Shown here piece after piece: positions 1 through 64,000 of a stretch of 64,000 bases of DNA. The notes under the pieces were generated by a model. The model had not been told where the DNA came from. It did no database searches and worked only from the letters and a program-made list of their open reading frames with translations. Position 1 is the first letter of the stretch. Each line of letters starts with the position of its first letter. The position numbers and the translations under genes are program-made. Origin of the DNA: Bacteroidales bacterium (GTDB taxonomy: Bacteria > Bacteroidota > Bacteroidia > Bacteroidales > UBA932); contig JAFZRX010000009.1 in NCBI GenBank assembly GCA_017619675.1, forward strand, positions 248,001-312,000, in the 5' to 3' direction.

Positions 1-236
1 CCGTTGCGGGCGACGCCGTGAAGGGCCTCGCTCCACCAGTCGTACGGCTTGATTCCCAGCCTCTCCACTCCAGGGGTGCTGTTCATCATCATGCCTATTT
101 TCTCGTCCAGGGTCATCTGGGATATCACCTCAGCCGCCTTGCGGTGCATCGCGGCTTCCTTGGTCTCCTGGGCGAAGGCTCCTGCGGTCAGGAACAATCC
201 TGCAATCGCTGTCAGGATGATTGATCTTAGAGTCAT
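1..236 (-). CDS. Glycoside hydrolase family 3 protein, N-terminal part (cut by window edge)
   Basis: The reading frame opens with ATG at 236 and runs off the window. About 78 residues are visible. They begin with a typical Sec signal peptide (MTLRSIILTAIAGLFLTAG, then AFAQ) and continue with MTLDEKIGMM and YDWWSEALHGVARNG. These two motifs mark the start of GH3 beta-xylosidase/beta-glucosidase enzymes, where the WWxEALHG stretch lines the -1 sugar subsite. The product should be a periplasmic exo-acting enzyme releasing xylose, glucose or arabinose from short oligosaccharides. It lies 14 bp downstream of cdd on the same strand, so it is probably the last visible gene of the operon starting near 6100. 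The family is clear; the exact sugar specificity cannot be read from this fragment. Confidence 0.85.
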   Translation of the reverse strand, partial: MTLRSIILTAIAGLFLTAGAFAQETKEAAMHRKAAEVISQMTLDEKIGMMMNSTPGVERLGIKPYDWWSEALHGVARN

Positions 237-250
237 AATTAAGTATCTAA

Positions 251-724
251 TTAAATGTTGTCGAAAATAAGGGGAAGCAGGTCATCCACACGGTTGAATT
301 TCAATATCTTGCCTTCTCCTACAAGGACTATGGACATGTCCTTCCCTCCCTTGGTCTGGTACTGCGCCATTACCTGGCGGCAGGCGCCGCAAGGGGAGGC
401 CGGGTTGGGGTCGAGCACGCCCGCGGCGCCGCCGGCAATGGCTATGGAAACCATAGCCTTGTCCGGGTAAGCCGCGCCCGCGCTGAACATTGCAGTCCTT
501 TCCGCGCACAGGCCCGAAGGGAAAGCGGCGTTCTCCTGGTTGGCACCGGTTACCACGGTGCCGTCCTCCAGGCGCACCGCCGCTCCAACGCAGAAATTGG
601 AATACGGCGCGTACGCTCCCTTCATAGCTTCAATGGCAGCAATGGCGAGCTCCCTGTCTTCAGGGCGCAACTCCTCCAGGGATGAATACTCCTGGTAGGA
701 TATTTCCAATTTCTTCGTTTTCAT
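251..724 (-). CDS. cdd: Cytidine deaminase
   Basis: This 157-residue cytoplasmic enzyme hydrolyses cytidine and deoxycytidine to uridine and deoxyuridine in pyrimidine salvage. The zinc site is complete: CAERTAMF supplies one cysteine and the proton-shuttling glutamate, and PCGACRQ supplies the other two cysteines. YAPYSNFCVGAAV and GANQENAAFPSGLCAE are the usual substrate-binding stretches. The length fits the homotetrameric short form of the family, with about 20 extra residues at the N terminus. It starts 3 bp after the stop of the dehydrogenase fusion gene, so it is probably co-transcribed with the sugar-acid cluster, although no functional link is obvious. Nucleosides released from plant material could be the common theme, which is inference only. 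Confidence 0.95.
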   Translation of the reverse strand: MKTKKLEISYQEYSSLEELRPEDRELAIAAIEAMKGAYAPYSNFCVGAAVRLEDGTVVTGANQENAAFPSGLCAERTAMFSAGAAYPDKAMVSIAIAGGAAGVLDPNPASPCGACRQVMAQYQTKGGKDMSIVLVGEGKILKFNRVDDLLPLIFDNI

Positions 725-727
725 ATC

Positions 728-2638
728 TTATTCGTGGCGTTTTACCATTACGTTGGCAAGTTTCTCCCAGTACTGGATAACTCCGCAGTGGTCATCGTTT
801 ACGTGACCGTCGCATTTGCAAGCCTTGAATGCCTCAAGCACGTGAGTTGTAAGAGGAATGGGGGCGTCAATGGCAAGGGCGGCGTCGCGCACGTTCAGGA
901 GGTCCTTGGTGTGCATCCAGATAGGTCCGCCCGGCTTGAAGTTGCGGTCCAGTATCCTGTCCATCTTGGCGTCCAGCACGGTGCTTCCGGCAAGGCCTCC
1001 GCGGATGGCCTGGTATACCTTCTCCGGATCCACGCCCGCCTTCTCAGCGAATACCATGGCCTCTGCAACGGCTGAAAGGTGCAGGGCGACCATTATCTGG
1101 TTTGCCAGTTTGCAGGTGTTGCCGCTGCCTATGTCGCCCACCAGGGTGACTGCGTCTCCCATGGCCTTGAACACGTCAAGCACGGAGTCGAACACTTCCT
1201 TCTTTCCGCCAACCATGATAGACATTGTTCCGTCGATGGCCTTGGGCTCTCCGCCGCTTACAGGGGCGTCAAGCATCTCCACACCCTTCTGCGCCACAAT
1301 CTCGCAGAGTTTCTTTGAAACCACCGGGGAGATGGAGCTCATGTCAATGAATATGGAACCCGGGCGCACGGTCTCCAGGATTCCGTTGGGGCCGCAGACT
1401 ACGCCCTCTACGTGAGGGGAGTTGGGGAGCATTGTAATTATGACATCGCATTTTGCAGCCAGTTCAGCGGGGGTGGCGGCAGACTTTGCGCCCAGCGCAA
1501 CCACTTCCTGTACCGGCTCCGGCTTGATGTCGAATACCGTAAGGTCGAATCCTCCCTTCAGGAGGTTCTTGGCCATAGGCTTGCCCATTACGCCAAGTCC
1601 TATAAGGCCTATCTTCTTTGTATTGCTGTTCATTTTATCGTAATAAAGGGCGACTTCGTTCTTCAACTGGTTGGCGCTCAGGATATAATCAGTGCCGTCA
1701 TCGGCGGTGAACACCAGCGTCTGGGTAGGGCCGGCTTCCTCCTCGAGGGTCTCGCGGCTGAATGTGCCGTCAGGAAGGCGGCGGTACATGTTCAGGGTGA
1801 GCGGTCCGCGGCGGTTGCCCACTACGAAGATGGGCTCGCCGTTGAACATTCCTGCGCTGAGGCCGTGGCCGAACCACAGTTCGTCCTGGTATAGCCTGTC
1901 CCAGCTGCCGTCATTGCATTTGTAGACGTTGAGGGTGTTGCCGTGGAAAGGCTCTATGGTTACCAGTTCGTCCACGCCGTCGCCGTCAAGGTCTATGAGG
2001 CTGAACTCGCTGACCTCGTGGTCAAAGAGCCTCTTTGTGCCCCACTTGCCGTCCTCAAGAACCATATAGAATATGCCTTCCGCTCCTGAGAAGAGGATTG
2101 TCTCCTCTCCTTCCACTACGGCCTTGAGCATTCCGTGATGGCGCCATATCTTGTTGTAGACCAGTTCCGGCTCGCCGGCGAATCCGGTTTCCGGATCCAG
2201 AGGGATAACATACAGTTCTCCGCTCAGCGACCAGTCAGCGGGATTCTCCTTGAACTTGCTGCAGGAAGCGGCGAATACGTAGCTTAAGCCGTTCTTCTCA
2301 AGTATGTCGCAGCGATGGGCGAACGGCAGGGCCATTGCCTTGACCGTCTCCCAGCCGTTTTCCTCGCGGCGGTGCATGAACACGCCCGCGTCAGCCCCCA
2401 CGAAAGGAGGGAAGAGTCCCATGATGGAGTAGAACAGGTCAGGATGGCCTGGAACAGGCACAAAGCTCATGACTCCGCCCGGACAGCCGTCAACCAGGCT
2501 GGATTCGCCCGTTGAAAGGTCCTGTACATAAACCGCCGGAGTTGTCTCGGAGCCGGCTCCCACGAATGTCTTGCCTTCTACCTTGAAGGCGTTTGCCGTA
2601 TACACGGACTTGATGTCAAGTATCTTTTTCTTGTTCAT
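728..2638 (-). CDS. Beta-propeller-like (FG-GAP/VCBS) domain fused to a 3-hydroxyisobutyrate/tartronate-semialdehyde-type dehydrogenase
   Basis: One 636-residue open frame carries two domains. Residues 1 to about 335 have no signal peptide and look like a repeat-built propeller: the stretch DLDGDGVDELVTIE is an FG-GAP/VCBS calcium-loop signature. Residue 336 is a methionine that begins a complete NAD-dependent beta-hydroxyacid dehydrogenase: Rossmann motif GLIGLGVMG, substrate motif DAPVSGGEPKA, and catalytic lysine in GNTCKLANQ. Relatives (GarR, MmsB, LtnD) oxidise or reduce small hydroxyacids such as tartronate semialdehyde, 3-hydroxyisobutyrate or L-threonate. Neighbours are a GntP-type transporter and DhaK/DhaL-like kinases, so a four- or five-carbon sugar acid is the likely substrate. 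Internal initiation at the ATG at 1631-1633 could also yield the dehydrogenase alone. The propeller-like domain could be a ligand sensor or an isomerase/lyase; I do not recognise it. Confidence 0.8.
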   Translation of the reverse strand: MNKKKILDIKSVYTANAFKVEGKTFVGAGSETTPAVYVQDLSTGESSLVDGCPGGVMSFVPVPGHPDLFYSIMGLFPPFVGADAGVFMHRREENGWETVKAMALPFAHRCDILEKNGLSYVFAASCSKFKENPADWSLSGELYVIPLDPETGFAGEPELVYNKIWRHHGMLKAVVEGEETILFSGAEGIFYMVLEDGKWGTKRLFDHEVSEFSLIDLDGDGVDELVTIEPFHGNTLNVYKCNDGSWDRLYQDELWFGHGLSAGMFNGEPIFVVGNRRGPLTLNMYRRLPDGTFSRETLEEEAGPTQTLVFTADDGTDYILSANQLKNEVALYYDKMNSNTKKIGLIGLGVMGKPMAKNLLKGGFDLTVFDIKPEPVQEVVALGAKSAATPAELAAKCDVIITMLPNSPHVEGVVCGPNGILETVRPGSIFIDMSSISPVVSKKLCEIVAQKGVEMLDAPVSGGEPKAIDGTMSIMVGGKKEVFDSVLDVFKAMGDAVTLVGDIGSGNTCKLANQIMVALHLSAVAEAMVFAEKAGVDPEKVYQAIRGGLAGSTVLDAKMDRILDRNFKPGGPIWMHTKDLLNVRDAALAIDAPIPLTTHVLEAFKACKCDGHVNDDHCGVIQYWEKLANVMVKRHE

Positions 2639-2644
2639 AGTCTC

Positions 2645-3979
2645 TTAGCAGAAAATTGCGTTTATGATGCAAATTGAAAGCATTGCAGACAGTCCGCACA
2701 GCAGGGATGCCAGGGTGTGGATCTTGAATCCGGTCTTCACGTTCATCCCGGACATCTGGGTGACAACCCAGAAGAAACTGTCGTTCACGTGTGACAGGGA
2801 CATGGCTCCTGCGCAGAGGGCGGTTACCAGGACGGCCTTCTCAATGGGGCTTACAAAGCCCATCACGCCCATGAGGGGGGCGATGATGGAAGCCGTGGTG
2901 ATAATTGCCACGGTGGAGGAACCCTGTGCGGTCTTAAGGGCGAAGCAGATAAGGAAGGGGAGCCAGATTCCAAGGTTATACTTGGAAAGGGCTTCTCCCA
3001 GCACGTCCGCGATGCCTGAGTCACGCAGTATCATTCCGAACGATCCGCCCGCAGCGGTTATCATTATGATGATGGCCGCGGAAGACAGCGCCTTGCCCAC
3101 CCATCCGGTGGACGACAGCATCTCGCGGTCAAACTTCTTGGGCAGAGTGAAAGCCAGCACCATTCCTATCAGCAGCGCCACCACGGGCTCGCCTATGAAG
3201 CCTATCACCGTGGCGAACGCTCCCTCTCCGAACGGTGCGGTGGGGAACGAGGCGACGGATTTGAGCACGATAAGGATGAGCGGGACCAGGATAGGAAGGA
3301 AGGACTTGCCTGCCGAAGGGGCGTTCTTTACCTTCTCCACTATGTCAGCGTCGCTCTCGTTGGGGGCGGGGTCTATGTAAGTGCGGGAAGCCACTTTGGT
3401 GACGAACAGCCAGGTAACCAGCACCGGCAGGATGCTGGAGGCAATTCCCGTGAGGATCACCAGGCCCAGGTCCGCCTCCATGATTCCGGCCGCGGCTATC
3501 GGCCCCGGCGTGGGCGGTACCAGGCAGTGCGTGATGATTAGACCCATTCCCAGGGCGCATGCTGAAGCCGCAAGCGTGATTCCGGCCTTCTTTGAAAGCG
3601 CGCGGTTGAGCGGGGTGAGGATTACGAATCCGGAATCCGCGAAAACGGGGATGGAGATGACGTATCCCAGCAGGAGCATAGCCAGCGGAACGCGCTTCTC
3701 TCCCACCACCTTGAGCACGCTGCGGGCCATCACATAGGCTCCGCCTGATTCCTCAAGGAAGGTTCCTATGATGCAGCCCACCACAATCACTATTCCTATG
3801 GAACTGACCGTGCTGCCGAATCCGTTGTTCACTGACTGGATTATCTGGCCCAGGGGTATGCCGGAGCACAATCCATACAGGATGGCGGCAATGATCAGCG
3901 CAAGGAAGGGGTGCAGCTTGAACTTTGTCGTCGATATGACGATGAATGCTATCGCAAGTAAAAGCAGGACGATAAGCAT
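2645..3979 (-). CDS. GntP-family gluconate/hydroxyacid:H+ symporter
   Basis: This 444-residue inner-membrane protein is almost entirely hydrophobic, with roughly a dozen membrane segments, and has the GntP/DsdX/LdcP family look: opening segment FKLHPFLALIIAAILYG, then GIVIVVGCIIGTFLEESGGA, VISIPVFADSGFVIL and VNDSFFWVVTQ near the end. The family imports gluconate, idonate, glycerate, D-serine or related hydroxyacids by proton symport. The gene sits between the DhaL-like subunit (gap 3 bp) and the dehydrogenase fusion (gap 6 bp). This strongly suggests that the same operon imports a sugar acid and then oxidises and phosphorylates its product. The substrate itself cannot be told from sequence. 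Confidence 0.9.
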   Translation of the reverse strand: MLIVLLLLAIAFIVISTTKFKLHPFLALIIAAILYGLCSGIPLGQIIQSVNNGFGSTVSSIGIVIVVGCIIGTFLEESGGAYVMARSVLKVVGEKRVPLAMLLLGYVISIPVFADSGFVILTPLNRALSKKAGITLAASACALGMGLIITHCLVPPTPGPIAAAGIMEADLGLVILTGIASSILPVLVTWLFVTKVASRTYIDPAPNESDADIVEKVKNAPSAGKSFLPILVPLILIVLKSVASFPTAPFGEGAFATVIGFIGEPVVALLIGMVLAFTLPKKFDREMLSSTGWVGKALSSAAIIIMITAAGGSFGMILRDSGIADVLGEALSKYNLGIWLPFLICFALKTAQGSSTVAIITTASIIAPLMGVMGFVSPIEKAVLVTALCAGAMSLSHVNDSFFWVVTQMSGMNVKTGFKIHTLASLLCGLSAMLSICIINAIFC

Positions 3980-3982
3980 AGC

Positions 3983-4621
3983 CTAGGCCTCCAGCAACTC
4001 TTTTATGGTGTCCGCCATTGTATGGAGGATGAGGTAGCAAGATGCCGAACCGGCGTCCATCACACCCTTGGAACGCTCTCCGAGCCTGCTTGAGCGGCCC
4101 AGTTTTGCAACCATGTCAACGGTGCTGTCTCGTCCCTTGAGGGCTGCCGCGTCCATGGCGTCCAGCGCTTCGGCAAACGAAACGCCTTTGGCGCCGTTGT
4201 ATGCCTTCTGCGCCGGGATGAGCACGTCCATCAGGGTCTTGTCTCCCACCTGGGCGGGGGAGATGGCGTGGATGGCGTCAAGCGCGGCGTCCAGCGCCGC
4301 TCCGAACTCTTCCTTGCCAATCTCCGGCACTCCGTCAAGCGCCTTTCCAATTGAAAGGAAGAACTTTCCGTAGAGGGGTCCCATTGATCCGCCGATCTTC
4401 ATCATGAGGATCTTGCCCAGGGTCTTGAGCCCGTAGGTGAAATCTCCCGGCTGCTTGTCCAGGGCCTCGCGGCACAGGGTGAATCCCTTGTTCATGTTGA
4501 TGCCGTGGTCTCCGTCGCCAATTGCGCCGTCTATGTCGCTGAGATACTGCTTGTTCTCCTGTATGGCCAGGATGAGCCTGTCAACTATCAGGCTTCCGGC
4601 TTCTTGGGTAAACTTTTCCAT
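3983..4621 (-). CDS. DhaL-like ADP/ATP-binding subunit of a dihydroxyacetone/tetrulose kinase
   Basis: I place the start at the ATG at 4621 (MEKFTQEAGS), giving 212 residues; an upstream in-frame ATG at 4681 would overlap the preceding gene. DhaL binds the nucleotide and two magnesium ions in an eight-helix barrel. The metal-binding aspartates are present in IDGAIGDGDHG, followed by GGSMGPLYG and GRSSRLGERSKGV, which contact phosphate and adenine. The adjacent gene is the sugar-binding DhaK-like subunit. No DhaM or other phosphotransferase-system component is present here, so ATP is the likely phosphate donor, as in the two-subunit erythrulose kinases of sugar-alcohol and apionate pathways. 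That substrate assignment is inferred from the neighbourhood. Confidence 0.88.
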   Translation of the reverse strand: MEKFTQEAGSLIVDRLILAIQENKQYLSDIDGAIGDGDHGINMNKGFTLCREALDKQPGDFTYGLKTLGKILMMKIGGSMGPLYGKFFLSIGKALDGVPEIGKEEFGAALDAALDAIHAISPAQVGDKTLMDVLIPAQKAYNGAKGVSFAEALDAMDAAALKGRDSTVDMVAKLGRSSRLGERSKGVMDAGSASCYLILHTMADTIKELLEA

Positions 4622-4629
4622 TTCTCTGT

Positions 4630-5634
4630 CTATTTGGGATATTGTGTGAGGCCCATGGAGTTGCATTCCAGGTCGAAGCACTCCTTGAGCTCGTCGTCCA
4701 GTTTCATTACGGTAAGGGTGATTCCCGCCATCTCAAGCGAGGTGAAGTAGTTGCCTACAAGCGCCTGGTGCACCTTGATGCCCTTCTGGTCCAGGATCTT
4801 CTCGACCTCGTCGTAGAATATGTACTGCTCCAGCAGAGGGGTGGAGCCAAGTCCCGATACGAGGACTACGACCTCGTCGCCTGCGGCGAAAGGAAGGTCC
4901 GGAAGGACTACGTCGCACATCCTCTTGGCGATTTCCGCCGCCGATTCAAGCTTAGCGACCTCGATTCCGGGTTCGCCGTGATGGCCGATGCCCACTTCCA
5001 TGTAGCCGGGCTCGATGGTGAAATTGGGATGTCCCACCTCGGGGATGGTGCAGGGGCTGAGGCCCACACCCATGCTTCGGGTGTTGTCAATGGCCTTCTG
5101 CGCTGCGGCGATGACCTCTTCCAGGCTTCCGCCCATCGCGGCCTTTGCTCCGCCCACTTTCCACATCAGGATCTCTCCTGCAACGCCGCGGCGTTTCTCG
5201 CGGGTCTCCTTGGGTGAGGAAGGCACGTCGTCGTTGGCCACTACCTTGGCCACCTTGATTCCGTCTTCCTCGGCCATCTCCATGGCCATGGCCACGTTCA
5301 TGTTGTCGCCTGCGTAGTTTCCGTACAGGATTGCCACGCCCTTTCCGGCGTCGGCCTCGTGGATGGCGTCATAGAACATCTGAGCGGGAGGGGAGGAGAA
5401 GAGTTCTCCGATTGCGACCGCGTCGCACATGTTCTTTCCTATGTAGCCGATGAATGCGGGCTTGTGGCCGGAGCCGCCGCCCGTTACAATTCCCACCTTA
5501 CCCTCTACGGGGCAGGCCTTGTACTTGAGCACACGCTCGTTCTCAGTTGTAGCGATAAGGTCCTTGTGCGCCTTGACATAGCCCTGGAGCATCTCGTCCA
5601 CGACGCAGGACGGGTCGTTTATTATCTTTTGCAT
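4630..5634 (-). CDS. DhaK-like substrate-binding subunit of a dihydroxyacetone/tetrulose kinase
   Basis: Starting at the ATG at 5634 (MQKIINDPSC) the protein has 334 residues, the usual DhaK length; 31 further in-frame upstream codons look like non-coding read-in and overlap the RpiB-like gene. DhaK binds a short ketose covalently through a histidine as a hemiaminal. That residue is visible as H219 in GHHGEPG. Other family marks are GKVGIVTGGGSGHKPAF near residue 50 and NYAGDNMNVAMA. Family members phosphorylate dihydroxyacetone, or D- or L-erythrulose in tetritol and apionate catabolism. It lies 8 bp upstream of the DhaL-like gene and 4 bp downstream of the isomerase gene, an arrangement that favours a tetrulose substrate. 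Confidence 0.88.
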   Translation of the reverse strand: MQKIINDPSCVVDEMLQGYVKAHKDLIATTENERVLKYKACPVEGKVGIVTGGGSGHKPAFIGYIGKNMCDAVAIGELFSSPPAQMFYDAIHEADAGKGVAILYGNYAGDNMNVAMAMEMAEEDGIKVAKVVANDDVPSSPKETREKRRGVAGEILMWKVGGAKAAMGGSLEEVIAAAQKAIDNTRSMGVGLSPCTIPEVGHPNFTIEPGYMEVGIGHHGEPGIEVAKLESAAEIAKRMCDVVLPDLPFAAGDEVVVLVSGLGSTPLLEQYIFYDEVEKILDQKGIKVHQALVGNYFTSLEMAGITLTVMKLDDELKECFDLECNSMGLTQYPK

Positions 5635-5638
5635 AGCG

Positions 5639-6100
5639 TTATTGATTATTTTCAAATGATTTCTTTTCAAGCGCCCGCATCTGGTCCACCTTGGGCTGCG
5701 AGCCGCCGCCCTGGAACTCGGATTCAAGCCAAGCGGAAACTATTGTCTTGGCCAGTTCCGGGCCTATTACGCGCGCGCCCATGGTGAGCACCTGCGCATC
5801 GTTGCTCTTGCGGAGCCTTTCGGCTGAAAAAACATCATGGCACACTCCGGCGTACACGCCCCTTACCTTGTTGGCTATCATGGCCATTCCCAGGCCGGTG
5901 CCGCAGATGAGGATGCCCCTCTCAAAGGAGCCGTCCTGGATCTTGAGAGCCAGGTTGTATCCTATCTCAGGGTAATAAGCCCCAGGATGGGAACCAAGAT
6001 AGTCCAGGTCAGTGACCTCCACCCCTTTCTTTTCAAGATGCGCGGCTATTACCTTCTTCAGGTCTATGGCGGCGTCATCACAGTCAATTACTACTCTCAT
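5639..6100 (-). CDS. RpiB/LacAB-family sugar-phosphate isomerase
   Basis: The ATG at 6100 (MRVVIDCDDAAIDLK) gives 153 residues, the normal length; a longer frame to 6145 would overlap the promoter. RpiB-type enzymes interconvert aldose and ketose phosphates. The catalytic cysteine is in GILICGTGLGMAM, and KSNDAQVLTMGARVIG is the conserved phosphate-binding end. In classical ribose-5-phosphate isomerase the N-terminal motif is CDH, where the histidine helps ring opening; here it reads CDD, so ribose 5-phosphate is less likely and a tetrulose phosphate is plausible. It is the first gene of the operon, followed 4 bp later by the DhaK-like subunit. Together they could convert erythrulose to erythrose 4-phosphate, which is inference. 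Confidence 0.85.
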   Translation of the reverse strand: MRVVIDCDDAAIDLKKVIAAHLEKKGVEVTDLDYLGSHPGAYYPEIGYNLALKIQDGSFERGILICGTGLGMAMIANKVRGVYAGVCHDVFSAERLRKSNDAQVLTMGARVIGPELAKTIVSAWLESEFQGGGSQPKVDQMRALEKKSFENNQ

Positions 6101-6142
6101 ATGATTATTTGCTATTATGGTCCGTTGTGGTTGTGATAAATA

Positions 6143-6150
6143 CAAATATA
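6143..6150 (-). promoter_or_regulatory. Bacteroidetes -7 element for the isomerase/kinase/transporter operon
   Basis: Reading the minus strand, TATATTTG matches the Bacteroidetes -7 consensus TAnnTTTG and lies 42 bp before the RpiB-like start codon. No convincing -33 element is seen at the usual 19-21 bp spacing. It is arranged divergently with the element at 6187-6194. Confidence 0.6.
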
Positions 6151-6186
6151 CTAAATAAGTGTCTCGTTTAAAAGCACAAAAAACAC

Positions 6187-6194
6187 TATATTTG
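6187..6194 (+). promoter_or_regulatory. Bacteroidetes -7 element for the hemicellulase operon
   Basis: TATATTTG on the plus strand fits TAnnTTTG and lies 22 bp before the first hemicellulase-operon gene, which would give a leader of about 20 nucleotides. A weak CGTTTA at 6165-6170 is near the -33 position. Confidence 0.6.
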
Positions 6195-6216
6195 GTGAAA
6201 TCTATATTATTACAAG

Positions 6217-6915
6217 ATGTTTAATCAATTTTTATATTTTTTGACCGTCTGTCTTCTGTCCCTGCAGACTTTTCCGGCAGAAGAAGGCGGCAGGGCGCAG
6301 TTCAGCGATTATTACACGCCGGCCACGGCGGCTCCGGTCAGTCCGGACGCCGAAGGTTTCATCCGCAGGTGGACCATACTGGAGCCAATCGCAAAGTCTT
6401 TCAGCAGCAATGCCATGCTTACCGACAACTTCCTGACGGAAGCAATGGCCGAGACTTATTTCAAGGACCAGTTCACGGTTGTTCCCGTTGACGGTTCCAA
6501 GGTAAAGTACGGCAAGACCAACCTGGTATGGCACGCCCTTGACTCCAAGCTGTTCTTCGTAAACCTGCTCCGCTTTGCGGAGGGGCTGGACAAGGAGTAT
6601 TTCCAGCAGATGTACTGGGCGGTGACCATCATAGACTGCGACCGGGACATCGAGAACGTCAGGCTTGCGGGAGGCGCCAACTCCGGTGCAGTATGGTACC
6701 TGAACGGAGAGGAAGTCCTCAGGCTTACAAATGACCGCGACCTTATCGTGGATGACTGCGCTTCGCAGAGGGTCACTCTCAAGAAGGGCAGGAACATCCT
6801 TCGAGGCGCGGTGTTCAACGGTCAGGGAATGGCAACTTTCTGCCTTCGTTTCCTGGACGAAAACGGCAAGCCGGTCACCGGCTATACGGTATCATCACTT
6901 TTAAAGAAGAGGTAG
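6217..6915 (+). CDS. Secreted jelly-roll (galactose-binding-like) protein, copy 1
   Basis: This 232-residue protein has a hydrophobic N terminus that reads as a signal peptide, then a single predicted beta-sandwich domain. No named family is recognised. The pattern VWYLNGEEVLRLTNDR followed by VTLKKGRNILRG resembles the sugar-binding-like sandwich domains attached to GH2 and esterase proteins, in which an NGxEV loop and a KKGxNxL strand recur. It is clearly a paralogue of the protein at 8349-9128: both share FIRRW, ILEPI, WHALDS, LLRFAEGLDK or close variants, and a C-terminal FCxRFxD. Each copy directly precedes a GH43 gene, here by one base pair. A role in binding the polysaccharide or assisting its GH43 partner is inferred from this pairing. 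Confidence 0.75.
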   Translation: MFNQFLYFLTVCLLSLQTFPAEEGGRAQFSDYYTPATAAPVSPDAEGFIRRWTILEPIAKSFSSNAMLTDNFLTEAMAETYFKDQFTVVPVDGSKVKYGKTNLVWHALDSKLFFVNLLRFAEGLDKEYFQQMYWAVTIIDCDRDIENVRLAGGANSGAVWYLNGEEVLRLTNDRDLIVDDCASQRVTLKKGRNILRGAVFNGQGMATFCLRFLDENGKPVTGYTVSSLLKKR

Positions 6916-6916
6916 T

Positions 6917-8344
6917 ATGAGAAAAAGGTTATTGGCAACAGCTTTCGCCGCTCTTATGACAGTGGCGGCCTGGGCGCAGATAGGAAGCCCGTATATCCAT
7001 GACCCGTCCACCGTAGTGGAGTGCGACGGCAAGTACTACACCTTTGGTACCGGAAGCGGCGGCCTCATCTCGGAGGACGGCTGGAACTGGCACGGAGGCG
7101 CCGTCCGTCCGGGCGGAGGCGTTGCGCCTGACGCCCTCAAGATCGGCGACCGCTACCTGGTCGTTTATTCCACCGGCGACGTCCAGGGAGTTCGATATGG
7201 CTCCCACGTGTATGCAATGTGGAACAAGACTCTGGATCCGGAGTCCCCGGATTTCAAATTCACAGACCCTATAGACATCGCCGGATCCAACGGATACGAG
7301 GACTGCGACGGCATTGACCCTGGACTGATGATGGGCCCTGACGGCCGCCTCTGGCTGGTTTACGGAACCTATTTCGGATATCTCCGCGTAGTTGAGCTTG
7401 ACCCTGCCACGGCAAGGGCCATAGGGGAGCCCGTCAACGTGGCTCTCTCCTGCGAGGCGGGCGAGATGATCTACAACGACGGCTGGTATTATCTGCTCGC
7501 CACCCACGGCACCTGCTGCAGCGGCGTGAACTCTACCTACGAGATCATAGTGGGACGCTCCAAGAGCCCTACCGGACCTTATTGTGACAACCTTGGAAGA
7601 GACATGATACACGGAGGAGGAAGGCTCCTCCTCGCTTCCGAGCCGCGCAGGATTGGCGCGGGCCACTTCGGACGCTTCGTGGTAGGAAAGGGGATAGAGA
7701 AGTTCTCCTTCCATTTCGAGGGAGACCTTGACCGCAGCGGCCGCAGCGTGCTTGCTATGCGCGCCCTGCTGTGGAAGGACGGCTGGCCGGTTGCGGGCAA
7801 GCCTTTCGAGAGCGGGGAATACAGCATCGTCTCGGAGAGAAGGGGATTCACCCTGGAACTGGCGGTGAACAACGTTCCCATGAACACAGGCGCAAGGGGA
7901 ATGTCCAGGAATGCGGACGGCCCTGTAGTGGCGCTGGACGACCAGAAACTGGAAGACGTGATAGGCACCTGGCCGCAGGGTGACATCAATTTGCGCATAG
8001 GCCCGGAACTCTTCCGCCCGCACCAGGCATGGGTGATCACCGAACTTAACGACGTTCCCGGCTTCATAGGCGGCGCCTACTGCAAGATAACCATTGCCGG
8101 TACCGGCAGGGCGCTTGCAGCCACCGCTTCAAGGGAAGTCACCACCGTTCCTGAGTTCACCGGAGCCCCTGAACAACTGTGGAGAATTGACCAGCTCACC
8201 GATGGGACCTTCAGGATAATGCCCAAGGCGGTTCCGGGTACGGATGAGGAACTGGCTCTCGTAGCCGTGGCGGACAGCACCCCTTCGCTGGGTGTCTTTG
8301 ACCCGGAAAGCGACAACTCAAAGTGGAACCTATATAAACACTGA
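6917..8344 (+). CDS. Secreted GH43 arabinanase/arabinofuranosidase-like enzyme with C-terminal beta-trefoil-like domain, copy 1
   Basis: The 475-residue product begins with a Sec signal peptide ending near AWAQ. The five-bladed GH43 propeller follows, with all three catalytic carboxylates visible: D29 in YIHDPS as general base, D134 in DGIDPG as pKa modulator, and E180 in CEAGEM as general acid. THGTCCSGVNSTY is typical of endo-arabinanase-like subfamilies. The last 130 residues contain GTGRALAA and QLWRIDQLTDGTFRIMPK, a ricin-type beta-trefoil pattern that often binds sugars. The likely substrate is arabinan or arabinose side chains of xylan. It is one half of a duplicated gene pair and is co-transcribed with its neighbours, with gaps of 1 and 4 bp. 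Exact specificity is uncertain. Confidence 0.9.
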   Translation: MRKRLLATAFAALMTVAAWAQIGSPYIHDPSTVVECDGKYYTFGTGSGGLISEDGWNWHGGAVRPGGGVAPDALKIGDRYLVVYSTGDVQGVRYGSHVYAMWNKTLDPESPDFKFTDPIDIAGSNGYEDCDGIDPGLMMGPDGRLWLVYGTYFGYLRVVELDPATARAIGEPVNVALSCEAGEMIYNDGWYYLLATHGTCCSGVNSTYEIIVGRSKSPTGPYCDNLGRDMIHGGGRLLLASEPRRIGAGHFGRFVVGKGIEKFSFHFEGDLDRSGRSVLAMRALLWKDGWPVAGKPFESGEYSIVSERRGFTLELAVNNVPMNTGARGMSRNADGPVVALDDQKLEDVIGTWPQGDINLRIGPELFRPHQAWVITELNDVPGFIGGAYCKITIAGTGRALAATASREVTTVPEFTGAPEQLWRIDQLTDGTFRIMPKAVPGTDEELALVAVADSTPSLGVFDPESDNSKWNLYKH

Positions 8345-8348
8345 CACA

Positions 8349-9128
8349 ATGAAGATACTTAACAGAATCCTTCTTGCGGCATTGCTCGTCACCGCTTTTG
8401 CGGTCACAGGCTCTGCCCAGAAGAAAGGCAAGATTGACGTAGGCGAAGCCCTGAAGGGCTATTTCACCCCAGTCACAACTCCATCGGCCAGTCCTGACGC
8501 CAAGGGATTCATCCGCCGCTGGATGATCCTTGAGCCAATCAGCAAACCAAACTCCACAAACCGCGTGTTCACGGATACCTACACCAGGGAGAACCTGAGC
8601 GTGGAGTATTTCCCGGGCCAGTTCACAGTTATCCCCAAGGACGGGGACAAGGTGAAGGTCACCATGGAATACCAGCCGCCGGTCAACCTCACTTCCAACA
8701 GGCCGGCCCAGCCCCAGGGAGAGCAACCCAAGTTTGTGAAGGCCACCCTGACCTGGCATGCGCTTGACAGCGACCACTTCTTCGTGAAACTCTTCCGCTT
8801 TGCCACGGGACTTGACAAGGACCGCTACGGCGTCATCTTCTGGACCGTTACCGTAATCAACTGTGAGGAGGACATCCCCAATGTCAGGCTCGCCGTGGGT
8901 TCCAACAAGGCGGCCAGATGGTGGGTCAACGGAGAGGAACTACTCCTGCTTGCGGGAGACCGCCACATGGGCGTTGACAGCGCGGTATCAGACCGCATCA
9001 CCCTCAAGAAGGGTAAGAACGTGCTCCGCGGCGTCACCATGAACGGCCCCGGAATGAGCGAGTTCTGCGCCCGTTTCATAGACGACCACGGCAACCCCGT
9101 AAGGAACTATACAATTACTTGCAACTGA
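8349..9128 (+). CDS. Secreted jelly-roll (galactose-binding-like) protein, copy 2
   Basis: The ATG at 8349 gives 259 residues with a clean signal peptide (MKILNRILLAALLVTAFAV, cleavage near GSAQ); an in-frame upstream start would run back into the GH43 gene. It is a paralogue of the 6217-6915 product but has an insertion of about 20 residues around QPPVNLTSNRPAQPQGEQ, rich in proline and glutamine, between two core strands. Conserved positions include FIRRWMILEPISK, LTWHALDS, RWWVNGEELLLLAGDR and ITLKKGKNVLRG. No enzymatic motif is apparent. It precedes the second GH43 gene by 16 bp, repeating the order seen in copy 1, so a substrate-binding or partner role is the best guess. Confidence 0.75.
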   Translation: MKILNRILLAALLVTAFAVTGSAQKKGKIDVGEALKGYFTPVTTPSASPDAKGFIRRWMILEPISKPNSTNRVFTDTYTRENLSVEYFPGQFTVIPKDGDKVKVTMEYQPPVNLTSNRPAQPQGEQPKFVKATLTWHALDSDHFFVKLFRFATGLDKDRYGVIFWTVTVINCEEDIPNVRLAVGSNKAARWWVNGEELLLLAGDRHMGVDSAVSDRITLKKGKNVLRGVTMNGPGMSEFCARFIDDHGNPVRNYTITCN

Positions 9129-9144
9129 TAAAACCCTGACAACC

Positions 9145-10596
9145 ATGAAAAGAATAATCATCATAGCAGCATTGCTCTTGTCGGGCGTTATCATGTTTGC
9201 CCAGACCGGAGCCCCGTTTATCCACGACCCTTCTTCGATCGTTGAATGCGACGGCAAATACTACACCTTTGGAACCGGAAGCGGAGGCCTCATCTCCGAG
9301 GACGGATGGAGCTGGCACAGCGGGGCCGTGAGGCCCGGCGGAGGCGCCGCTCCTGACGCCATCAAGATAGGCGACCGCTACCTTGTGATCTACGGAACAA
9401 CCGGAGGCGGAATGGGTGGCGGCCACGCCAGCAAGATAATGACCATGTGGAACAAGACCCTTGATCCGGAATCCCCGGATTTTGGATACTCGGACCCTGT
9501 ATTGGTGCTTGAGTCCCTTGTAGACGAGGACTTCAACGCCATTGACCCTGGCGTTCTCATGGGTCCCGACGGCAGGCTGTGGCTCACCGCGGGAACATAC
9601 TTCGGACATATACGCCAGGTCGAGATAGATCCAAAGACTGGATTCCGCGTAGAGGGCAACGAGGCCATTGACGTGGGCAGGAACATGGAGGCTTCCACAA
9701 TGATGTACCGTGACGGCTGGTACTACTTGCTTGGAACACACGGAACCTGTTGCGACGGCGTGAACGCCACATACAACATTGTGGTGGGACGCTCCAGGAA
9801 CCCCCAGGGACCGTTCATCGACAATGTGGGACGCTCCATGATAGAGGGCGGCGGCAAGTCTGTCATCACCTCCGAAAGGAGGCTCATCGGCCCCGGCCAC
9901 TTCGGACGCTTCGTAGAAGAGGAAGGCGTGGAGAAGATGTCCTTCCACTGGGAGGCCGACATGGACCAGAGCGGCCGCAGCGTGCTCGGCATACGTCCCC
10001 TTATCTGGAAGGACGGATGGCCGGAGGCAGGTGAGGCCCTCAAGGAGGGAACTTACGAGATCAAGTCCGTCAGGAGCGGATATGCCCTTGAACTGGAAGT
10101 TGACTTCGTCCGTGCCCAGGGCGCGCAGGGCGGAATGGGCAGAGGAGCCGGGAACCAGCAGCCTGTGGTAAGCATAGAAGAGCAGAAACTGGAGGATGTC
10201 ATTGACACCTGGCCCAAGGGTGTGATAGGCGCAAGGAACGGTTACTATATGGGCCGTCCCTGGCAGAGGTGGAGCATAATCCCCGTCCCTGAGGCTGGAG
10301 GTTATCTGGGAGGCCCTTACTACAAGATAGTGATTGCCGGAACCAACCGCGCCCTTGCAGCCAACGAGAAGGCGGAAGTGGACACTGTTCCGGAGTTCAC
10401 CGGAGCTCCTGAGCAGCTGTGGCGCATTGACCAGCTCACCGATGGAACATACCGTATAATGCCAAAGTCCATCCCCGGACACGACGAGCCTTATGCGCTG
10501 GTTTCCCTTGGCGACTGCTCTCCGACGCTTGCCCCGTTCGACTTCAGCAGCGACAATTCAAAGTGGGAGTTCAAAGGATTCGCACCTCTTAAATAA
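9145..10596 (+). CDS. Secreted GH43 arabinanase/arabinofuranosidase-like enzyme with C-terminal beta-trefoil-like domain, copy 2
   Basis: This 483-residue paralogue of the 6917-8344 product carries a signal peptide ending near MFAQ. Catalytic residues are D28 in FIHDPS, D134 in NAIDPG and E182 in NMEAST. THGTCCDGVNATYN repeats the arabinanase-like motif, and QLWRIDQLTDGTYRIMPK marks the C-terminal beta-trefoil-like domain. Compared with copy 1 it has glycine-rich insertions (TTGGGMGGGHASK and QGGMGRGAGNQQ), which lie in loops and could change the substrate cleft. The two copies have diverged enough to suggest different linkage or chain-length preference, an inference to be tested biochemically. 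It is followed 6 bp later by the GH10 xylanase. Confidence 0.9.
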   Translation: MKRIIIIAALLLSGVIMFAQTGAPFIHDPSSIVECDGKYYTFGTGSGGLISEDGWSWHSGAVRPGGGAAPDAIKIGDRYLVIYGTTGGGMGGGHASKIMTMWNKTLDPESPDFGYSDPVLVLESLVDEDFNAIDPGVLMGPDGRLWLTAGTYFGHIRQVEIDPKTGFRVEGNEAIDVGRNMEASTMMYRDGWYYLLGTHGTCCDGVNATYNIVVGRSRNPQGPFIDNVGRSMIEGGGKSVITSERRLIGPGHFGRFVEEEGVEKMSFHWEADMDQSGRSVLGIRPLIWKDGWPEAGEALKEGTYEIKSVRSGYALELEVDFVRAQGAQGGMGRGAGNQQPVVSIEEQKLEDVIDTWPKGVIGARNGYYMGRPWQRWSIIPVPEAGGYLGGPYYKIVIAGTNRALAANEKAEVDTVPEFTGAPEQLWRIDQLTDGTYRIMPKSIPGHDEPYALVSLGDCSPTLAPFDFSSDNSKWEFKGFAPLK

Positions 10597-10602
10597 AGTG
10601 AG

Positions 10603-11766
10603 ATGAAGACCATTCACAAAATATGTCTGGCGCTTGCGCTGATCCTTCCGGCCTGTTCCGGAGGTCAGCCGCAGCACCCGGCGGAGACACCTGCGTTGAA
10701 GGATGTCTATAAAGACGCCTTCAAGATGGGCGCCGCAGTCAGCTCATTTGATCTGAGCGGCCGCAACCCGGAACTTGTGGACCTGATCCTCAAGCACTTC
10801 AACACACTCACTCCCGGCAACGAGCTTAAGCCGGAGTCCCTTCATCCCAGGCCGGATGTCTGGAATTGGGAAAGGGCCGACAGGTATGTGGACTTTGCCG
10901 TAGAGCACGATATGTTCGTGATGGGACACACCCTGTGCTGGCATAACCAGACCCCTGAATTCTTCTGGAACGACAAGGACGGCAAGCCCAAGAGCCACGA
11001 TGAACTGGTTGAGACTCTCAGGAGTTACATAGAGACCGTCTGCACCCACTTCAAGGGCAGGGTAGACGCCTGGGACGTAATCAACGAGATCGTTTCTGAA
11101 GAAGGCGGATACCGCGACAAGGGATGGGTACACGCTTTTGGAGGCGAAGAATACGGCGACGAGATTGTCAAGACCGTATTCCGCTTCGCGGAGCAGTATG
11201 CCCCTGACACCGAGCTCTATTACAATGAGTTCAACGTGTGGCGTCCTTCCAAGCTGGAAGGCGTCCTCCACCTTGTCAAGATGCTCCAGGAAGAAGGCAT
11301 CCGCATAGACGGCGTGGGCATCCAGGCCCACTGGGGTCTCAACTACCCCAAGAACCACTATGTGGAGGAGGCTATAGAAAAGATAGCCGCCCTGGGCGTG
11401 AAGGTGATGATCACGGAGTTGGACATAGACGTCCTGCCGCTGTCAAAGGAAGGCCAGATAATTGGCCAGGCCATGCGTGACCCGCAGTTCCAGCTGGAGG
11501 AATTCGAGGAGTTCTTCGATCCTTATAAGGACGGCCTGCCTGAGGAGGTGGAGAAGGAACTTGCGGACAGGTATGAGGAACTGTTCCAGATATTCTATGA
11601 CCATAGGGACGTGATAGACCGTGTTACCTTCTGGGGGCCTCACGACGGTTCTTCCTGGAAGAACGGCAGTCCCATCCCCGGCCGTACCAACTATCCGCTC
11701 CTCTTCAACAGGGACCTCACTCCTCACGAAGCCTTCTGGCGCGTAGCCGCAATACCAGGCAAATAA
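10603..11766 (+). CDS. GH10 endo-1,4-beta-xylanase, lipoprotein
   Basis: The 387-residue product starts with a lipoprotein signal (ALILPAC, lipid-modified cysteine near residue 18), so it is probably anchored in a membrane facing the periplasm or surface. The rest is a single GH10 TIM barrel of normal length. The acid/base is E162 in WDVINEIVSE and the nucleophile is E272 in MITELDID. The subsite residues of KPESLHPRPDVWNWE, GHTLCWHNQ and TFWGPHDGSSW are all present. It hydrolyses internal beta-1,4 links of xylan. It closes the operon with the two GH43 enzymes, which could trim arabinose from arabinoxylan, and the GH3 gene at the window edge may finish the products. Confidence 0.95.
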   Translation: MKTIHKICLALALILPACSGGQPQHPAETPALKDVYKDAFKMGAAVSSFDLSGRNPELVDLILKHFNTLTPGNELKPESLHPRPDVWNWERADRYVDFAVEHDMFVMGHTLCWHNQTPEFFWNDKDGKPKSHDELVETLRSYIETVCTHFKGRVDAWDVINEIVSEEGGYRDKGWVHAFGGEEYGDEIVKTVFRFAEQYAPDTELYYNEFNVWRPSKLEGVLHLVKMLQEEGIRIDGVGIQAHWGLNYPKNHYVEEAIEKIAALGVKVMITELDIDVLPLSKEGQIIGQAMRDPQFQLEEFEEFFDPYKDGLPEEVEKELADRYEELFQIFYDHRDVIDRVTFWGPHDGSSWKNGSPIPGRTNYPLLFNRDLTPHEAFWRVAAIPGK

Positions 11767-11780
11767 ACAGTTTTTATTTG

Positions 11781-11858
11781 AGAAGCGCTGTATTTGGTTG
11801 AAAGTGTAGTAACAAGAGGCGAAGCCCAAATCACTTTCAACCAAATACAGCGACTTCT
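11781..11858. repeat. Long inverted repeat (26/27-bp arms) after the xylanase operon
   Basis: The arms at 11781-11806 and 11832-11858 are complementary over their full length except for one extra base in the right arm. The core of each arm is TGTATTTGGTTGAAAGTG or its complement. A 25-nt loop separates them. The structure lies 14 bp after the xylanase stop codon and 37 bp before the next -7 element. It could act as a strong transcription terminator, but no T-tract follows it, so a small palindromic mobile element is also possible. Confidence 0.75.
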
Positions 11859-11894
11859 CTGTCAATATGAGTTATTTCAAATTGAAATTATTGT

Positions 11895-11902
11895 TATATT
11901 TG
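11895..11902 (+). promoter_or_regulatory. Bacteroidetes -7 element before the F420-ligase-like gene
   Basis: TATATTTG matches TAnnTTTG and lies 19 bp before the start codon at 11922. The -33 position is not clearly conserved. Confidence 0.6.
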
Positions 11903-11921
11903 GGAGTTAGTAGATAAACCA

Positions 11922-13124
11922 ATGAAGAATCACGAGAGAAGAGTCGGGACTGTGTCCCGCGGTATCAGGTGCCCCATTATCAGGGAGGGCGACAACCTGG
12001 CAGCGATAGTTGCAGAAAGTGTTCTTGCAGCAGCCGCAGAAGAGAATTTCCCAATCAGAGACAGGGATGTAATTTCAGTCACAGAATCCGTAGTAGCCCG
12101 TTCACAGGGAAACTACGCTCCTGTCAGCGCCATTGCAAAGGATGTGAAGGAGAAGACCGGCGGCGGAACCGTCGGAATCATTTTCCCTATCCTTTCCCGC
12201 AACCGCTTTGCAATATGCCTCAGGGGAATGGCAATGGGATGCAAGAAGGTTGTGCTTATGCTCAGCTACCCTTCAGACGAGGTGGGCAACGCCCTGATCA
12301 GCGTAGAGGCCATAGAGAATTCCGGCGTCAATCCGTATTGCGACGTGCTTACCCTTGAGGAATACCGCAAGCACTTTGGCGTTGTAAAGCACGAATTCAC
12401 CGGAGTAGATTATGTTGAGTATTACGCAGACCTTGTAAAGGAATGCGGAGCTGAGGTAGAAGTGATCTTTGCCAATCAGGCCAAGGCCATCCTGGATTAC
12501 ACGGACGTTGTGATCAATTGCGACATCCATACCCGCAAGCTTACAAAGAAGCGCCTGCTGGATGCCGGAGCCCGCATTGTCCTTGGAATGGACGATATCC
12601 TCACTTCTTCCGTGGACGGAAGCGGTTTCAACGAGGATTACGGCCTGCTTGGATCCAACAAGGCTACGGAAGATACCGTGAAACTCTTCCCGCACAAGTG
12701 CAAGGGATTGGTCCTGGATATCCAGAAGCGCATCTTGGATGCGACAGGAAAGCACGTTGAGGTGATGATTTACGGCGACGGCGCCTTCAAGGACCCTCAG
12801 GGCAAGATTTGGGAACTTGCGGACCCGGTTGTATCTCCCGCATTCACTGACGGCCTTCGCGGAACGCCCAATGAGCTGAAGCTCAAGTATCTGGCGGACA
12901 ATGACTTTGCTGAACTCAGCGGAGAGGCCTTGCGCGATGCTATCAGCAAGAGCATCAAGGCCAAGGACGCTGACCTCAAGGGCAAGATGGTATCGGAGGG
13001 AACCACTCCACGCCAGCTTACGGACCTCATCGGTTCGCTCTGTGACCTGACATCGGGTTCCGGAGACAAGGGAACGCCTGTGGTACTGGTCCAGGGTTAC
13101 TTTGACAACTACACGTCTGAATAG
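11922..13124 (+). CDS. Coenzyme F420-0:gamma-glutamyl ligase-like protein
   Basis: This 400-residue protein resembles the CofE/FbiB-N ligase family, which adds glutamate to coenzyme F420-0 using GTP. Supporting motifs are the opening GTVSRGIRCPIIREGDNL, then DRDVISVTESVVARSQG, which includes the metal-binding glutamate region, and VVINCDIHTRKLTKKRLLDAG. Classical CofE has about 245 residues, so this form carries roughly 150 extra residues. Bacteroidales are not known to make F420, and nothing else in this window relates to that cofactor. The protein therefore probably ligates glutamate or another amino acid to a different acceptor. It stands alone between the hemicellulase operon and the SRP RNA, with its own promoter. 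Function unknown. Confidence 0.65.
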   Translation: MKNHERRVGTVSRGIRCPIIREGDNLAAIVAESVLAAAAEENFPIRDRDVISVTESVVARSQGNYAPVSAIAKDVKEKTGGGTVGIIFPILSRNRFAICLRGMAMGCKKVVLMLSYPSDEVGNALISVEAIENSGVNPYCDVLTLEEYRKHFGVVKHEFTGVDYVEYYADLVKECGAEVEVIFANQAKAILDYTDVVINCDIHTRKLTKKRLLDAGARIVLGMDDILTSSVDGSGFNEDYGLLGSNKATEDTVKLFPHKCKGLVLDIQKRILDATGKHVEVMIYGDGAFKDPQGKIWELADPVVSPAFTDGLRGTPNELKLKYLADNDFAELSGEALRDAISKSIKAKDADLKGKMVSEGTTPRQLTDLIGSLCDLTSGSGDKGTPVVLVQGYFDNYTSE

Positions 13125-13153
13125 TTCCGCTTTTTAATAATCGGAAATATTTA

Positions 13154-13161
13154 TATATTTG
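13154..13161 (+). promoter_or_regulatory. Promoter (-7 element) of the SRP RNA gene
   Basis: TATATTTG fits TAnnTTTG and lies directly before the predicted 5' end of the RNA at about 13165. A T-run at 13131-13135 sits at the -33 position. Confidence 0.7.
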
Positions 13162-13164
13162 CAC

Positions 13165-13262
13165 GGGGAAAGTCTTACACGACCAGCTCCCTCCCAACTC
13201 CCCCAGGGTAGGAATACAGCAAGGGTAAGAGGTTGTAGCGGTGCGATGTATCCAGCTTTCCC
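13165..13262 (+). ncRNA. ffs: Signal recognition particle RNA (small bacterial 4.5S type)
   Basis: The 98-nt transcript folds end to end: GGGGAAAG at the 5' end pairs with CTTTCCC at the 3' end. The apical region contains the conserved Ffh-binding internal loops, recognisable as CAGGGTAGGAATACAGCAAGG, which resembles the bacterial pattern of a GGAA tetraloop flanked by AGCA and CAGG. A run of T at 13263-13269 follows immediately and would end transcription with the closing stem as terminator hairpin. With the Ffh protein the RNA targets inner-membrane and secreted proteins during translation. Its short length, without an Alu domain, is normal for Gram-negative bacteria. Confidence 0.9.
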
Positions 13263-13300
13263 TTTTTTTATTGCCACACCGTTAATTCACTAGATATTGT

Positions 13301-13831
13301 ATGAAGAGGTTCCTGTTTCTCTCTGTCGCATTGTTCCTCCTTGCCGGCTGCAATTGGTTCGGGATGGAGAACTCTGTCAAGGAAAAGCTTCCGGACAACT
13401 ATACCATGACTATGCACGACTACCAGTTCAAGGTAGTGGAGGACAAGCTGCTGCCGTATGGCGTACAGCAGTGGGACGGGTATTTCGGATCGTTCTATGA
13501 GGCTTATACAGACCCTGTCACGGGAGTATACACGCCTCCGGTACTTGCTCTGTCACATTTCAAGTGGTATCCTGTGGAATACGGCCCGGATTTCTGGAAT
13601 GACTGCGGTGTGGATTACATTGACAATTACACCTTTGACACGTATGTGTATCATGAGGAGAACGGCATAGTCACCGTGGAGAACTTCTACGGGCGTGACT
13701 GGCACGGAAGGTTTGACGAAATGGGAATCACCTTTACCAGCGACCTGGGAACGGTAGAACTTAAAAAGCTGGAAAAGACTGCCTACGACGGTTCCCTAGA
13801 CAGTTACATCAACAACCTTCTGAACAGATAA
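13301..13831 (+). CDS. Hypothetical lipoprotein
   Basis: The 176-residue product begins with a lipobox (LFLLAGC, cysteine at residue 17) and should be exported and lipid anchored. The mature part is rich in tyrosine, tryptophan and acidic residues (for example YGVQQWDGYFGSFYEAY and WYPVEYGPDFWND) and is probably a compact beta-rich domain. I recognise no family and no catalytic motif. It starts 31 bp after the SRP RNA terminator run and converges with mnmA, leaving 18 bp between the stop codons. No obvious promoter precedes it, so it may rely on read-through from the SRP RNA gene. Confidence 0.75.
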   Translation: MKRFLFLSVALFLLAGCNWFGMENSVKEKLPDNYTMTMHDYQFKVVEDKLLPYGVQQWDGYFGSFYEAYTDPVTGVYTPPVLALSHFKWYPVEYGPDFWNDCGVDYIDNYTFDTYVYHEENGIVTVENFYGRDWHGRFDEMGITFTSDLGTVELKKLEKTAYDGSLDSYINNLLNR

Positions 13832-13849
13832 TCCTTATTGGAAAGATTT

Positions 13850-15136
13850 TTAGCGGGAGATGACCCCTGATCCGGGCATTTCCCGCTCTTGCGTATACCA
13901 CACGGCGAACTGGCCCGCGGTAATGCCGCGCTGGGGCTGGTCAAAGAGGATAAAGAGCCCGTTCTGACGCATCAGGAGCGTTGCCTGCTGCAGGGGCTGA
14001 CGATAGCGGATGCGCACCAGGTACCGGCGGTTCTCGCCAATTTCCATCTTAAGGTCAGGGCGTATCCAGTGGATTTCTTCCGGGGCGATGCGCAGGCAGC
14101 TGCGAAGCAGGCCTTTGTGCGTATGCCCTTCGCCCACGTAAATGGTGTTGCTCTCGATGTCCGTGGCCAGGATGAAGATTGGCTCCTTGTGGCCGCCGAT
14201 GTTCAGGCCCTTGCGCTGGCCAATGGTGTAGAACTGGGCGCCGTCGTGCTTTCCCACGATCTTGCCCCAGGGGTTCTCCTTGTAGCGGGTTTTCTTTGCG
14301 TGGTGGTTGCGGGCGCGGTAGGTTTCGGTCTGGAAGGTGATGCCGCTGTAGTCGATGGGGGTGGAGAGTTCCAGCAGTTCATCGTCAGTGCAGGCAAGGC
14401 CCTTTGCAAGCAGGGAAGCGTCCAGCGCATATTTCTCGCTGTCCGCATAGAACTGGTCATAGACCTCCACCACGTTGCCTTCAACGCTCTTAAGTTGCTG
14501 TTGCAGGAACACCGGCAGGTCCACCTTCCCAACGAAGCAGATGCCCTGGGAGTCTTTCTTGTCGGCCGAAGGCAGGTCCGCTTCCTGCGCCAGGCGACGC
14601 ACTTCCGGCTTGGTCAGGTCCCCTATGGGGAACATGGCGCAGGCAAGCTGCTCCTGCGAGAGCTGGCAAAGGAAGTAACTCTGGTCCTTGTTGGAGTCCT
14701 CTCCCGCCAGGATGCGGTACATTGTCTTGCCGTCCGGCCCAGCGAACTCTTCCTTGCGGCAGTAGTGGCCTGTGGCCACCATGTCCGCACCCAGTGAGCG
14801 GGCCGCCGTGAGGAACGCATCGAACTTTATCTCCCTGTTGCACAGCACGTCAGGGTTTGGTGTGCGCCCCTTGGAGTACTCGTCGAACATATAGTCCACC
14901 ACCCGCTTGCGGTACTGCTTTGACAGGTCCACGAAGTAGAAGGGGATACCAATCTTTCTGGCCACCATTTCAGCCACGAACTTGTCCTCCTCCCACTCGC
15001 AGTCTCCGTGCAGGGTCCCCTCCGTGTCGTGCCAGTTCTGCATGAACATGGCAAACACGTCGTAGCCCTGCCTCTTCAGAAGCAAAGCCGCAACGCTGGA
15101 GTCCACGCCTCCTGAAAGTCCCACGCATATCTTCAT
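13850..15136 (-). CDS. mnmA: tRNA-specific 2-thiouridylase MnmA, with a long insertion
   Basis: MnmA transfers sulfur to U34 of Lys, Glu and Gln tRNAs. I choose the ATG at 15136 (MKICVGLSGGVDSS) because the upstream alternative at 15154 would fall upstream of the -7 element. The product has 428 residues, against about 360 in most bacteria. ATP-binding PP-loop SGGVDSS, the first catalytic cysteine in NPDVLCNREIKF and the second in GICFVGK are all present. Between FLQQQLKS and FYTIGQRKG lies an insertion of roughly 65 residues, rich in charged and aromatic residues, where a short loop is normal. The insertion lies near the central domain that contacts tRNA. The gene converges with the lipoprotein gene. 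Confidence 0.93.
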   Translation of the reverse strand: MKICVGLSGGVDSSVAALLLKRQGYDVFAMFMQNWHDTEGTLHGDCEWEEDKFVAEMVARKIGIPFYFVDLSKQYRKRVVDYMFDEYSKGRTPNPDVLCNREIKFDAFLTAARSLGADMVATGHYCRKEEFAGPDGKTMYRILAGEDSNKDQSYFLCQLSQEQLACAMFPIGDLTKPEVRRLAQEADLPSADKKDSQGICFVGKVDLPVFLQQQLKSVEGNVVEVYDQFYADSEKYALDASLLAKGLACTDDELLELSTPIDYSGITFQTETYRARNHHAKKTRYKENPWGKIVGKHDGAQFYTIGQRKGLNIGGHKEPIFILATDIESNTIYVGEGHTHKGLLRSCLRIAPEEIHWIRPDLKMEIGENRRYLVRIRYRQPLQQATLLMRQNGLFILFDQPQRGITAGQFAVWYTQEREMPGSGVISR

Positions 15137-15141
15137 CCCTG

Positions 15142-15149
15142 CAAAGATA
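15142..15149 (-). promoter_or_regulatory. Bacteroidetes -7 element of mnmA
   Basis: On the minus strand TATCTTTG matches TAnnTTTG and ends only 5 bp before the mnmA start codon, so the transcript would be leaderless or nearly so. This position also argues against the longer upstream start. Confidence 0.65.
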
Positions 15150-15190
15150 TACAATTCTTGGAAAACTAATATCAGGATGGGATGGGGAGC

Positions 15191-15294
15191 GTGGGCATAA
15201 GTGGTTGATAATCAGCGAGATCATTATTTTAACGGTCTCGTTTTGGGCACCGTTTAAGTGTTTATTTTGCTGATAATCAGATGCTTACACCCAC
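15191..15294. repeat. Nested imperfect inverted repeat with two TGATAATCAG copies
   Basis: Outer arms at 15191-15201 and 15284-15294 pair imperfectly. Two identical TGATAATCAG boxes lie at 15206-15215 and 15271-15280, each containing the palindrome TGATAATCA. A CGAGA/TCTCG pair (15216-15220, 15236-15240) lies between them. The region is upstream of mnmA and downstream of the mini-plug gene; it may be an operator, a terminator or a decayed mobile palindrome. Confidence 0.45.
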
Positions 15295-15300
15295 GGGGCA

Positions 15301-15822
15301 TTAATTGTTACGGCGCTTTTTGGTGGTTTCAATAACTATGACGGTGCAGTCTTCACCATATTTCAACTGTTCAGGAGAACCGTTCTTGAGGACAGTGATG
15401 TTTTTGATGTCCATTGGAGATACAGCGTCGAATGGTGACAACGAATCTTCGTATTCTACACCGTCAACCACATACACGATTTTCCTTGGGATTTTCTGGA
15501 TATACTGGCTGATATCCGGTATGTGGAAAGAATCAGGTGTAAAGCGATAGACAGACATCAGGGAATCCAGGTCGAATTGGGGGAAGGTTCCGGTAAAGGA
15601 GAATATGGAAGGTTGTTTAGATGTGGAGATGGAATGAATCGTAACGGCGTTGCGTCCCGATCCTGTTGTAGAAATCTTGTAATCTTTGATTGTTTTGCCA
15701 TTTAGTTGGGAACCGTCAAAGTTCTCAACCGTCACATTGTCAATGACATAGATGGTCTGCTGGGCTGACATGGTGAAAGCACTCATTAAGAGGCAGAGAG
15801 AGAGGAAGATTATCTTTTTCAT
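15301..15822 (-). CDS. Secreted stand-alone TonB-receptor plug-like protein
   Basis: The 173-residue protein has a signal peptide (MKKIIFLSLCLLMSAFTMSA) and no barrel. Its C-terminal 60 residues resemble the plug core of SusC-type TonB-dependent receptors: KIVYVVDGVEYED, then MDIKNITVLKNGSPEQLKYG and TVIVIETTKK. In full receptors the equivalents are LYVVDGVPV, DIESITVLKDASA, LYG and GVIIITTKKG. The first 110 residues are not recognised. It is the third gene of an ECF sigma/anti-sigma operon. In SusC systems the plug region and an N-terminal signalling domain talk to anti-sigma factors, so this small periplasmic protein could be a ligand or signal for the adjacent anti-sigma factor. That role is inferred. 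Confidence 0.65.
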   Translation of the reverse strand: MKKIIFLSLCLLMSAFTMSAQQTIYVIDNVTVENFDGSQLNGKTIKDYKISTTGSGRNAVTIHSISTSKQPSIFSFTGTFPQFDLDSLMSVYRFTPDSFHIPDISQYIQKIPRKIVYVVDGVEYEDSLSPFDAVSPMDIKNITVLKNGSPEQLKYGEDCTVIVIETTKKRRNN

Positions 15823-15831
15823 AATTGCATT

Positions 15832-16353
15832 TTAATCGTTTAGTGATACCAGATTGAAAGATTTGCCGCCATCCAGAGGGGTGACGATGAACGATGCGGT
15901 CTGCCCATCGGGGAAATGGGCGGTCATGACAAACCCGTCCCCAACGGGCTTGAATTCAAAGCTGTCGGCTTCTGCCGGATTGAAGTTGGATATGAAATTG
16001 AGCTGCTGGATCAGAACAGCATATTCTTCAGGAGTGGTGGCAGGGGTTTCAGGAACGGCAGGCTTCCTTGTCAGGATGATTACCGCGGCGACAGCCGCCG
16101 CCACACCCGCGAAGGCAAAGCACCAGGTGCGGTATGACCTTGTCCTGGACCGTTTTACAATGCGGTCGAACTCATCTTCCGCTTCAGGAAGTTCATGTAT
16201 TGTGACAGGCATTACTGCCTGAAGTATCTGAAAGACAGCCATCTCCTCATCATCCCTTGGCGGGGAGGATACAAAGGAGGCGTAAAGCTCGCGCTCCTGC
16301 TCGCTTGTAGTCTCCGCTTCCAGATAGAGTCTTATCAAGTCTTTCCGGTCCAT
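15832..16353 (-). CDS. Membrane-anchored anti-sigma-factor-like protein
   Basis: The 173-residue protein has a cytoplasmic N-terminal part of about 75 residues with helical, acidic character (LIRLYLEAETTSEQEREL), one membrane segment (FAFAGVAAAVAAVIIL) and a periplasmic C-terminal part of about 75 residues. This layout fits an anti-sigma factor, although no clear zinc motif (HxxxCxxC) is present, so it is not a ZAS-type protein. Its start lies one base after the sigma-factor stop codon, the standard position for a cognate regulator. The 9-bp gap to the mini-plug gene suggests all three are co-transcribed. I rate the anti-sigma role probable from context rather than from a family signature. 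Confidence 0.65.
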   Translation of the reverse strand: MDRKDLIRLYLEAETTSEQERELYASFVSSPPRDDEEMAVFQILQAVMPVTIHELPEAEDEFDRIVKRSRTRSYRTWCFAFAGVAAAVAAVIILTRKPAVPETPATTPEEYAVLIQQLNFISNFNPAEADSFEFKPVGDGFVMTAHFPDGQTASFIVTPLDGGKSFNLVSLND

Positions 16354-16354
16354 A

Positions 16355-16846
16355 TTACTTCATATTAAGTGATTTCATCATTTCTTTCCGTGCGGCTGAG
16401 ATGGAACTCTTTATACTGCCCTTTGGCCGGCCTGTCACTATGGCTATCTCATCCAGTGAGAGTCCGGTAGCCTTCAATTGCAACAGGCGGCGGGTCCCGG
16501 AAGGAAGTCTTTCCAGGGTCTTCCCTGCAATTATCCGGGTTTCTGACAGTTCTATGTTCGTTGATGGATCATCCCCGTCCGGGAGCCATTCAGGGAGCAA
16601 TTGACTCCTTCCCTCCCTTTTCTTGCGCCAAAGGGAGATACAGAGGTTCTTTGTAATAGAAATGGCCCAAGCCTCAGCATTTCGGATCCGGGTCCCTTCC
16701 TCTGAAGCTTTCCACAGTCTTAGAAGGACATCTTGGACAATGTCCTCCGGATCATCGGCCATTTTGGATGCATGAAGGAACTTCTTTGCCAATGCAAAGA
16801 CTTTGGGCCTTATCCTGGCCAGTTCTATTTCCAGCGTCTTATCCAT
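16355..16846 (-). CDS. ECF RNA polymerase sigma factor
   Basis: The 163-residue protein has only the two domains needed by ECF sigma factors. Region 2 spans roughly residues 20-85 (DDPEDIVQDVLLRLWKA for core binding, then RIRNAEAWAISITKN for -10 recognition). Region 4 spans roughly residues 110-160 (LERLPSGTRRLLQLKATG, SLDEIAIVTGRPKGSIKSS), a helix-turn-helix contacting the -35 element. The product probably activates its own operon and a small regulon, likely cell-envelope or nutrient-uptake genes. It is the first gene of sigma, anti-sigma and mini-plug genes and follows the radical SAM gene by 34 bp. That gap contains a TTCACGG/CCGTGAA inverted repeat that could be an operator. Confidence 0.9.
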   Translation of the reverse strand: MDKTLEIELARIRPKVFALAKKFLHASKMADDPEDIVQDVLLRLWKASEEGTRIRNAEAWAISITKNLCISLWRKKREGRSQLLPEWLPDGDDPSTNIELSETRIIAGKTLERLPSGTRRLLQLKATGLSLDEIAIVTGRPKGSIKSSISAARKEMMKSLNMK

Positions 16847-16880
16847 ACTTCACGGATATAGACGCAAAAACCGTGAAAAG

Positions 16881-17948
16881 TTAATGGAGAAGGGACTGGA
16901 CTTCGTCACGATGTTCCCAGAGGGTGCAGCCGCCGGTGTGTTCCCAGCCCAGGGCGTGGGCGCTGCGGATTTTTTGGAAGAGGGGAGACTTGAGGGCGTT
17001 GAGGACGCCTGTCTGGGCTACGTTGCAGTCAGAGAAAGGGGAGAAGGGGCAGGGTTCCGCGGAGCCGTCGGGGGCGATGTGGAAGAAGCCGCGGCCGGAT
17101 GCGAGGCATCCGCCAAGGGCCTTCTCATCGCCAGGGAAGGAGAGGAAGATGATGTCCCCAAAGGAGGAGCGGCGCTCCTCCAGGAGGGACTCCATCTCCT
17201 TGACGTGCCGGTCCTGGAAGGCCAGATGCTCCGTTCCGGGTTCCACAGGTACGTATTCCACATAGAAGACAATCTTGCAGCCAAGGTCACGCAGGGTTTC
17301 TATGAATTCAGTTGAGGTTACCTGGATGTAATTCTCGGTAGTGACCGTAATGCTGGTACCAAAGAACAGTTTCTCTTCCCTGAGCATTGCCATTGACTTG
17401 AGGGCGCGTTCAAAGACACCGGCGCCCCGGCGGGCGTCAGTGCCAATTGCGGTGCCTTCTATACTTATTACCGGGACCATGTTCAGGTTGTCCCGGAAGA
17501 ATTCCAAATAGGATTTGCCAATCAGCGTGCCGTTGGTGAACACCGGGAATATCATGTCCTTCACCAGGGCTACCTGTTCCAGGATATCCCTGCGGGTAAG
17601 CGGCTCGCCTCCGGCCAGGAGGGAAAAGTTGATTCCAAGACCTGCGGCTTCGGTGAAGATGGCTTTCCACCGAGCAGGCTCAAGGGTAGGTTTGGAGGGA
17701 GCCCCTTGCAGGGCGGCAATGCCGTTGGAACGCGCATAGCAACCCTTGCAATTGAGATTGCAGGTGGTTGCCATGCTGCTTATAAGGAATGGGGGAATAT
17801 CTATGCCTTCTGTGTCCCGGACCGCGCGGCGGCGCTTTTCTGACTGCCGGAAGATCCTTTGCATCTTCCTGGCGAAGGCCGCCTCGCGCGGATTGGAAAG
17901 GACATTCCTGTATGCCTTTTCCATTATCCGGCGGATGCTGCCGGCCAT
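16881..17948 (-). CDS. Radical SAM protein with SPASM-like C terminus
   Basis: The ATG at 17948 (MAGSIRRIMEKAY) gives 355 residues; an upstream in-frame start at 18017 would overlap the hydrolase gene. The radical SAM iron-sulfur cluster ligands are in TTCNLNCKGC (CxxxCxxC), and the SAM-binding glycine motif is LLAGGEPL. Toward the C terminus, GGCLASG and DGSAEPCPFSPFSDC supply extra cysteines like those of SPASM auxiliary clusters. Such enzymes modify peptides or proteins, for example as sulfatase-maturating enzymes or peptide cyclases. No precursor peptide or sulfatase gene is visible nearby, so the substrate is unknown. It is 23 bp downstream of the hydrolase gene in the same direction. 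Confidence 0.85.
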   Translation of the reverse strand: MAGSIRRIMEKAYRNVLSNPREAAFARKMQRIFRQSEKRRRAVRDTEGIDIPPFLISSMATTCNLNCKGCYARSNGIAALQGAPSKPTLEPARWKAIFTEAAGLGINFSLLAGGEPLTRRDILEQVALVKDMIFPVFTNGTLIGKSYLEFFRDNLNMVPVISIEGTAIGTDARRGAGVFERALKSMAMLREEKLFFGTSITVTTENYIQVTSTEFIETLRDLGCKIVFYVEYVPVEPGTEHLAFQDRHVKEMESLLEERRSSFGDIIFLSFPGDEKALGGCLASGRGFFHIAPDGSAEPCPFSPFSDCNVAQTGVLNALKSPLFQKIRSAHALGWEHTGGCTLWEHRDEVQSLLH

Positions 17949-17971
17949 ATATACCCCCAGATCCAACTTCC

Positions 17972-18826
17972 TTACTTGATATGGTCGTTGAAGAATTTGC
18001 GGAGGAAGGCGCGGCACTGGGCGCGGTGCTCAGGGTTGGTGAATCCGTGGTCGCCGCCGGCAATGACGTGGTATTCGCAGTTGGCGTATACCTCAGCCGC
18101 CTGGTCGGAGACGCTCTTGTTCACCAGCCTGTCAGCGTCGCCGTGGATGTCGATCACGGGGCCTTTGTACTTGGCTATGTCCGGGTAAAGGTCATAGTCG
18201 AACATGGAGCGGTAGTAATTGCCGCCCAGTTTCATTCCCATGGAATTGATCGTGTCGGGCACCTGCCTGTCAGGATAGAACCTTTCCGCGCTGAACGGGA
18301 TGCTGAAAGCCGGGTACATGAGGCCAACGCCCTTTATCTTCTCAGGGATCCTGGCGGCGGTCATGGCGGCTACCAGTCCACCCTGGCTCTCTCCAACGAT
18401 GAATATGTTGTCCGTGTCCACGCCGGTCATCCAACTGAACATATCCACCACGTCCAGAAGGTCCTGGACTTCCGTAAAGATGGTCATGTCCTCAGTGTTC
18501 CCTTCGCTGCGGCTCCTGGTAGAGCCTCCGCTGAAATCAAAGGCATAGCACAGGAAACCGTCCTTTGCCAGTTCGGGTATGATGTCGTAGAAGCAGGTGT
18601 AGGTGCTGTTGAAGCCGTGGGCCATGATTACCAGCGGCTTTTCCGCAGGGCCGCCGACAGGCGTGTACAGTTCGCCGTAAAGCACCTTGCCGGAACTATT
18701 GGTGCAGGGCAGTTCCTTATGCTGGAATGAAGGGTCTTCCGGTGCGTTTGGTAAACGTTGCTGGGCTGATGCGGCAACGCTAAGTGCCAGGAAAGCGGCG
18801 GCACAAAGTATCAATGCTCTTTTCAT
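17972..18826 (-). CDS. Secreted alpha/beta hydrolase (esterase-like)
   Basis: The 284-residue protein carries a signal peptide (MKRALILCAAAFLALSVAA, cleavage near ASAQ). The catalytic triad is readable: serine in GESQGG, aspartate in IHGDADRLV and histidine in GGDHGF. The oxyanion-hole motif is MAHGFNS. This composition fits the Est1E-like cinnamoyl/feruloyl esterases and other broad esterases of gut bacteria, which remove acyl groups from plant cell-wall polysaccharides. The neighbouring genes encode a ceramidase-like hydrolase (11 bp upstream) and the radical SAM protein (23 bp downstream). A plant ester is a plausible substrate given the hemicellulases elsewhere in the window, but a lipid or peptide ester is equally possible. 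Confidence 0.83.
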   Translation of the reverse strand: MKRALILCAAAFLALSVAASAQQRLPNAPEDPSFQHKELPCTNSSGKVLYGELYTPVGGPAEKPLVIMAHGFNSTYTCFYDIIPELAKDGFLCYAFDFSGGSTRSRSEGNTEDMTIFTEVQDLLDVVDMFSWMTGVDTDNIFIVGESQGGLVAAMTAARIPEKIKGVGLMYPAFSIPFSAERFYPDRQVPDTINSMGMKLGGNYYRSMFDYDLYPDIAKYKGPVIDIHGDADRLVNKSVSDQAAEVYANCEYHVIAGGDHGFTNPEHRAQCRAFLRKFFNDHIK

Positions 18827-18837
18827 ATTCTTAATCT

Positions 18838-20187
18838 TTATTTGCCGTGGGTGGCTTTGTGGATCATGTCAAGGAAGGTGTCCACTATGGCCTTCTGGGC
18901 ATATCCCTGCTTGTAGCCGGAGCCAAGGACCTCGAATACCTGGGCGCCGTACGACTCGTCGTCGGGGATGTAGCCGCCCCTTCCGCTGTGGCCGTCGGCC
19001 ACGGTGGTCATAAGGGTGAATGCATACGGCGACTTGCTCTTCAGTTCCACTGCGATGGGGTTGTAGACCTCTCCGCAGACAGCGCAAACGGGGATTTCGT
19101 CCAGCATCAGGAGGCCGAGTTCCAGGTTGATCTCAGGGGCGTCCTCGTATTCTCCGGCGTATCCGGCGCGGTCTCCACCGTTGATCTGGCGTCGGCCGGG
19201 GCAGCTGATGGTGCGGCGCTCGCAGGACAGTGTTACGTCAGTCTCAAAGCGGCGCATCATCATTATGACGTACTTGACTTCTTCGCCGAGGAGTTGTCCG
19301 TAGCTTTCAGCCATCTTCTTCTGCTCCTCCATAAGGCGGTGGACCTCAGGGTCGTTGCGGTCCAGGCCGGTGCCTCCCGGAGGCATGCGGTTGGAGATGT
19401 CCTCGCCGCGCTTGGCGTAGTCCGCGATGCGGATGTCGCGCAGGTCGAATGTCTGCTGGAAGTACAGCGGATTCTGGTCTCCGGCGGCTCCGGAGGAGAA
19501 TACAGCCACGAAGTCATCGCCGTAGCGGCTCTCGATGTATTCCTCGGACTTGCCGGGGAAGTCTCCGGTAATCATGTCCAACTGGCCGGTAATGACGGCG
19601 TGCATGGCATAATTGAAGTATGTGGCAATAGGTTTGCCGTCAAGGCTTTCAAAATAGATTACGGCCACGGTCTTGTCCGACTTGCCGTCATAGTCCGGGC
19701 CTTCCCACCACGTTCCGCGCTCCGGGTCAAAGAGGTCGCGCTTTACGTTCAGGTAGCTGACTCCGCTGCCGAAACCCACCTTGGCCGGAACCATGTTGTC
19801 ATAGGCCTGCTTTACTGCCTGATAGGTTCTTTCTATGAGTTCGTCTTGAGGGACTGTGCCTGTGGAGTGGCAGTGGGTTCCGTTGTATATGATGTTTCCC
19901 GGAGGGATTCCCAGTTCTTTCTGGAGGCGTTCGTTCACGGCGTCGATGACACGCTGGTTGGTGTTGCCGTCCACGTTGGCAAGGCCGGCAACGGTCTGTC
20001 CGTTGGTGAAGATGATTGCCCTCACATGGGTGCGGTCCAGGATGCCGTAGGAGTTCCTGCCCAGCTGGTTTTCTGCGGGGGTGACGTCAACCTTGGCTGC
20101 GCCGGCCTTCAGCTGGCCGCGCCACGGCTGCGCTGCGGCAAGGCAGCAGACAAAGGCTAAAGCAATGATTATCAGAGACTTTTTCAT
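18838..20187 (-). CDS. Neutral/alkaline ceramidase-like secreted hydrolase
   Basis: The 449-residue protein starts with a signal peptide (MKKSLIIIALAFVCCLAAA). It matches the N-terminal domain of neutral/alkaline ceramidases: LKAGAAKVDVTP at the mature N terminus, the zinc-binding NGTHCHSTG near residue 105, and FNYAMHAVITG followed by GDFPGKSEEYIE. Classical enzymes hydrolyse the amide bond of ceramide and reach about 650 residues with a C-terminal immunoglobulin-like domain, which is missing here. Bacteroidales make sphingolipids and meet host ones, so an amidase acting on lipids is possible. Many short homologues in gut bacteria have other, unknown substrates. It is transcribed with the downstream esterase (gap 11 bp). 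Confidence 0.78.
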   Translation of the reverse strand: MKKSLIIIALAFVCCLAAAQPWRGQLKAGAAKVDVTPAENQLGRNSYGILDRTHVRAIIFTNGQTVAGLANVDGNTNQRVIDAVNERLQKELGIPPGNIIYNGTHCHSTGTVPQDELIERTYQAVKQAYDNMVPAKVGFGSGVSYLNVKRDLFDPERGTWWEGPDYDGKSDKTVAVIYFESLDGKPIATYFNYAMHAVITGQLDMITGDFPGKSEEYIESRYGDDFVAVFSSGAAGDQNPLYFQQTFDLRDIRIADYAKRGEDISNRMPPGGTGLDRNDPEVHRLMEEQKKMAESYGQLLGEEVKYVIMMMRRFETDVTLSCERRTISCPGRRQINGGDRAGYAGEYEDAPEINLELGLLMLDEIPVCAVCGEVYNPIAVELKSKSPYAFTLMTTVADGHSGRGGYIPDDESYGAQVFEVLGSGYKQGYAQKAIVDTFLDMIHKATHGK

Positions 20188-20213
20188 ATCTGTGCGGTTA
20201 TAGGTTCAATAAG

Positions 20214-21059
20214 TTATTGCGGCATGGCGCCCTTGCGGGAGCATACGTAGGCGGCGGTATCGCTGGCCAGGCGCTGTGCGTCGGCCAGCGAGTCACCGCG
20301 CAGGTATGCGACCACGAAGGCCGCGGTGAAGGAGTCTCCGGCGCCCACGGTGTCGACCACCTTGGCTTCGCCGGCGGCCTGCGGGATGACTTCATCCGCG
20401 GTGATGACCTCGCTTCCTTCCGGGCCCTTGGTCAGGATTACCAGCTTTAGGCCGTATCGGGATATGAGGGTGCGGCAGGCGGATGTGTCATCGCCCTGCA
20501 GGGAAAGCAGGTCGGCTACTATGCGTAACTCCTCGTCATTTATCTTGAGGATGTCGGCCAGGCGCAGGGATTCTTCCAGCACTTCCGCATTGTAATAATG
20601 CTGCCGCAGGTTTATGTCGAAGACCTTGAGCGCATCCGGGCGCATGGCCCTCAGGAAGCGGAGTACTGACTCGCGGGAAGCCATGCGCTGCACCAGGGAG
20701 CCGAAGCAGACGGCATCCGCCCGCTTTGCCAGTTCCTCCATATCCGGAGTGAACGGGATGTTGTCCCAGGCCACGTCCTCCTTGATGTCGTAGGTGGGGA
20801 TGCCGTTGCCGTCCAGCGTGACTTCCACTGTGCCGGTTGGCTTGGCGGTGACGGTTATTATGTGATGGAGTTTTTTCACACCCATCAGGGCCAGTATTTC
20901 ACGGCCAAGGGAGTCGTCGCCCACCGCGCTCACGGCCCAGCCTTCCTCTCCGAGGCGGCTGGCGTGATATGCGAAATTGGCCGGCGCCCCGCCCAGGGCC
21001 TTGCCGGAAGGGAGCATGTCCCAGAGGATCTCTCCCAGCCCAACTATAACTTTGCTCAT
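20214..21059 (-). CDS. PfkB-family fructokinase
   Basis: This 281-residue cytoplasmic kinase phosphorylates fructose with ATP. The substrate-binding opening VGLGEILWDMLPSGKALGGAPANFAYH is fructokinase-like rather than ribokinase-like, and the C-terminal DTVGAGDSFTAAF gives the catalytic base aspartate and the anion hole. The start codon overlaps the last 4 bp of the MFS transporter gene, so the two are translationally coupled. With the upstream secreted GH13 enzyme and the permease it forms a three-gene unit that could split a fructose-containing disaccharide such as sucrose outside the cytoplasm, import the hexoses and trap fructose. The sugar is inferred from this gene. Confidence 0.9.
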   Translation of the reverse strand: MSKVIVGLGEILWDMLPSGKALGGAPANFAYHASRLGEEGWAVSAVGDDSLGREILALMGVKKLHHIITVTAKPTGTVEVTLDGNGIPTYDIKEDVAWDNIPFTPDMEELAKRADAVCFGSLVQRMASRESVLRFLRAMRPDALKVFDINLRQHYYNAEVLEESLRLADILKINDEELRIVADLLSLQGDDTSACRTLISRYGLKLVILTKGPEGSEVITADEVIPQAAGEAKVVDTVGAGDSFTAAFVVAYLRGDSLADAQRLASDTAAYVCSRKGAMPQ

Positions 21060-22210
21060 ACTTTTTCCTTTTTAAAGAACACAGTGGCCATGTATACCAG
21101 ATACAGCACGCCGACGCTTATCACTATTACAGACCCCACCTGGGTGCCCATCGCGTCTGACAGCACTCCCATCAGGAGCGGGAATATGGTACCGCCTATA
21201 AGGCCCATTATCATCAGGCCGGACATCTCGTTGTTCTTCTCCGGGAGGTACAGAAGCGCCTTGGAGAAAATCATCGAGAAGATGTTGGAATTGCCGAAAC
21301 CTACGAGGGCTATGGCAATGTACAGGCCCACCAGGGTGTGGCAACACAGAAGACCCAGCATTGCCAGCACCATGCAGGCGACGCTAACGGCAAAGAACCT
21401 CTTGAGAGGGAACTTTGACAGGATGAACGATCCGGAGAAGCAACCCAGCGTACGGAACAGGAAGTAGATGCTGGTGGCTATTCCGGCTTTCTCCAGAGGC
21501 AATCCCAGACGCTCCATTATGATCTTTGGGGCGCAGGTGTTCACGCCCACGTCAATACCTACGTGCGCCACTATTCCCAGGAAGAAAAGCAGCACGGAGG
21601 TATCTCCAAGCAATTGCAGGCACTGGATAAAGTTGGATGACCTGTCCTTGGGTATTTCCTCGTCTATCTTTGTAACCCACAGATAGATGGTGGCGATCAG
21701 CGCGAAGGCCAGGAATATGGGATATAGCAACAGCCAGTTTCCAAAACGGACAGACGCCCAGCTTGCAATGATTGGCGCTATGAACGATGCTATTGCCTTG
21801 ATGAACTGCCCGAAGGTCAGGGTGCTGGCCAACTGGTCCCCGCTCACCACGCAGGTAATAAGGGGGTTCAGGGATACCTGCATCAGCGTGTTTCCTATGC
21901 CCAGCAGGCAGAATGAAACCAGTAGCATGGGATAGTTGTATCCGCAAAGAGGCAGTATCATTGCCAGGGCCGTCACAACCAGGCTCAGGAGCACCGTCTT
22001 CCGCTTTCCAATCTTGTTCATCAGCAGGCCCGTAGGGACGGACAGGAAGAAGAACCACAGGAAAACCATTGACGGCAGGAAGTTGGCCATGGTGTCCGAC
22101 AGGGCGAAATTCGCCTTCACGTAATTGGTGGCCGTGCCCACCATGTCCACGAATCCCATAGCGAAAAACGCGAACATTATTGGCAGCAGCTTTTTCCAGG
22201 AGCGTTTCAT
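21056..22210 (-). CDS. MFS sugar permease (FucP/GlcP-like)
   Basis: The ATG at 22210 (MKRSWKKLLPIM) gives 384 residues; further upstream codons overlap the GH13 gene. About twelve hydrophobic segments fill the sequence. SVPTGLLMNKIGKRKTVLL is the loop 2-3 signature of the major facilitator superfamily, and LLGIGNTLMQVSLNPL and the overall length match the fucose/glucose/galactose permease group common in Bacteroidetes. It should import a monosaccharide by proton symport across the inner membrane. It is 5 bp downstream of the GH13 gene and overlaps the fructokinase gene by 4 bp, so fructose or glucose is the probable cargo. Confidence 0.88.
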   Translation of the reverse strand: MKRSWKKLLPIMFAFFAMGFVDMVGTATNYVKANFALSDTMANFLPSMVFLWFFFLSVPTGLLMNKIGKRKTVLLSLVVTALAMILPLCGYNYPMLLVSFCLLGIGNTLMQVSLNPLITCVVSGDQLASTLTFGQFIKAIASFIAPIIASWASVRFGNWLLLYPIFLAFALIATIYLWVTKIDEEIPKDRSSNFIQCLQLLGDTSVLLFFLGIVAHVGIDVGVNTCAPKIIMERLGLPLEKAGIATSIYFLFRTLGCFSGSFILSKFPLKRFFAVSVACMVLAMLGLLCCHTLVGLYIAIALVGFGNSNIFSMIFSKALLYLPEKNNEMSGLMIMGLIGGTIFPLLMGVLSDAMGTQVGSVIVISVGVLYLVYMATVFFKKEKV

Positions 22211-22215
22211 AGGCC

Positions 22216-23928
22216 TTAGAATTTGAAGATGGCGGCAGAGGTGGCGGAGATGTTGATGGTATCTCCCTTTTTGCTCTGCTTGTAGGTGCACTTCTTATAG
22301 TTTCCGCCGATGAGTTCAGGCTTGGAGGTCTCTCCCGGAAGGGTGACTGAAACCGCCTTTGCCGATGGGTTGATCACCACGTAGCAGCGCTCTCCTCCGA
22401 GCTTGCGCTCGTATACCATAGGGTAAGGCTGGTCAAGGCTGCTGACAAGACGCCAGGAGGCGTCAGCGCCCAGCGCCTTGACATCCTTGCGGAGCCTGAG
22501 CAGCGTGCGGACGTAGTTCAGCAGCGAAGCGGGGTCCGCTTCCGCCTTTGCCACCGTCATCCTGTTCGGATCGGGGTCCTGCGGGATATATATCTTGTCG
22601 ATTGGCGCGGTGGAGAAGCCGGCGTTGGCGCTGCCGTCCCAAAGCATCGGGATGCGGCAGCCGGCGCGCCCGCCGGAACCCTCCGTCGGAGGAGCGGCGG
22701 GGTTCTGTTTCAGGCCTATCTCATCGCCGTAGTAGATGAATGGCACCCCCGGCATGGTCAGGAAGAAGGTCATGGCCACCTTCAGTTCTTCCGGGGTGGT
22801 GCGCCCCTCGGTGCAGACGCGGTTGAAGTCGTGGTTGCCGGAAGGCATGCACACATAGCCCTTGCCCTGCACGGCATCGTACTGGTATTTGTAGAGGTCA
22901 TACCAGGTTTGGAGGACGCCCTTGCCGGATTTGTCGAAGTACGGGGGAGTGGGCTCCTGTCCGTTCCTGCCCCTGCGTCCATAGAAGAACAGGGTGGAGT
23001 AGTTGTACTGGCCGTCGTGGCAGAAGAAATCCAGGTCGAAGCCCGCTTCCGTGGACTGGCCGGGGTTGAACCATTCCGCAATGAGGATGCCCTCCGGATA
23101 TTCCGCGTCAAACCACTTTACAAAGTCTTCCTTCCACAGTTTTATGGTCTCCGACTTGTCGTCGTCATTCTTTACCAGGCTGGCGGCCATGTCAACGCGG
23201 AAGCCGTCCACGCCCTTGTCCATCCAGAAGGACATTATGTTCTTGAGCTCGCGCCTCATGGCCTTGGGGCCCGGGGCGTCAACAGCCTGCTCCCACGGAT
23301 GGGTGGGGTCGGGATTGGCAAAGCCAAAGTTCAGCGCGGGCTGGGTGTCAAAGAAGTTCTTGATGTAGTACGGGCCGCGCGGAGCGTCCGTTGCCACGAA
23401 CTTGCTCAGCAGCGTCCCTCCTCCCTGCATCTGCACGTTTGAGCCGGTCTCAGGCTTGAAACTTGGCCAGATGTAGTAGTCCGAATAGCGCAGGTTGGGG
23501 GCTTCCTTTGACTGCAGGAACCATTCGTTCTGGTCAGAAGAATGGCCTGCAACCAGGTCCATCACAATCTTTATTCCGCGGGCATGGGCCTGGTTCACCA
23601 GTTCCACAAGGTCGGAATTGGTTCCGAAACGCGGGTCCACCTTGTAGAAGTCAATCACGTCATATCCGCCGTCTGTCCATCCAGATACATAGACCGGGTT
23701 GAGCCAGATGGCCGTCACGCCAATTGACTTGATATAATCCAGACGGGAGATAATGCCCGGGATGTCTCCTATTCCGTTGCCGTCGCTGTCCTGGAAGGAG
23801 GACGGATATATCTGATAGAAAACGGCGTCGCTGAGCCATGAAGGCTGGCTCGGATCCGGGGCGGCGGAAAGATTCTGGGCGGCAAATGCACATGCCATGG
23901 CGAATATCAAGGTTATTATTTTTTTCAT
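22216..23928 (-). CDS. Secreted GH13 alpha-glucosidase/sucrase-like enzyme
   Basis: Beginning at the ATG at 23928 (MKKIITLIFAMACAFAA signal peptide) the product has 570 residues. The GH13 barrel is complete: nucleophile D246 in GFRVDMA, acid/base E285 in LIAEWFNP and transition-state stabiliser D367 in GNHDFN. AVFYQIYPSSFQDSDGNGIGD and GVTAIWLNPVY place it among oligo-1,6-glucosidase, trehalulose hydrolase and sucrase-type enzymes rather than endo-amylases. Linkage to a fructokinase and a hexose permease suggests it hydrolyses sucrose or a sucrose isomer in the periplasm. A C-terminal beta-sandwich of about 80 residues completes it. It is the first gene after the divergent promoter shared with guaB. 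Confidence 0.9.
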   Translation of the reverse strand: MKKIITLIFAMACAFAAQNLSAAPDPSQPSWLSDAVFYQIYPSSFQDSDGNGIGDIPGIISRLDYIKSIGVTAIWLNPVYVSGWTDGGYDVIDFYKVDPRFGTNSDLVELVNQAHARGIKIVMDLVAGHSSDQNEWFLQSKEAPNLRYSDYYIWPSFKPETGSNVQMQGGGTLLSKFVATDAPRGPYYIKNFFDTQPALNFGFANPDPTHPWEQAVDAPGPKAMRRELKNIMSFWMDKGVDGFRVDMAASLVKNDDDKSETIKLWKEDFVKWFDAEYPEGILIAEWFNPGQSTEAGFDLDFFCHDGQYNYSTLFFYGRRGRNGQEPTPPYFDKSGKGVLQTWYDLYKYQYDAVQGKGYVCMPSGNHDFNRVCTEGRTTPEELKVAMTFFLTMPGVPFIYYGDEIGLKQNPAAPPTEGSGGRAGCRIPMLWDGSANAGFSTAPIDKIYIPQDPDPNRMTVAKAEADPASLLNYVRTLLRLRKDVKALGADASWRLVSSLDQPYPMVYERKLGGERCYVVINPSAKAVSVTLPGETSKPELIGGNYKKCTYKQSKKGDTINISATSAAIFKF

Positions 23929-23946
23929 AGGCTTGTGGTTATTACC

Positions 23947-23954
23947 CAAATATA
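23947..23954 (-). promoter_or_regulatory. Bacteroidetes -7 element for the GH13 operon
   Basis: TATATTTG on the minus strand fits TAnnTTTG and lies 18 bp before the GH13 start codon. It is back to back with the guaB promoter, with only 15 bp between the two -7 elements. Confidence 0.65.
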
Positions 23955-23969
23955 AGAAAAAAATATTTG

Positions 23970-23977
23970 TATCTTTG
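23970..23977 (+). promoter_or_regulatory. Bacteroidetes -7 element of guaB
   Basis: TATCTTTG on the plus strand fits TAnnTTTG and lies 28 bp before the guaB start codon. Confidence 0.65.
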
Positions 23978-23987
23978 CATGCAATAA

Positions 23988-25484
<1,497 letters not shown>

Positions 25485-25504
25485 GAACGGATTTTGATAT
25501 ATCA

Positions 25505-25537
25505 GAAAGGTCCCTGAAATGTTGCGGGGGCCTTTTT
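25505..25537 (+). terminator. Intrinsic terminator after guaB
   Basis: AAAGGTCCC and GGGGGCCTTT form a stem with an 11- to 12-nt loop, followed by a run of T. The alpha-2-macroglobulin gene starts only 12 bp later with no promoter visible in the gap, so partial read-through is probably needed for its expression. Confidence 0.7.
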
Positions 25538-25549
25538 AATTGGTTAATT

Positions 25550-28500
25550 ATGAAACGTATCCTCAGAATGATGGCAAGCGCCATCCTGTCAATCATTTGT
25601 ATGAGTGCATTCGCTAAGGACGACCAGGGCCACACCCTGACCTCATTGTGGAAATCTTACTATACCGCAGTGAACCAAGACAAGCCGCAGGACCAGCAGA
25701 AGATCTTGGAGAACATCAAGAAAGAGGCTTTGTCAAAGAAACTTGCCTGGGATTATTACGACGCCTGCCAGGAGTATGTGCAGGTCCGCGCCCGTTCCAA
25801 CTGGAAATACTACGAGGAGGCCCAGGAAAACTTCCACAGGGAGATAGAGGCTTTCCCGGTCCCGGTGGCCGCTTTCTATATGAAGATGGGCGACAATCCC
25901 AAGGATTTGCTGGAGTTCGTCCGCAAGAACAAGGCTAAGCTGGAAGCCGCCCGCAACGATGAATTCTACGAAAGGGACTACCGCATAAACAGCCAGCTCT
26001 ATTCCGAACTCCTGCCCCAGTACCTCCACAACGACTACGAATACGCCCTCTGGAGCATATTCTTCCAAAGGGAGGAAAGCCCAGAGTTCAGCGAACTCAT
26101 AAAGGGGAAATATCCTGAAGAGCCCTTCGCGGAATACACCCGCATCACCTGGGAGGAACGTGACAAGCAGAAAGACCAACTAAATGCCTACGCTGGTAAG
26201 TACACCGGGAAGGCTGTGGCGCTGATGGCGCGCCAGAACCTCCTGGAAATGTACTTCGATGACCTGCGCGGCAAGGGAACCTCCAAGGAATACTCTTCGC
26301 TCAGGGACGCCTGCGAGGGTTTCATCAAGGAAAGGGACGCTTTCACAGGATCAGAGAAGGCGATTGCAAAACTCTGCGACGACCCTGACCGCCTCCTTGA
26401 GAACCTCAATTCCAAGGCGGTGGGATACAGGATAAACGACGGAGCGGTTGAGATCTATTTCCGCAACCTGCCTTCCGTGACAATGCAATTCCTTCAGAAC
26501 AAGAAGGTTACCTGGCAGTCGGAGATCAAGAACCCCACCGGGAGTTACTATGTGGTTGACACAGTCAAGTTCAACCTTCCCGCCATGGACGATGGCCGTT
26601 ACGACGTCCACTGCTTCAACGGAAAGACCCAGAGGGATGACATCTATGAGCGCTATTCAGTCTCTTTCGCAATACGCAAGGATGCAAAGGGGACCCAGTT
26701 GTTCGCCGCGGACTACAAGACCGGCCGCCCTTTGGGAAAGGTGGAATTCGTGGTGTCTGACAACGAGGACAAGGAAACCGGACGCACCAGTGCGGACACC
26801 TCTGGCGGCTTTGCCCTGCTGGACAAGGAAATCGCAGACCAGCTGGAGATCCGTTCCCGTTCCCGCAAGGCGTATGTGACATACAAGGACGCCCAGGGCT
26901 TCACCCGCCGCTCCCGTGACAACTACATCTATATCTCCGAGCAGGGAAGATACAACCCGGACGAGAGCGAGATGGTGGCCTATCTGATAACGGACCGCAC
27001 CGCCTTCACCCCGGACGAAACCGTCCATTTCAAGGCCATGCTCTACAGCGGGGTATATACCCTTAAGAACTGCCCGGCAGGCCAGAAGGTCACCGCCCGT
27101 CTGCTGGATGTCCAGGGCAAAGAGATTGACACAAAGGAACTTACAACCAACGCCTATGGTTCCGTAGCCGGCGATTTCGTCCTCAAGAGAGGAGAGCGCA
27201 ACGGAATGTACCGCATTGAAATAAGGCTGGGGAACCGCGTGCTGGATTCCCGGAGCCTCCGTGTAGACGACTTTGTCCTCCCTACATATGAACTTATCTG
27301 GACGCACGAAAGGACATATTACCGTCCCGTAGAGAAGGTGGAACTGAAGGGAACCCTGCTCAGTTATTCAGGCCACGGCCTGGGAGCCGCGAACATCACC
27401 TATACCCTCAGGAAGAACTGGCAGGAAATCAAGTCCGGAGTACTCCCGGTTGACGGCCAGGGCAACTTCTGCATAGAAGTGATTCCTGACGATGAGGAAT
27501 ACCTCAATTACTCCATGGAGGTCAAGGTGGTTGACGCGACGGGAGAGACCAAGACCTTCGAGGGTTCATGCACGGTCCGCAAGAAGCCTGAAGACCCCAA
27601 GGAGTACTTCTTCAAGACCCTTGACAAGCAGGATACGCTTTCGGTCAGAACCGTTGCAGGCAATCAGCGCACCTGGATGATAGCCAGCCTTTACGGACCG
27701 GACAACAAACTGCTGGATACCCGTTTGGTGGAGTTCGCCCCTCAGGACGGTTCCCCGGCGGAAACTGTCACTACATATGACTACAAGGATTCCTACCCTG
27801 ATGCCATAACGCTTGAACTGCTTTATTTCCAGAACGGCAACTGCCACACTTACTCGGAAGTGGCCCGCCGCCCGGACACCAGGTACGAACTGCCTCTCAA
27901 GGTGACCCGTTTCAGTGACGAGACCCTTCCGGGCGGCACATATACCTTCACCTTCTCCGGCGTTCCGTGGATGGAGGTGGCCGCCAGCGTATTTGACAAG
28001 AGCACGGAGAACATTTCCTCCAATGTTTGGAGAACGCTCCGCGCAGGCCAGAAGCCTTCGGCCTATATCCTTTCAAGGGTATTCACAGGTACCGATTATT
28101 GTGATGCGGGACTTTATACCCCGGTATTCTATACCGGAGGAGGTCGTCCTATGATGAAGTCCGCAAGCCGCAACGGGGCTGTCCTGATGGCGGAATCGGC
28201 CGTGGCGTATTCAACCGCGGATGCCGGCGCGGTGATGGACGATGCAATGGTTATGGATTACGTCGAAGAAGTGGAGGAGGAGGCCATACCGTTCGCACTC
28301 GCGGCACCGGAAGCCGGCCCGGAATCAGGCTACATCCGCGAGAACTTCGCCAACACGATTGCCTGGGAGCCGTTCCTGGTGGCAGATGAAAACGGGGAAG
28401 TGAGCCTGAAGTTCACCAACGCAGACAAACTCTCCACCTACTTCGTGCAACTGTTCGCAATCGACAGGCAGATGCGCAACACCTGGATGAGGCGCGAGAT

Positions 28501-30316
28501 GGTGGTGACCCTGCCGGTGAAGGTGGCTATCGTAGAGCCTCTGTACCTATACCACGGAGACCAATACACTCCTGCGATAACCCTTTCCAACAACAAGAAC
28601 CAGGACATTTCCGGAGTTGTGGAAATCAGTTTCTACGGAGGCGCGGATTACAAGAAGGCGCCGCTCCTGTCAACGCACAGCGAGAGGATAATAGTCCCGG
28701 CATCATCGGCTGCAAAGTTCAGTTACGATGCCACCGTGCCTGCTGCTGACAGCCTTGGAATAATGGTCAAGTTCACTCCTGACCAGGCTGAGGCGGGCGC
28801 TGACGCCCTGTTCACCGCATTGCCGGTTTACGAGCCGTTCCAGACCCTGACCGAGGCGCATTCATCCCTGCTGTTCACTACAGATGACAGGGACGCCGTG
28901 ATCGCCCGCCTGCGCGGCATGTTCGTGAACGTTCCGGGCTCCCAGGCAACCGTAAGGGAGATTTCCATATTCCAGATGCTGGGCGAGGCTATACCTGATA
29001 AGATAGACATCACGTCAAACAACCTGATCTGCCTGCTGGATTCATATTACGCCAACTACCTCCTGGAGAGGATGGGCCAGGGACGCCTGAGCGCGGAACA
29101 GAAGGAAGACGTGATGAAACGGATTATGGCCTGCAAGAAGGCCGACGGAGGATTCTCCTGGTTCCCCGAGATGGATTCTTCACCAATCCTTACCGCGGTG
29201 CTGCTCGAGAAGTTCGCCCTGATGGGCATAGATGTAGACCCTGCAACTGTCCAATACCTTGATTCCCAGTACTTCCACAAGGACAAGAGGCCATACTGGT
29301 ACGGCGGAATAAGCATGGCTCAGTACGCATATATACGCGCTATGTACGCATCCGTTCCTTTCAGCCGCAAGGGCATTGACAGCAAGGAATGGAAGGACTT
29401 CAAGAAGGCCTTCAAGCAGTATCTGGTGCCTAAGAAGGTACGTGGCCTGAACGGCCAGATCCTGGCCAAGACCTTCAGGATCAAGACCTTGCAACTGCTT
29501 TATGAATCCCAGGACGGCCTCCGCCTTGCGAGCGACTGGGGCATAAAGCTGTTCAGCGCTTCCCGCATGAAGAAGTCCCTGGAAAAGGACCTGGAGTCCC
29601 TGGTACAGTACGCCCAGCCGCACGTTTCCGGCGGCCAGTACTTCCCCAACGCCGTTATGCCTTGGCGCGGCCAGATGGAGAGCGAACTCTACGCCCACTC
29701 CCTGCTCTGCGACCTGCTTGACAAGTACGGCTACGACGACATAGCCAACGGCATAAGGCTGTGGATAATGGTGCAGAAGGAGACCCAGCAGTGGGCTTCA
29801 GACCCTGCATACATCCAGGCGCTTGGCTCAGTTCTGAACGCACCCCAGGAGATCCTGGACACCAAGGTTGTGGCGCTGAGCGCGACATTCAACAAGCCGT
29901 TCGAGCAGATCAAGGCCGCGGGCAACGGCTTCACCATTGAGCGCAGGTACTTCCTTGGCGACAAGGAACTCAAGGATGGCGATATGGTGAACGTGGGTGA
30001 CCGCGTCCGCGCCGAATACCGCGTGTGGAGCGAAGAGAACCGCAGTTTCGTGGTGCTGAGGGCACCACGCCCGGCGGGTCTCCGCCCTGTGCAGCAGCTG
30101 TCGTCCTACAGCTGGAGGTGCTATCGCAGCGTGAAGGCTGAAACCACTGAGTTCTGGTACGAAACCTTCGCGGAGGAGAAGCAGACCATCACCGAGGACT
30201 TCTATGTAACGCAGAAAGGCTCCTTTCGGAGCCCTGTAGCTGACATAGAATGTCTGTATGCGCCGCACTACCGCGCCAACGACGCGGGCAGCGGCTATAC
30301 CTTGCTGTCGCAGTAG
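25550..30316 (+). CDS. Large secreted alpha-2-macroglobulin-like protein without thioester
   Basis: The 1588-residue protein has a signal peptide (MKRILRMMASAILSIICMSAF). After about 370 residues of unassigned helical sequence, macroglobulin MG domains follow: the MG2-like stretch AYLITDRTAFTPDETVHFKAM near residue 480, and later the alpha-2-macroglobulin core around NTIAWEPFLVADENGEVSLKF. The C-terminal helical domain is present (KKADGGFSWFPE), but the thioester motif CxEQ is absent; the matching stretch reads SNNLICLLDSYY. Thioester-less bacterial forms such as YfaS are thought to trap or sense attacking proteases in the periplasm or at the surface. No PBP1C gene is adjacent. The 3' end overlaps the convergent pyrB gene by 22 bp. 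Confidence 0.88.
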   Translation: MKRILRMMASAILSIICMSAFAKDDQGHTLTSLWKSYYTAVNQDKPQDQQKILENIKKEALSKKLAWDYYDACQEYVQVRARSNWKYYEEAQENFHREIEAFPVPVAAFYMKMGDNPKDLLEFVRKNKAKLEAARNDEFYERDYRINSQLYSELLPQYLHNDYEYALWSIFFQREESPEFSELIKGKYPEEPFAEYTRITWEERDKQKDQLNAYAGKYTGKAVALMARQNLLEMYFDDLRGKGTSKEYSSLRDACEGFIKERDAFTGSEKAIAKLCDDPDRLLENLNSKAVGYRINDGAVEIYFRNLPSVTMQFLQNKKVTWQSEIKNPTGSYYVVDTVKFNLPAMDDGRYDVHCFNGKTQRDDIYERYSVSFAIRKDAKGTQLFAADYKTGRPLGKVEFVVSDNEDKETGRTSADTSGGFALLDKEIADQLEIRSRSRKAYVTYKDAQGFTRRSRDNYIYISEQGRYNPDESEMVAYLITDRTAFTPDETVHFKAMLYSGVYTLKNCPAGQKVTARLLDVQGKEIDTKELTTNAYGSVAGDFVLKRGERNGMYRIEIRLGNRVLDSRSLRVDDFVLPTYELIWTHERTYYRPVEKVELKGTLLSYSGHGLGAANITYTLRKNWQEIKSGVLPVDGQGNFCIEVIPDDEEYLNYSMEVKVVDATGETKTFEGSCTVRKKPEDPKEYFFKTLDKQDTLSVRTVAGNQRTWMIASLYGPDNKLLDTRLVEFAPQDGSPAETVTTYDYKDSYPDAITLELLYFQNGNCHTYSEVARRPDTRYELPLKVTRFSDETLPGGTYTFTFSGVPWMEVAASVFDKSTENISSNVWRTLRAGQKPSAYILSRVFTGTDYCDAGLYTPVFYTGGGRPMMKSASRNGAVLMAESAVAYSTADAGAVMDDAMVMDYVEEVEEEAIPFALAAPEAGPESGYIRENFANTIAWEPFLVADENGEVSLKFTNADKLSTYFVQLFAIDRQMRNTWMRREMVVTLPVKVAIVEPLYLYHGDQYTPAITLSNNKNQDISGVVEISFYGGADYKKAPLLSTHSERIIVPASSAAKFSYDATVPAADSLGIMVKFTPDQAEAGADALFTALPVYEPFQTLTEAHSSLLFTTDDRDAVIARLRGMFVNVPGSQATVREISIFQMLGEAIPDKIDITSNNLICLLDSYYANYLLERMGQGRLSAEQKEDVMKRIMACKKADGGFSWFPEMDSSPILTAVLLEKFALMGIDVDPATVQYLDSQYFHKDKRPYWYGGISMAQYAYIRAMYASVPFSRKGIDSKEWKDFKKAFKQYLVPKKVRGLNGQILAKTFRIKTLQLLYESQDGLRLASDWGIKLFSASRMKKSLEKDLESLVQYAQPHVSGGQYFPNAVMPWRGQMESELYAHSLLCDLLDKYGYDDIANGIRLWIMVQKETQQWASDPAYIQALGSVLNAPQEILDTKVVALSATFNKPFEQIKAAGNGFTIERRYFLGDKELKDGDMVNVGDRVRAEYRVWSEENRSFVVLRAPRPAGLRPVQQLSSYSWRCYRSVKAETTEFWYETFAEEKQTITEDFYVTQKGSFRSPVADIECLYAPHYRANDAGSGYTLLSQ

Positions 30317-31371
30317 ACGCAGCGGACTATGCCGCCTTCCGTCTTGTGGAAGAGCGGGGTCACGTTCTCGTGATTGCAGATACACTTGGAGTTACGGCAA
30401 TGCCTGCCCGGATCCTGGAAATACTCGGGATGGGCGGGCATTGTGTGTGAAGGGTCATCCTTCCACTCCAGGAGCTTGCAGATCAGGGACATACGCACGA
30501 ACTTTCCGTTCTCCACCTGCCTGAAATAGGCTGCGCGTGGGTCTGAGTCCACTTCCTGGCGGATCTCGTTCACCCTTGGAAGCGGGTGCAGGATGGCCAT
30601 GTTGGGCTTTGCCCCTTTCAGTTTCTCGCAGTCCAGCACAAAGCTGTCCTTGACGCGCTCGAACTCCTCTTCGTCCAGGAAACGCTCTTTTTGCACGCGG
30701 GTCATGTAAAGCACATCCAGTTCGCCTATCACTTCCTCAATGCTGCGGACTTCCTTGTACTTGAGGCCAAGTTTGTCGCAGACGTCGCTCTTGATGTAGT
30801 CCGGAAGACGCATCTCGTCAGGGGAGATGAGGACTATGTCTATTCCCTTGTAGCGGGAGAGGGCCTTGATCAGGGAGTGTACGGTGCGTCCGAAGCGCAG
30901 GTCTCCGCAGAATCCTATGGTGATGTTGTCTATGTGACCCAGTTCACGCTTGATGGTGATGAGATCGGTGAGAGTCTGTGTGGGGTGGGCGTGGGAGCCG
31001 TCCCCGGCGTTGATGATGGGCACTTTGGATACCTTGGATGCTACGTAAGGTGCTCCTTCAAGGGGATGGCGCATCGCTATGACGTCAACGAAGTTGCCCA
31101 CGGTGAGGGCGGTGTCGCCTACGGTCTCGCCTTTGGCTACGGAAGAACTGCGGGCGTCAGAGAATCCCAGGACGTTGCCGCCAAGTTCCATCATCGCAGC
31201 GGTGAAACTCAGCCTTGTACGGGTACTTGGCTCGTAGAAGAGGGTGGCCAGTTTATGGTAGCGGAGTTTCTCGCGGAAAAGGTCGCGGTTGGCTATGATG
31301 TATTCGCCGTATTCGATTATCTCGTCAATCTCCTCCTTGGTGAAGTCGGTAGGGTCTATAAGGTGCTTCAT
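30295..31371 (-). CDS. pyrB: Aspartate carbamoyltransferase with a C-terminal PyrI-like zinc domain
   Basis: The enzyme condenses carbamoyl phosphate and aspartate, the second pyrimidine step. Catalytic motifs are complete: FYEPSTRTRLSF for carbamoyl phosphate, SSVAKGETVGDT, HPTQTLTDL and HPLPRVNEI. A usual PyrB ends near residue 302 (VRMSLICKLL here), but this protein continues to 358. The extension holds four cysteines, C325, C330, C351 and C354, in the spacing C-x4-C-x20-C-x2-C, with CRNSKCICNHENVTPLF closely resembling the zinc domain of the regulatory chain PyrI. PyrI's nucleotide-binding domain is missing, and no pyrI gene is seen in the window. It is the last gene of the pyr operon and overlaps the convergent macroglobulin gene. 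Confidence 0.95.
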   Translation of the reverse strand: MKHLIDPTDFTKEEIDEIIEYGEYIIANRDLFREKLRYHKLATLFYEPSTRTRLSFTAAMMELGGNVLGFSDARSSSVAKGETVGDTALTVGNFVDVIAMRHPLEGAPYVASKVSKVPIINAGDGSHAHPTQTLTDLITIKRELGHIDNITIGFCGDLRFGRTVHSLIKALSRYKGIDIVLISPDEMRLPDYIKSDVCDKLGLKYKEVRSIEEVIGELDVLYMTRVQKERFLDEEEFERVKDSFVLDCEKLKGAKPNMAILHPLPRVNEIRQEVDSDPRAAYFRQVENGKFVRMSLICKLLEWKDDPSHTMPAHPEYFQDPGRHCRNSKCICNHENVTPLFHKTEGGIVRCVYCDSKV

Positions 31372-31378
31372 ATCTCTT

Positions 31379-32008
31379 TTATTTGATCCAGCTTTCGTCC
31401 GAAGGGTTGTCCCTGAATCTGAGGATGCGCTCTTTCCAGGCGGCGTCGATGTATCCTTCCTGGGCGGCCACCTCTACAAGGGCGTCCAGGTTGGAGAGGG
31501 AGTAGTTGACCACGTTTGCGGCGGCCAGCCTGTCAAGGCCTTTCTTCATCCCGTAGGTGAAGATGCTTACGATTCCCAGCACCTCGGCTCCGGCCTCGCG
31601 CAGGGCCTCCACAACCTCAATGGCGCTGCCTCCGGTGGAGATCAGGTCCTCTATGACTACAACCTTGCATCCGGGCTCCATGCGGCCCTCGATGCGGTTG
31701 TTGCGGCCGTGGCTCTTGGCCTCGCCGCGGACATATCCCATGGGCATGTCCAGTATTGACGCTGCAATGGCGGCGTGGGCTATTCCGGCGGTGCTCGTTC
31801 CCATAAGCATCTGTGCCTCAGGGAATTTAGCCTTTACCGTATCGGCTATTGCCTGCTCCACCACCTTGCGGGCTTCCGGGGCGGAGAGCACCAGGCGGTT
31901 GTCACAGTAAATGGGGCTCTTTATTCCGCTGGCCCAGGTGAACGGGTTCTCAGGGCGCAGGAACACGGCCTTGATGTTCAGCAACTCTTTGGCTATTCTT
32001 TTTTCCAT
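31379..32008 (-). CDS. pyrE: Orotate phosphoribosyltransferase
   Basis: The 209-residue cytoplasmic enzyme joins orotate to PRPP, giving OMP. The PRPP-binding loop is VVVIEDLISTGGSAIE, and the flexible catalytic loop carries the needed basic residues in YVRGEAKSHGRNNRIEG. FTWASGIKSPIYCDNR is the orotate-binding N-terminal motif. Length is normal for the bacterial homodimer. The gene is 3 bp downstream of pyrF and 7 bp upstream of pyrB, so it is part of the single pyr transcript beginning near 39864. Confidence 0.96.
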   Translation of the reverse strand: MEKRIAKELLNIKAVFLRPENPFTWASGIKSPIYCDNRLVLSAPEARKVVEQAIADTVKAKFPEAQMLMGTSTAGIAHAAIAASILDMPMGYVRGEAKSHGRNNRIEGRMEPGCKVVVIEDLISTGGSAIEVVEALREAGAEVLGIVSIFTYGMKKGLDRLAAANVVNYSLSNLDALVEVAAQEGYIDAAWKERILRFRDNPSDESWIK

Positions 32009-32011
32009 ATC

Positions 32012-32713
32012 CTAGTAAACGAATTCTTCAAGACATTTCTGATAGGCTGCCACGGGGTCTTCAGCGGCGGTGATGGGGCGTCCCACCACTATGAAGTCCG
32101 AGCCTATTTCCCTGGCGCGGGCGGGGGTGGTGATGCGGACCTGGTCGTCAGCCGCGGCTCCGGCGAAGCGGATGCCCGGCGTCACGGTCAGGAAGTCCGC
32201 TCCGCAGCGGCGCTTTATGGCCGCCGCCTCAAGCGGAGAGCAGACCACGCCGTCCAGCCCTGCTTCGCGGGCGTTGGCGGCATAATGGGCCGTGGTTTCC
32301 TCCATCGAGGCGTTGATCAGCAGGTCTTTCTGCATCCTCTCCTCGCTGGTTGAGGTGAGCTGCGTCACCGCGATGAGCAGCGGGCGGGTGCCGTCAGGCC
32401 TGGTAAGGCCCTCCAGCGCCGCGCGCATCATCTCAATGGTGCCCGCAGCGTGCACGTTGGTCATATCCACCTCAAGGTTAGAAAGCACCCTGGCGGTCTT
32501 CTTTACGGTATTGGGGATGTCGTGCATCTTGAGGTCCAGGAAGATCTTGTGGCCCCTGGCCTTGATGTCACGTACTATCTGCGGGCCCGCAGCGTAGTAC
32601 AGTTCCATACCAATCTTCACGAAGGGCTTCTGGGGGCAGTCCTTGAACTTGTCCAGGAACTCCAGCGCCTGCTCCGCGCCTGCGAAGTCGCAGGCTATGA
32701 TAACGTCTCTCAT
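32012..32713 (-). CDS. pyrF: Orotidine-5'-phosphate decarboxylase
   Basis: This 233-residue enzyme removes CO2 from OMP, making UMP. The catalytic Lys-Asp pair lies in [13 protein letters not shown], near residue 60, and the phosphate is held by VTPGIRF and VVGRPIT. It belongs to the short group common in Firmicutes and Proteobacteria. Many Bacteroides species instead have the longer group of about 270 residues, so the gene may have been replaced by transfer in this lineage, which is only a suggestion. The start overlaps the end of pyrD by 4 bp. Confidence 0.95.
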
Positions 32714-33615
32714 GCCACTCCTATAATCTCGTTAATATTCTCTATTCCAAGCTTTTGCATAAGTACCGGCAGTTCTTCCACTATCTCCTTGCTGGCGTAG
32801 GGATTGCGGAGATTCTCCGCTCCCACCTGCACTGCCGTGGCTCCCGCCATCATCATTTCAATCACGTCCGATGCGCTTGCCACGCCGCCGCATCCCATAA
32901 TTGGAATCTTGCAGGCGCGCTTCACCTGGTTCACCATCCTGAGCGCGATAGGGAAGATTGCCCTGCCGCTGAACCCGCCGTAGCGGTTGGCCAGGATTGG
33001 CACCCTGCGGTTTATGTCGATGCGCATTCCAAGGAGGGTGTTGACCAGCGTCAGTCCGTCCGCCCCGGCTTCCTCGCAGGCCTTTGCTATGGCCACGATG
33101 TCCGTGACGTTGGGGCTCAGTTTTATGAACACGGGCTTATGGCACAGGGCCTTGACCGCCGCGGTAACTTCCGCGGCCGCACAGGCCGAAGTGCCGAACG
33201 CCATCCCGCCGCCGTGTACGTTGGGGCAGGAGACGTTGACTTCCAGTATGTCAACCCCTTCGCATTTGTCCGCTATGGAGCAACTCTTCACGTATTCTTC
33301 CAGGGAGAATCCGCTTATGTTGGCTATCACCGCTCCTCCGAATATCTTGCGCAACTGGGGAATCTTCTCTTCCACCAGGGCGTAAACACCCGGGTTCTGG
33401 AGGCCCACAGAATTGAGCATCCCGTCCGGGGTCTCCGCTATGCGGGGGCACTCGTTACCGAAGCGCGGTTCCAGGGTGGAACCCTTCAGCGATATGCCTC
33501 CCAGCACGTTCAGGTCGTATTCCCCGGCCATCTCTAAGCCGAAGCCGAAGGTGCCGCTGGCCGGAATCACCGGATTCTTGAGCGTTACTCCGCAAAGGTT
33601 TACTTCAGTTACCAT
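32710..33615 (-). CDS. pyrD: Dihydroorotate dehydrogenase, class 1B catalytic subunit
   Basis: The ATG at 33615 gives 301 residues; an in-frame start 39 bp upstream would extend further into pyrK. This FMN enzyme oxidises dihydroorotate to orotate. The class 1 catalytic cysteine is in [13 protein letters not shown]; class 2 enzymes have serine there. [19 protein letters not shown] and [16 protein letters not shown] are FMN-binding. Class 1B enzymes work as a heterotetramer with PyrK and pass electrons to NAD, and pyrK lies directly upstream with a 7-bp overlap. This is consistent with an anaerobe that need not use quinones for this step. Confidence 0.96.
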
Positions 33616-34346
33616 ATTATGTCCTCCTTCTTGAAAACGGGGCCGTCGGCGCATACTCGCCTGGGCCCGGATGCGGTATGGCAGGTGCAGCCGTAGCAGA
33701 TGCCGCAGCCGCAGCCCATGCGCTCCTCAAGGCTGGCCTCGCCAGGGCCTTCCAGGCTGGCGCAGACAGCCTTCATCATCGGCGCGGGGCCGCAGGTGTA
33801 GAAGTAGTCGAACTCCGGCTGAACGGCCTTTATGGCATCGGTCACAAAGCCCTTTATTCCCAGCGAGCCGTCCAGCGTGGCCAGGTGGACATCGGCGCCC
33901 ATGGCCTTGAAATCGTCCACCAGGACGGCGTCGGCGTCGGTGTTGAACCCCATCACCACGCAGACCTTCTTTCCTTGTGCGATGAGTTCCTTTGCCAGGC
34001 TGAAGACGGGGGAGGCGCCAAGGCCTCCGCAGGCTATGAGCGCGCTCTGGCGGCAGGCACCGGCGTCAAAGCCGTTGCCCAGCCCGCAGAGCAGCTCCAG
34101 GACCTGCCCCGGCTGCATGGCGCTCATCACTTCCGTGCCCTGTCCCACCACCTTGTAGATGACGGCCAGGCTTTCCGGGTCCCATTCCTGCGCGGCCAGA
34201 GGCCTCCGCAGGAAGAACCCGTCAATTGCCACGTCCACGAACTGCCCGGCGCGCTTGAGCGCACCCGTAGGCCCCTGCAGGCGCATCCTGTAGGTCTTGT
34301 CCGCGATCAGTTCGTTGGACAGTATTGTATAGAGGGCTTTTTCCAT
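33609..34346 (-). CDS. pyrK: Dihydroorotate dehydrogenase electron-transfer subunit
   Basis: PyrK links the FMN of PyrD to NAD through FAD and a [2Fe-2S] cluster. The ATG at 34346 overlaps the carB stop codon by one base (TGATG) and gives 245 residues. FAD binding is shown by FFLRRPLAAQEW and the NAD-binding fold by LIACGGLGASPVFSLA. The cluster cysteines lie at the C terminus in MGCGCGICYGCTC and RRVCADGPVF. Length and motif order are normal. It is in the middle of the pyr operon, directly before its partner pyrD. Confidence 0.95.
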   Translation of the reverse strand: MEKALYTILSNELIADKTYRMRLQGPTGALKRAGQFVDVAIDGFFLRRPLAAQEWDPESLAVIYKVVGQGTEVMSAMQPGQVLELLCGLGNGFDAGACRQSALIACGGLGASPVFSLAKELIAQGKKVCVVMGFNTDADAVLVDDFKAMGADVHLATLDGSLGIKGFVTDAIKAVQPEFDYFYTCGPAPMMKAVCASLEGPGEASLEERMGCGCGICYGCTCHTASGPRRVCADGPVFKKEDIIW

Positions 34347-37300
34347 CAATGGTTGTATTCTTCGTCAATCGTAGATATACCGAGCGTGATCTCTTCCAGG
34401 ACGTCAAGCAGCACGCGGACAGTCTCCAGCGAAGTGAATATTGTAACGTTGTTCTCAACCGCGGCACGGCGGATATCGTATCCGTCAAGCCTTGAACTGT
34501 GCTGGTTGATGTCTATGGTGTTGATCACATAGCTTACGTGGCCCTGGCGGAGGCTGCTTATGATGTCCTTGCTGCCCTCGCTCAGCTTATCGAGGCTGCG
34601 GGTCTTTATGCCGTTCTTCTTGAGGAACTCGGCGGTTCCCTTTGTAGCCTCGATATTGAATCCCAGGTTGTAGAAGCGGCGGATGAGCGGCAGCGCCTCC
34701 TCCTTGTCCTGGTCCGCTATGGTGGCGAATATGGTTCCGTAGTTCACTACGCTCACGCCGGATGCCTGCAAGGACTTGTAAAGCGCGCGGTTCAGCGAAT
34801 CGTCATATCCGATGGCCTCACCGGTGGACTTCATCTCAGGGGAGAGGTAGGTGTCTATTCCCTTTATCTTTCCGAAGGAGAACGCCGGGCTCTTCACGTA
34901 GTGCCTGTGGCGCTCGGGATAGTAAACCTGGCTTATGCCCTGCTCCTTGAGGGAGTGTCCCAGCATGATCAGGGTGGCTATCTTGGCCATCGGTACACCT
35001 GTTGACTTGGACAGGAACGGTACTGTACGGGATGAACGGGGGTTGACCTCGATCACGTATACGTCGTTCTTTGAATCCACTATGAACTGGATGTTGAACA
35101 GTCCCACGATGCCAATTTCCAGGCCCAGTTTCACGGTGTAGTCCACTATCTTGTCCTTCACGTCCTGGCTCAGGGAGAAGGAAGGATATACGCTTATGGA
35201 ATCTCCGGAATGGATACCCGTGCGCTCCACATGCTCCATGATTCCGGGGATGAACACGTCCTTGCCGTCGCAGATAGCGTCAACTTCGCACTCCTTGCCC
35301 TGGATGTACTTGTCCACCAGGACAGGGGAGTTCTCGTTGATCTCCACCGCGTTGTGCAGGTAGTGGCGGAGGGCTTCCTCGTTGCCCACTATCATCATGG
35401 CGCGGCCTCCGAGCACGAAGGACGGGCGCACCAGCACCGGATAGCCTATCTCGGCCGCGGCCTTGACGCCTTCCTCCACGTCAGTCACGGCCTTGGCCTT
35501 GGGCTGAGGAATTCCGGTCTTGCGCATGATGGCCTCGAACAGCTTGCGGTCCTCAGCGTTGTCAATGGCCTCGATCTGGGTGCCGATGATCGGTACGTCG
35601 AACTCGGCCAGCGGGCCGGCCAGGTTGATGGCGGTCTGTCCTCCAAGGGTCACTATGATGCCCTGAGGATTCTCCATCTTTATGACGTTCATGACGTCCT
35701 CTACGGTAAGCGGCTCAAAGTAAAGCTTGTCTGAGATGGAGTAGTCCGTAGAAACAGTTTCGGGGTTGTTGTTTATGATAATTGCCTCATATCCGGCCTC
35801 CCGGATGGCCCAGATGGCGTGTACGGTGGAGTAGTCGAATTCTACTCCCTGACCGATCCTGATAGGACCTGCGCCCAGCACCAGGATCTTCTTGCGGTCG
35901 CTGACCACGGTCTCGTTCTCCTGCTCGTAGGTGGAGTAGAAGTAAGGTACGTCAGCGTCGTGCTCCGCGGCGCAGCTGTCGATGAACTTGTATACGGGGT
36001 TGATGCCCAGGGACCACCTGTACTCGATGGCTTCCTTTTCCGTCATTCCCCACAGCTGGCCAATGAACTTGTCGCTGAATCCCAGCCTCTTGGCCTGTAA
36101 CAGCGTCTCCTTGTCCTTGGGATTTGCCTTGAGGGCTTCCTCCATGCGCACAATGTTGCATATCTTCTCAAGGAAGAGCATGTCAATCTTGGTGCGGTCA
36201 TATATGTGCCTGATATCCACGCCGTTGCGTATCAGCTGGGCTATTGCCAGGTAATGGTCGTCCGGGAACTTTGTGATGTACTGGAGCATGTCCGCGTCGC
36301 TCATTGACTCGAACTTGCGCTTCCACAGGTGGCAACAGCCGATCTCCAGCGAGCGGATGGCCTTGAGGAAGCTCTCCTCGAAGGTACGGCCTATGCTCAT
36401 GACCTCTCCGGTGGCCTTCATCTGGGTCCCCAGTTCATTGGAAGCCTCGCTGAATTTGTCGAACGGGAAGCGGGCCACCTTGCTCACTATGTAGTCGATG
36501 GAAGGCTCGCAGCAGGCGGGGGCGCCGGCCACGGTGATTTCGTCCAGGGTAAGTCCCACCGCTATCTTCGCGGTTACGCGGGCGATGGGGAAGCCGCTGG
36601 CCTTGGAAGCCAGGGCGGATGAGCGGGAAACGCGAGGGTTAACCTCGATTATGTAGTAGTTGAAGGACAGCGGGTCCAGTGCGAACTGGATGTTGCATCC
36701 GCCTTCGATCTTCAGGGCGCGGATGAGTTTCAGGGCGCTGGCGCGGAGGATTTCGTATTCCTTGTCGGCCAGGGTCTGCACGGGGGCAACGACCACGGAA
36801 TCTCCGGTGTGGATGCCTACGGGGTCAACGTTCTCCATTGAGCAGATGGTGATGGCGGTGTCGTTCTTGTCGCGCATCACCTCGAACTCGATCTCCTTGT
36901 AGCCCTTCACGCTCTTCTCGATGAGCACCTGATGGACAGGGGAGAGGGCCAGGGCGTTGCGCATCATGTCGGTCAGTTCAGCGGCGTTGTTGGCGAATCC
37001 GCCGCCCGTTCCTCCAAGGGTGAAGGCGGGGCGCAGCACCACGGGGTAGCCTATCTTGTCGGCGGTAGCCAGGGCCTCTTCTATGCTGTAGCATATCTGG
37101 GAGGGGATCACGGGCTCGCCGAGGCTGATGCACAGTTCCTTGAACAGTTCGCGGTCCTCCGCCTGCTCGATGCTGTGGAAGGAGGTTCCAAGGATTTCTA
37201 CGTGGCACTCGTCAAGGACGCCCTTGCGCGCCAGTTTCACGGCCAGGTTGAGGCCTGTCTGGCCTCCCAGGCCGGGAACTATGGCGTCCGGCCTCTCATA

Positions 37301-37537
37301 TCGGATTATCTTGGCAACATATTCCAGGTCCAGGGGCTCCATGTAAACCTTGTCCGCCATCTGGGTGTCCGTCATGATGGTGGCTGGGTTGGAGTTCACC
37401 AGCACCACCTCATAGCCTTCTTCCTTGAGGGCGAGGCAGGCCTGGGTGCCTGCATAGTCGAATTCGGCGGCCTGGCCTATCACGATAGGGCCGGAGCCGA
37501 TAACCATTATCTTGTTTATGTCAGTTCTCTTGGGCAT
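34346..37537 (-). CDS. carB: Carbamoyl-phosphate synthase large subunit
   Basis: The 1063-residue subunit makes carbamoyl phosphate from bicarbonate, ATP and ammonia. Two ATP-grasp halves are recognisable: IMVIGSGPIVIGQAAEFDY at the start, and ILVLGAGPIRIGQGVEFDY near residue 555. The C-terminal allosteric domain of about 130 residues is present; it normally binds UMP (inhibitor) or ornithine (activator). The ammonia channel normally receives ammonia from CarA, whose gene precedes carB by 3 bp; see the CarA entry for a likely defect in ammonia delivery. Carbamoyl phosphate serves both the pyrimidine and the arginine pathways of this window. Confidence 0.97.
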   Translation of the reverse strand: MPKRTDINKIMVIGSGPIVIGQAAEFDYAGTQACLALKEEGYEVVLVNSNPATIMTDTQMADKVYMEPLDLEYVAKIIRYERPDAIVPGLGGQTGLNLAVKLARKGVLDECHVEILGTSFHSIEQAEDRELFKELCISLGEPVIPSQICYSIEEALATADKIGYPVVLRPAFTLGGTGGGFANNAAELTDMMRNALALSPVHQVLIEKSVKGYKEIEFEVMRDKNDTAITICSMENVDPVGIHTGDSVVVAPVQTLADKEYEILRASALKLIRALKIEGGCNIQFALDPLSFNYYIIEVNPRVSRSSALASKASGFPIARVTAKIAVGLTLDEITVAGAPACCEPSIDYIVSKVARFPFDKFSEASNELGTQMKATGEVMSIGRTFEESFLKAIRSLEIGCCHLWKRKFESMSDADMLQYITKFPDDHYLAIAQLIRNGVDIRHIYDRTKIDMLFLEKICNIVRMEEALKANPKDKETLLQAKRLGFSDKFIGQLWGMTEKEAIEYRWSLGINPVYKFIDSCAAEHDADVPYFYSTYEQENETVVSDRKKILVLGAGPIRIGQGVEFDYSTVHAIWAIREAGYEAIIINNNPETVSTDYSISDKLYFEPLTVEDVMNVIKMENPQGIIVTLGGQTAINLAGPLAEFDVPIIGTQIEAIDNAEDRKLFEAIMRKTGIPQPKAKAVTDVEEGVKAAAEIGYPVLVRPSFVLGGRAMMIVGNEEALRHYLHNAVEINENSPVLVDKYIQGKECEVDAICDGKDVFIPGIMEHVERTGIHSGDSISVYPSFSLSQDVKDKIVDYTVKLGLEIGIVGLFNIQFIVDSKNDVYVIEVNPRSSRTVPFLSKSTGVPMAKIATLIMLGHSLKEQGISQVYYPERHRHYVKSPAFSFGKIKGIDTYLSPEMKSTGEAIGYDDSLNRALYKSLQASGVSVVNYGTIFATIADQDKEEALPLIRRFYNLGFNIEATKGTAEFLKKNGIKTRSLDKLSEGSKDIISSLRQGHVSYVINTIDINQHSSRLDGYDIRRAAVENNVTIFTSLETVRVLLDVLEEITLGISTIDEEYNH

Positions 37538-37540
37538 GTC

Positions 37541-38608
37541 CTATTCCTCCATCATTGCTATGAATTTGTCAAAAAAGTCGCTCTCCTGCGGGCCCGGGGC
37601 TCCTTCAGGATAGAACTGTACGCTGTATACCTTGTCGGCGGGGCACTGGAGGCCCTCTATGGTGCCGTCGGAGGCGTCCTTGTAGACAACCTCAAGCGGG
37701 GTGCCGGCCAGGGAGGCCTCGTCAACCGCGTAGTTGTGGTTGTGCTCGGTTGTGATGATGCGTCCGGTCTCCATGTTGCGGACAGGATGGCCGCCGTGGT
37801 GTCCGCAGAGCATCTTGAATGTCTTGGCTCCGTATGAACGGGCTATGATGAGGTGTCCCAGGCAGATTCCAAAGAGGGGGAGCCTTCCCTTCAGGTCCTT
37901 GACAAGCTTGTCAAGGGAAGGGAGGTTGTCAGGGCTGCCGGGGCCGTTGGATATGATCACTCCGTCAGGGTCGAAGGCCAGGATGTCCTCCACCGTGGAG
38001 TTGTAGGGAACCACGGTGACGTTGCATCCGCGCTGGTTCAGGGCGGACACTATGCTGTGCTTGAGGCCGCAGTCCACTATCACCACGTCATATTTGTGCT
38101 GGGGGGTGCGGGAGAACCAGCGCTTGGTGCAGCTGACCCTGGCCACCTGGTCCGTCTGGACCGGGGCCTGGGCTATGAGCACCAGCGCGTTGCCGGTGGA
38201 CATGCCTTCGTCCACTATGGCCGCCTTCATGCTGCCCTCCGTACGTATGATGCGGGTGAGCATGCGGGTGTCGGGGCCGCTCAGGATTGGAATCCCGTGT
38301 TCGTCCATCTCCTCAGACAAGGTCTTTGTGTAGCGGAAGTTGGACGGGGTGTCGCAGTACTCGCGGACTATGAGGCCGCCAAGTGAGAAGATGCGGGACT
38401 CAAAGTCGTCGTCGGTGATACCATACTGGCCTATCAGGGGATAGGTCATCACTACTAACTGTCCGGCGTATGCCGGGTCGGAAGCTATTTCCTGATACCC
38501 CACCATTGAGGTATTGAAAACTATTTCCCCCACGACAGGGCTCTGTGACCCGTATCCCAGGCCGTGGAACTCCTGTCCGTTTTCGAGAACAAGCTTCATT
38601 TTCTTCAT
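37541..38608 (-). CDS. carA: Carbamoyl-phosphate synthase small subunit with altered glutaminase site
   Basis: CarA hydrolyses glutamine to give ammonia to CarB. The 355-residue protein has the N-terminal CarA domain (GYQEIASDPAYAGQLVVMTYP) and a class I amidotransferase domain. The nucleophile C249 is present in FGICLGHL. The catalytic histidine, expected in a motif like QFHPEASPGP, is replaced: this protein reads QFYPEGAPGP, placing Tyr at residue 333, with Glu335 kept. The usual QNHGF loop reads HNHNY, and GHQ after the nucleophile reads GHL. A codon TAT instead of CAT would explain the change by one base. Loss of glutaminase, or a divergent subfamily, is likely. A second in-frame ATG at 38599 is possible as start. 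Confidence 0.9.
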   Translation of the reverse strand: MKKMKLVLENGQEFHGLGYGSQSPVVGEIVFNTSMVGYQEIASDPAYAGQLVVMTYPLIGQYGITDDDFESRIFSLGGLIVREYCDTPSNFRYTKTLSEEMDEHGIPILSGPDTRMLTRIIRTEGSMKAAIVDEGMSTGNALVLIAQAPVQTDQVARVSCTKRWFSRTPQHKYDVVIVDCGLKHSIVSALNQRGCNVTVVPYNSTVEDILAFDPDGVIISNGPGSPDNLPSLDKLVKDLKGRLPLFGICLGHLIIARSYGAKTFKMLCGHHGGHPVRNMETGRIITTEHNHNYAVDEASLAGTPLEVVYKDASDGTIEGLQCPADKVYSVQFYPEGAPGPQESDFFDKFIAMMEE

Positions 38609-38612
38609 TTTC

Positions 38613-39731
38613 CTATATCTTAAATATTGTCTTTCCTTTGTAAACGGTCTTCACGCACTTTCCGTAGACTTCCCAGCCGTCGAAGGGGGTGCTGTGCCCC
38701 TTGGACTGGAACTTTGAGGAATCTATGACGAAAGGCTCTCCAACTTCGAAGAAGGCCCTGTCGCGCCCCGCTTCCGGAAGGCGGAAGCGCCTGCGCGGGG
38801 CCGTGCTCATCAGGTCCACCAGTTTCTCAAGCGTGATGACGCCTTTCAGGACCAGATGCGTGTACAGGACTGGGAATGCTGTCTCCAGTCCCGTGATGCC
38901 CATTGCGCTGTCCTTAAGGCCCTTGGACTTTTCCTCCGCGCTGTGCGGGGCGTGGTCCGTGGCAATCATGTCTATGGTTCCGTCCTGGATGCCTTCCAGC
39001 AGGGCGTCCCTGTCCGCCGCGCTGCGGAGGGGAGGGTTCATCTTGAAACGGCCGTCTTCCTGGAGGTTGTCGTCGCACAGGACAAGGTAGTGGGGCGCCG
39101 TCTCGCAGGAGACGTTCACGCCGCGGGCCTTGGCCTGGCGTATCAATTGGACGCTTTCCTTTGTGGAGATGTGGCAGACGTGGTATGCGCAGCCGCATTC
39201 CTCCGCCAGCGCCAGGTCCCTTTCTATCTGCGCCCACTCGCTGGCGGCGCAGATGCCCTTGTGACCATGGGTGTGGGCGTACTCGCCGTCGTTTATGTAG
39301 CCGCCGCGAAGCAGGGAGTTGTCCTCGCAGTGGGCGGCCAGGATGCAGTCCTGCGCGGCAATGAGTTTCATCGCCCTGCGCATGACGGCGTCATCCTGCA
39401 CGCCGCTGCCATCGTCGGAGAACGCCACGCAGCCGCCCTTGAGGGCCGCCACGTCCACTACCTCCAGGCCCTTGCGGCCCAGGGTGATGGTGGCGTACGG
39501 CCTCACGTCAATGAAGGCGTCCCTGCGGATTATGTCCAGTTCCTCCTGCAGGTGCTCCGGGGTGTCCGGAGCGGGGGAGAGGTTGGGCATGGGGCACACC
39601 GCGGTATAGCCGCCGGCCGCGGCTGCACGGCATCCCGTCAGGATGGTCTCCTTATATGGGGAACCCGGCTCGCGGAAGTGCACGTGCACGTCGGCAAGGG
39701 CGGGGATCTCTATTACATTCTTCAACGACAT
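38613..39731 (-). CDS. pyrC: Dihydroorotase (amidohydrolase type I)
   Basis: The 372-residue enzyme closes carbamoyl aspartate to dihydroorotate. Metal ligands are visible as HxH in ALADVHVHFREPG, histidines in AAHCEDNS and YHVCHIST, and the catalytic aspartate in ATDHAPH. PMPNLSPAPDTPEHL contacts substrate. It is the first gene of the pyr operon, an unusual place, and its start codon lies 3 bp after the T-run of an intrinsic terminator, so its expression must depend on read-through. The 4-bp gap to carA and the unbroken order pyrC-carA-carB-pyrK-pyrD-pyrF-pyrE-pyrB supply every step from bicarbonate to UMP. Confidence 0.95.
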   Translation of the reverse strand: MSLKNVIEIPALADVHVHFREPGSPYKETILTGCRAAAAGGYTAVCPMPNLSPAPDTPEHLQEELDIIRRDAFIDVRPYATITLGRKGLEVVDVAALKGGCVAFSDDGSGVQDDAVMRRAMKLIAAQDCILAAHCEDNSLLRGGYINDGEYAHTHGHKGICAASEWAQIERDLALAEECGCAYHVCHISTKESVQLIRQAKARGVNVSCETAPHYLVLCDDNLQEDGRFKMNPPLRSAADRDALLEGIQDGTIDMIATDHAPHSAEEKSKGLKDSAMGITGLETAFPVLYTHLVLKGVITLEKLVDLMSTAPRRRFRLPEAGRDRAFFEVGEPFVIDSSKFQSKGHSTPFDGWEVYGKCVKTVYKGKTIFKI

Positions 39732-39734
39732 GGC

Positions 39735-39764
39735 AAAAAAAATGACGACTTATAAAAGCCGTCA
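39735..39764 (-). terminator. Attenuator of the pyrimidine operon
   Basis: On the minus strand a 9-bp stem (one G-U pair) with a 4-nt loop, built from TGACGGCTT and AAGTCGTCA, is followed directly by eight U at 39742-39735. The U-run ends 3 bp before the pyrC start codon. Because it lies between the promoter and all eight pyr genes, it must be conditional. The stop codon of the upstream leader peptide forms the first three bases of the stem. Confidence 0.85.
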
Positions 39765-39851
39765 ACCAATTAAAAAATAAAAATGGAACAGTTTGTCTGA
39801 CACATTGCCGGAAGCCGGAGAATACTGTATGCAGCTGTAAATCTGATCCAT
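39762..39851 (-). CDS. Pyrimidine-operon leader peptide
   Basis: A 29-codon frame starts at the ATG at 39851, about 13 nt after the predicted transcription start and behind an A-rich stretch typical of Bacteroidetes translation starts. It begins MDQIYSCIQYSPASG and ends with KLFHFYFLIG. Its stop codon (39764-39762) overlaps the 5' base of the terminator stem. The last nine sense codons, roughly 39765-39791, are U-rich, and a small CCGG/CCGG hairpin lies upstream at 39808-39819. By analogy with E. coli pyrBI, low UTP would make RNA polymerase pause in the U-rich stretch. The ribosome could then catch up, cover the stem and allow read-through. The peptide itself probably has no function. Confidence 0.75.
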   Translation of the reverse strand: MDQIYSCIQYSPASGNVSDKLFHFYFLIG

Positions 39852-39867
39852 TGTTTTTTTGTTTGTG

Positions 39868-39897
39868 CAAAGTTAGATATTTTCCAAAATACCGCAA
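39868..39897 (-). promoter_or_regulatory. Promoter of the pyrimidine operon
   Basis: TAACTTTG at 39875-39868 fits the -7 element TAnnTTTG, and TTG at 39897-39895 lies exactly 19 bp upstream, the usual -33 spacing. The predicted start near 39864 gives a leader of about 130 nt holding the leader peptide and attenuator. Confidence 0.8.
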
Positions 39898-39927
39898 GTT
39901 TTTTTTCGTTTTTTGCTTTATGGATTG

Positions 39928-39935
39928 TAACTTTG
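39928..39935 (+). promoter_or_regulatory. Promoter (-7 element) of the purine operon
   Basis: TAACTTTG on the plus strand is identical to the -7 element of the divergent pyr promoter 52 bp away. The -33 position (TCG at 39906-39908) is weak. The leader to purE would be about 164 nt. Confidence 0.6.
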
Positions 39936-39952
39936 TCACTCGCAAAGGATCA

Positions 39953-40075
39953 ATGTTGATGGAACTCTTTTACATACGTAAAATAAAGAATTCCCCTTCT
40001 TCCGGAAGCTCTCCGGAGACGTATCCCAGCCTACCCTTATCGTCAAAGCCCGGCCGGCAGAAACCGACCAGGTGA
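39953..40075 (+). other. Possible leader open reading frame of the purine operon
   Basis: A 40-codon frame starts shortly after the predicted purine-operon transcription start (MLMELFYIRKIKNSP) and ends 27 bp before purE. It contains several short palindromes around CCGG but no T-run after a hairpin. Evidence for translation is weak, and no purine riboswitch pattern is seen. It may be chance. Confidence 0.25.
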
Positions 40076-40102
40076 GTTATTGTATTATAGTAGTTTATAG
40101 TT

Positions 40103-40570
40103 ATGAAAGTTGGAGTTATAATGGGGTCGACAAGTGATCTGGAGGTCATGTCGGCTGCCTTCGACGTGCTTGACCGCTTCAGGGTCCCGTACGAGAAGAA
40201 AGTGATCAGCGCCCACCGCGCACCCGCCCTTCTGGCGGAGTACGCCACCACCGCCCGCGACCGCGGCCTTGACATTATAATTGCCGGAGCCGGCGGAGCC
40301 GCGCATCTTCCGGGAGTCACCGCCTCTATGACCACCATCCCCGTGATAGGCGTACCTATCAGCGGAAAGGCCTTCGGCGGAATGGACGCGCTCCTCTCAA
40401 TGGTCCAGATGCCTTCCGGAATCCCGGTAGCAACGGTTTCCGTGAACGGGGCTAAGAACGCCGCCCTCCTGGCCATATCAATACTCTCACTTTCCAATCC
40501 GGGCCTTGCCGCGTCGCTTAAATCCTTCCGCGACCAGCAGGCGGAGATTATCAAGCGCACAGAAATCTAA
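40103..40570 (+). CDS. purE: N5-carboxyaminoimidazole ribonucleotide mutase, class I PurE
   Basis: This 155-residue enzyme moves the carboxyl group of N5-CAIR to give CAIR. Class I features are visible: GSTSDLEVM for the phosphate, the catalytic histidine in ISAHRAP, and IIAGAGGAAHLPGV. Class I PurE needs PurK to make N5-CAIR, yet no purK lies in the operon or window; purB is also absent, so both must be elsewhere. It is the first gene of the purine operon, 9 bp before purL. Confidence 0.95.
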   Translation: MKVGVIMGSTSDLEVMSAAFDVLDRFRVPYEKKVISAHRAPALLAEYATTARDRGLDIIIAGAGGAAHLPGVTASMTTIPVIGVPISGKAFGGMDALLSMVQMPSGIPVATVSVNGAKNAALLAISILSLSNPGLAASLKSFRDQQAEIIKRTEI

Positions 40571-40579
40571 CCGTCTCCG

Positions 40580-43500
40580 ATGAACAGCAATACCAACCGA
40601 ATATTCGTAGAGAAAAAAGAGGGTTTCAGGGTAGAGGCCCGGAGCCTTCAGAGCGAACTTAACGAGAACCTTGGCCTCAAGATCCGCGAACTGCGCCTCC
40701 TGAACGTCTATGACCTTGGCGGATTCTCCGCCGCCCTCCTGGACAAATGCCGCTACTCCGTCTTTGGAGAGATTGTCACCGACACGGTAATGGATTCCTT
40801 CCCCCTGGAAGGCCATAAGTACCTGGCGGTGGAGTACATCCCCGGACAGTTCGACCAGAGGGCCTCATCCGCGGTTGACTGCGTGCACCTTATAGACCCG
40901 CAGGCGGACGTGCAGATACGCAGCTCCCGCCTCCTGGTATTCGATCCGGACATGTCGGACGAGGACCTCAAGGCCGTAAAGCACTATTATATAAATGCGG
41001 TTGAATCCCGCGAGAAAGACCTCTCCAAACTGAACCTCCAGGACAAGGCGGACGTTAAGCCCATAGCCATCCTGGACGGCTTCACCGACATGCCGGAAGA
41101 GGAATACCACAAGTTCTGCGCTGACTGGGGCCTGGCAATGAATACGGACGACCTGCGGGAGGTTGTCAACTACTTCAAGAAGGAAGGCCGCAACCCCACG
41201 GAGACGGAGCTCCGCATACTTGACACCTACTGGAGCGACCATTGCCGCCACACCACCTTCACCTCCGAACTCACGGAGATTACGGTGGACGACTCCTTCA
41301 TGAAGGACGAACTGGAGTCCGAGTTGGGACGCTTCCACGACATACGCCGCGAACTGGGCAGGCAGGGCAAGAGCCTCTGCCTGATGGAGCTCGCGACCAT
41401 AGGGGCGCGCTACCTGCGCTCCAAGGGCCTCCTGGACGACCAGGAGCAGAGCGAGGAGAACAACGCCTGCAGCATTTACGTTAACGTGGACGTTGACGGC
41501 GTGCAGGAGCGCTGGCTTCTGATGTTCAAGAACGAGACCCACAACCATCCTACGGAGATCGAGCCTTTCGGAGGCGCGGCAACCTGCCTTGGCGGAGCCA
41601 TCAGGGACCCGCTTTCCGGGCGCGCGTACGTATATCAGGCTATGCGCGTGACGGGCGCGGGCGATATCTGCAAGCCCGTTTCCGAGACCATCCCGGGCAA
41701 GCTCCCGCAGAAGGTAATCTCCCGCAAGGCCGCCCAGGGCTATTCCAGCTATGGAAACCAGATAGGCCTTGCAACCACGCACGTGCGTGAGATATACCAC
41801 CCCGGCTATGTGGCCAAGCGCCTGGAGATAGGCGCCGTGGTGGGGGCTGTGAAGGCGGACAACGTCCGCCGCGAGAGCCCCGCCCCCGGCGACGTGATCC
41901 TGCTCCTTGGCGGACGTACCGGAAGGGACGGCATAGGCGGAGCCACGGGATCGTCCAAGGAGCACACCGAGGCTTCCCTGGAGTCCTGCGGAAGCGAGGT
42001 CCAGAAAGGAAACGCCCCTGAGGAGCGCAAGCTCCAGAGGCTTTTCCGCAGGCCGGACGTCACCCGCCTGATAAAGAAATCCAACGACTTCGGGGCCGGA
42101 GGCGTGAGCGTAGCCATCGGCGAGCTCGCCGCGGGCCTGGACATATATCTGGACAGGGTTCCCACCAAGTACAGCGGACTCAACTCCACCGAACTTGCCA
42201 TCAGCGAATCCCAGGAGAGGATGGCCGTGGTTGTTGCCGCCGCTGACAGGGAGCGCTTCCAGGAATTCTGCGCCAGCGAGAACGTGGAGGTCACCTACGT
42301 GGCCGACGTCACCGACAGCGGCCGCATGCGCATGTACAATGCGGGCGTGAAGGTGGCGGACATCACCCGCGAATTCATCGACAGCGCCGGCGCCCGCCAC
42401 TTCGCAAAGGCCGCCATCTCCGCTGTCGAGGACAAGGACCCGTTCCTGCGGGAGTCGGCGGGGGACAGCCTTTCGGACAAGATCTGCAACGTGCTGTCAT
42501 CTCCCAACGTGGCTTCGCAGAAGGGCCTCATAGAGATGTTCGACTCAACCATAGGACGCTCCACGGTGCTCATGCCGTTCGGCGGCGTGCTTCAGAGCAC
42601 GGAAACCCAGGTTTCCGTCCAGAAGCTCCCGGCCGACGGGTACACTGACACCGCCAGCATCATGGCCTTCGGCTATGATCCTTACGTGGCGGAGTGGAGC
42701 CCGTATCACGGAGCCGCCTACGCGGTGGTCGAGGCCTGTACCAAGGCCGTGGCCGCCGGTGCGGACTGGTCCGGGATGCGCTTCTCCTATCAGGAATACT
42801 TCGAGAGGATGACCCACGACCCTCACAGCTGGGGCAAGCCTCTTTCCGCGCTCCTTGGAGCGCTCAAGATGCAGGTCGCCCTTGGCCTTCCGTCCATTGG
42901 CGGAAAGGACTCCATGAGCGGCACCTTCGAGGACATAAGCGTTCCTCCAACCCTTGTGGCATTCGGCATCACTACCGTCAAGGCCTCCAAGGTAATCTCC
43001 CCTGAACTCAAATGGGAAGGCAACAAACTGTATCTGGTTAAGCACACGCCCCTGGCCAACAGGATGCCTGACACTGACCAGCTGAAGGCCAACTGGAACT
43101 TCGTCCACAGCCAGATAGAGGCCGGAAACATTGTTTCAGGATGGTCCGTAGGATACGGCGGAGTGGCAGAGGGACTGGCCAAGATGTCCTTTGGAAACGC
43201 CTTTGGCGTAAACGTGAAGGTAGCCCCGGAGGACCTGTTCAACCTGTCCTACGGCTCCATAATAGTTGAATCCGAGAAAGAACTGGATTATCCGAACGCC
43301 ATATATCTGGGAGAGGTTACTTCCGGAGAGGACTTCAAGTCCCGCATCAACGGAAGCTCCATTTCCCTTGACCGCATGGTGGAGGCCTGGAGCGGCAAAT
43401 ACTCCAAGGTTTATCCCCAGACGGCTGAGGCCTCGTTCAAGAGGCTCATGCCGGAAGGCTTCAGGCCCTGCAAGGCGTGCTGTGCCAAGACCCCGGCGCC

Positions 43501-44323
43501 GGTAAAGGGCTTCGACGGCGGTAAGCCGCTCGTCTACATCCCCGTGTTCCCGGGCACCAACTGCGACTACGATTCCGCCAAGGCCTTCCGCAAGGCCGGC
43601 GCGGACGTGCGCTTCGGGGTGTTCCGCAACCTTACGGGCCAGGACGTGCTTGACTCCATCGCAGCGATGAAGAAGGACATATCGGAATGCCAGATATTCA
43701 TGCTCAGCGGCGGCTTCTCCTCCGGAGACGAACCTGACGGAAGCGGCAAGTTCATAGCCAACGTGCTTAACAACAGTGAGATAGCGGCGGAAATCCACGC
43801 CCTGCTGGACCGCGGCGGCCTCATCCTTGGAATATGCAACGGATTCCAGGCCCTTGTAAAGAGCGGCCTCCTTCCGTACGGCCGCCTGGGCAAGGTCAGC
43901 CCGGATTCCCCAACCCTGTTCCGCAACGACATCAACCGCCATATCTCCCAGATGGTCACCACCCGCGTGGCCACGGTGAACTCGCCCTGGCTTGCCGGGC
44001 TGTCCGTGGGAGACCTCCACACCATTGCCGTCAGCCACGGCGAGGGCAAGTTCGTGGTTAACCCCCAGCTTGCCAAGGAACTCTTCGAGAACGGCCAGGT
44101 AGCGTTCCAGTACGTCAATCCCGTTACCGAGCAGCCAACCATGGAGTCCCCGTACAACCCCAACGGATCCTATTACGCCATCGAGGGTATCATAAGCCCT
44201 GACGGCCAGATCCTGGGCAAGATGGGACACACGGAACGCTACGAGCAGAACGTATACAAGAACATAGACGAGGAACTTGAGCAGCCTCTATTCAGAAACG
44301 CAGTGTATTACTTTACAAAATAG
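40580..44323 (+). CDS. purL: Phosphoribosylformylglycinamidine synthase, single-chain large form
   Basis: The 1247-residue enzyme converts FGAR to FGAM using glutamine and ATP. It carries all parts in one chain, as in Proteobacteria: the N-terminal domain, the two AIRS-like halves (NNACSIYVNVDVDG near the first, and the ATP-site signature NETHNHPTEIEPFGGAATCLGG split across it), and a C-terminal class I amidotransferase. In that last domain the nucleophile lies in ILGICNGFQAL, and the histidine and glutamate in KMGHTERY, so glutamine use should be intact. The small PurS and PurQ subunits are therefore not needed. Spacing to neighbours is 9 and 3 bp. Confidence 0.96.
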   Translation: MNSNTNRIFVEKKEGFRVEARSLQSELNENLGLKIRELRLLNVYDLGGFSAALLDKCRYSVFGEIVTDTVMDSFPLEGHKYLAVEYIPGQFDQRASSAVDCVHLIDPQADVQIRSSRLLVFDPDMSDEDLKAVKHYYINAVESREKDLSKLNLQDKADVKPIAILDGFTDMPEEEYHKFCADWGLAMNTDDLREVVNYFKKEGRNPTETELRILDTYWSDHCRHTTFTSELTEITVDDSFMKDELESELGRFHDIRRELGRQGKSLCLMELATIGARYLRSKGLLDDQEQSEENNACSIYVNVDVDGVQERWLLMFKNETHNHPTEIEPFGGAATCLGGAIRDPLSGRAYVYQAMRVTGAGDICKPVSETIPGKLPQKVISRKAAQGYSSYGNQIGLATTHVREIYHPGYVAKRLEIGAVVGAVKADNVRRESPAPGDVILLLGGRTGRDGIGGATGSSKEHTEASLESCGSEVQKGNAPEERKLQRLFRRPDVTRLIKKSNDFGAGGVSVAIGELAAGLDIYLDRVPTKYSGLNSTELAISESQERMAVVVAAADRERFQEFCASENVEVTYVADVTDSGRMRMYNAGVKVADITREFIDSAGARHFAKAAISAVEDKDPFLRESAGDSLSDKICNVLSSPNVASQKGLIEMFDSTIGRSTVLMPFGGVLQSTETQVSVQKLPADGYTDTASIMAFGYDPYVAEWSPYHGAAYAVVEACTKAVAAGADWSGMRFSYQEYFERMTHDPHSWGKPLSALLGALKMQVALGLPSIGGKDSMSGTFEDISVPPTLVAFGITTVKASKVISPELKWEGNKLYLVKHTPLANRMPDTDQLKANWNFVHSQIEAGNIVSGWSVGYGGVAEGLAKMSFGNAFGVNVKVAPEDLFNLSYGSIIVESEKELDYPNAIYLGEVTSGEDFKSRINGSSISLDRMVEAWSGKYSKVYPQTAEASFKRLMPEGFRPCKACCAKTPAPVKGFDGGKPLVYIPVFPGTNCDYDSAKAFRKAGADVRFGVFRNLTGQDVLDSIAAMKKDISECQIFMLSGGFSSGDEPDGSGKFIANVLNNSEIAAEIHALLDRGGLILGICNGFQALVKSGLLPYGRLGKVSPDSPTLFRNDINRHISQMVTTRVATVNSPWLAGLSVGDLHTIAVSHGEGKFVVNPQLAKELFENGQVAFQYVNPVTEQPTMESPYNPNGSYYAIEGIISPDGQILGKMGHTERYEQNVYKNIDEELEQPLFRNAVYYFTK

Positions 44324-44326
44324 ATT

Positions 44327-45046
44327 ATGTCAACCAGAGAATTGATTTTTGACGGCAAGGAAAAGAAGATTTATTCCACCGACAACCCGGACATCGTCCT
44401 CATCCATTACAACGATGTCACAACGGCCTACGGCGGCATAAAGAGGGCCATCATCAAGGACAAGGGAATATGCAACAACCATATTTCCGCCCTGGCCTTC
44501 AAGGTCCTTGCGAAAGAAGGCGTAGAAAACCATTTCATCAGCCTGGAGAACGACAGGGAGCAGCTCTGCCGCAGGATTGAGATCATCCCCCTTCAGGTAG
44601 TTGTCCGCAACCGCCTTGCAGGCAGCACCGCACGCATGCTGGGCGTGGAAAACGGAACACGCATTCCCAACACGGTCTTCGAGCTCCGCTACAACAACGA
44701 CCGCCTGAAGGATCCTATGATAAACGACACCCATGTGTTGGCGCTGGGCATTGTCACCGCAGAGGAACTCAAGCGCATATACGAGCTTACGGCCCATGCC
44801 AACGAGGTCCTCAAGGCATTCTTCCACAAGGCCGGCATGGAACTGATAGACGTGAAACTGGAGTGCGGAAGGGCTACGGACGGGACCATCATCCTCTCTG
44901 ACGAGATCAGCCCCGACAACTGCCGCATCTGGGACGAGAATACAGGGGAAGTGCTTGACAAGGACCGTTTCCGCCACGATATGAGCGATGTCACGGTATC
45001 CTATCAGAAAGTTATGGAAAGGTTGGAAAAAGCAGCTGAATTATGA
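44327..45046 (+). CDS. purC: Phosphoribosylaminoimidazole-succinocarboxamide synthase
   Basis: The 239-residue enzyme joins aspartate to CAIR with ATP. Family motifs are intact: DGKEKKIYSTDNPD for ATP at the N terminus, RNRLAGSTARMLG, and the metal and nucleotide site LSDEISPDNCRIWD. Length matches the usual bacterial trimer-forming type. It overlaps the next gene, purF, by 4 bp (ATGA), implying translational coupling. Confidence 0.96.
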   Translation: MSTRELIFDGKEKKIYSTDNPDIVLIHYNDVTTAYGGIKRAIIKDKGICNNHISALAFKVLAKEGVENHFISLENDREQLCRRIEIIPLQVVVRNRLAGSTARMLGVENGTRIPNTVFELRYNNDRLKDPMINDTHVLALGIVTAEELKRIYELTAHANEVLKAFFHKAGMELIDVKLECGRATDGTIILSDEISPDNCRIWDENTGEVLDKDRFRHDMSDVTVSYQKVMERLEKAAEL

Positions 45047-46398
45047 GCGTATTTGGAGTATATGGGGTAAGCAACCCCGCACAGGTAATATATTTTGGCC
45101 TTCACGGCCTGCAGCACAGGGGCCAGGAAGGCGCCGGAATAGCCACCTTCGACCATGACGGCAAATGCTATCACCACAGGGGGATGGGACTTGCCGGAGA
45201 GGTGTTCCCACAGGAGAGGATGGCGCAGTTCGGCGGCAACCTGGGCATTGGCAGCACGCAGTACGCCAATGCGGAGAAGGGTGGCCTGGACAACGTCCAG
45301 CCGCTGTTCTTCCACCACAAGTCAGGGGACTTCGCCATCGCCGGGGAAGGCAATCTGGTGAACGCCCCGCAGATAGCGAGTTACCTGGAAGACCTGGGAA
45401 GCATCCTTCAGACCGACACGGACGCGGAACTCCTCGCCAACCTCATCAAGAAGGACGGCAGCGAGGACCGTATCCACCGCATCGTGGACGCGCTGAACAT
45501 GATGGAAGGCGGCTTCGCGTTCCTGATACTGACAAAGAACCGCATCTATGCGGTGCGCGACAAATACGGCATCCATCCCCTTGCCATAGGACGCCTGTCC
45601 GACGGCTGGGTGGTCAGCAGCGAGACCTGCGCCTTTGAACTTGTAGGCGCTGACTACGTGCGCGACGTGGAGCCGGGAGAGATAGTCTCCCTTGACAGGC
45701 ACGGCCTGCGCAGCAACCGCTACTCACAGTTCCAGAAGCACAAGGTGTGCGCCATGGAATACATATACATCGCCCGTCCGGACAGCAACATTGACGGCTG
45801 CAACGTGCACAAGTACCGCGAGGAGGTGGGCCGCCGCCTGGCCATAGAGGCCCCGGCGGACGCCGACATAGTGGTGGGCGTGCCTGATTCCGGCCTCAGC
45901 GCCGCTATGGGATACGCCCAGCAGAGCGGCATCCCTTACGAGATGGGCCTTGTCAAAAACCGCTACATTGCGCGTACCTTCATCCAGCCTTCCCAGGCGA
46001 TGAGGGAGAAGAGCGTGCAGCTGAAGCTTTCCGCGGTGCGCAGCATCGTGGAGGGCAAGCGCCTGGTGATGGTGGACGATTCCATCGTCCGCGGCACCAC
46101 GTCGCTCAAGATAGTCAAGCTCCTGCGCGCCGCGGGAGCCAAGGAGGTGCACGTGCGCATCGCCAGTCCAATGATGAAATATCCTTGCTACTACGGCGTT
46201 GACACACCCACAAGGGAGGAACTCCTCTGTTCAACGCGCACGCTTGAGGAGGCCTGCAAGATGATCGAGGCCGATTCGCTGGGCTACACCAGCTGCGAGT
46301 CCTCCATCGCTTCCACCATGGGCTGCTCCGAACTCTGCCTGGCCTGCTTCAACGGGGAGTACGCCACGGCTCTGTATGAGCACGAGACAAACGAATAA
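45043..46398 (+). CDS. purF: Amidophosphoribosyltransferase with degenerate glutaminase site
   Basis: PurF makes phosphoribosylamine, the first purine step. The C-terminal transferase half is intact: PRPP motif VMVDDSIVRGTT, GVPDSGLSAAMGYA and IKNRYIARTF-like VKNRYIARTF. Cysteines matching the structural 4Fe-4S cluster of the B. subtilis enzyme are present (HKVCAMEY, YPCYYG, CLACF). The N-terminal glutaminase half is not: the protein begins MSVFGVYG where active enzymes read CGVFGIWG, so the nucleophilic Cys1 is missing. An in-frame TGA two codons before the ATG rules out an earlier start. R73 is Q73 (GSTQYA), and the oxyanion asparagine of HNGNLVN is replaced (GEGNLVN). The enzyme should need free ammonia or another donor. 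Confidence 0.93.
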   Translation: MSVFGVYGVSNPAQVIYFGLHGLQHRGQEGAGIATFDHDGKCYHHRGMGLAGEVFPQERMAQFGGNLGIGSTQYANAEKGGLDNVQPLFFHHKSGDFAIAGEGNLVNAPQIASYLEDLGSILQTDTDAELLANLIKKDGSEDRIHRIVDALNMMEGGFAFLILTKNRIYAVRDKYGIHPLAIGRLSDGWVVSSETCAFELVGADYVRDVEPGEIVSLDRHGLRSNRYSQFQKHKVCAMEYIYIARPDSNIDGCNVHKYREEVGRRLAIEAPADADIVVGVPDSGLSAAMGYAQQSGIPYEMGLVKNRYIARTFIQPSQAMREKSVQLKLSAVRSIVEGKRLVMVDDSIVRGTTSLKIVKLLRAAGAKEVHVRIASPMMKYPCYYGVDTPTREELLCSTRTLEEACKMIEADSLGYTSCESSIASTMGCSELCLACFNGEYATALYEHETNE

Positions 46399-46413
46399 AG
46401 AATAAACAGGAAT

Positions 46414-47445
46414 ATGGCTAAAACTTACGAAAAGGCGGGAGTGAACCTCCAGGCGGGCTATGAGGTAGTCAGCCGCATCAAGAAACACGTTGCGTCAACC
46501 GCGCGCCCGGGATCCATGGGCGGCATAGGTTCCTTTGGGGGAATGTTCGACCTGGCTTCCCTGGGGATAAAGGAGCCGGTGCTGGTGAGCGGTACTGACG
46601 GCGTGGGCACCAAGCTCAAGATTGCGTTCGCCATGGACAAGCACGACACCGTTGGGATCGATGCCGTTGCTATGTGCGTGAACGACGTCCTGGCGCAGGG
46701 CGCCGAGCCGCTGTTCTTCCTGGATTACGTGGCCATCGGCCACAACATCCCGGAGAAGGTCGAGGCCATAGTGGCCGGAGTGGCGGAAGGCTGCCGCCAG
46801 GCGGGCTGCGCCCTCGTGGGCGGCGAGACCGCCGAGATGCCAGGTATGTACCAGGGCGGCGAGTACGACATAGCCGGCTTCACCACCGGAGTGGTGGAGA
46901 AATCCAAACTGATTGACGGCAGCAAGGTGAAGGTAGGGGACGTGCTGGTGGGAATCGCTTCCACCGGAGTGCACTCCAACGGATTCAGCCTTGTGCGCAA
47001 GATAGTCGCCGATTCCGGGCTGTCCTACAAGGACCCAATCACCGAGTTCGGCGGCAGGCTGCTTGGAGACGTGCTTCTCACGCCTACAAAGATTTACGTG
47101 AAGCAGGTGCTGGATGTTATCCGCAACTGCGACGTTCACGGCATCTGCCACATAACCGGAGGCGGCTTTGACGAGAATATCCCGCGCGTGCTTCAAGAGG
47201 GACAGGGACTGGAGATAGAGGAAGGCACCTGGGAGATCCTGCCGGTGTTCAAGATGCTGGAGAAATGGGGCCGCGTGCCTCACAGGGAGATGTTCAACAT
47301 CTTCAACATGGGAGTGGGAATGGTGGTTGTGCTGGACGCTTCAGAGGCGGAAAAGGCCATAAAGATTCTTGAGAGCCACGGAGAGAAGGCTTCCATCATT
47401 GGAAAGGTAACTTCAGAAGAAGGCGTAAACATAATCCTGAAATGA
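46414..47445 (+). CDS. purM: Phosphoribosylformylglycinamidine cyclo-ligase
   Basis: The 343-residue enzyme closes FGAM to AIR with ATP. The ATP-binding GTDGVGTKLKIAF and the conserved AMCVNDVLAQGAEPLFFLDY, plus ALVGGETAEMPGMY, define PurM. Length is standard. It starts 15 bp after purF and overlaps purN by 4 bp. Confidence 0.96.
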   Translation: MAKTYEKAGVNLQAGYEVVSRIKKHVASTARPGSMGGIGSFGGMFDLASLGIKEPVLVSGTDGVGTKLKIAFAMDKHDTVGIDAVAMCVNDVLAQGAEPLFFLDYVAIGHNIPEKVEAIVAGVAEGCRQAGCALVGGETAEMPGMYQGGEYDIAGFTTGVVEKSKLIDGSKVKVGDVLVGIASTGVHSNGFSLVRKIVADSGLSYKDPITEFGGRLLGDVLLTPTKIYVKQVLDVIRNCDVHGICHITGGGFDENIPRVLQEGQGLEIEEGTWEILPVFKMLEKWGRVPHREMFNIFNMGVGMVVVLDASEAEKAIKILESHGEKASIIGKVTSEEGVNIILK

Positions 47446-48014
47446 AAAGGCTGGCTGTATTCGCAAGCGGAAGCGGAAGCAATTACGAGGCGATAGCGCA
47501 GGCCTGCGCGGACGGACGCATAAAGGCGTCCGTAGCGCTGCTGGTGTGCGACAAGCCGGGCGCGTACGTCCTTGAGAGGGCAAAGCGCTTCGGGGTTGAG
47601 ACCCTTGTCTTCAACCCCAAGGCCTATGCCCGCAAGGCTGACTACGAGCGCGAGATAGCGGACCGCATGGACGAACTTGGAATTGACCTGGTGTGCCTGG
47701 CGGGCTATATGCGCATAGTGGGGGAGGAACTGCTCTCCCGCTACAAGGGACGCATCATAAACATACATCCGTCGCTGCTGCCGTCCTTCAAGGGCGCGCA
47801 CGCGGTGGAGGACGCCGTGGCTTACGGGGTGAAGGTCTTCGGCATTACCATCCACTGGGTTGACGAGACCCTGGACGGAGGTAAGATCATCGCCCAGAGA
47901 GCCTTCGAATATGAGGGCGGCGATCCCGATGAGGTACACGCCATCGGGCATAAGATAGAACATCAACTTTATATTGAAACCATAAACAAACTACTTGATG
48001 AGAGCGTTAGTTAG
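47442..48014 (+). CDS. purN: Phosphoribosylglycinamide formyltransferase
   Basis: The 190-residue enzyme transfers a formyl group from 10-formyltetrahydrofolate to GAR. The N-terminal GSGSNYEAIAQA holds the substrate phosphate, and the catalytic triad sits in IINIHPSLLPSFKGAHAVEDA (Asn and His) and HWVDETLDGGKII (Asp). Its 3' end overlaps purH by 17 bp. Confidence 0.96.
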   Translation: MKRLAVFASGSGSNYEAIAQACADGRIKASVALLVCDKPGAYVLERAKRFGVETLVFNPKAYARKADYEREIADRMDELGIDLVCLAGYMRIVGEELLSRYKGRIINIHPSLLPSFKGAHAVEDAVAYGVKVFGITIHWVDETLDGGKIIAQRAFEYEGGDPDEVHAIGHKIEHQLYIETINKLLDESVS

Positions 48015-49527
48015 CGTAAGCGACAAGACCGGACTGGTGGACTTCGTGAAGGGTCTGCAGGGATTCGGTTGGGAGATCATTGCCACGGGCGGTACACAGA
48101 AGCTGCTCGAAAGCAACGGAGTAAAGACAATAGGAATAAGCGAAGTTACCGGATTCCCGGAGATATGCGACGGCCGCGTGAAGACTCTGCACCCAAAGGT
48201 GCACGGGGCTCTGCTGGCCCGCCGCGACGAGCCTTCCCACCTGAAGGCCCTGGCGGACAACGGTATCGAATTCATAGACATGGTCTGCGTGAACCTGTAT
48301 CCGTTCCGCCAGACAATAGCCAAGCCTGACGTTACCATGGAGGACGCCATCGAGAACATTGACATAGGCGGACCTTCAATGCTGCGCAGCGCCGCAAAGA
48401 ACTGGAAGGACGTGACCGTGGTATGCGACCCTTCCGACTACGACGGCATCCTCGCGGAGATAGGCGCCAACGGCAACACCCTGCCTGAAACCCGCCTCAA
48501 ACTCTCCGCTAAGGCATATACCCATACTGCGGAATATGACAGCTGCATAGCCACCTATATGCGCGCAAAGGCCGGCCTGAACGAGAAACTCTTCCTGGAG
48601 TATGACCTCAAGCAGGGTCTCCGCTACGGAGAGAACCCTCACCAGAGCGCCAAGTTCTACGCTGCCATGCAGCCTGCGGCCTTCTCCCTTGCATACGCAA
48701 AGCAGATCCAGGGCAAGGAACTGTCCTACAACAACATACAGGACGCAAACGCCGCCCTTAACGTGGTACGCGACTTTGACGAGCCGTTCTGCGTTGCCCT
48801 CAAGCACATGAACCCTTGCGGTGCCGCAGTGGGCAAGACCATCGAGGAGGCATGGCAGGCCGCGTACGAGGCGGACAAGGTGAGCATTTACGGCGGCATA
48901 GTAGCCGTAAACCGCGAACTCACCGCCGAGGTGGCCGCCGGGATGAAGCCTATCTTCCTGGAGATTGTCCTGGCCCCTTCCTATACGCCGGAGGCGCTGG
49001 AGATCCTTTCGGCAAAGAAGAACCTGCGCGTTATGCAGGTGGACATGACAAAGAGCGATGCTCCCGTACCCCAGTACATCAGCGTGAACGGAGGCCTGCT
49101 GGCACAGCAACTGGACACCCAGATAGAGAAGGTCACCCCCGAGATGTGCGTTACCAAGGTTAAGCCTACCGCTGAGCAGCTGGCTGACCTGGATTTCGGC
49201 TGGAAGATAGTCAAGCACGTGAAATCCAATGCCATAGCCGTCGTCAAGGACAACCATACCGTTGGCGTGGGCGCCGGCCAGACAAACCGCGTGGGCTCCG
49301 CCGAGATAGCCCTCAAGGAGGCCAATGCGGCAGGTTTCACCAAGGACCTGGTGCTGGCTTCGGACGGATTCCTCCCGTTTGGGGATACCGTCGAACTGGC
49401 CGCCAAGTACGGCGTTACCGCAATAGTGCAGCCTGGAGGAAGCATCCGTGACGAGGAGTCCATCCAGAAGGCCGACGAACTCGGCATCACAATGTTATTC
49501 ACCGGAGTAAGACATTTCAAGCATTAG
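47998..49527 (+). CDS. purH: Bifunctional AICAR transformylase/IMP cyclohydrolase
   Basis: This 509-residue enzyme performs the last two purine steps. I start at the ATG at 47998 (MRALVSVSDKTGL) rather than the TTG one codon earlier. The N-terminal 200 residues are the cyclohydrolase (ATGGTQKLLESNGV, VKTLHPKVHGALLARR), the rest the transformylase with the catalytic Lys-His pair in ALKHMNPCGAA. The C-terminal SDGFLPFGDTVELAAKYG and QPGGSIRDEE are typical. Its start lies inside the end of purN, so translation is probably coupled. Confidence 0.97.
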   Translation: MRALVSVSDKTGLVDFVKGLQGFGWEIIATGGTQKLLESNGVKTIGISEVTGFPEICDGRVKTLHPKVHGALLARRDEPSHLKALADNGIEFIDMVCVNLYPFRQTIAKPDVTMEDAIENIDIGGPSMLRSAAKNWKDVTVVCDPSDYDGILAEIGANGNTLPETRLKLSAKAYTHTAEYDSCIATYMRAKAGLNEKLFLEYDLKQGLRYGENPHQSAKFYAAMQPAAFSLAYAKQIQGKELSYNNIQDANAALNVVRDFDEPFCVALKHMNPCGAAVGKTIEEAWQAAYEADKVSIYGGIVAVNRELTAEVAAGMKPIFLEIVLAPSYTPEALEILSAKKNLRVMQVDMTKSDAPVPQYISVNGGLLAQQLDTQIEKVTPEMCVTKVKPTAEQLADLDFGWKIVKHVKSNAIAVVKDNHTVGVGAGQTNRVGSAEIALKEANAAGFTKDLVLASDGFLPFGDTVELAAKYGVTAIVQPGGSIRDEESIQKADELGITMLFTGVRHFKH

Positions 49528-49533
49528 GATATT

Positions 49534-50784
49534 ATGAAGACCGTTCTGGTAGTAGGCGGCGGCGGCCGAGAGCACGCTATAGTTGACGCGCTGAGCCGTT
49601 CCCCTCAGGTAGGAAAGATTTATTGCGCTCCCGGCAACGCCGGAATAGCCGCGCAGGCGGAGTGCGTACCAATCAAGGACACTGACGTGGAGGCCCTGAA
49701 GGCCTTCGCGCAGGAAAAGGCGGTTGACCTTACGGTGGTGGGACCGGAGGCGGCGCTGGCCGCAGGCCTCACGGATGCCTTCCGTGCGGCCGGAATGCCC
49801 GTTTTTGGCCACACTAAGGCCGCTACCAGGATAGAGAGCAGCAAGGAGTTCGCCAAGCAGGTAATGGAGCGCTACGGCGTTCCTACGGCCGCATACAGGA
49901 GTTTCACGGACTATGACCAGGCCGTGGAGTATGTGGCGGCCAGGCCTTTCCCGGCCGTGCTCAAGTATGACGGCCTTGCCGCCGGCAAGGGCGTCATCAT
50001 CGCGGAAGACCTGGACCAGGCCAGGGCCGCCCTCAAGGACATGCTCCTTGACGAGGCCTTCGGCAAGGGCAAGGTGGTCATAGAGGACTTCCTCACCGGC
50101 CCCGAGTTCTCCTTCATGTGCTTCGTGGACGGCCACAAGGTTTACCCCATGCCACTGTCACAGGATCACAAGCGCGCCTATGACGGGGACAAGGGCCCCA
50201 ATACCGGAGGAATGGGCGCATACACCGGCCTTCCTTTCATCACTGAAGAGGACAGGACCTATGCGCTGGAGTTCATCATGCAGAGGACCGCGCACGCCAT
50301 GGCAACCGAAGGCTGCCCGCTGAGCGGCGTCCTCTACGGCGGCCTCATGAAGACCCCCCAGGGAATAAAAGTTATTGAGTTCAACGCCCGATTCGGCGAT
50401 CCGGAGACGGAGGTAGTCCTCCCGCTCCTGGATTCAGACATCTACGATATGTTCTACAGCGTTGCCACCGGACAGCCTGCCCAGCCGCTCAAATGGAGCG
50501 ACGATGTCACGATGGGCGTGGTACTGGCCTCCAAGGGCTATCCGGGATCTTATCAGAAAGGATTCGAGATCGAAGGCTGCGAGAATGTGAAGGGACGCAT
50601 CTTCCATATGGGTACCAAGACCCAGGACGGCAAACTCCTCACCGCGGGCGGCCGCGTGATGATGTGCGTAGCCCGCGCCGCCAGCCTCTCCGAGGCGCGC
50701 GCCGCCGTCTACGCGGACATCGCCGCCATCCGCTGCCCCAACCTTTTCCACCGCAACGACATCGCCCACATCGCCTTCGAATAA
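49534..50784 (+). CDS. purD: Phosphoribosylamine-glycine ligase
   Basis: The 416-residue ATP-grasp enzyme joins glycine to phosphoribosylamine, directly using the PurF product. Motifs are VLVVGGGGREHAI at the N terminus, YDGLAAGKGVIIAED in the ATP-grasp fold, and EFNARFGDPETEVVLPLL for metal binding. It is the last gene of the purine operon, 6 bp after purH. No terminator hairpin with a T-run follows; the next element is the reversed AraC remnant. Confidence 0.96.
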   Translation: MKTVLVVGGGGREHAIVDALSRSPQVGKIYCAPGNAGIAAQAECVPIKDTDVEALKAFAQEKAVDLTVVGPEAALAAGLTDAFRAAGMPVFGHTKAATRIESSKEFAKQVMERYGVPTAAYRSFTDYDQAVEYVAARPFPAVLKYDGLAAGKGVIIAEDLDQARAALKDMLLDEAFGKGKVVIEDFLTGPEFSFMCFVDGHKVYPMPLSQDHKRAYDGDKGPNTGGMGAYTGLPFITEEDRTYALEFIMQRTAHAMATEGCPLSGVLYGGLMKTPQGIKVIEFNARFGDPETEVVLPLLDSDIYDMFYSVATGQPAQPLKWSDDVTMGVVLASKGYPGSYQKGFEIEGCENVKGRIFHMGTKTQDGKLLTAGGRVMMCVARAASLSEARAAVYADIAAIRCPNLFHRNDIAHIAFE

Positions 50785-50838
50785 CATCTGGCATCGGATA
50801 TAGGATACTCAGTCCAACAGGGACCTGTCCCGTCTCCG

Positions 50839-51129
50839 TCAGGACTGCGGACTCTTGTCTTTATTCATGAAGTGGGATGGAAGCACCCCGAACTGTTTCA
50901 CGAAAGATTTGGTGAAATAAGAAGGAGAAGAATAGCCTACAAGGTACGCGACCTCATTTATCCTGTGCTTGTTCTCCTTGAGAAGTTCCACGGCCTTCTT
51001 CATGCGGCATATCCTGATGAAGTCGTTCACCGTCACGCCCATGAGGGCCTTGACCTTGCTGGTGAGAGTGTTCCTTGATACCGCCATGGCATCCGCAATC
51101 TTGTTGATCGAGAGGTCTGGATCCAACGA
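50839..51129 (-). pseudogene. C-terminal AraC-type DNA-binding remnant of a regulator, probably a hybrid two-component system
   Basis: About 97 codons encode the last part of a two-helix-turn-helix AraC domain: LSINKIADAMAVSRNTLTSK, then RINEVAYLVGYSSPSYFTKSF and FGVLPSHFMN. This is the usual end of the hybrid histidine-kinase regulators that control Bacteroidetes polysaccharide loci. All upstream sensory and kinase parts are gone: similarity stops near 51129, where the sequence switches to a SusD-like fragment on the opposite strand. A frame continues antisense to 51180 but has no meaning. I regard it as a broken gene left by a deletion or inversion. Confidence 0.8.
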
Positions 51130-51706
51130 TCTGTCACAGGAAGAGAAGGCGAAGGATCCCAAGAGGGGCATAAAAAACACCGACGGACTTTACGGCAACA
51201 ATATCTACATGCCTCTCAAGAACATGCCTCTCAAGGAGGACGTGACCAACAACTCCAGGACATTCGGTTACAGCAACCAGCTTGTATTCAGATATGCTGA
51301 GGTTCTCCTCATGTATGCCGAGGTTGCCGCTGTTGACGGTGATTCCGACGGCCTTGGCCTCAAGTGTCTCAATGATATCCAGAGGCGCGCCGGCGCTCCC
51401 GTCACCGCGCTTACGCTGGATAACGTAAAGAAGGAGAAAGGCTTTGAGATGTGGCTTGAGTGCTGCCGCTGGCCGGATCAGATCCGCTGGGGCGACACCG
51501 AGAAACTCAAGCATCACGGAGACAAGATCCCCAGCCTGAAGGACGCCTACTTCGCAGACGGCGAGCCCACACACAGGCTTTATGTGACATATTCTTATCC
51601 GAACGGCGAAGGATACTCCGCTTTCCAGGATAAGCACAAATTGTTCCCTTATCCGTATGCAGCCATGCAGACCAAACCTAACCTGGAGCAGAATCCTGGC
51701 TGGTGA
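51128..51706 (+). pseudogene. C-terminal remnant of a SusD/RagB-type outer-membrane lipoprotein
   Basis: About 190 codons match the end of SusD proteins, which bind glycans at the cell surface with a SusC porin. Characteristic pieces are LVFRYAEVLLMYAEVAA, the tetratricopeptide-like helices after it, CCRWPDQIRWGD and the C-terminal LFPYPYAAMQTKPNLEQNPGW ending. The first 300 or so residues, including the lipoprotein signal, are missing, and no SusC gene is adjacent. An in-frame ATG exists upstream at 50969, but that stretch is antisense to the AraC remnant. With that remnant it marks a lost polysaccharide utilisation locus. Confidence 0.8.
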
Positions 51707-51768
51707 TACTGAATCAGAAAAATAGACCACATATTTAGTAGGTTAAAAATAAGGTATAAAATGTGCGT

Positions 51769-51792
51769 GGGGCGGCTCGGGAGAGCCGCCCT
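51769..51792. terminator. GC-rich hairpin after the SusD remnant
   Basis: GGGCGGCTC and GAGCCGCCC form a perfect 9-bp stem with a GGGA loop. No T-run follows, so it may end transcription weakly or serve as an mRNA-stabilising structure left from the lost locus. Confidence 0.5.
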
Positions 51793-51825
51793 CACTATTT
51801 GGGGGACAGTTTATGGTAAAAACAT

Positions 51826-51833
51826 TATATTTG
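51826..51833 (+). promoter_or_regulatory. Bacteroidetes -7 element before the secreted hydrolase gene
   Basis: TATATTTG fits TAnnTTTG and lies 40 bp before the start codon at 51874. A TTTG at 51798-51801 is slightly farther upstream than the usual -33 spacing. Confidence 0.6.
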
Positions 51834-51873
51834 TATCATTAACCGTACAGATAATTCACTAAATACTGATAAT

Positions 51874-52953
51874 ATGAACCTTAAAAAACTTCTTGCACTT
51901 GCAGTGGCCGTCCTGGCCGCCGGTGCAGTCTGCTCTGCGCAGACAACCAATTCGCAGATGATCGAGAACGGTGGAACAGGAGAGTACAAGGCAGTTGCCA
52001 TTGGCGACGCCAGTCTCCCTACCCATATGATCTACCGCCCTCAGAACCTCAAGGCATATGTCCAGGAAAACGGAAAGATTCCCGTGCTCCTGTATGCCAA
52101 CGGCGCTTGCGCCAACAACAGCCTTGAGATGAGCCGCCTTCTCACCGAGGTTGCATCCCATGGTTATTTCGTTATAGCCATAGGCCCTTATCAGGATATG
52201 CCGGACGACGCTTTCTACGCTCAGTGGAGAGGTGTGGTAAGAGGCAGCTATCCTGAGACCAAGGTCAACGCCATCATGGGTAACGGTGAGAGGCTCACCC
52301 CTTACACCGATGCTGAAAGGGCTGCGATGGCAGCAGAACGCGAGGCTGCCCGCCAGGCCGCGACCAGGAACAACAGGAATAACAGGAACAGGCAGGCCCA
52401 GCCGGCTCCACAGCAGCAGTTCCGTACCTATGCAAGGCAGCTCCTTGAGGCCCTTGACTGGATCACCGACCAAAACGGAAACGATGAGAGTGAGTACTAT
52501 CACCTCATTGACCTTGAGAAGGTTGCGGCAATGGGACAGTCTTGCGGCGGCGCCCAGGTACTTGCAGTTGCCCACGATCCCCGTATCAAAACCTGTTTGA
52601 TTTTCAATTCCGGAATGGGTGACATGGAAATGAGCGGTGCCTCAAAGAAGTCCCTTGCAAACCTCCACACCCCTATGCTCTATCTCAATGGAGGAAAGGT
52701 TGACCAGGCTTACAACAATGCCAACGGAGACTGGGGAAGGATTGCGGATGACATCCCCGTAGTAAAGATTTCTACCCTTGACGGACATCACGGAACATAC
52801 TACGAGAAGAACGCAGGAGCATTCGCAGTTGTAGCCCGCAAGTGGCTCAACTGGCAGCTCAAGGGCCAGGTAGGTGACTCCGCACTCTTCATGAATGACG
52901 AGTACGAGAAGACCTTCTATCCCGAGTGGACCTTTGACCGCAAGAACTGGTAG
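51874..52953 (+). CDS. Secreted alpha/beta hydrolase with a low-complexity insert
   Basis: The 359-residue protein has a signal peptide ending near VCSAQ. The fold is alpha/beta hydrolase: nucleophile elbow MGQSCGG and a C-terminal histidine in LDGHHGTYY, with the oxyanion strand VLLYANGACANN. The serine in QSCGG is the probable nucleophile. Residues about 150-188 form an insert rich in Ala, Arg, Asn and Gln (for example RNNRNNRNRQAQPAPQQQ), likely a flexible or lid region. Homologues act as esterases on plant or lipid substrates, but the exact family is not recognised. It ends one base before the convergent hisIE gene and has its own promoter. Confidence 0.75.
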   Translation: MNLKKLLALAVAVLAAGAVCSAQTTNSQMIENGGTGEYKAVAIGDASLPTHMIYRPQNLKAYVQENGKIPVLLYANGACANNSLEMSRLLTEVASHGYFVIAIGPYQDMPDDAFYAQWRGVVRGSYPETKVNAIMGNGERLTPYTDAERAAMAAEREAARQAATRNNRNNRNRQAQPAPQQQFRTYARQLLEALDWITDQNGNDESEYYHLIDLEKVAAMGQSCGGAQVLAVAHDPRIKTCLIFNSGMGDMEMSGASKKSLANLHTPMLYLNGGKVDQAYNNANGDWGRIADDIPVVKISTLDGHHGTYYEKNAGAFAVVARKWLNWQLKGQVGDSALFMNDEYEKTFYPEWTFDRKNW

Positions 52954-52954
52954 C

Positions 52955-53557
52955 CTATCTGTGGCGGAGGGCGAGTTCTTTTTCGATATCGGAAATTGAG
53001 ACACCCATCTGCTCCAGGAGGACCAGATAATGATACATCACGTCGCAGGCTTCGTATAGGAATCTATCACGGTTGCCTGCGACGGATTCTATTATGCATT
53101 CGCTGCTCTCCTCACCGAACTTCTTGGCGATGGTCTTGGAACCCTTGATGAAGAGTTTGGTGGTGTAGGAGCCTTCCGGCATGTTGGCGTGGCGGTCCTG
53201 GATGAGGCGGGAGAGTGCGCGGATGAAGCCTTCGTCATCCGGGGTGTCGAAGCAGGACAGGGTGCCGCGGTGGCAGGTGGGGCCCACGGGATCGGCCTTG
53301 ATGAGGAGGGTGTCCGCATCGCAGTCTGCGTATATGTCCTTGACCAACAGGTAGTTGCCGCTGGTCTCGCCTTTGGTCCAGAGGCGGCCCTTGCTGCGTG
53401 ACCAGAAGGTGACCTTGCCTTCTTCCTGGGTCTTCTGGAGGGCTTCTTCGTTCATGTAGCCCAGCATGAGGACCTTGAGGGTGGTGAAGTCCTGGATTAT
53501 CACGGGGACCAGGCCGTTGGCGTTCTTGGCCAGGTTCAGATCTTTAAACTGTATCAT
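52955..53557 (-). CDS. hisIE: Bifunctional phosphoribosyl-AMP cyclohydrolase/phosphoribosyl-ATP pyrophosphatase
   Basis: Steps 2 and 3 of histidine synthesis are in one 200-residue chain. The cyclohydrolase half (residues 1 to about 110) has the zinc and catalytic motif WSRSKGRLWTKGETSGN and CDADTLLIKADPVGPTCHRG. The pyrophosphatase half has KKFGEESSECIIES and the acidic EACDVMYHYLVLL helix. It is the last gene of the his operon and overlaps the end of hisF by 4 bp. Confidence 0.96.
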   Translation of the reverse strand: MIQFKDLNLAKNANGLVPVIIQDFTTLKVLMLGYMNEEALQKTQEEGKVTFWSRSKGRLWTKGETSGNYLLVKDIYADCDADTLLIKADPVGPTCHRGTLSCFDTPDDEGFIRALSRLIQDRHANMPEGSYTTKLFIKGSKTIAKKFGEESSECIIESVAGNRDRFLYEACDVMYHYLVLLEQMGVSISDIEKELALRHR

Positions 53558-54312
53558 AACCTTACGTTTATTCCTTGTTCTGCGAGGGCCTTCTTGACCT
53601 CTCCTATAGTGTATGTGCCGTAGTGGAAGATGCTGGCGGCAAGGGCGGCGTCAGCCTTGCCCTTGATCAGCACGTCCGCGATGTCCTGGATGCTGCCGGC
53701 GCCGCCGGAGGCGATCACCGGGATGCTGAGCTGTGAGCAGAGTTCTGCGTACAGCTCGCAGGGGTAGCCCTGGCGGACGCCGTCGTGCTCCATGGACGTG
53801 AGCAGGATCTCCCCGGCGCCGCGCTCCTGGACCTCGTGAGCCCAGGTGAACAGTTCCTTGTCAGTGAGGCGGCGGCCGCCGTGGGTGGTGGCCAGCCATC
53901 GGCCGTCAGGCGCCAGCTTGGCGTCGATGGCGCTCACCACGAACTGGTTGCCGTAGCGGGTGGCCAGGCTGTCAATTATCTGCGGATTGGCTATGGCGGC
54001 GCTGTTCACGGAAATCTTGTCCGCTCCTGCGTTGAGGAGCCTTTCTGCGTCTTCCATTGTGGAAATGCCTCCGCCCACGGTGAAGGGGATATTGATGTGG
54101 TCCGCGATGCGCTCCACCAGTTTGGTGAAGGTGTGGCGGCCTTCGTGCGTGGCGCTGATGTCCAGATAGACAAGTTCGTCAGCGCCTTCGCGGGCGTAGT
54201 GCGCTCCCAGTTCAACCGGGTCGCCCACGTCCCTCAGGCTCACGAAGTTGATGCCCTTTACCGTCCTGCCCTCATTTACGTCCAGGCAGGGTATTATGCG
54301 TTTTGCCACCAT
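53554..54312 (-). CDS. hisF: Imidazole glycerol phosphate synthase, cyclase subunit
   Basis: The 252-residue TIM barrel combines ammonia with PRFAR to form imidazole glycerol phosphate and AICAR, which re-enters the purine pathway at PurH. Catalytic aspartates lie in IPCLDVNEGRTVKG and LLTSMEHDGVRQGY. VGGGISTMEDAERLLNAGADK binds phosphate. It receives ammonia from HisH, whose gene is two positions upstream. The start lies inside hisA (19-bp overlap). Confidence 0.97.
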   Translation of the reverse strand: MVAKRIIPCLDVNEGRTVKGINFVSLRDVGDPVELGAHYAREGADELVYLDISATHEGRHTFTKLVERIADHINIPFTVGGGISTMEDAERLLNAGADKISVNSAAIANPQIIDSLATRYGNQFVVSAIDAKLAPDGRWLATTHGGRRLTDKELFTWAHEVQERGAGEILLTSMEHDGVRQGYPCELYAELCSQLSIPVIASGGAGSIQDIADVLIKGKADAALAASIFHYGTYTIGEVKKALAEQGINVRL

Positions 54313-55019
54313 TTTTCCAGTTCTTTAAGCGTTATGCGGCCTTCGTAATAGGCTTTCCCCACGATGACGCGGGGGAGTCCCAGTTCTTGGATGCGCTCGA
54401 TGTCCGCGTTCTTGCTGATGCCGCCGGATACGGTGAATTCCATTTCCGGGAAACGGGTTTGCAGTTGGGTGTACATCTCCTCAGAGGGGCCGCAGAGCAT
54501 CCCATCCTTGGATATGTCAGTGCAGATCACCTGCACCAGCCCGTACGGGCGGAACTTCTCCAGGAGGTCCTCAATGCCCAGGGCAGACTCCTCCAGCCAG
54601 CCTTTTACCGCTATCCTGCCGTTCTTGACATCGGCGCCAAGGATCAGCCTTTCAGGGCCGAAGGCCTGGAGCCACTGGGCGAAGAGATCCGGCTCCAGGG
54701 CGGCGATGCTGCCCACGATGGCGTAGTCCGCGCCGGCGTCAAAGACGCTGCGCAGGGCAGCGGCGGACTTGATTCCGCCGCCCCATTCGGAGCGCATGGC
54801 GCCCAGCGAGGCTATCCTCTCCAGAACGGCCAGGTTGGCGGGGGAGGATGCCTTGGCGCCGTCCAGGTCCACAAGGTGGACACGGGACGCCCCGGCATCC
54901 GCGAACGCCTTGGCCATGTCCAGCGGATCTCCGTAAACCTTGGAGCGGTTGTAGTCTCCCTGGCTCAGGCGGACGCAGCGCCCGTCAATTATGTCTATTG
55001 CGGGAATTACCTCTATCAT
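54294..55019 (-). CDS. hisA: ProFAR isomerase
   Basis: The 241-residue enzyme opens the ring of ProFAR by an Amadori rearrangement to PRFAR. The two catalytic aspartates are in IPAIDIIDGRCVRLSQGDY and ICTDISKDGM, and the half-barrel repeats EWGGGIKSAAALR and TVSGGISKNADIER bind the two phosphates. Length is normal. It overlaps hisH by 4 bp. Confidence 0.96.
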   Translation of the reverse strand: MIEVIPAIDIIDGRCVRLSQGDYNRSKVYGDPLDMAKAFADAGASRVHLVDLDGAKASSPANLAVLERIASLGAMRSEWGGGIKSAAALRSVFDAGADYAIVGSIAALEPDLFAQWLQAFGPERLILGADVKNGRIAVKGWLEESALGIEDLLEKFRPYGLVQVICTDISKDGMLCGPSEEMYTQLQTRFPEMEFTVSGGISKNADIERIQELGLPRVIVGKAYYEGRITLKELEKWWQNA

Positions 55020-55600
55020 AGGGCCAGGAAGTTTGAAAGTATCTTTTCTCCGGCGTCCCCGCTCTTTTCAGGATGGAACTGGGTTCCGTAGAAGTTCTCG
55101 TATTTGAGGGCGGCGCTGAAAAGTTCGCCGTGCCTTGAAGTTGCGATTGTGTCCTGGCATAGCCCCGGTCGGTAGGAATGCACAAAGTAAACGTATGTGC
55201 CTTCCGGGACGCCCTTAAATAACTTTGAATCCAGGTTGCTGATGGAGTTCCAGCCCATGTGGGGCACTTTGAGGCCCTCCTCCGCCTTGAACAGGCGGAC
55301 GTCGGTGTCAAAGATGTCCAGGCATGGGGTGTCGCCCTCCTCGCTGTAGCGGCAGAGCACCTGCATGCCTATGCAGATGCCCAGCACGGGCTGCCGCAGG
55401 CCGCGGATGACGTCCACAAGGCCGCGGGCGCGCAGGTTTGCCATGGCTTCCGCGGCGTATCCCACGCCGGGCAGCAACACCTTGTCCGCAGCGATAATTG
55501 CTGCGGCATCGTCCGTGACCGTATATTCCGCTCCCAGCCTTGTGAGGGCGTTCTTTACGGAACGAAGGTTCCCCATCTTGTAGTCTATGATCGCTATCAT
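55016..55600 (-). CDS. hisH: Imidazole glycerol phosphate synthase, glutamine amidotransferase subunit
   Basis: HisH hydrolyses glutamine and hands ammonia to HisF. The 194-residue protein has an intact triad: nucleophile cysteine in [11 protein letters not shown], and histidine and glutamate in [26 protein letters not shown] starts the protein, and the oxyanion strand lies at [11 protein letters not shown]. Its intact site contrasts with the altered glutaminase sites of CarA and PurF in this window. Confidence 0.96.
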
Positions 55601-56661
55601 AACAGTCCTTTGCTGCTTGGAAGTTCGTAATTGAAGACGTCACGCTTGATTGCCATGCGCAGGGCGCGGGCGTATGCCTTGAATACGGCTTCCGCAATGT
55701 GGTGGTTGTTCTCACCCTTTGCCTCTATGCGCAGGTTGCACTTGGATGCGGTGCACAGGGACTGGAAGAAGTGCTTGAACATCTCGGTGGGGGTGTCGCC
55801 CACATATTCGCGGGTGAATGTCACGTCCCAGGCGAAGTCAATCCTTCCGCCAAAGTCCAGCAGCACCAGGGCGCGGCTCTCGTCCATGGGCAGGGCGAAG
55901 CCGTACCGGCCTATGCCGCGCTTGTCTCCAAGCGCCGCGGCTATGGCCTCTCCCAGCGCTATTGCAACGTCCTCCATGGTGTGGTGCTCGTCCACCTCCA
56001 GGTCTCCCTTGCACTTTACCAGCAGGGAGGCTCCGCTGTGGTGGGCTATCTGGTCCAGCATGTGGTCGAAAAACTTGAGCCCGGTGTCAATGCCGTAGGG
56101 GCCCTTTCCGTCCAGGTCAATCACAACCTGTATGTCCGTCTCCTTGGTCTTGCGGGAGACCTCGGCCCTGCGGACAGTCCTGCGCAGCGCTTCCGCTATC
56201 TGCGCCCAGCTGTCCGGGCCCTCCACCTTCAGGAACCCAGTACCCAGGTTGGCCGCCAACTGCTGGTCAGTATCGCGGTCGCCTATCACCCAGCTGCCTG
56301 CAAGGTCATATTCCGGATTGTCCAGATACTTGCCGAACATCCCGGTTCCGGGCTTGCGCATAGGGGAGTTGTCAGCGGGGAAATGCTCGTCTATGAGGAA
56401 GTCATCGAATACTACGCCCTCTCCCTTGAGAGTGCCCAGCATCTTGTTGTGGGCCGGCCAGAAATCCTCTTCCGGGAAGGCCGGGGTGCCCAGTCCGTCC
56501 TGGTTGGTTGCCATGACCAGCTCGTATCCCAGGCCGGCAATGCTCCGCAGGCCGCTTATGGCTCCGGGAACGAATTCCAGCTTTTCCAGGGAATCCACCT
56601 GCTCGTCCGCCGGTTCGGCTATTATGGTGCCGTCGCGGTCAATGAACAAAACTCTTTTCAT
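55597..56661 (-). CDS. hisB: Bifunctional histidinol-phosphatase/imidazoleglycerol-phosphate dehydratase
   Basis: The 354-residue protein has an N-terminal HAD phosphatase (FIDRDGTII nucleophile motif, residues 1 to about 165) that removes phosphate from histidinol phosphate. The C-terminal dehydratase (residues about 170-354) has manganese-binding histidine clusters in [16 protein letters not shown] and FKHFFQSLC, plus [14 protein letters not shown]. This fused form is known from enteric bacteria and Bacteroidetes. Overlaps of 4 bp join it to hisH and hisDC. Confidence 0.96.
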
Positions 56662-58970
56662 AGACTCTGCAATATACTAATAAGTTTGTCGTTTTCCTCT
56701 TCAGTGCCCACGGTAATGCGCAGGCAACCCTTGCAAAGCGGTGCGGAATCCCTGTTGCGGACTATGATGCCGTTGGCGATCAATTGGTTATAAACCTTCC
56801 CAGGGTCATCGAAGCGGACCAGCAGGAAGTTGGCCTCGCTTGGCCATACCTTCTTCACCAGTTCAATCTTAGGTAGCTCTTCCAGCAGCCTTTCCCTCTG
56901 CTCCATTATCATCTTCACCTGGCTGTCTGACGGGGCGCTGAGCCTTTCCATGGCAACGTCCATTGCGGCCTTGCTTATGTTGTACGGGTATTTTACCCTT
57001 GAGAACATCCTTATGATGCGCTTGTCAGCGATTGCAAGGCCTATCCTGAGCGCGGCAAGGCCCCAGGCCTTGGAAAGCGTCTGCAGGACTATAATGTTGT
57101 CACGCATGAGCGCGGCGCTCTGCTTTGAACAGAAGTCGGAATAGGCTTCGTCCACCACCACTATGCCGCGGAACCCCTTGGCTATGCGCATTATCTCCTC
57201 AATGCTGAAGGCGTTTCCGCTGGGGTTGTTTGGCGAACACAGGAAAATGACCTTTGTGGATGCGTCCACGGCCTTTTCCAGTCTCTCTATGTCAAGGGAG
57301 AAATCCTCGTTCAGGAGGACTTCCCTGAACTCCACGTCGTTGGTTTCCGCCGCAACGCGGTACATTCCGTAACTTGGACTTATGGCAACTACGTTGTCCC
57401 TTCTAGGGTTGCAGAACACCCTGTAGACCAGGTCTATGGCCTCGTCGCTGCCATTGCCCAGGAACAGGTTGTCCGGGTTGAGGCCCTTGATGGCGCAAAT
57501 CTTCTTCTTGAGGGCCTTCTGGTGAGGGTCAGGGTAGCGGTTATATCCGTTCTGAAACGGGTTCTCGTTGGCGTCCAGGAAGATGCCCAGGTCGCCTTCG
57601 TATTCGTCCCTTGCGGTGGAGTAGGGCTTCAGGCTGCGGATGTTGTCGCGGACGACATCTTCCAGCCTGAACACTCCCTTGGGGGCGCCGGAGGCCTCCT
57701 CCATGCGCACGCGCACTGCGTTCGCGTGTGCGTCAAGTCCTTCGGCCTTGGCCATTGTCTCAATGCATCCTCCCAGGATCCGCAGTCCCGCAGGGCTGAT
57801 CTCCTGTATGGTGGTCTTGCGCATGAAACTGTCAAGGTTGAGACCGCTGAAGGAACGCGCCCAGCCTGACGTAGGCAGGGTGTGGTTGGTTCCTGAAGCG
57901 TAGTCTCCCGCGCTTTCCGGGCTGAAGTTGCCCACGAAGATGCTTCCCGCGCAGTCGATCACTTCCGCAATCGCACGGGCGTTCTCCATGGATATTATCA
58001 GGTGCTCCGGGGCGTAGGTTTCCTCGAACCGGAGCATGTCAGTTAGGTCGTCGAAGACAATTATCCTGCTGTTGGCAAGGGAACTGCTTATCATTTCCCC
58101 GCGAGGAAGCAGTGAGGCCTGCAGCCCGATCTGCTCCTGCACCTTCCTGGCGAAGTCCACGCTGTTGCAGACCAGGATTGCCTGGCTGTCGCGCCCGTGC
58201 TCGGCCTGTGACAGCAAGTCCGCCGCCACATATTCCGCCCTGGCGCTGCCGTCTGCCAGTACCATCACCTCGGATGGTCCTGCAGGCATGTCAATGGCCG
58301 TGTTCTCCGTGCTGACAATCTGCTTTGCCATTGTCACGTAGCGGTTTCCCGGACCGAATATCTTGTCAACCTTGGGAATGCTGCGCGTTCCGTATGCCAT
58401 GGCTCCAATTGCCTGTGCTCCGCCTGCCTTGAAGACATCGGTGATGCCGCACAGGCGCGCGGTGAACAGCACCTCCGCGTTCACCCTGCCGTCCTTGCCC
58501 GCCGGGGTGCACAGCACGCGCGTGCGGCATCCCGCGATTTCCGCGGGTACGGCCAGCATGAGCACCGTGGAGAACAGGGGAGCGGTACCACCCGGGATAT
58601 ACAGGCCCACGCGCCCTATGGGCACGCTTTTCTGTATGCATTTCACCCCGGCGGCAGTCTCCATCTCCACACGGATTGGCTTCTGCGCCTTGTGGAACGC
58701 GTAAATGTTTCCGTAAGCCGTCCTGATGGCCTCTTTCACTTCTTCCGGCACTGCCTGTTCCGCATAGGCGAACTCCTCAGGAGTGACCCTGAGGCTGTCC
58801 AGTTCCACGCCGTCAATCTGAAGGGTAAGTTCCCTGATGGCGTCGTCGCCGTCCTGCCGGACCTGGTCCAGGATACCGCGCACGCGGCCCAGTATCTCCT
58901 GGTTGTCCTTGACGGCCCTTTGGCACAGGCCCGCCCATTTCTCCCGGGGCGGATTCACACAAATATCCAT
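56658..58970 (-). CDS. hisDC: Fusion of histidinol dehydrogenase and histidinol-phosphate aminotransferase
   Basis: One uninterrupted 770-codon frame encodes two normally separate enzymes. Residues 1 to about 425 are HisD, which oxidises histidinol to histidine: [38 protein letters not shown], and zinc/catalytic residues in [12 protein letters not shown] and YAPEHLI. Residues about 430-770 are HisC, a PLP aminotransferase: [41 protein letters not shown] seen as [10 protein letters not shown], and PLP lysine in [12 protein letters not shown]. The junction reads [20 protein letters not shown] with no stop. Catalytic motifs of both halves are intact, so both activities should be present. HisC acts before HisB and HisD last, so the two do not act in consecutive steps. 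Confidence 0.95.
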
Positions 58971-59821
58971 TACAGTATAATTTTATCTAGATCAATAACC
59001 AGTATTCCTTCCGCGCCTATGGCCTTGAGCAGGCGCACTTTCTCCCACAGGGTATCCGCCTCCACCACTGAATGCAGCGAGCACCATCCCTCCGATGCCA
59101 GCGGCATCACGGTGGGGCTGCGCATCGCCGGCAGTATCTTGACCGCCTCATCCAGGGCCGCCGTGGGAATATTCATTAACAGATACTTCTTGCCGCTGCT
59201 CAGCAGGTGTGACTCGATCCTGAACAGGATCTCGTCCAGAGTCTCCCTGTCCTCCGCGGACAGATTCCTGTTGGCGATGAGCACGGCCTCCGACTCGAAG
59301 ACCCTCTCAACCTCCACCAGCCCGTTGGAAACCAGCGTGCTTCCTGACGATACTATGTCAAAAATGCAGTCAGCGATTCCCGCCGCCGGCGCGATCTCCA
59401 CTGAGCCCGTGATGAGTTCAATGTCCGCCTCGATGCCGTTCTTGTCCAGGAATTCCTTGAGGATCCTTGGATACGAAGTGGCGATGCGCTTGCCGCGGAA
59501 ATAATCCAGCCCCTGGTACTCGTCCGCCTTGGGGATGGCCAGGCTTATGCGGCATCCGCCGAAGCCGAGCTGCTTGACGATTTCAACGTCAGCGCCCTTC
59601 TCGGCCACCTCGTTCAGCCCCACTATTCCCAGCGAAGCGGTTCCTGACGCCACTACCAGGGGGATGTCGTCGTCCCTAAGGAACAGCGTCTCTATATTGA
59701 AATTCCTGGCCTTGGATATGAATTTGCGCTTTGGCTCGTCAACGTTTATACCTATGCTTGCAAGCAGAGAGAGGCTCTCCTCATTGAGCCTTCCTTTGGA
59801 TTGAAGTGCGATCTTTAACAT
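58970..59821 (-). CDS. hisG: ATP phosphoribosyltransferase, long form
   Basis: The 283-residue enzyme starts histidine synthesis by joining ATP and PRPP. The PRPP loop is in AAGIADCIFDIVSSGSTL, and LKIALQSKGRLNEES opens the protein. The C-terminal regulatory domain of about 70 residues that binds histidine for feedback inhibition (NIPTAALDEAVKILPAMRSPTV) is present, so HisZ is not needed. It is the first gene of the his operon; its start is 12 bp after the attenuator's U-run and shares one base with the hisDC start region downstream. Confidence 0.96.
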   Translation of the reverse strand: MLKIALQSKGRLNEESLSLLASIGINVDEPKRKFISKARNFNIETLFLRDDDIPLVVASGTASLGIVGLNEVAEKGADVEIVKQLGFGGCRISLAIPKADEYQGLDYFRGKRIATSYPRILKEFLDKNGIEADIELITGSVEIAPAAGIADCIFDIVSSGSTLVSNGLVEVERVFESEAVLIANRNLSAEDRETLDEILFRIESHLLSSGKKYLLMNIPTAALDEAVKILPAMRSPTVMPLASEGWCSLHSVVEADTLWEKVRLLKAIGAEGILVIDLDKIIL

Positions 59822-59832
59822 AACCTAAAAAT

Positions 59833-59860
59833 AAAAAAAACTTGCCAACCCGGGGCAAGT
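59833..59860 (-). terminator. Attenuator of the histidine operon
   Basis: On the minus strand ACTTGCC and GGCAAGT make a perfect 7-bp stem with a 7-nt loop, followed by seven more U. It lies 54 nt after the leader-peptide stop and 11 bp before hisG, so it must be conditional on leader translation. I could not assign a convincing antiterminator pairing by eye. Confidence 0.85.
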
Positions 59861-59913
59861 CCATACTACATAACTAAAATATATTAATTACAACAGCCTG
59901 AACCGCCTTATCT

Positions 59914-59964
59914 TCAGATACGGTGGTGATGGTGATGAAGGGTTATGATACTGTTGTTTGTCAT
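59914..59964 (-). CDS. hisL: Histidine-operon leader peptide with five His codons
   Basis: The 16-codon frame reads MTNNSIITLHHHHHRI and ends at 59914. Five consecutive histidine codons (CAT, CAC, CAT, CAC, CAC) in so short a peptide are the hallmark of his attenuation: scarce charged tRNA-His stalls the ribosome there and changes RNA folding before the downstream terminator. The start codon lies only about 6 nt after the predicted transcription start. A hairpin just after the run (ACCG-TATC with GATA-CGGT, bulged) spans the stop codon and could be the protector stem. Confidence 0.88.
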   Translation of the reverse strand: MTNNSIITLHHHHHRI

Positions 59965-59973
59965 AGTCTTATG

Positions 59974-60004
59974 CAAAGTAAATAAATTTTTAATATAATT
60001 TCAA
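59974..60004 (-). promoter_or_regulatory. Promoter of the histidine operon
   Basis: TTACTTTG at 59981-59974 matches the -7 element at 7 of 8 positions, and TTTTTG ending at 60002 lies 20 bp upstream as -33 element. The transcript would start near 59970, just before the leader peptide. Confidence 0.65.
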
Positions 60005-60011
60005 AAATATC

Positions 60012-60041
60012 TTGCAAAAAGAGGAACTTCTGCTAACTTTG
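60012..60041 (+). promoter_or_regulatory. Promoter of the arginine operon
   Basis: TTG at 60012-60014 and TAACTTTG at 60034-60041 are separated by exactly 19 bp, a consensus Bacteroidetes promoter. The -7 element overlaps the first ARG box, so repressor binding would block RNA polymerase. Confidence 0.8.
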
Positions 60042-60076
60042 CATAAAAATACAAAAGAAGTGTATATATATGCAAG
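60038..60076 (+). promoter_or_regulatory. Tandem ARG-box-like operators
   Basis: Box 1 (60038-60055) is TTTGCATAAAAATACAAA; box 2 (60059-60076) is AGTGTATATATATGCAAG. Both follow the E. coli pattern TG-n-AT-W4-AT-n-CA and are exactly 3 bp apart, the classical spacing for one ArgR hexamer. Box 1 covers the -7 element and start site; box 2 covers the argR start codon. This predicts autorepression by arginine-bound ArgR. Confidence 0.8.
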
Positions 60077-61098
60077 CAGAAAAATCTAAGGCCGAAAGGC
60101 AGGCAGCCATCAGGGCATTGGTCTCAGCGGCCCGTATTTCCAACCAGGAAAGGCTTGCCTCGCTCCTGAAGGACAAAGGCTTCTCCTTCACGCAGGCCAC
60201 GCTTTCCAGAGACCTTAAAGAACTCCATATTGTCAAGGTTCCCACGGAGGATGGATATGTTTACAGGATCCAGCCTTCAACCGTAACCCATTCAAGGCCA
60301 AAGCCTGTCCCCACCATCCTGGACGGCATAGTGAGCATCGAGTTCAACCACTCCCTGGCCCTGCTCAAGACAATACCCGGTTACGCAAACCTGGTTGCAT
60401 CCACAATAGATCAGAGGGTGAAGTCCTCATATATCATGGGTACCGTGGCGGGGGACGACTCCCTGATCCTGGCCCTGAGGGACAATTTCACCCAGGAGGC
60501 CGTGATGAAGGACCTTGCAGTGTACATCCCCGGAATAGAGGATAAGCAACTCACCAAGAGTTTCCTCATTGAGGTGGCTTCCACGGAGCATATCAAGTAT
60601 ATCCCCGAGATCCTCAAGACCATCGAGGACGCCGCCAAGGTTCGCGGCACCGGCATTGCCAAGCGCGACCCAGAATACGTGGAGAAGAAGATGCGCGAGG
60701 GCAAGGCCGTGATAGCCCTCTACAGGGACGAGTTCGCCGGCTTCTGCTACATAGAGAGCTGGGGACACGGCAAGTTCGTGGCCAATTCCGGACTTATAGT
60801 AAAGGAGAAGTTCCGCGGCAAGGGCCTGGCAAAGGACATCAAGCACAAGGCGTTTGAACTGTCTCGCGAGAAATTCCCCAGCGCCCGTATATTCGGCCTC
60901 ACCACCGGCCTGGCCGTGATGAAGATAAACACGGAACTGGGATACGTCCCCGTTACGTTCTCTGAACTTACGGACGATCCGGAGTTCTGGAAGGGCTGCC
61001 AGAACTGCGTCAACTTTGACATCCTGCAGAGGAACAATTACACACGCTGCCTGTGTACAGGTATGTTGTACGACCCTGAGAAACACCGCGGCAAATAA
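60070..61098 (+). CDS. argR: Arginine repressor ArgR fused to a GNAT acyltransferase
   Basis: A single 342-codon frame joins two proteins. Residues 1 to about 75 are the winged helix of ArgR (FTQATLSRDLKELHIVKV), and about 85-150 its hexamerisation and arginine-binding domain, with the arginine-contacting aspartates D129 and D130 in VAGDDSLILALRD. Residues about 165-342 are a GNAT domain with the acyl-CoA motif R249-G-K-G252, ending in CQNC and CLC cysteine pairs. In related Bacteroidetes a GNAT gene typically lies between argR and argG; here it is fused. It may make N-acyl-glutamate, the first arginine intermediate, so one polypeptide would combine regulator and first enzyme. That enzymatic role is inferred. 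Confidence 0.92.
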   Translation: MQAEKSKAERQAAIRALVSAARISNQERLASLLKDKGFSFTQATLSRDLKELHIVKVPTEDGYVYRIQPSTVTHSRPKPVPTILDGIVSIEFNHSLALLKTIPGYANLVASTIDQRVKSSYIMGTVAGDDSLILALRDNFTQEAVMKDLAVYIPGIEDKQLTKSFLIEVASTEHIKYIPEILKTIEDAAKVRGTGIAKRDPEYVEKKMREGKAVIALYRDEFAGFCYIESWGHGKFVANSGLIVKEKFRGKGLAKDIKHKAFELSREKFPSARIFGLTTGLAVMKINTELGYVPVTFSELTDDPEFWKGCQNCVNFDILQRNNYTRCLCTGMLYDPEKHRGK

Positions 61099-61110
61099 AA
61101 GATTCACGAT

Positions 61111-62328
61111 ATGGCAAAGAAAGTAGTAGTAGCATACAGCGGCGGACTGGATACATCGTTCACCGTAATGTACCTTACCAAGGAATATGGTTATGAGGTT
61201 TACGCGGCCTGCGCGGATACGGGCGGCTTCTCAAAGGAGCAGCTCAAGACCAACGAGGAGAACGCGTACAAGCTGGGAGCCAAGGGTTACGTGACCCTTG
61301 ACGTGACAAGGGAGTATTATGCCAAGAGCATCAAGTACATGGTTTACGGAAACGTGCTCCGCAACGGCACATACCCCATCTCAGTGTCTTCCGAGCGCAT
61401 TTTCCAGGCCATGGCAATCGCGCGTTACGCCAAGGAGATCGGCGCTGACGCCATTGCGCACGGCTCCACCGGCGCGGGAAACGACCAGGTCCGCTTTGAC
61501 ATGACCTTCCTGGTGATGGCTCCCGGAATCGAAATCATCACCCTTACCAGGGACATGGCGCTCACCCGCCAGTTCGAGGTGGACTACCTTAACAAGAACG
61601 GTTTCCCGGCAGATTTCAAGAAACTGAAGTATTCCTACAACGTGGGCCTCTGGGGCACCTCCATCTGCGGAGGAGAGATCCTGGATTCCGCCCAGGGACT
61701 TCCGGAGAGCGCATACCTCAAGCAGGTTACCAAAGAGGGATCCGAGATAATCAAGCTGGGTTTCAAGGAAGGTGAACTGTGCAGCGTCAACGGCAAGGAG
61801 TTCGCTGACAAGGTGGAGGCCATCCAGTATGTGGAAAGCATAGCCGCTCCGTATGGAGTGGGCCGCGACATGCACGTGGGCGACACCATCATAGGCATCA
61901 AGGGCCGCGTAGGGTTCGAGGCGGCCGCGCCGATGCTCATCATATCGGCTCATAAGTTCCTTGAGAAGTTTACGCTGAGCAAGTGGCAGCAGTACTGGAA
62001 GGACCAGATTGCAAACTGGTACGGAATGTTCCTGCACGAGAGCCAGTATCTGGAGCCCGTGATGAGGGACATGGAGGCCATGCTGGAGAGCAGCCAGCGC
62101 AACGTGAACGGCGTGGTTTCAATGCAGCTGCAGCCGTACTGCTTCTCGACGGTGGGCGTCGAGTCCGCTGACGACCTGGTAAAGACCAAGTTCGGCGAGT
62201 ACGGAGAGATGCAGAAAGGCTGGACCAGCGAGGACGCCAAGGGATTCATCAAGGTTTCTTCCACCCCTCTGAGGGTTTATTACGCCAATCATACGGAGGA
62301 AGGCAAGGATCTGGAAAAAGACTTGTAG
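61111..62328 (+). CDS. argG: Argininosuccinate synthase
   Basis: The 405-residue enzyme condenses citrulline and aspartate with ATP. The ATP pyrophosphatase loop is VVVAYSGGLDTSFTVMYL, and AHGSTGAGNDQVRFDM binds citrulline and aspartate. KYSYNVGLWGTSICGGEI is the conserved later motif. It follows the ArgR-GNAT fusion by 12 bp and precedes argC by 3 bp. The carbamoyl phosphate needed for citrulline would come from carAB in the pyr operon. Confidence 0.96.
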   Translation: MAKKVVVAYSGGLDTSFTVMYLTKEYGYEVYAACADTGGFSKEQLKTNEENAYKLGAKGYVTLDVTREYYAKSIKYMVYGNVLRNGTYPISVSSERIFQAMAIARYAKEIGADAIAHGSTGAGNDQVRFDMTFLVMAPGIEIITLTRDMALTRQFEVDYLNKNGFPADFKKLKYSYNVGLWGTSICGGEILDSAQGLPESAYLKQVTKEGSEIIKLGFKEGELCSVNGKEFADKVEAIQYVESIAAPYGVGRDMHVGDTIIGIKGRVGFEAAAPMLIISAHKFLEKFTLSKWQQYWKDQIANWYGMFLHESQYLEPVMRDMEAMLESSQRNVNGVVSMQLQPYCFSTVGVESADDLVKTKFGEYGEMQKGWTSEDAKGFIKVSSTPLRVYYANHTEEGKDLEKDL

Positions 62329-62331
62329 GCA

Positions 62332-63297
62332 ATGATCAAAGCAGGAATAATAGGAGCTGCCGGATACACCGGGGGCGAACTTATAAGGCTGTTGCTGGGG
62401 CATCCGCAGGTGCGGATAGCGTTCGCGCAGAGCACCAGCCACGCCGGCGAACCCCTCTGGAAGGCCCATTCAGACATGGTGGGGGAGACTGACATGACAT
62501 TCAGCGCCGATGCGCCCGTAATGGATGCGGACGTCGTCTTCCTGTGCGGAGGACACGGAAACTCCAAGGATACCATAGCGGCGTTCCCCCCGGAATTCAA
62601 GGGGGCCATTATTGACCTGGCCAACGATTTCAGGCTCAAGGCCGATGCCGGAGACTTCGTCTACGGCCTGACCGACGCCTTCAAGGACAGGATAGAGAAA
62701 GCGCGGCATATAGCCAACCCCGGATGTTTCGCGACATCCATCCAGTTGGCCGTCCTGCCGCTTGCCGCAATCGACAAGCTGGGAGAGGTGCACGTAACCG
62801 CAATCACCGGTTCCACCGGCGCGGGTCAGAAACTCCAGGAGACGGGACATTTCAGCTGGAGGACCGACAACCTTTCCGTATACAAGGCATTCACCCATCA
62901 GCACCTGGCTGAGATCAAGGAAACCCTTTTCAGTTTCAGCCCTGACTGGTGCGGAAAGATAAACTTCGTGCCCGTGAGGGGAGACTTCGCCCGCGGAATA
63001 ATGGCGTCCGTATATACGGAATGCGACGTTCCGGAGGATCAGGCCGTGAAACTTTACAAGGACTTTTATGCAAAGTCCCCGTTCGTAACCGTGGTGGATT
63101 CCAATCCTGACCTCAAGATGGTGGTGAACACCAACAAGGCCGTGCTCTATGTACGCAAGTACGGAGACAAGCTCCACATTATCAGTATGATAGACAATCT
63201 GCTGAAGGGCGCCTCCGGGCAGGCGGTGGAGAACATGAATATAATCTTCGGGTTCCCGCAGGACGCGGGCCTGAGGCTGAAGGCATCCAAATTCTGA
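62332..63297 (+). CDS. argC: N-acyl-gamma-glutamyl-phosphate reductase
   Basis: The 321-residue NADPH enzyme reduces N-acyl-glutamyl phosphate to the semialdehyde. The nucleotide fold is IIGAAGYTGGELIRLLL, the catalytic cysteine lies in HIANPGCFATSIQL, and the catalytic histidine is expected in the region AFTHQHLAEIKE. In Bacteroides the arginine pathway uses N-succinyl rather than N-acetyl intermediates, and that may hold here. Length is at the short end of the family. Confidence 0.95.
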   Translation: MIKAGIIGAAGYTGGELIRLLLGHPQVRIAFAQSTSHAGEPLWKAHSDMVGETDMTFSADAPVMDADVVFLCGGHGNSKDTIAAFPPEFKGAIIDLANDFRLKADAGDFVYGLTDAFKDRIEKARHIANPGCFATSIQLAVLPLAAIDKLGEVHVTAITGSTGAGQKLQETGHFSWRTDNLSVYKAFTHQHLAEIKETLFSFSPDWCGKINFVPVRGDFARGIMASVYTECDVPEDQAVKLYKDFYAKSPFVTVVDSNPDLKMVVNTNKAVLYVRKYGDKLHIISMIDNLLKGASGQAVENMNIIFGFPQDAGLRLKASKF

Positions 63298-63301
63298 CAC
63301 A

Positions 63302-64000
63302 ATGCAACTGTTTGACGTATATTCACTGTTTGACGTAACCCCGGTGAAGGCCAAGGGCTGCACCATCTGGGATGACAAGGGCCAGGAGTACCTGGACCTG
63401 TACGGAGGCCACGCGGTCATTTCCGTGGGCCACTGCCATCCGCACTACGTGCAGGCGGTCAAGGACCAGCTGGACAGGATAGGGTTCTATTCCAACAGCG
63501 TGCGCAACCCCCTTCAGGAGGAACTGGCCGCAAGGCTGGGAGACATATCGGGTTATCCTGATTACTCCCTGTTCCTGGACAACAGCGGCGCGGAATCCAA
63601 CGAGAACGCGCTCAAGCTGGCGTCCTTCCACACGGGGAAGGACCGCGTGATCGCGTTCCGCAAGAGTTTCCACGGCCGCACTTCCGGCGCCGTGGCGGTT
63701 ACGGACAATCCCAACATTGTGTCCCCGTTCAACGCCGTGCACAAGGTGACCTTCTGCGACCTGAATGACGCCGAAGGTGTCGAGAAGGTGCTCCAGGGAG
63801 GCGACGTATGCGGCGTGATCATAGAGGCCATCCAGGGCTGCGGAGGCATCAACATCCCGCGCCCGGGATTCCTGGTCGAGCTCCGCGCCCTGTGCGACAA
63901 GTATGGCGCCTGCCTCATAATGGACGAAGTCCAGTGCGGCTACGGCCGCAGCGGCAAGTTCTTTGCCCACCAGTGGGACAATGTCCGTGCGGACATTATC
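63302..64000 (+). CDS. argD: Acetyl/succinylornithine aminotransferase, N-terminal part (cut by window edge)
   Basis: From the ATG at 63302 (MQLFDVYSLFDVTP) 233 codons are visible before the window ends. This class III PLP aminotransferase makes N-acyl-ornithine. GGHAVISVGHCHPHYV is the N-terminal family motif, DNSGAESNENALKLA binds the cofactor phosphate, and IMDEVQCGYGRSG carries the aspartate that contacts the PLP ring nitrogen. The PLP lysine lies past the edge. It is 4 bp after argC in the operon. Confidence 0.94.
   Translation, partial: MQLFDVYSLFDVTPVKAKGCTIWDDKGQEYLDLYGGHAVISVGHCHPHYVQAVKDQLDRIGFYSNSVRNPLQEELAARLGDISGYPDYSLFLDNSGAESNENALKLASFHTGKDRVIAFRKSFHGRTSGAVAVTDNPNIVSPFNAVHKVTFCDLNDAEGVEKVLQGGDVCGVIIEAIQGCGGINIPRPGFLVELRALCDKYGACLIMDEVQCGYGRSGKFFAHQWDNVRADII

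Follow-up and report, generated by a model that had tools for sequence, protein, structure and literature searches.

The DNA directly upstream of pyrC in this Bacteroidales bacterium is probably a translation-coupled transcription attenuator that senses UTP and works like the pyrBI leader of enterobacteria. It lies in a stretch of 64,000 nucleotides (here called the window), and its interpretation as a pyrBI-like device, put forward in the original prediction, is supported by a conserved leader frame, the position of the leader stop codon at the hairpin, U enrichment and an intrinsic terminator. From these features we infer the start of transcription, the pausing of the polymerase, its coupling to a ribosome, UTP as the signal and operon-wide control. 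The role of UTP is suggested by the U bias of the leader and by the function of the operon.

Organization of the leader and of the pyrimidine operon

All elements of the leader were found on the minus strand. The promoter read from the sequence (39868..39898) consists of a Bacteroidetes-type -7 box, TAACTTTG, at 39875-39868 and a partial -33 element, CTTG, at 39898-39895, with 19 nt between them. The consensus of such boxes, TAnnTTTG, is reported to be placed at -12 to -5 (PMC9723704). The region had been described as a consensus promoter, which is right for the -7 box and slightly overstated for the -33 element; the transcription start is predicted from the box. UTP-driven slippage at the start site was considered as well and rejected, as the window has no run of U downstream of the -7 box.

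The leader frame, also read from the sequence (39762..39851), comprises 29 codons, MDQIYSCIQYSPASGNVSDKLFHFYFLIG, and a TGA; its ATG is located at 39851 and its stop codon at 39764-39762. Across the last nine sense codons (39765..39791), the proposed UTP-dependent slow zone, T accounts for 17 of the 27 nucleotides (0.63). The terminator hairpin recovered by the terminator scan and by folding (39743..39764) has a 9-bp stem, whose first three bases are the leader stop codon, and a 4-nt loop. It is followed by the U8 tract of the intrinsic terminator (39735..39742), and three nucleotides, GCC, separate the T8 from the pyrC ATG at 39731. The predicted leader frame, U-rich in its last nine sense codons, was in this way borne out base for base, as were the overlap of TGA and stem, the eight U and the 3-bp distance to pyrC. 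The next frame upstream (40103-40570), purE-like by eye, is oriented opposite to pyrC, and therefore the terminator most simply acts on transcripts from the leader's own promoter.

The genes downstream, likewise on the minus strand, were identified with NCBIfam models. The first is pyrC (dihydroorotase, 38613..39731), which scored above the cut-off of the subfamily model TIGR00857 and below those of the equivalog models. It is followed by carA and carB (carbamoyl-phosphate synthase small and large subunits, 37541..38608 and 34346..37537; TIGR01368 and TIGR01369 above cut-off) and by pyrK (dihydroorotate dehydrogenase electron transfer subunit, 33609..34349), named after its best hits, which reached E 2e-61 and were below their cut-offs. 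The remaining genes, all with matches above cut-off, are pyrD (dihydroorotate dehydrogenase, 32710..33654; NF005574 and TIGR01037), pyrF (orotidine-5'-phosphate decarboxylase, 32012..32713; TIGR01740), pyrE (orotate phosphoribosyltransferase, 31379..32008; TIGR00336) and pyrB (aspartate carbamoyltransferase catalytic subunit with a C-terminal extension, 30295..31371; TIGR00670 over residues 2-301 of 358). The eight-gene pyrimidine operon that had been predicted was thus confirmed in the order pyrC-carA-carB-pyrK-pyrD-pyrF-pyrE-pyrB, with pyrK below its cut-off, and the terminator would control all eight genes. In the operons of family f113 and genus g16, pyrK, D, F, E and B follow pyrC in this order; of the two f113 loci read, one has carA and carB between pyrC and pyrK, and the g16 locus read does not have them there.

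Two further elements were noted in the window. A leader precedes hisG (59838-59964, minus strand), with the sequence MTNNSIITLHHHHHRI, an ATG at 59964 and five His codons in a row; its terminator hairpin begins at 59862 and ends 16 nt before hisG. Judged by its anatomy, it is a textbook histidine attenuator. A Bacteroidales small SRP RNA (RF04183, 98.9 bits) is located at 13159-13266.

Comparison with other terminators of the genome

The terminator alone is not significant, since a scan of positions 39300-40200 found one, against a mean of 0.9 in shuffled sequences. The combination of terminator, -7 box and leader frame before pyrC is more than chance. A scan of 773,790 bases (38% of the 2.04-Mb genome) revealed 35 terminators, six of them at most 40 nt from an ATG opening at least 120 codons, and within this part of the genome a -7 box and a leader frame were present upstream of only two of the six, those of pyrC and hisG. 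The U-rich tract is similarly unusual. Among 15 terminators in 385 kb, the T content of the preceding 27 nt was 0.07-0.33 in 13, against 0.63 at pyrC and 0.52 at hisG. In the wider scan, T reached at least 0.48 before the hairpin in three of the 35 terminators: the pyrC and hisG terminators and a third one, on contig C5, that is not at a gene start.

Conservation of the leader in Bacteroidales

Homologues of pyrC were searched in the genus, family and order of the bacterium, in family f113 and in genus g16, and the DNA upstream of them was examined. The resulting 226 loci comprised 121 of 130 hits in the own genus, 72 of 80 in f113, all 17 in g16, one from another genome of the family, 14 loci assigned to Bacteroidales by title, and L240, which repeats L006; L108 was left out as a copy of L010. 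In 137 of the 226 loci, an ATG and a TAnnTTTG box were found together with a strict terminator, defined as one with at least four GC pairs and 7 T among 8 nucleotides. The others lacked a strict terminator (82 loci), the box (five) or the ATG (one), or were too short (one). Of these 82, about 14 carry a hairpin within pyrC and 11-12 show a weaker terminator upstream; none was seen in the others.

The frame was studied in 102 non-redundant leaders, taking the first ATG after the box, the presence of which was the condition of entry; one artefact, L188, with its ATG at the hairpin, was kept in the counts. The distance from the start of the box to this ATG is 9-42 nt in 100 of the 102 loci. The frame is open up to the hairpin in 93 leaders, against 41.0 expected from dinucleotide shuffles, and its stop codon lies between -12 and the hairpin end in 82 (26.3 expected from the same type of shuffle) and earlier than -12 in nine. 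The frame reaches the hairpin in each group taken apart, i.e. in 45 of 47 leaders of f113 (15.8 expected) and in 48 of 55 others (25.2 expected). As the same species may occur in several loci, the set was dereplicated at a similarity ratio of 0.60, which left the frame in 34 of 37 leaders (12.6 expected), the stop in its window in 30 of 37 (7.7 expected) and T higher toward the hairpin in 33 of 33. The P values of these comparisons assume independence and are too small because the leaders share descent; the direction is clear.

The frame and hairpin had been expected to recur in relatives, and this expectation stood: frame, stop position, hairpin and U tract recur in two families despite differing sequences.

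Several individual loci deserve mention. In L173 the first ATG after the box opens a frame of only four codons, whose TGA overlaps a second ATG; this locus was counted as a failure, and the second ATG opens a 36-codon leader that ends in the hairpin loop. In L044, a close relative, a frame shift near the leader end moves the stop codon from the hairpin base to +11, in the loop, and both the U tract and the hairpin are kept, which suggests that the peptide itself does not matter. Fourteen loci, among which species may repeat (L003, L005, L047, L051, L179, L181, L182, L189, L193, L261, L291, L295, L300 and L309), have no separate leader and carry a 10-15-bp hairpin with a short U run inside the first pyrC codons. 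Where the ATG is clear, this hairpin lies about 35-55 nt after it, and its sequence differs between loci; it is possibly a self-leader attenuator or a translational device.

U enrichment and codon choice in the leaders

In all 88 leaders of at least 45 nt, the T content of the last 27 nt is higher than that of the leader remainder (0.50 against 0.23), and T rises over about the last 36 nt toward the hairpin. The bias extends to positions at which the encoded residue is indifferent. Among the two-fold codons of 74 leaders, the share with T in the final position is 81% within the last nine codons and 48% within the rest of the leader, compared with 32% in the first 600 nt of pyrC, and the respective values for four-fold and Ile codons are 51%, 26% and 14%. 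Leader peptides share no common sequence across groups, by eye. A U bias at synonymous positions in leaders with differing peptides suggests that selection acts on the RNA and not on an amino acid, and this pattern of codon choice argues for the sensing of UTP rather than of an amino acid.

T is at most 0.34 in the last 27 nt of 19 of the 102 leaders. These comprise 8 of the 14 leaders of g16, eight from the own genus and other loci, including one artefact, and three from f113; 14 of the 102 leaders, with many of these U-poor ones among them, were too short for the T comparison. Most of the U-poor leaders keep the frame and the hairpin, therefore coupling may operate without a strong U tract.

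Proposed mechanism of attenuation

According to the proposed mechanism, RNA polymerase would start about 12 nt upstream of the leader ATG, as predicted from the -7 box, and would soon reach the U tract. When UTP is plentiful, the tract would be crossed quickly with no ribosome close behind, the hairpin would fold, U8 would follow and transcription would stop before pyrC. When UTP is scarce, the polymerase would linger in the U tract while a ribosome starts on the leader. At the stop codon on the hairpin base, this ribosome would occupy the newly made 5' arm of the stem, so that the hairpin would be blocked and transcription would run on through the eight pyr genes. Afterwards the ribosome may reinitiate 30 nt further on, at pyrC.

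Reports on other bacteria bear on this scheme. The pyrBI leader is described as operating via ribosome-polymerase coupling (PMC5021804). In E. coli, termination is reported to fall from about 90% to less than 10% when the distance between a stop codon and the terminator downstream of it is shortened from 28 to 5 bp, and a minimum of 10-15 nt of free RNA is considered necessary (PMC4824070). In B. subtilis, terminators are reported to follow stop codons closely, since the polymerase there moves ahead of the ribosome (PMC7858274). By analogy, in a host where the polymerase outruns the ribosome, as in B. subtilis, the pyrC leader would not respond.

Predicted pairing of the leader start codon

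The centroid fold of the window leader predicts a long-range stem (39783..39852), in which the start-codon segment, 39852-39843, pairs with the segment before the U tract, 39791-39783, and the bases of the AUG are paired with p 0.97-1.00. Similar pairing is predicted in the relatives. In 77 leaders of at least 70 nt, the start region paired with the stretch upstream of the hairpin with a mean z of -1.35 against local shuffles, the G of the AUG was paired with a mean p of 0.85, and in 61 of the 68 leaders with a partner above p 0.3 that partner lay 7-39 nt before the hairpin. The pairing appears specific to the own leader, as in 71 leaders the mean z, again against local shuffles, was -1.49 for the own -45..-12 region and -0.66 for the last 27 nt, compared with controls of +0.24 (leader middle), -0.08 (codons 7-15), -0.19 (end of another leader) and +0.13 (hairpin). 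Such a stem might delay the polymerase in the U tract, might mask the start region once the polymerase has moved on, or might do both.

These predictions suggest a variant of the attenuator model, a kinetic gate at the start codon, which we regard as possible though on balance doubtful. The segment before the U tract would pair with the leader start region once the polymerase releases it. At low UTP, a delayed polymerase would keep this segment inside the enzyme and the start codon would be free for a ribosome; at high UTP, a fast polymerase would let the stem close, the leader would stay untranslated and the terminator would fold. The specificity of the pairing and the predicted burial of the AUG speak for the gate, and so does E. 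coli pyrL (L359), a single sequence, whose U-rich tract is predicted to form base pairs with the ribosome-binding site and AUG (z -3.0, p 0.97-1.0). On the other side, all of this is structure prediction, with p of at most 0.05 reached individually in 35% of the 77 leaders; several short leaders have no stem (in L035 the AUG is paired with p 0.01), and the stem may be a common pause hairpin that leaves initiation unaffected.

Because E. coli pyrL folds alike, the gate is perhaps a general, separately evolved part of such sensors, and for the same reason the start-region stem was dropped as a mark distinguishing the Bacteroidales leaders from pyrBI. We might speculate, with still greater reserve, that Bacteroidales leaders read UTP as a race between stem closure and leader initiation, that the gate may be general and separately evolved, and that in one subgroup pyrC itself became the leader, with the hairpin in its first codons.

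Alternative explanations

It is unlikely that the leader frame merely boosts pyrC translation by reinitiation, with the terminator damping the operon constitutively. Leader genes near structural genes are reported to peak in Bacteroidetes among other groups and were proposed as an aid to reinitiation (PMC4833913). In agreement with such a role, an in-frame start codon is located at most 25 nt from the hairpin end in 92 of the 102 leaders, but reinitiation leaves unexplained both the U tract with its synonymous bias and the clustering of stop codons at the hairpin.

The pyr operons of many Firmicutes are under PyrR control, and terminators are found upstream of pyrC in related Clostridia, therefore a protein or small molecule (PyrR-like regulator or riboswitch) that binds the leader RNA and controls the terminator was also considered. 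This seems very improbable. As originally noted, no pyrR was seen: the own genome (94.5% complete) gave only a partial PyrR match of 21 bits, against a cut-off of 138. Rfam found nothing at gathering score in the leader region of the window or in 20 relatives, the sub-threshold matches at the leader being two to microRNAs (E 0.87 and 1.8). The wide sequence divergence among the leaders speaks against a binding site as well.

A classic amino-acid attenuator, in which ribosome stalling at Phe, Leu or other leader codons would decide termination, is scarcely credible: Phe is the commonest residue of the last nine codons (17%, present there in 65 of 74 leaders) and a His leader precedes hisG in the same genome, but at least three Phe occur in the last nine codons of only 8 of the 74 leaders, no other residue does better, repeated codons for a regulating amino acid were not found in these 74, TTT and TTC stand at 90:23 in the last nine codons against 28:59 in the rest, i.e. 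U is favoured and not Phe, and the stop codon lies 54 nt upstream of the hairpin in the hisG leader and at 0 nt in the pyr leader.

Distribution and origin of the operon

The UTP-sensing attenuator thus favoured belongs to an operon that is patchy in its own genus, as its type of pyrC is present in 130 of 400 genomes; in a smaller sample of 61, the others had a dihydroorotase about 30% identical or no match. No terminator was found in 15 upstream regions of 260 nt before the native pyrB of genus members without this operon (L138-L152), so the leader seems tied to the pyrC-headed operon.

Among the best 80 loci of the homologue search, the pyrC of the carriers closely resembles its clostridial counterparts. 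A tree of 52 proteins placed the Clostridia together (99/99) and f1 and f113 on the opposite side, at a great distance from the native dihydroorotase of other genus members, so the operon may have been transferred between phyla. In this tree f1 did not resolve into a single clade, f113 is weakly supported (45/37), and the direction of transfer is not settled. Terminators were also found in many of the 66 loci scanned for clostridial relatives, often 100-190 nt upstream of the match and arranged differently; one locus, L054, has a title that names Bacteroidales and was transferred to the main set. Rfam identified only three tRNAs in 20 clostridial loci.

A search of titles and the beginnings of abstracts, with most subscription journals outside its reach, returned no report of a pyrimidine attenuator in Bacteroidota. 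In Flavobacterium, there are reported to be signs of attenuation by leader peptides upstream of amino-acid operons (PMC9723704), and short frames reminiscent of attenuation are described in long 5' UTRs of B. thetaiotaomicron (PMC7366714). If our interpretation is true, UTP sensing through transcription-translation coupling works in Bacteroidota, a phylum with its own promoter type, and does so in many gut and rumen species, perhaps with a separate origin. The leaders also constitute a natural test of whether ribosomes closely follow RNA polymerase in this phylum.

Comparison with known attenuators

Like the trp/his-type attenuators, including the hisG leader in the window, the pyr leader combines a leader peptide and a terminator before the first gene. 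It differs in having no run of a single codon and in stopping at the hairpin, compared with 54 nt before it in hisG. Moreover, the pyr terminator stem has p 0.94-1.00 in the 26 leaders folded, which indicates that there is no strong competing antiterminator, unlike in the trp/his type. With the PyrR-dependent attenuation of Firmicutes it shares a terminator before pyr genes; the Bacteroidales genome has no PyrR above cut-off, and its leader frame is conserved. The E. coli rph-pyrE attenuator has a terminator near a stop codon and depends on UTP-dependent coupling. The pyrC leader resembles it in the former and probably in the latter, the difference being that the leader there is a full gene and here a frame of 29 codons.

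The closest known system is pyrBI of enterobacteria with its leader pyrL. Both have a short leader frame, a U-rich stretch, an intrinsic terminator and a pyr gene directly downstream, and in both (for E. coli K-12, one leader) pairing is predicted between the initiation region and the U-rich tract. In pyrBI the ribosome prevents the hairpin, as proposed for the Bacteroidales leader. Among the differences, the downstream gene is pyrC of an eight-gene operon here and pyrB in E. coli, the window leader has a T content of 0.63 over its last 27 nt, compared with 0.41 for pyrL, and the peptides show no resemblance by eye. Most Bacteroidales leaders stop at or in the hairpin, whereas pyrL crosses the terminator to end 3 nt before pyrB. 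A frame through the terminator with its stop just before pyrB, the mark of enterobacterial pyrL, was not found in the window, and a few relatives, e.g. L014, L049 and L054, have leaders that cross the terminator like pyrL. The original prediction allowed for an independently evolved or a shared logic; it is shared among these Bacteroidales, and with respect to E. coli, for which the anatomy of one leader was compared, it is perhaps of separate origin. The features of a pyrBI-type attenuator that can be recognized from sequence alone, i.e. a leader frame before the terminator and first pyr gene, a U-rich tract and a geometry in which the ribosome would cover the hairpin, are all present before pyrC.
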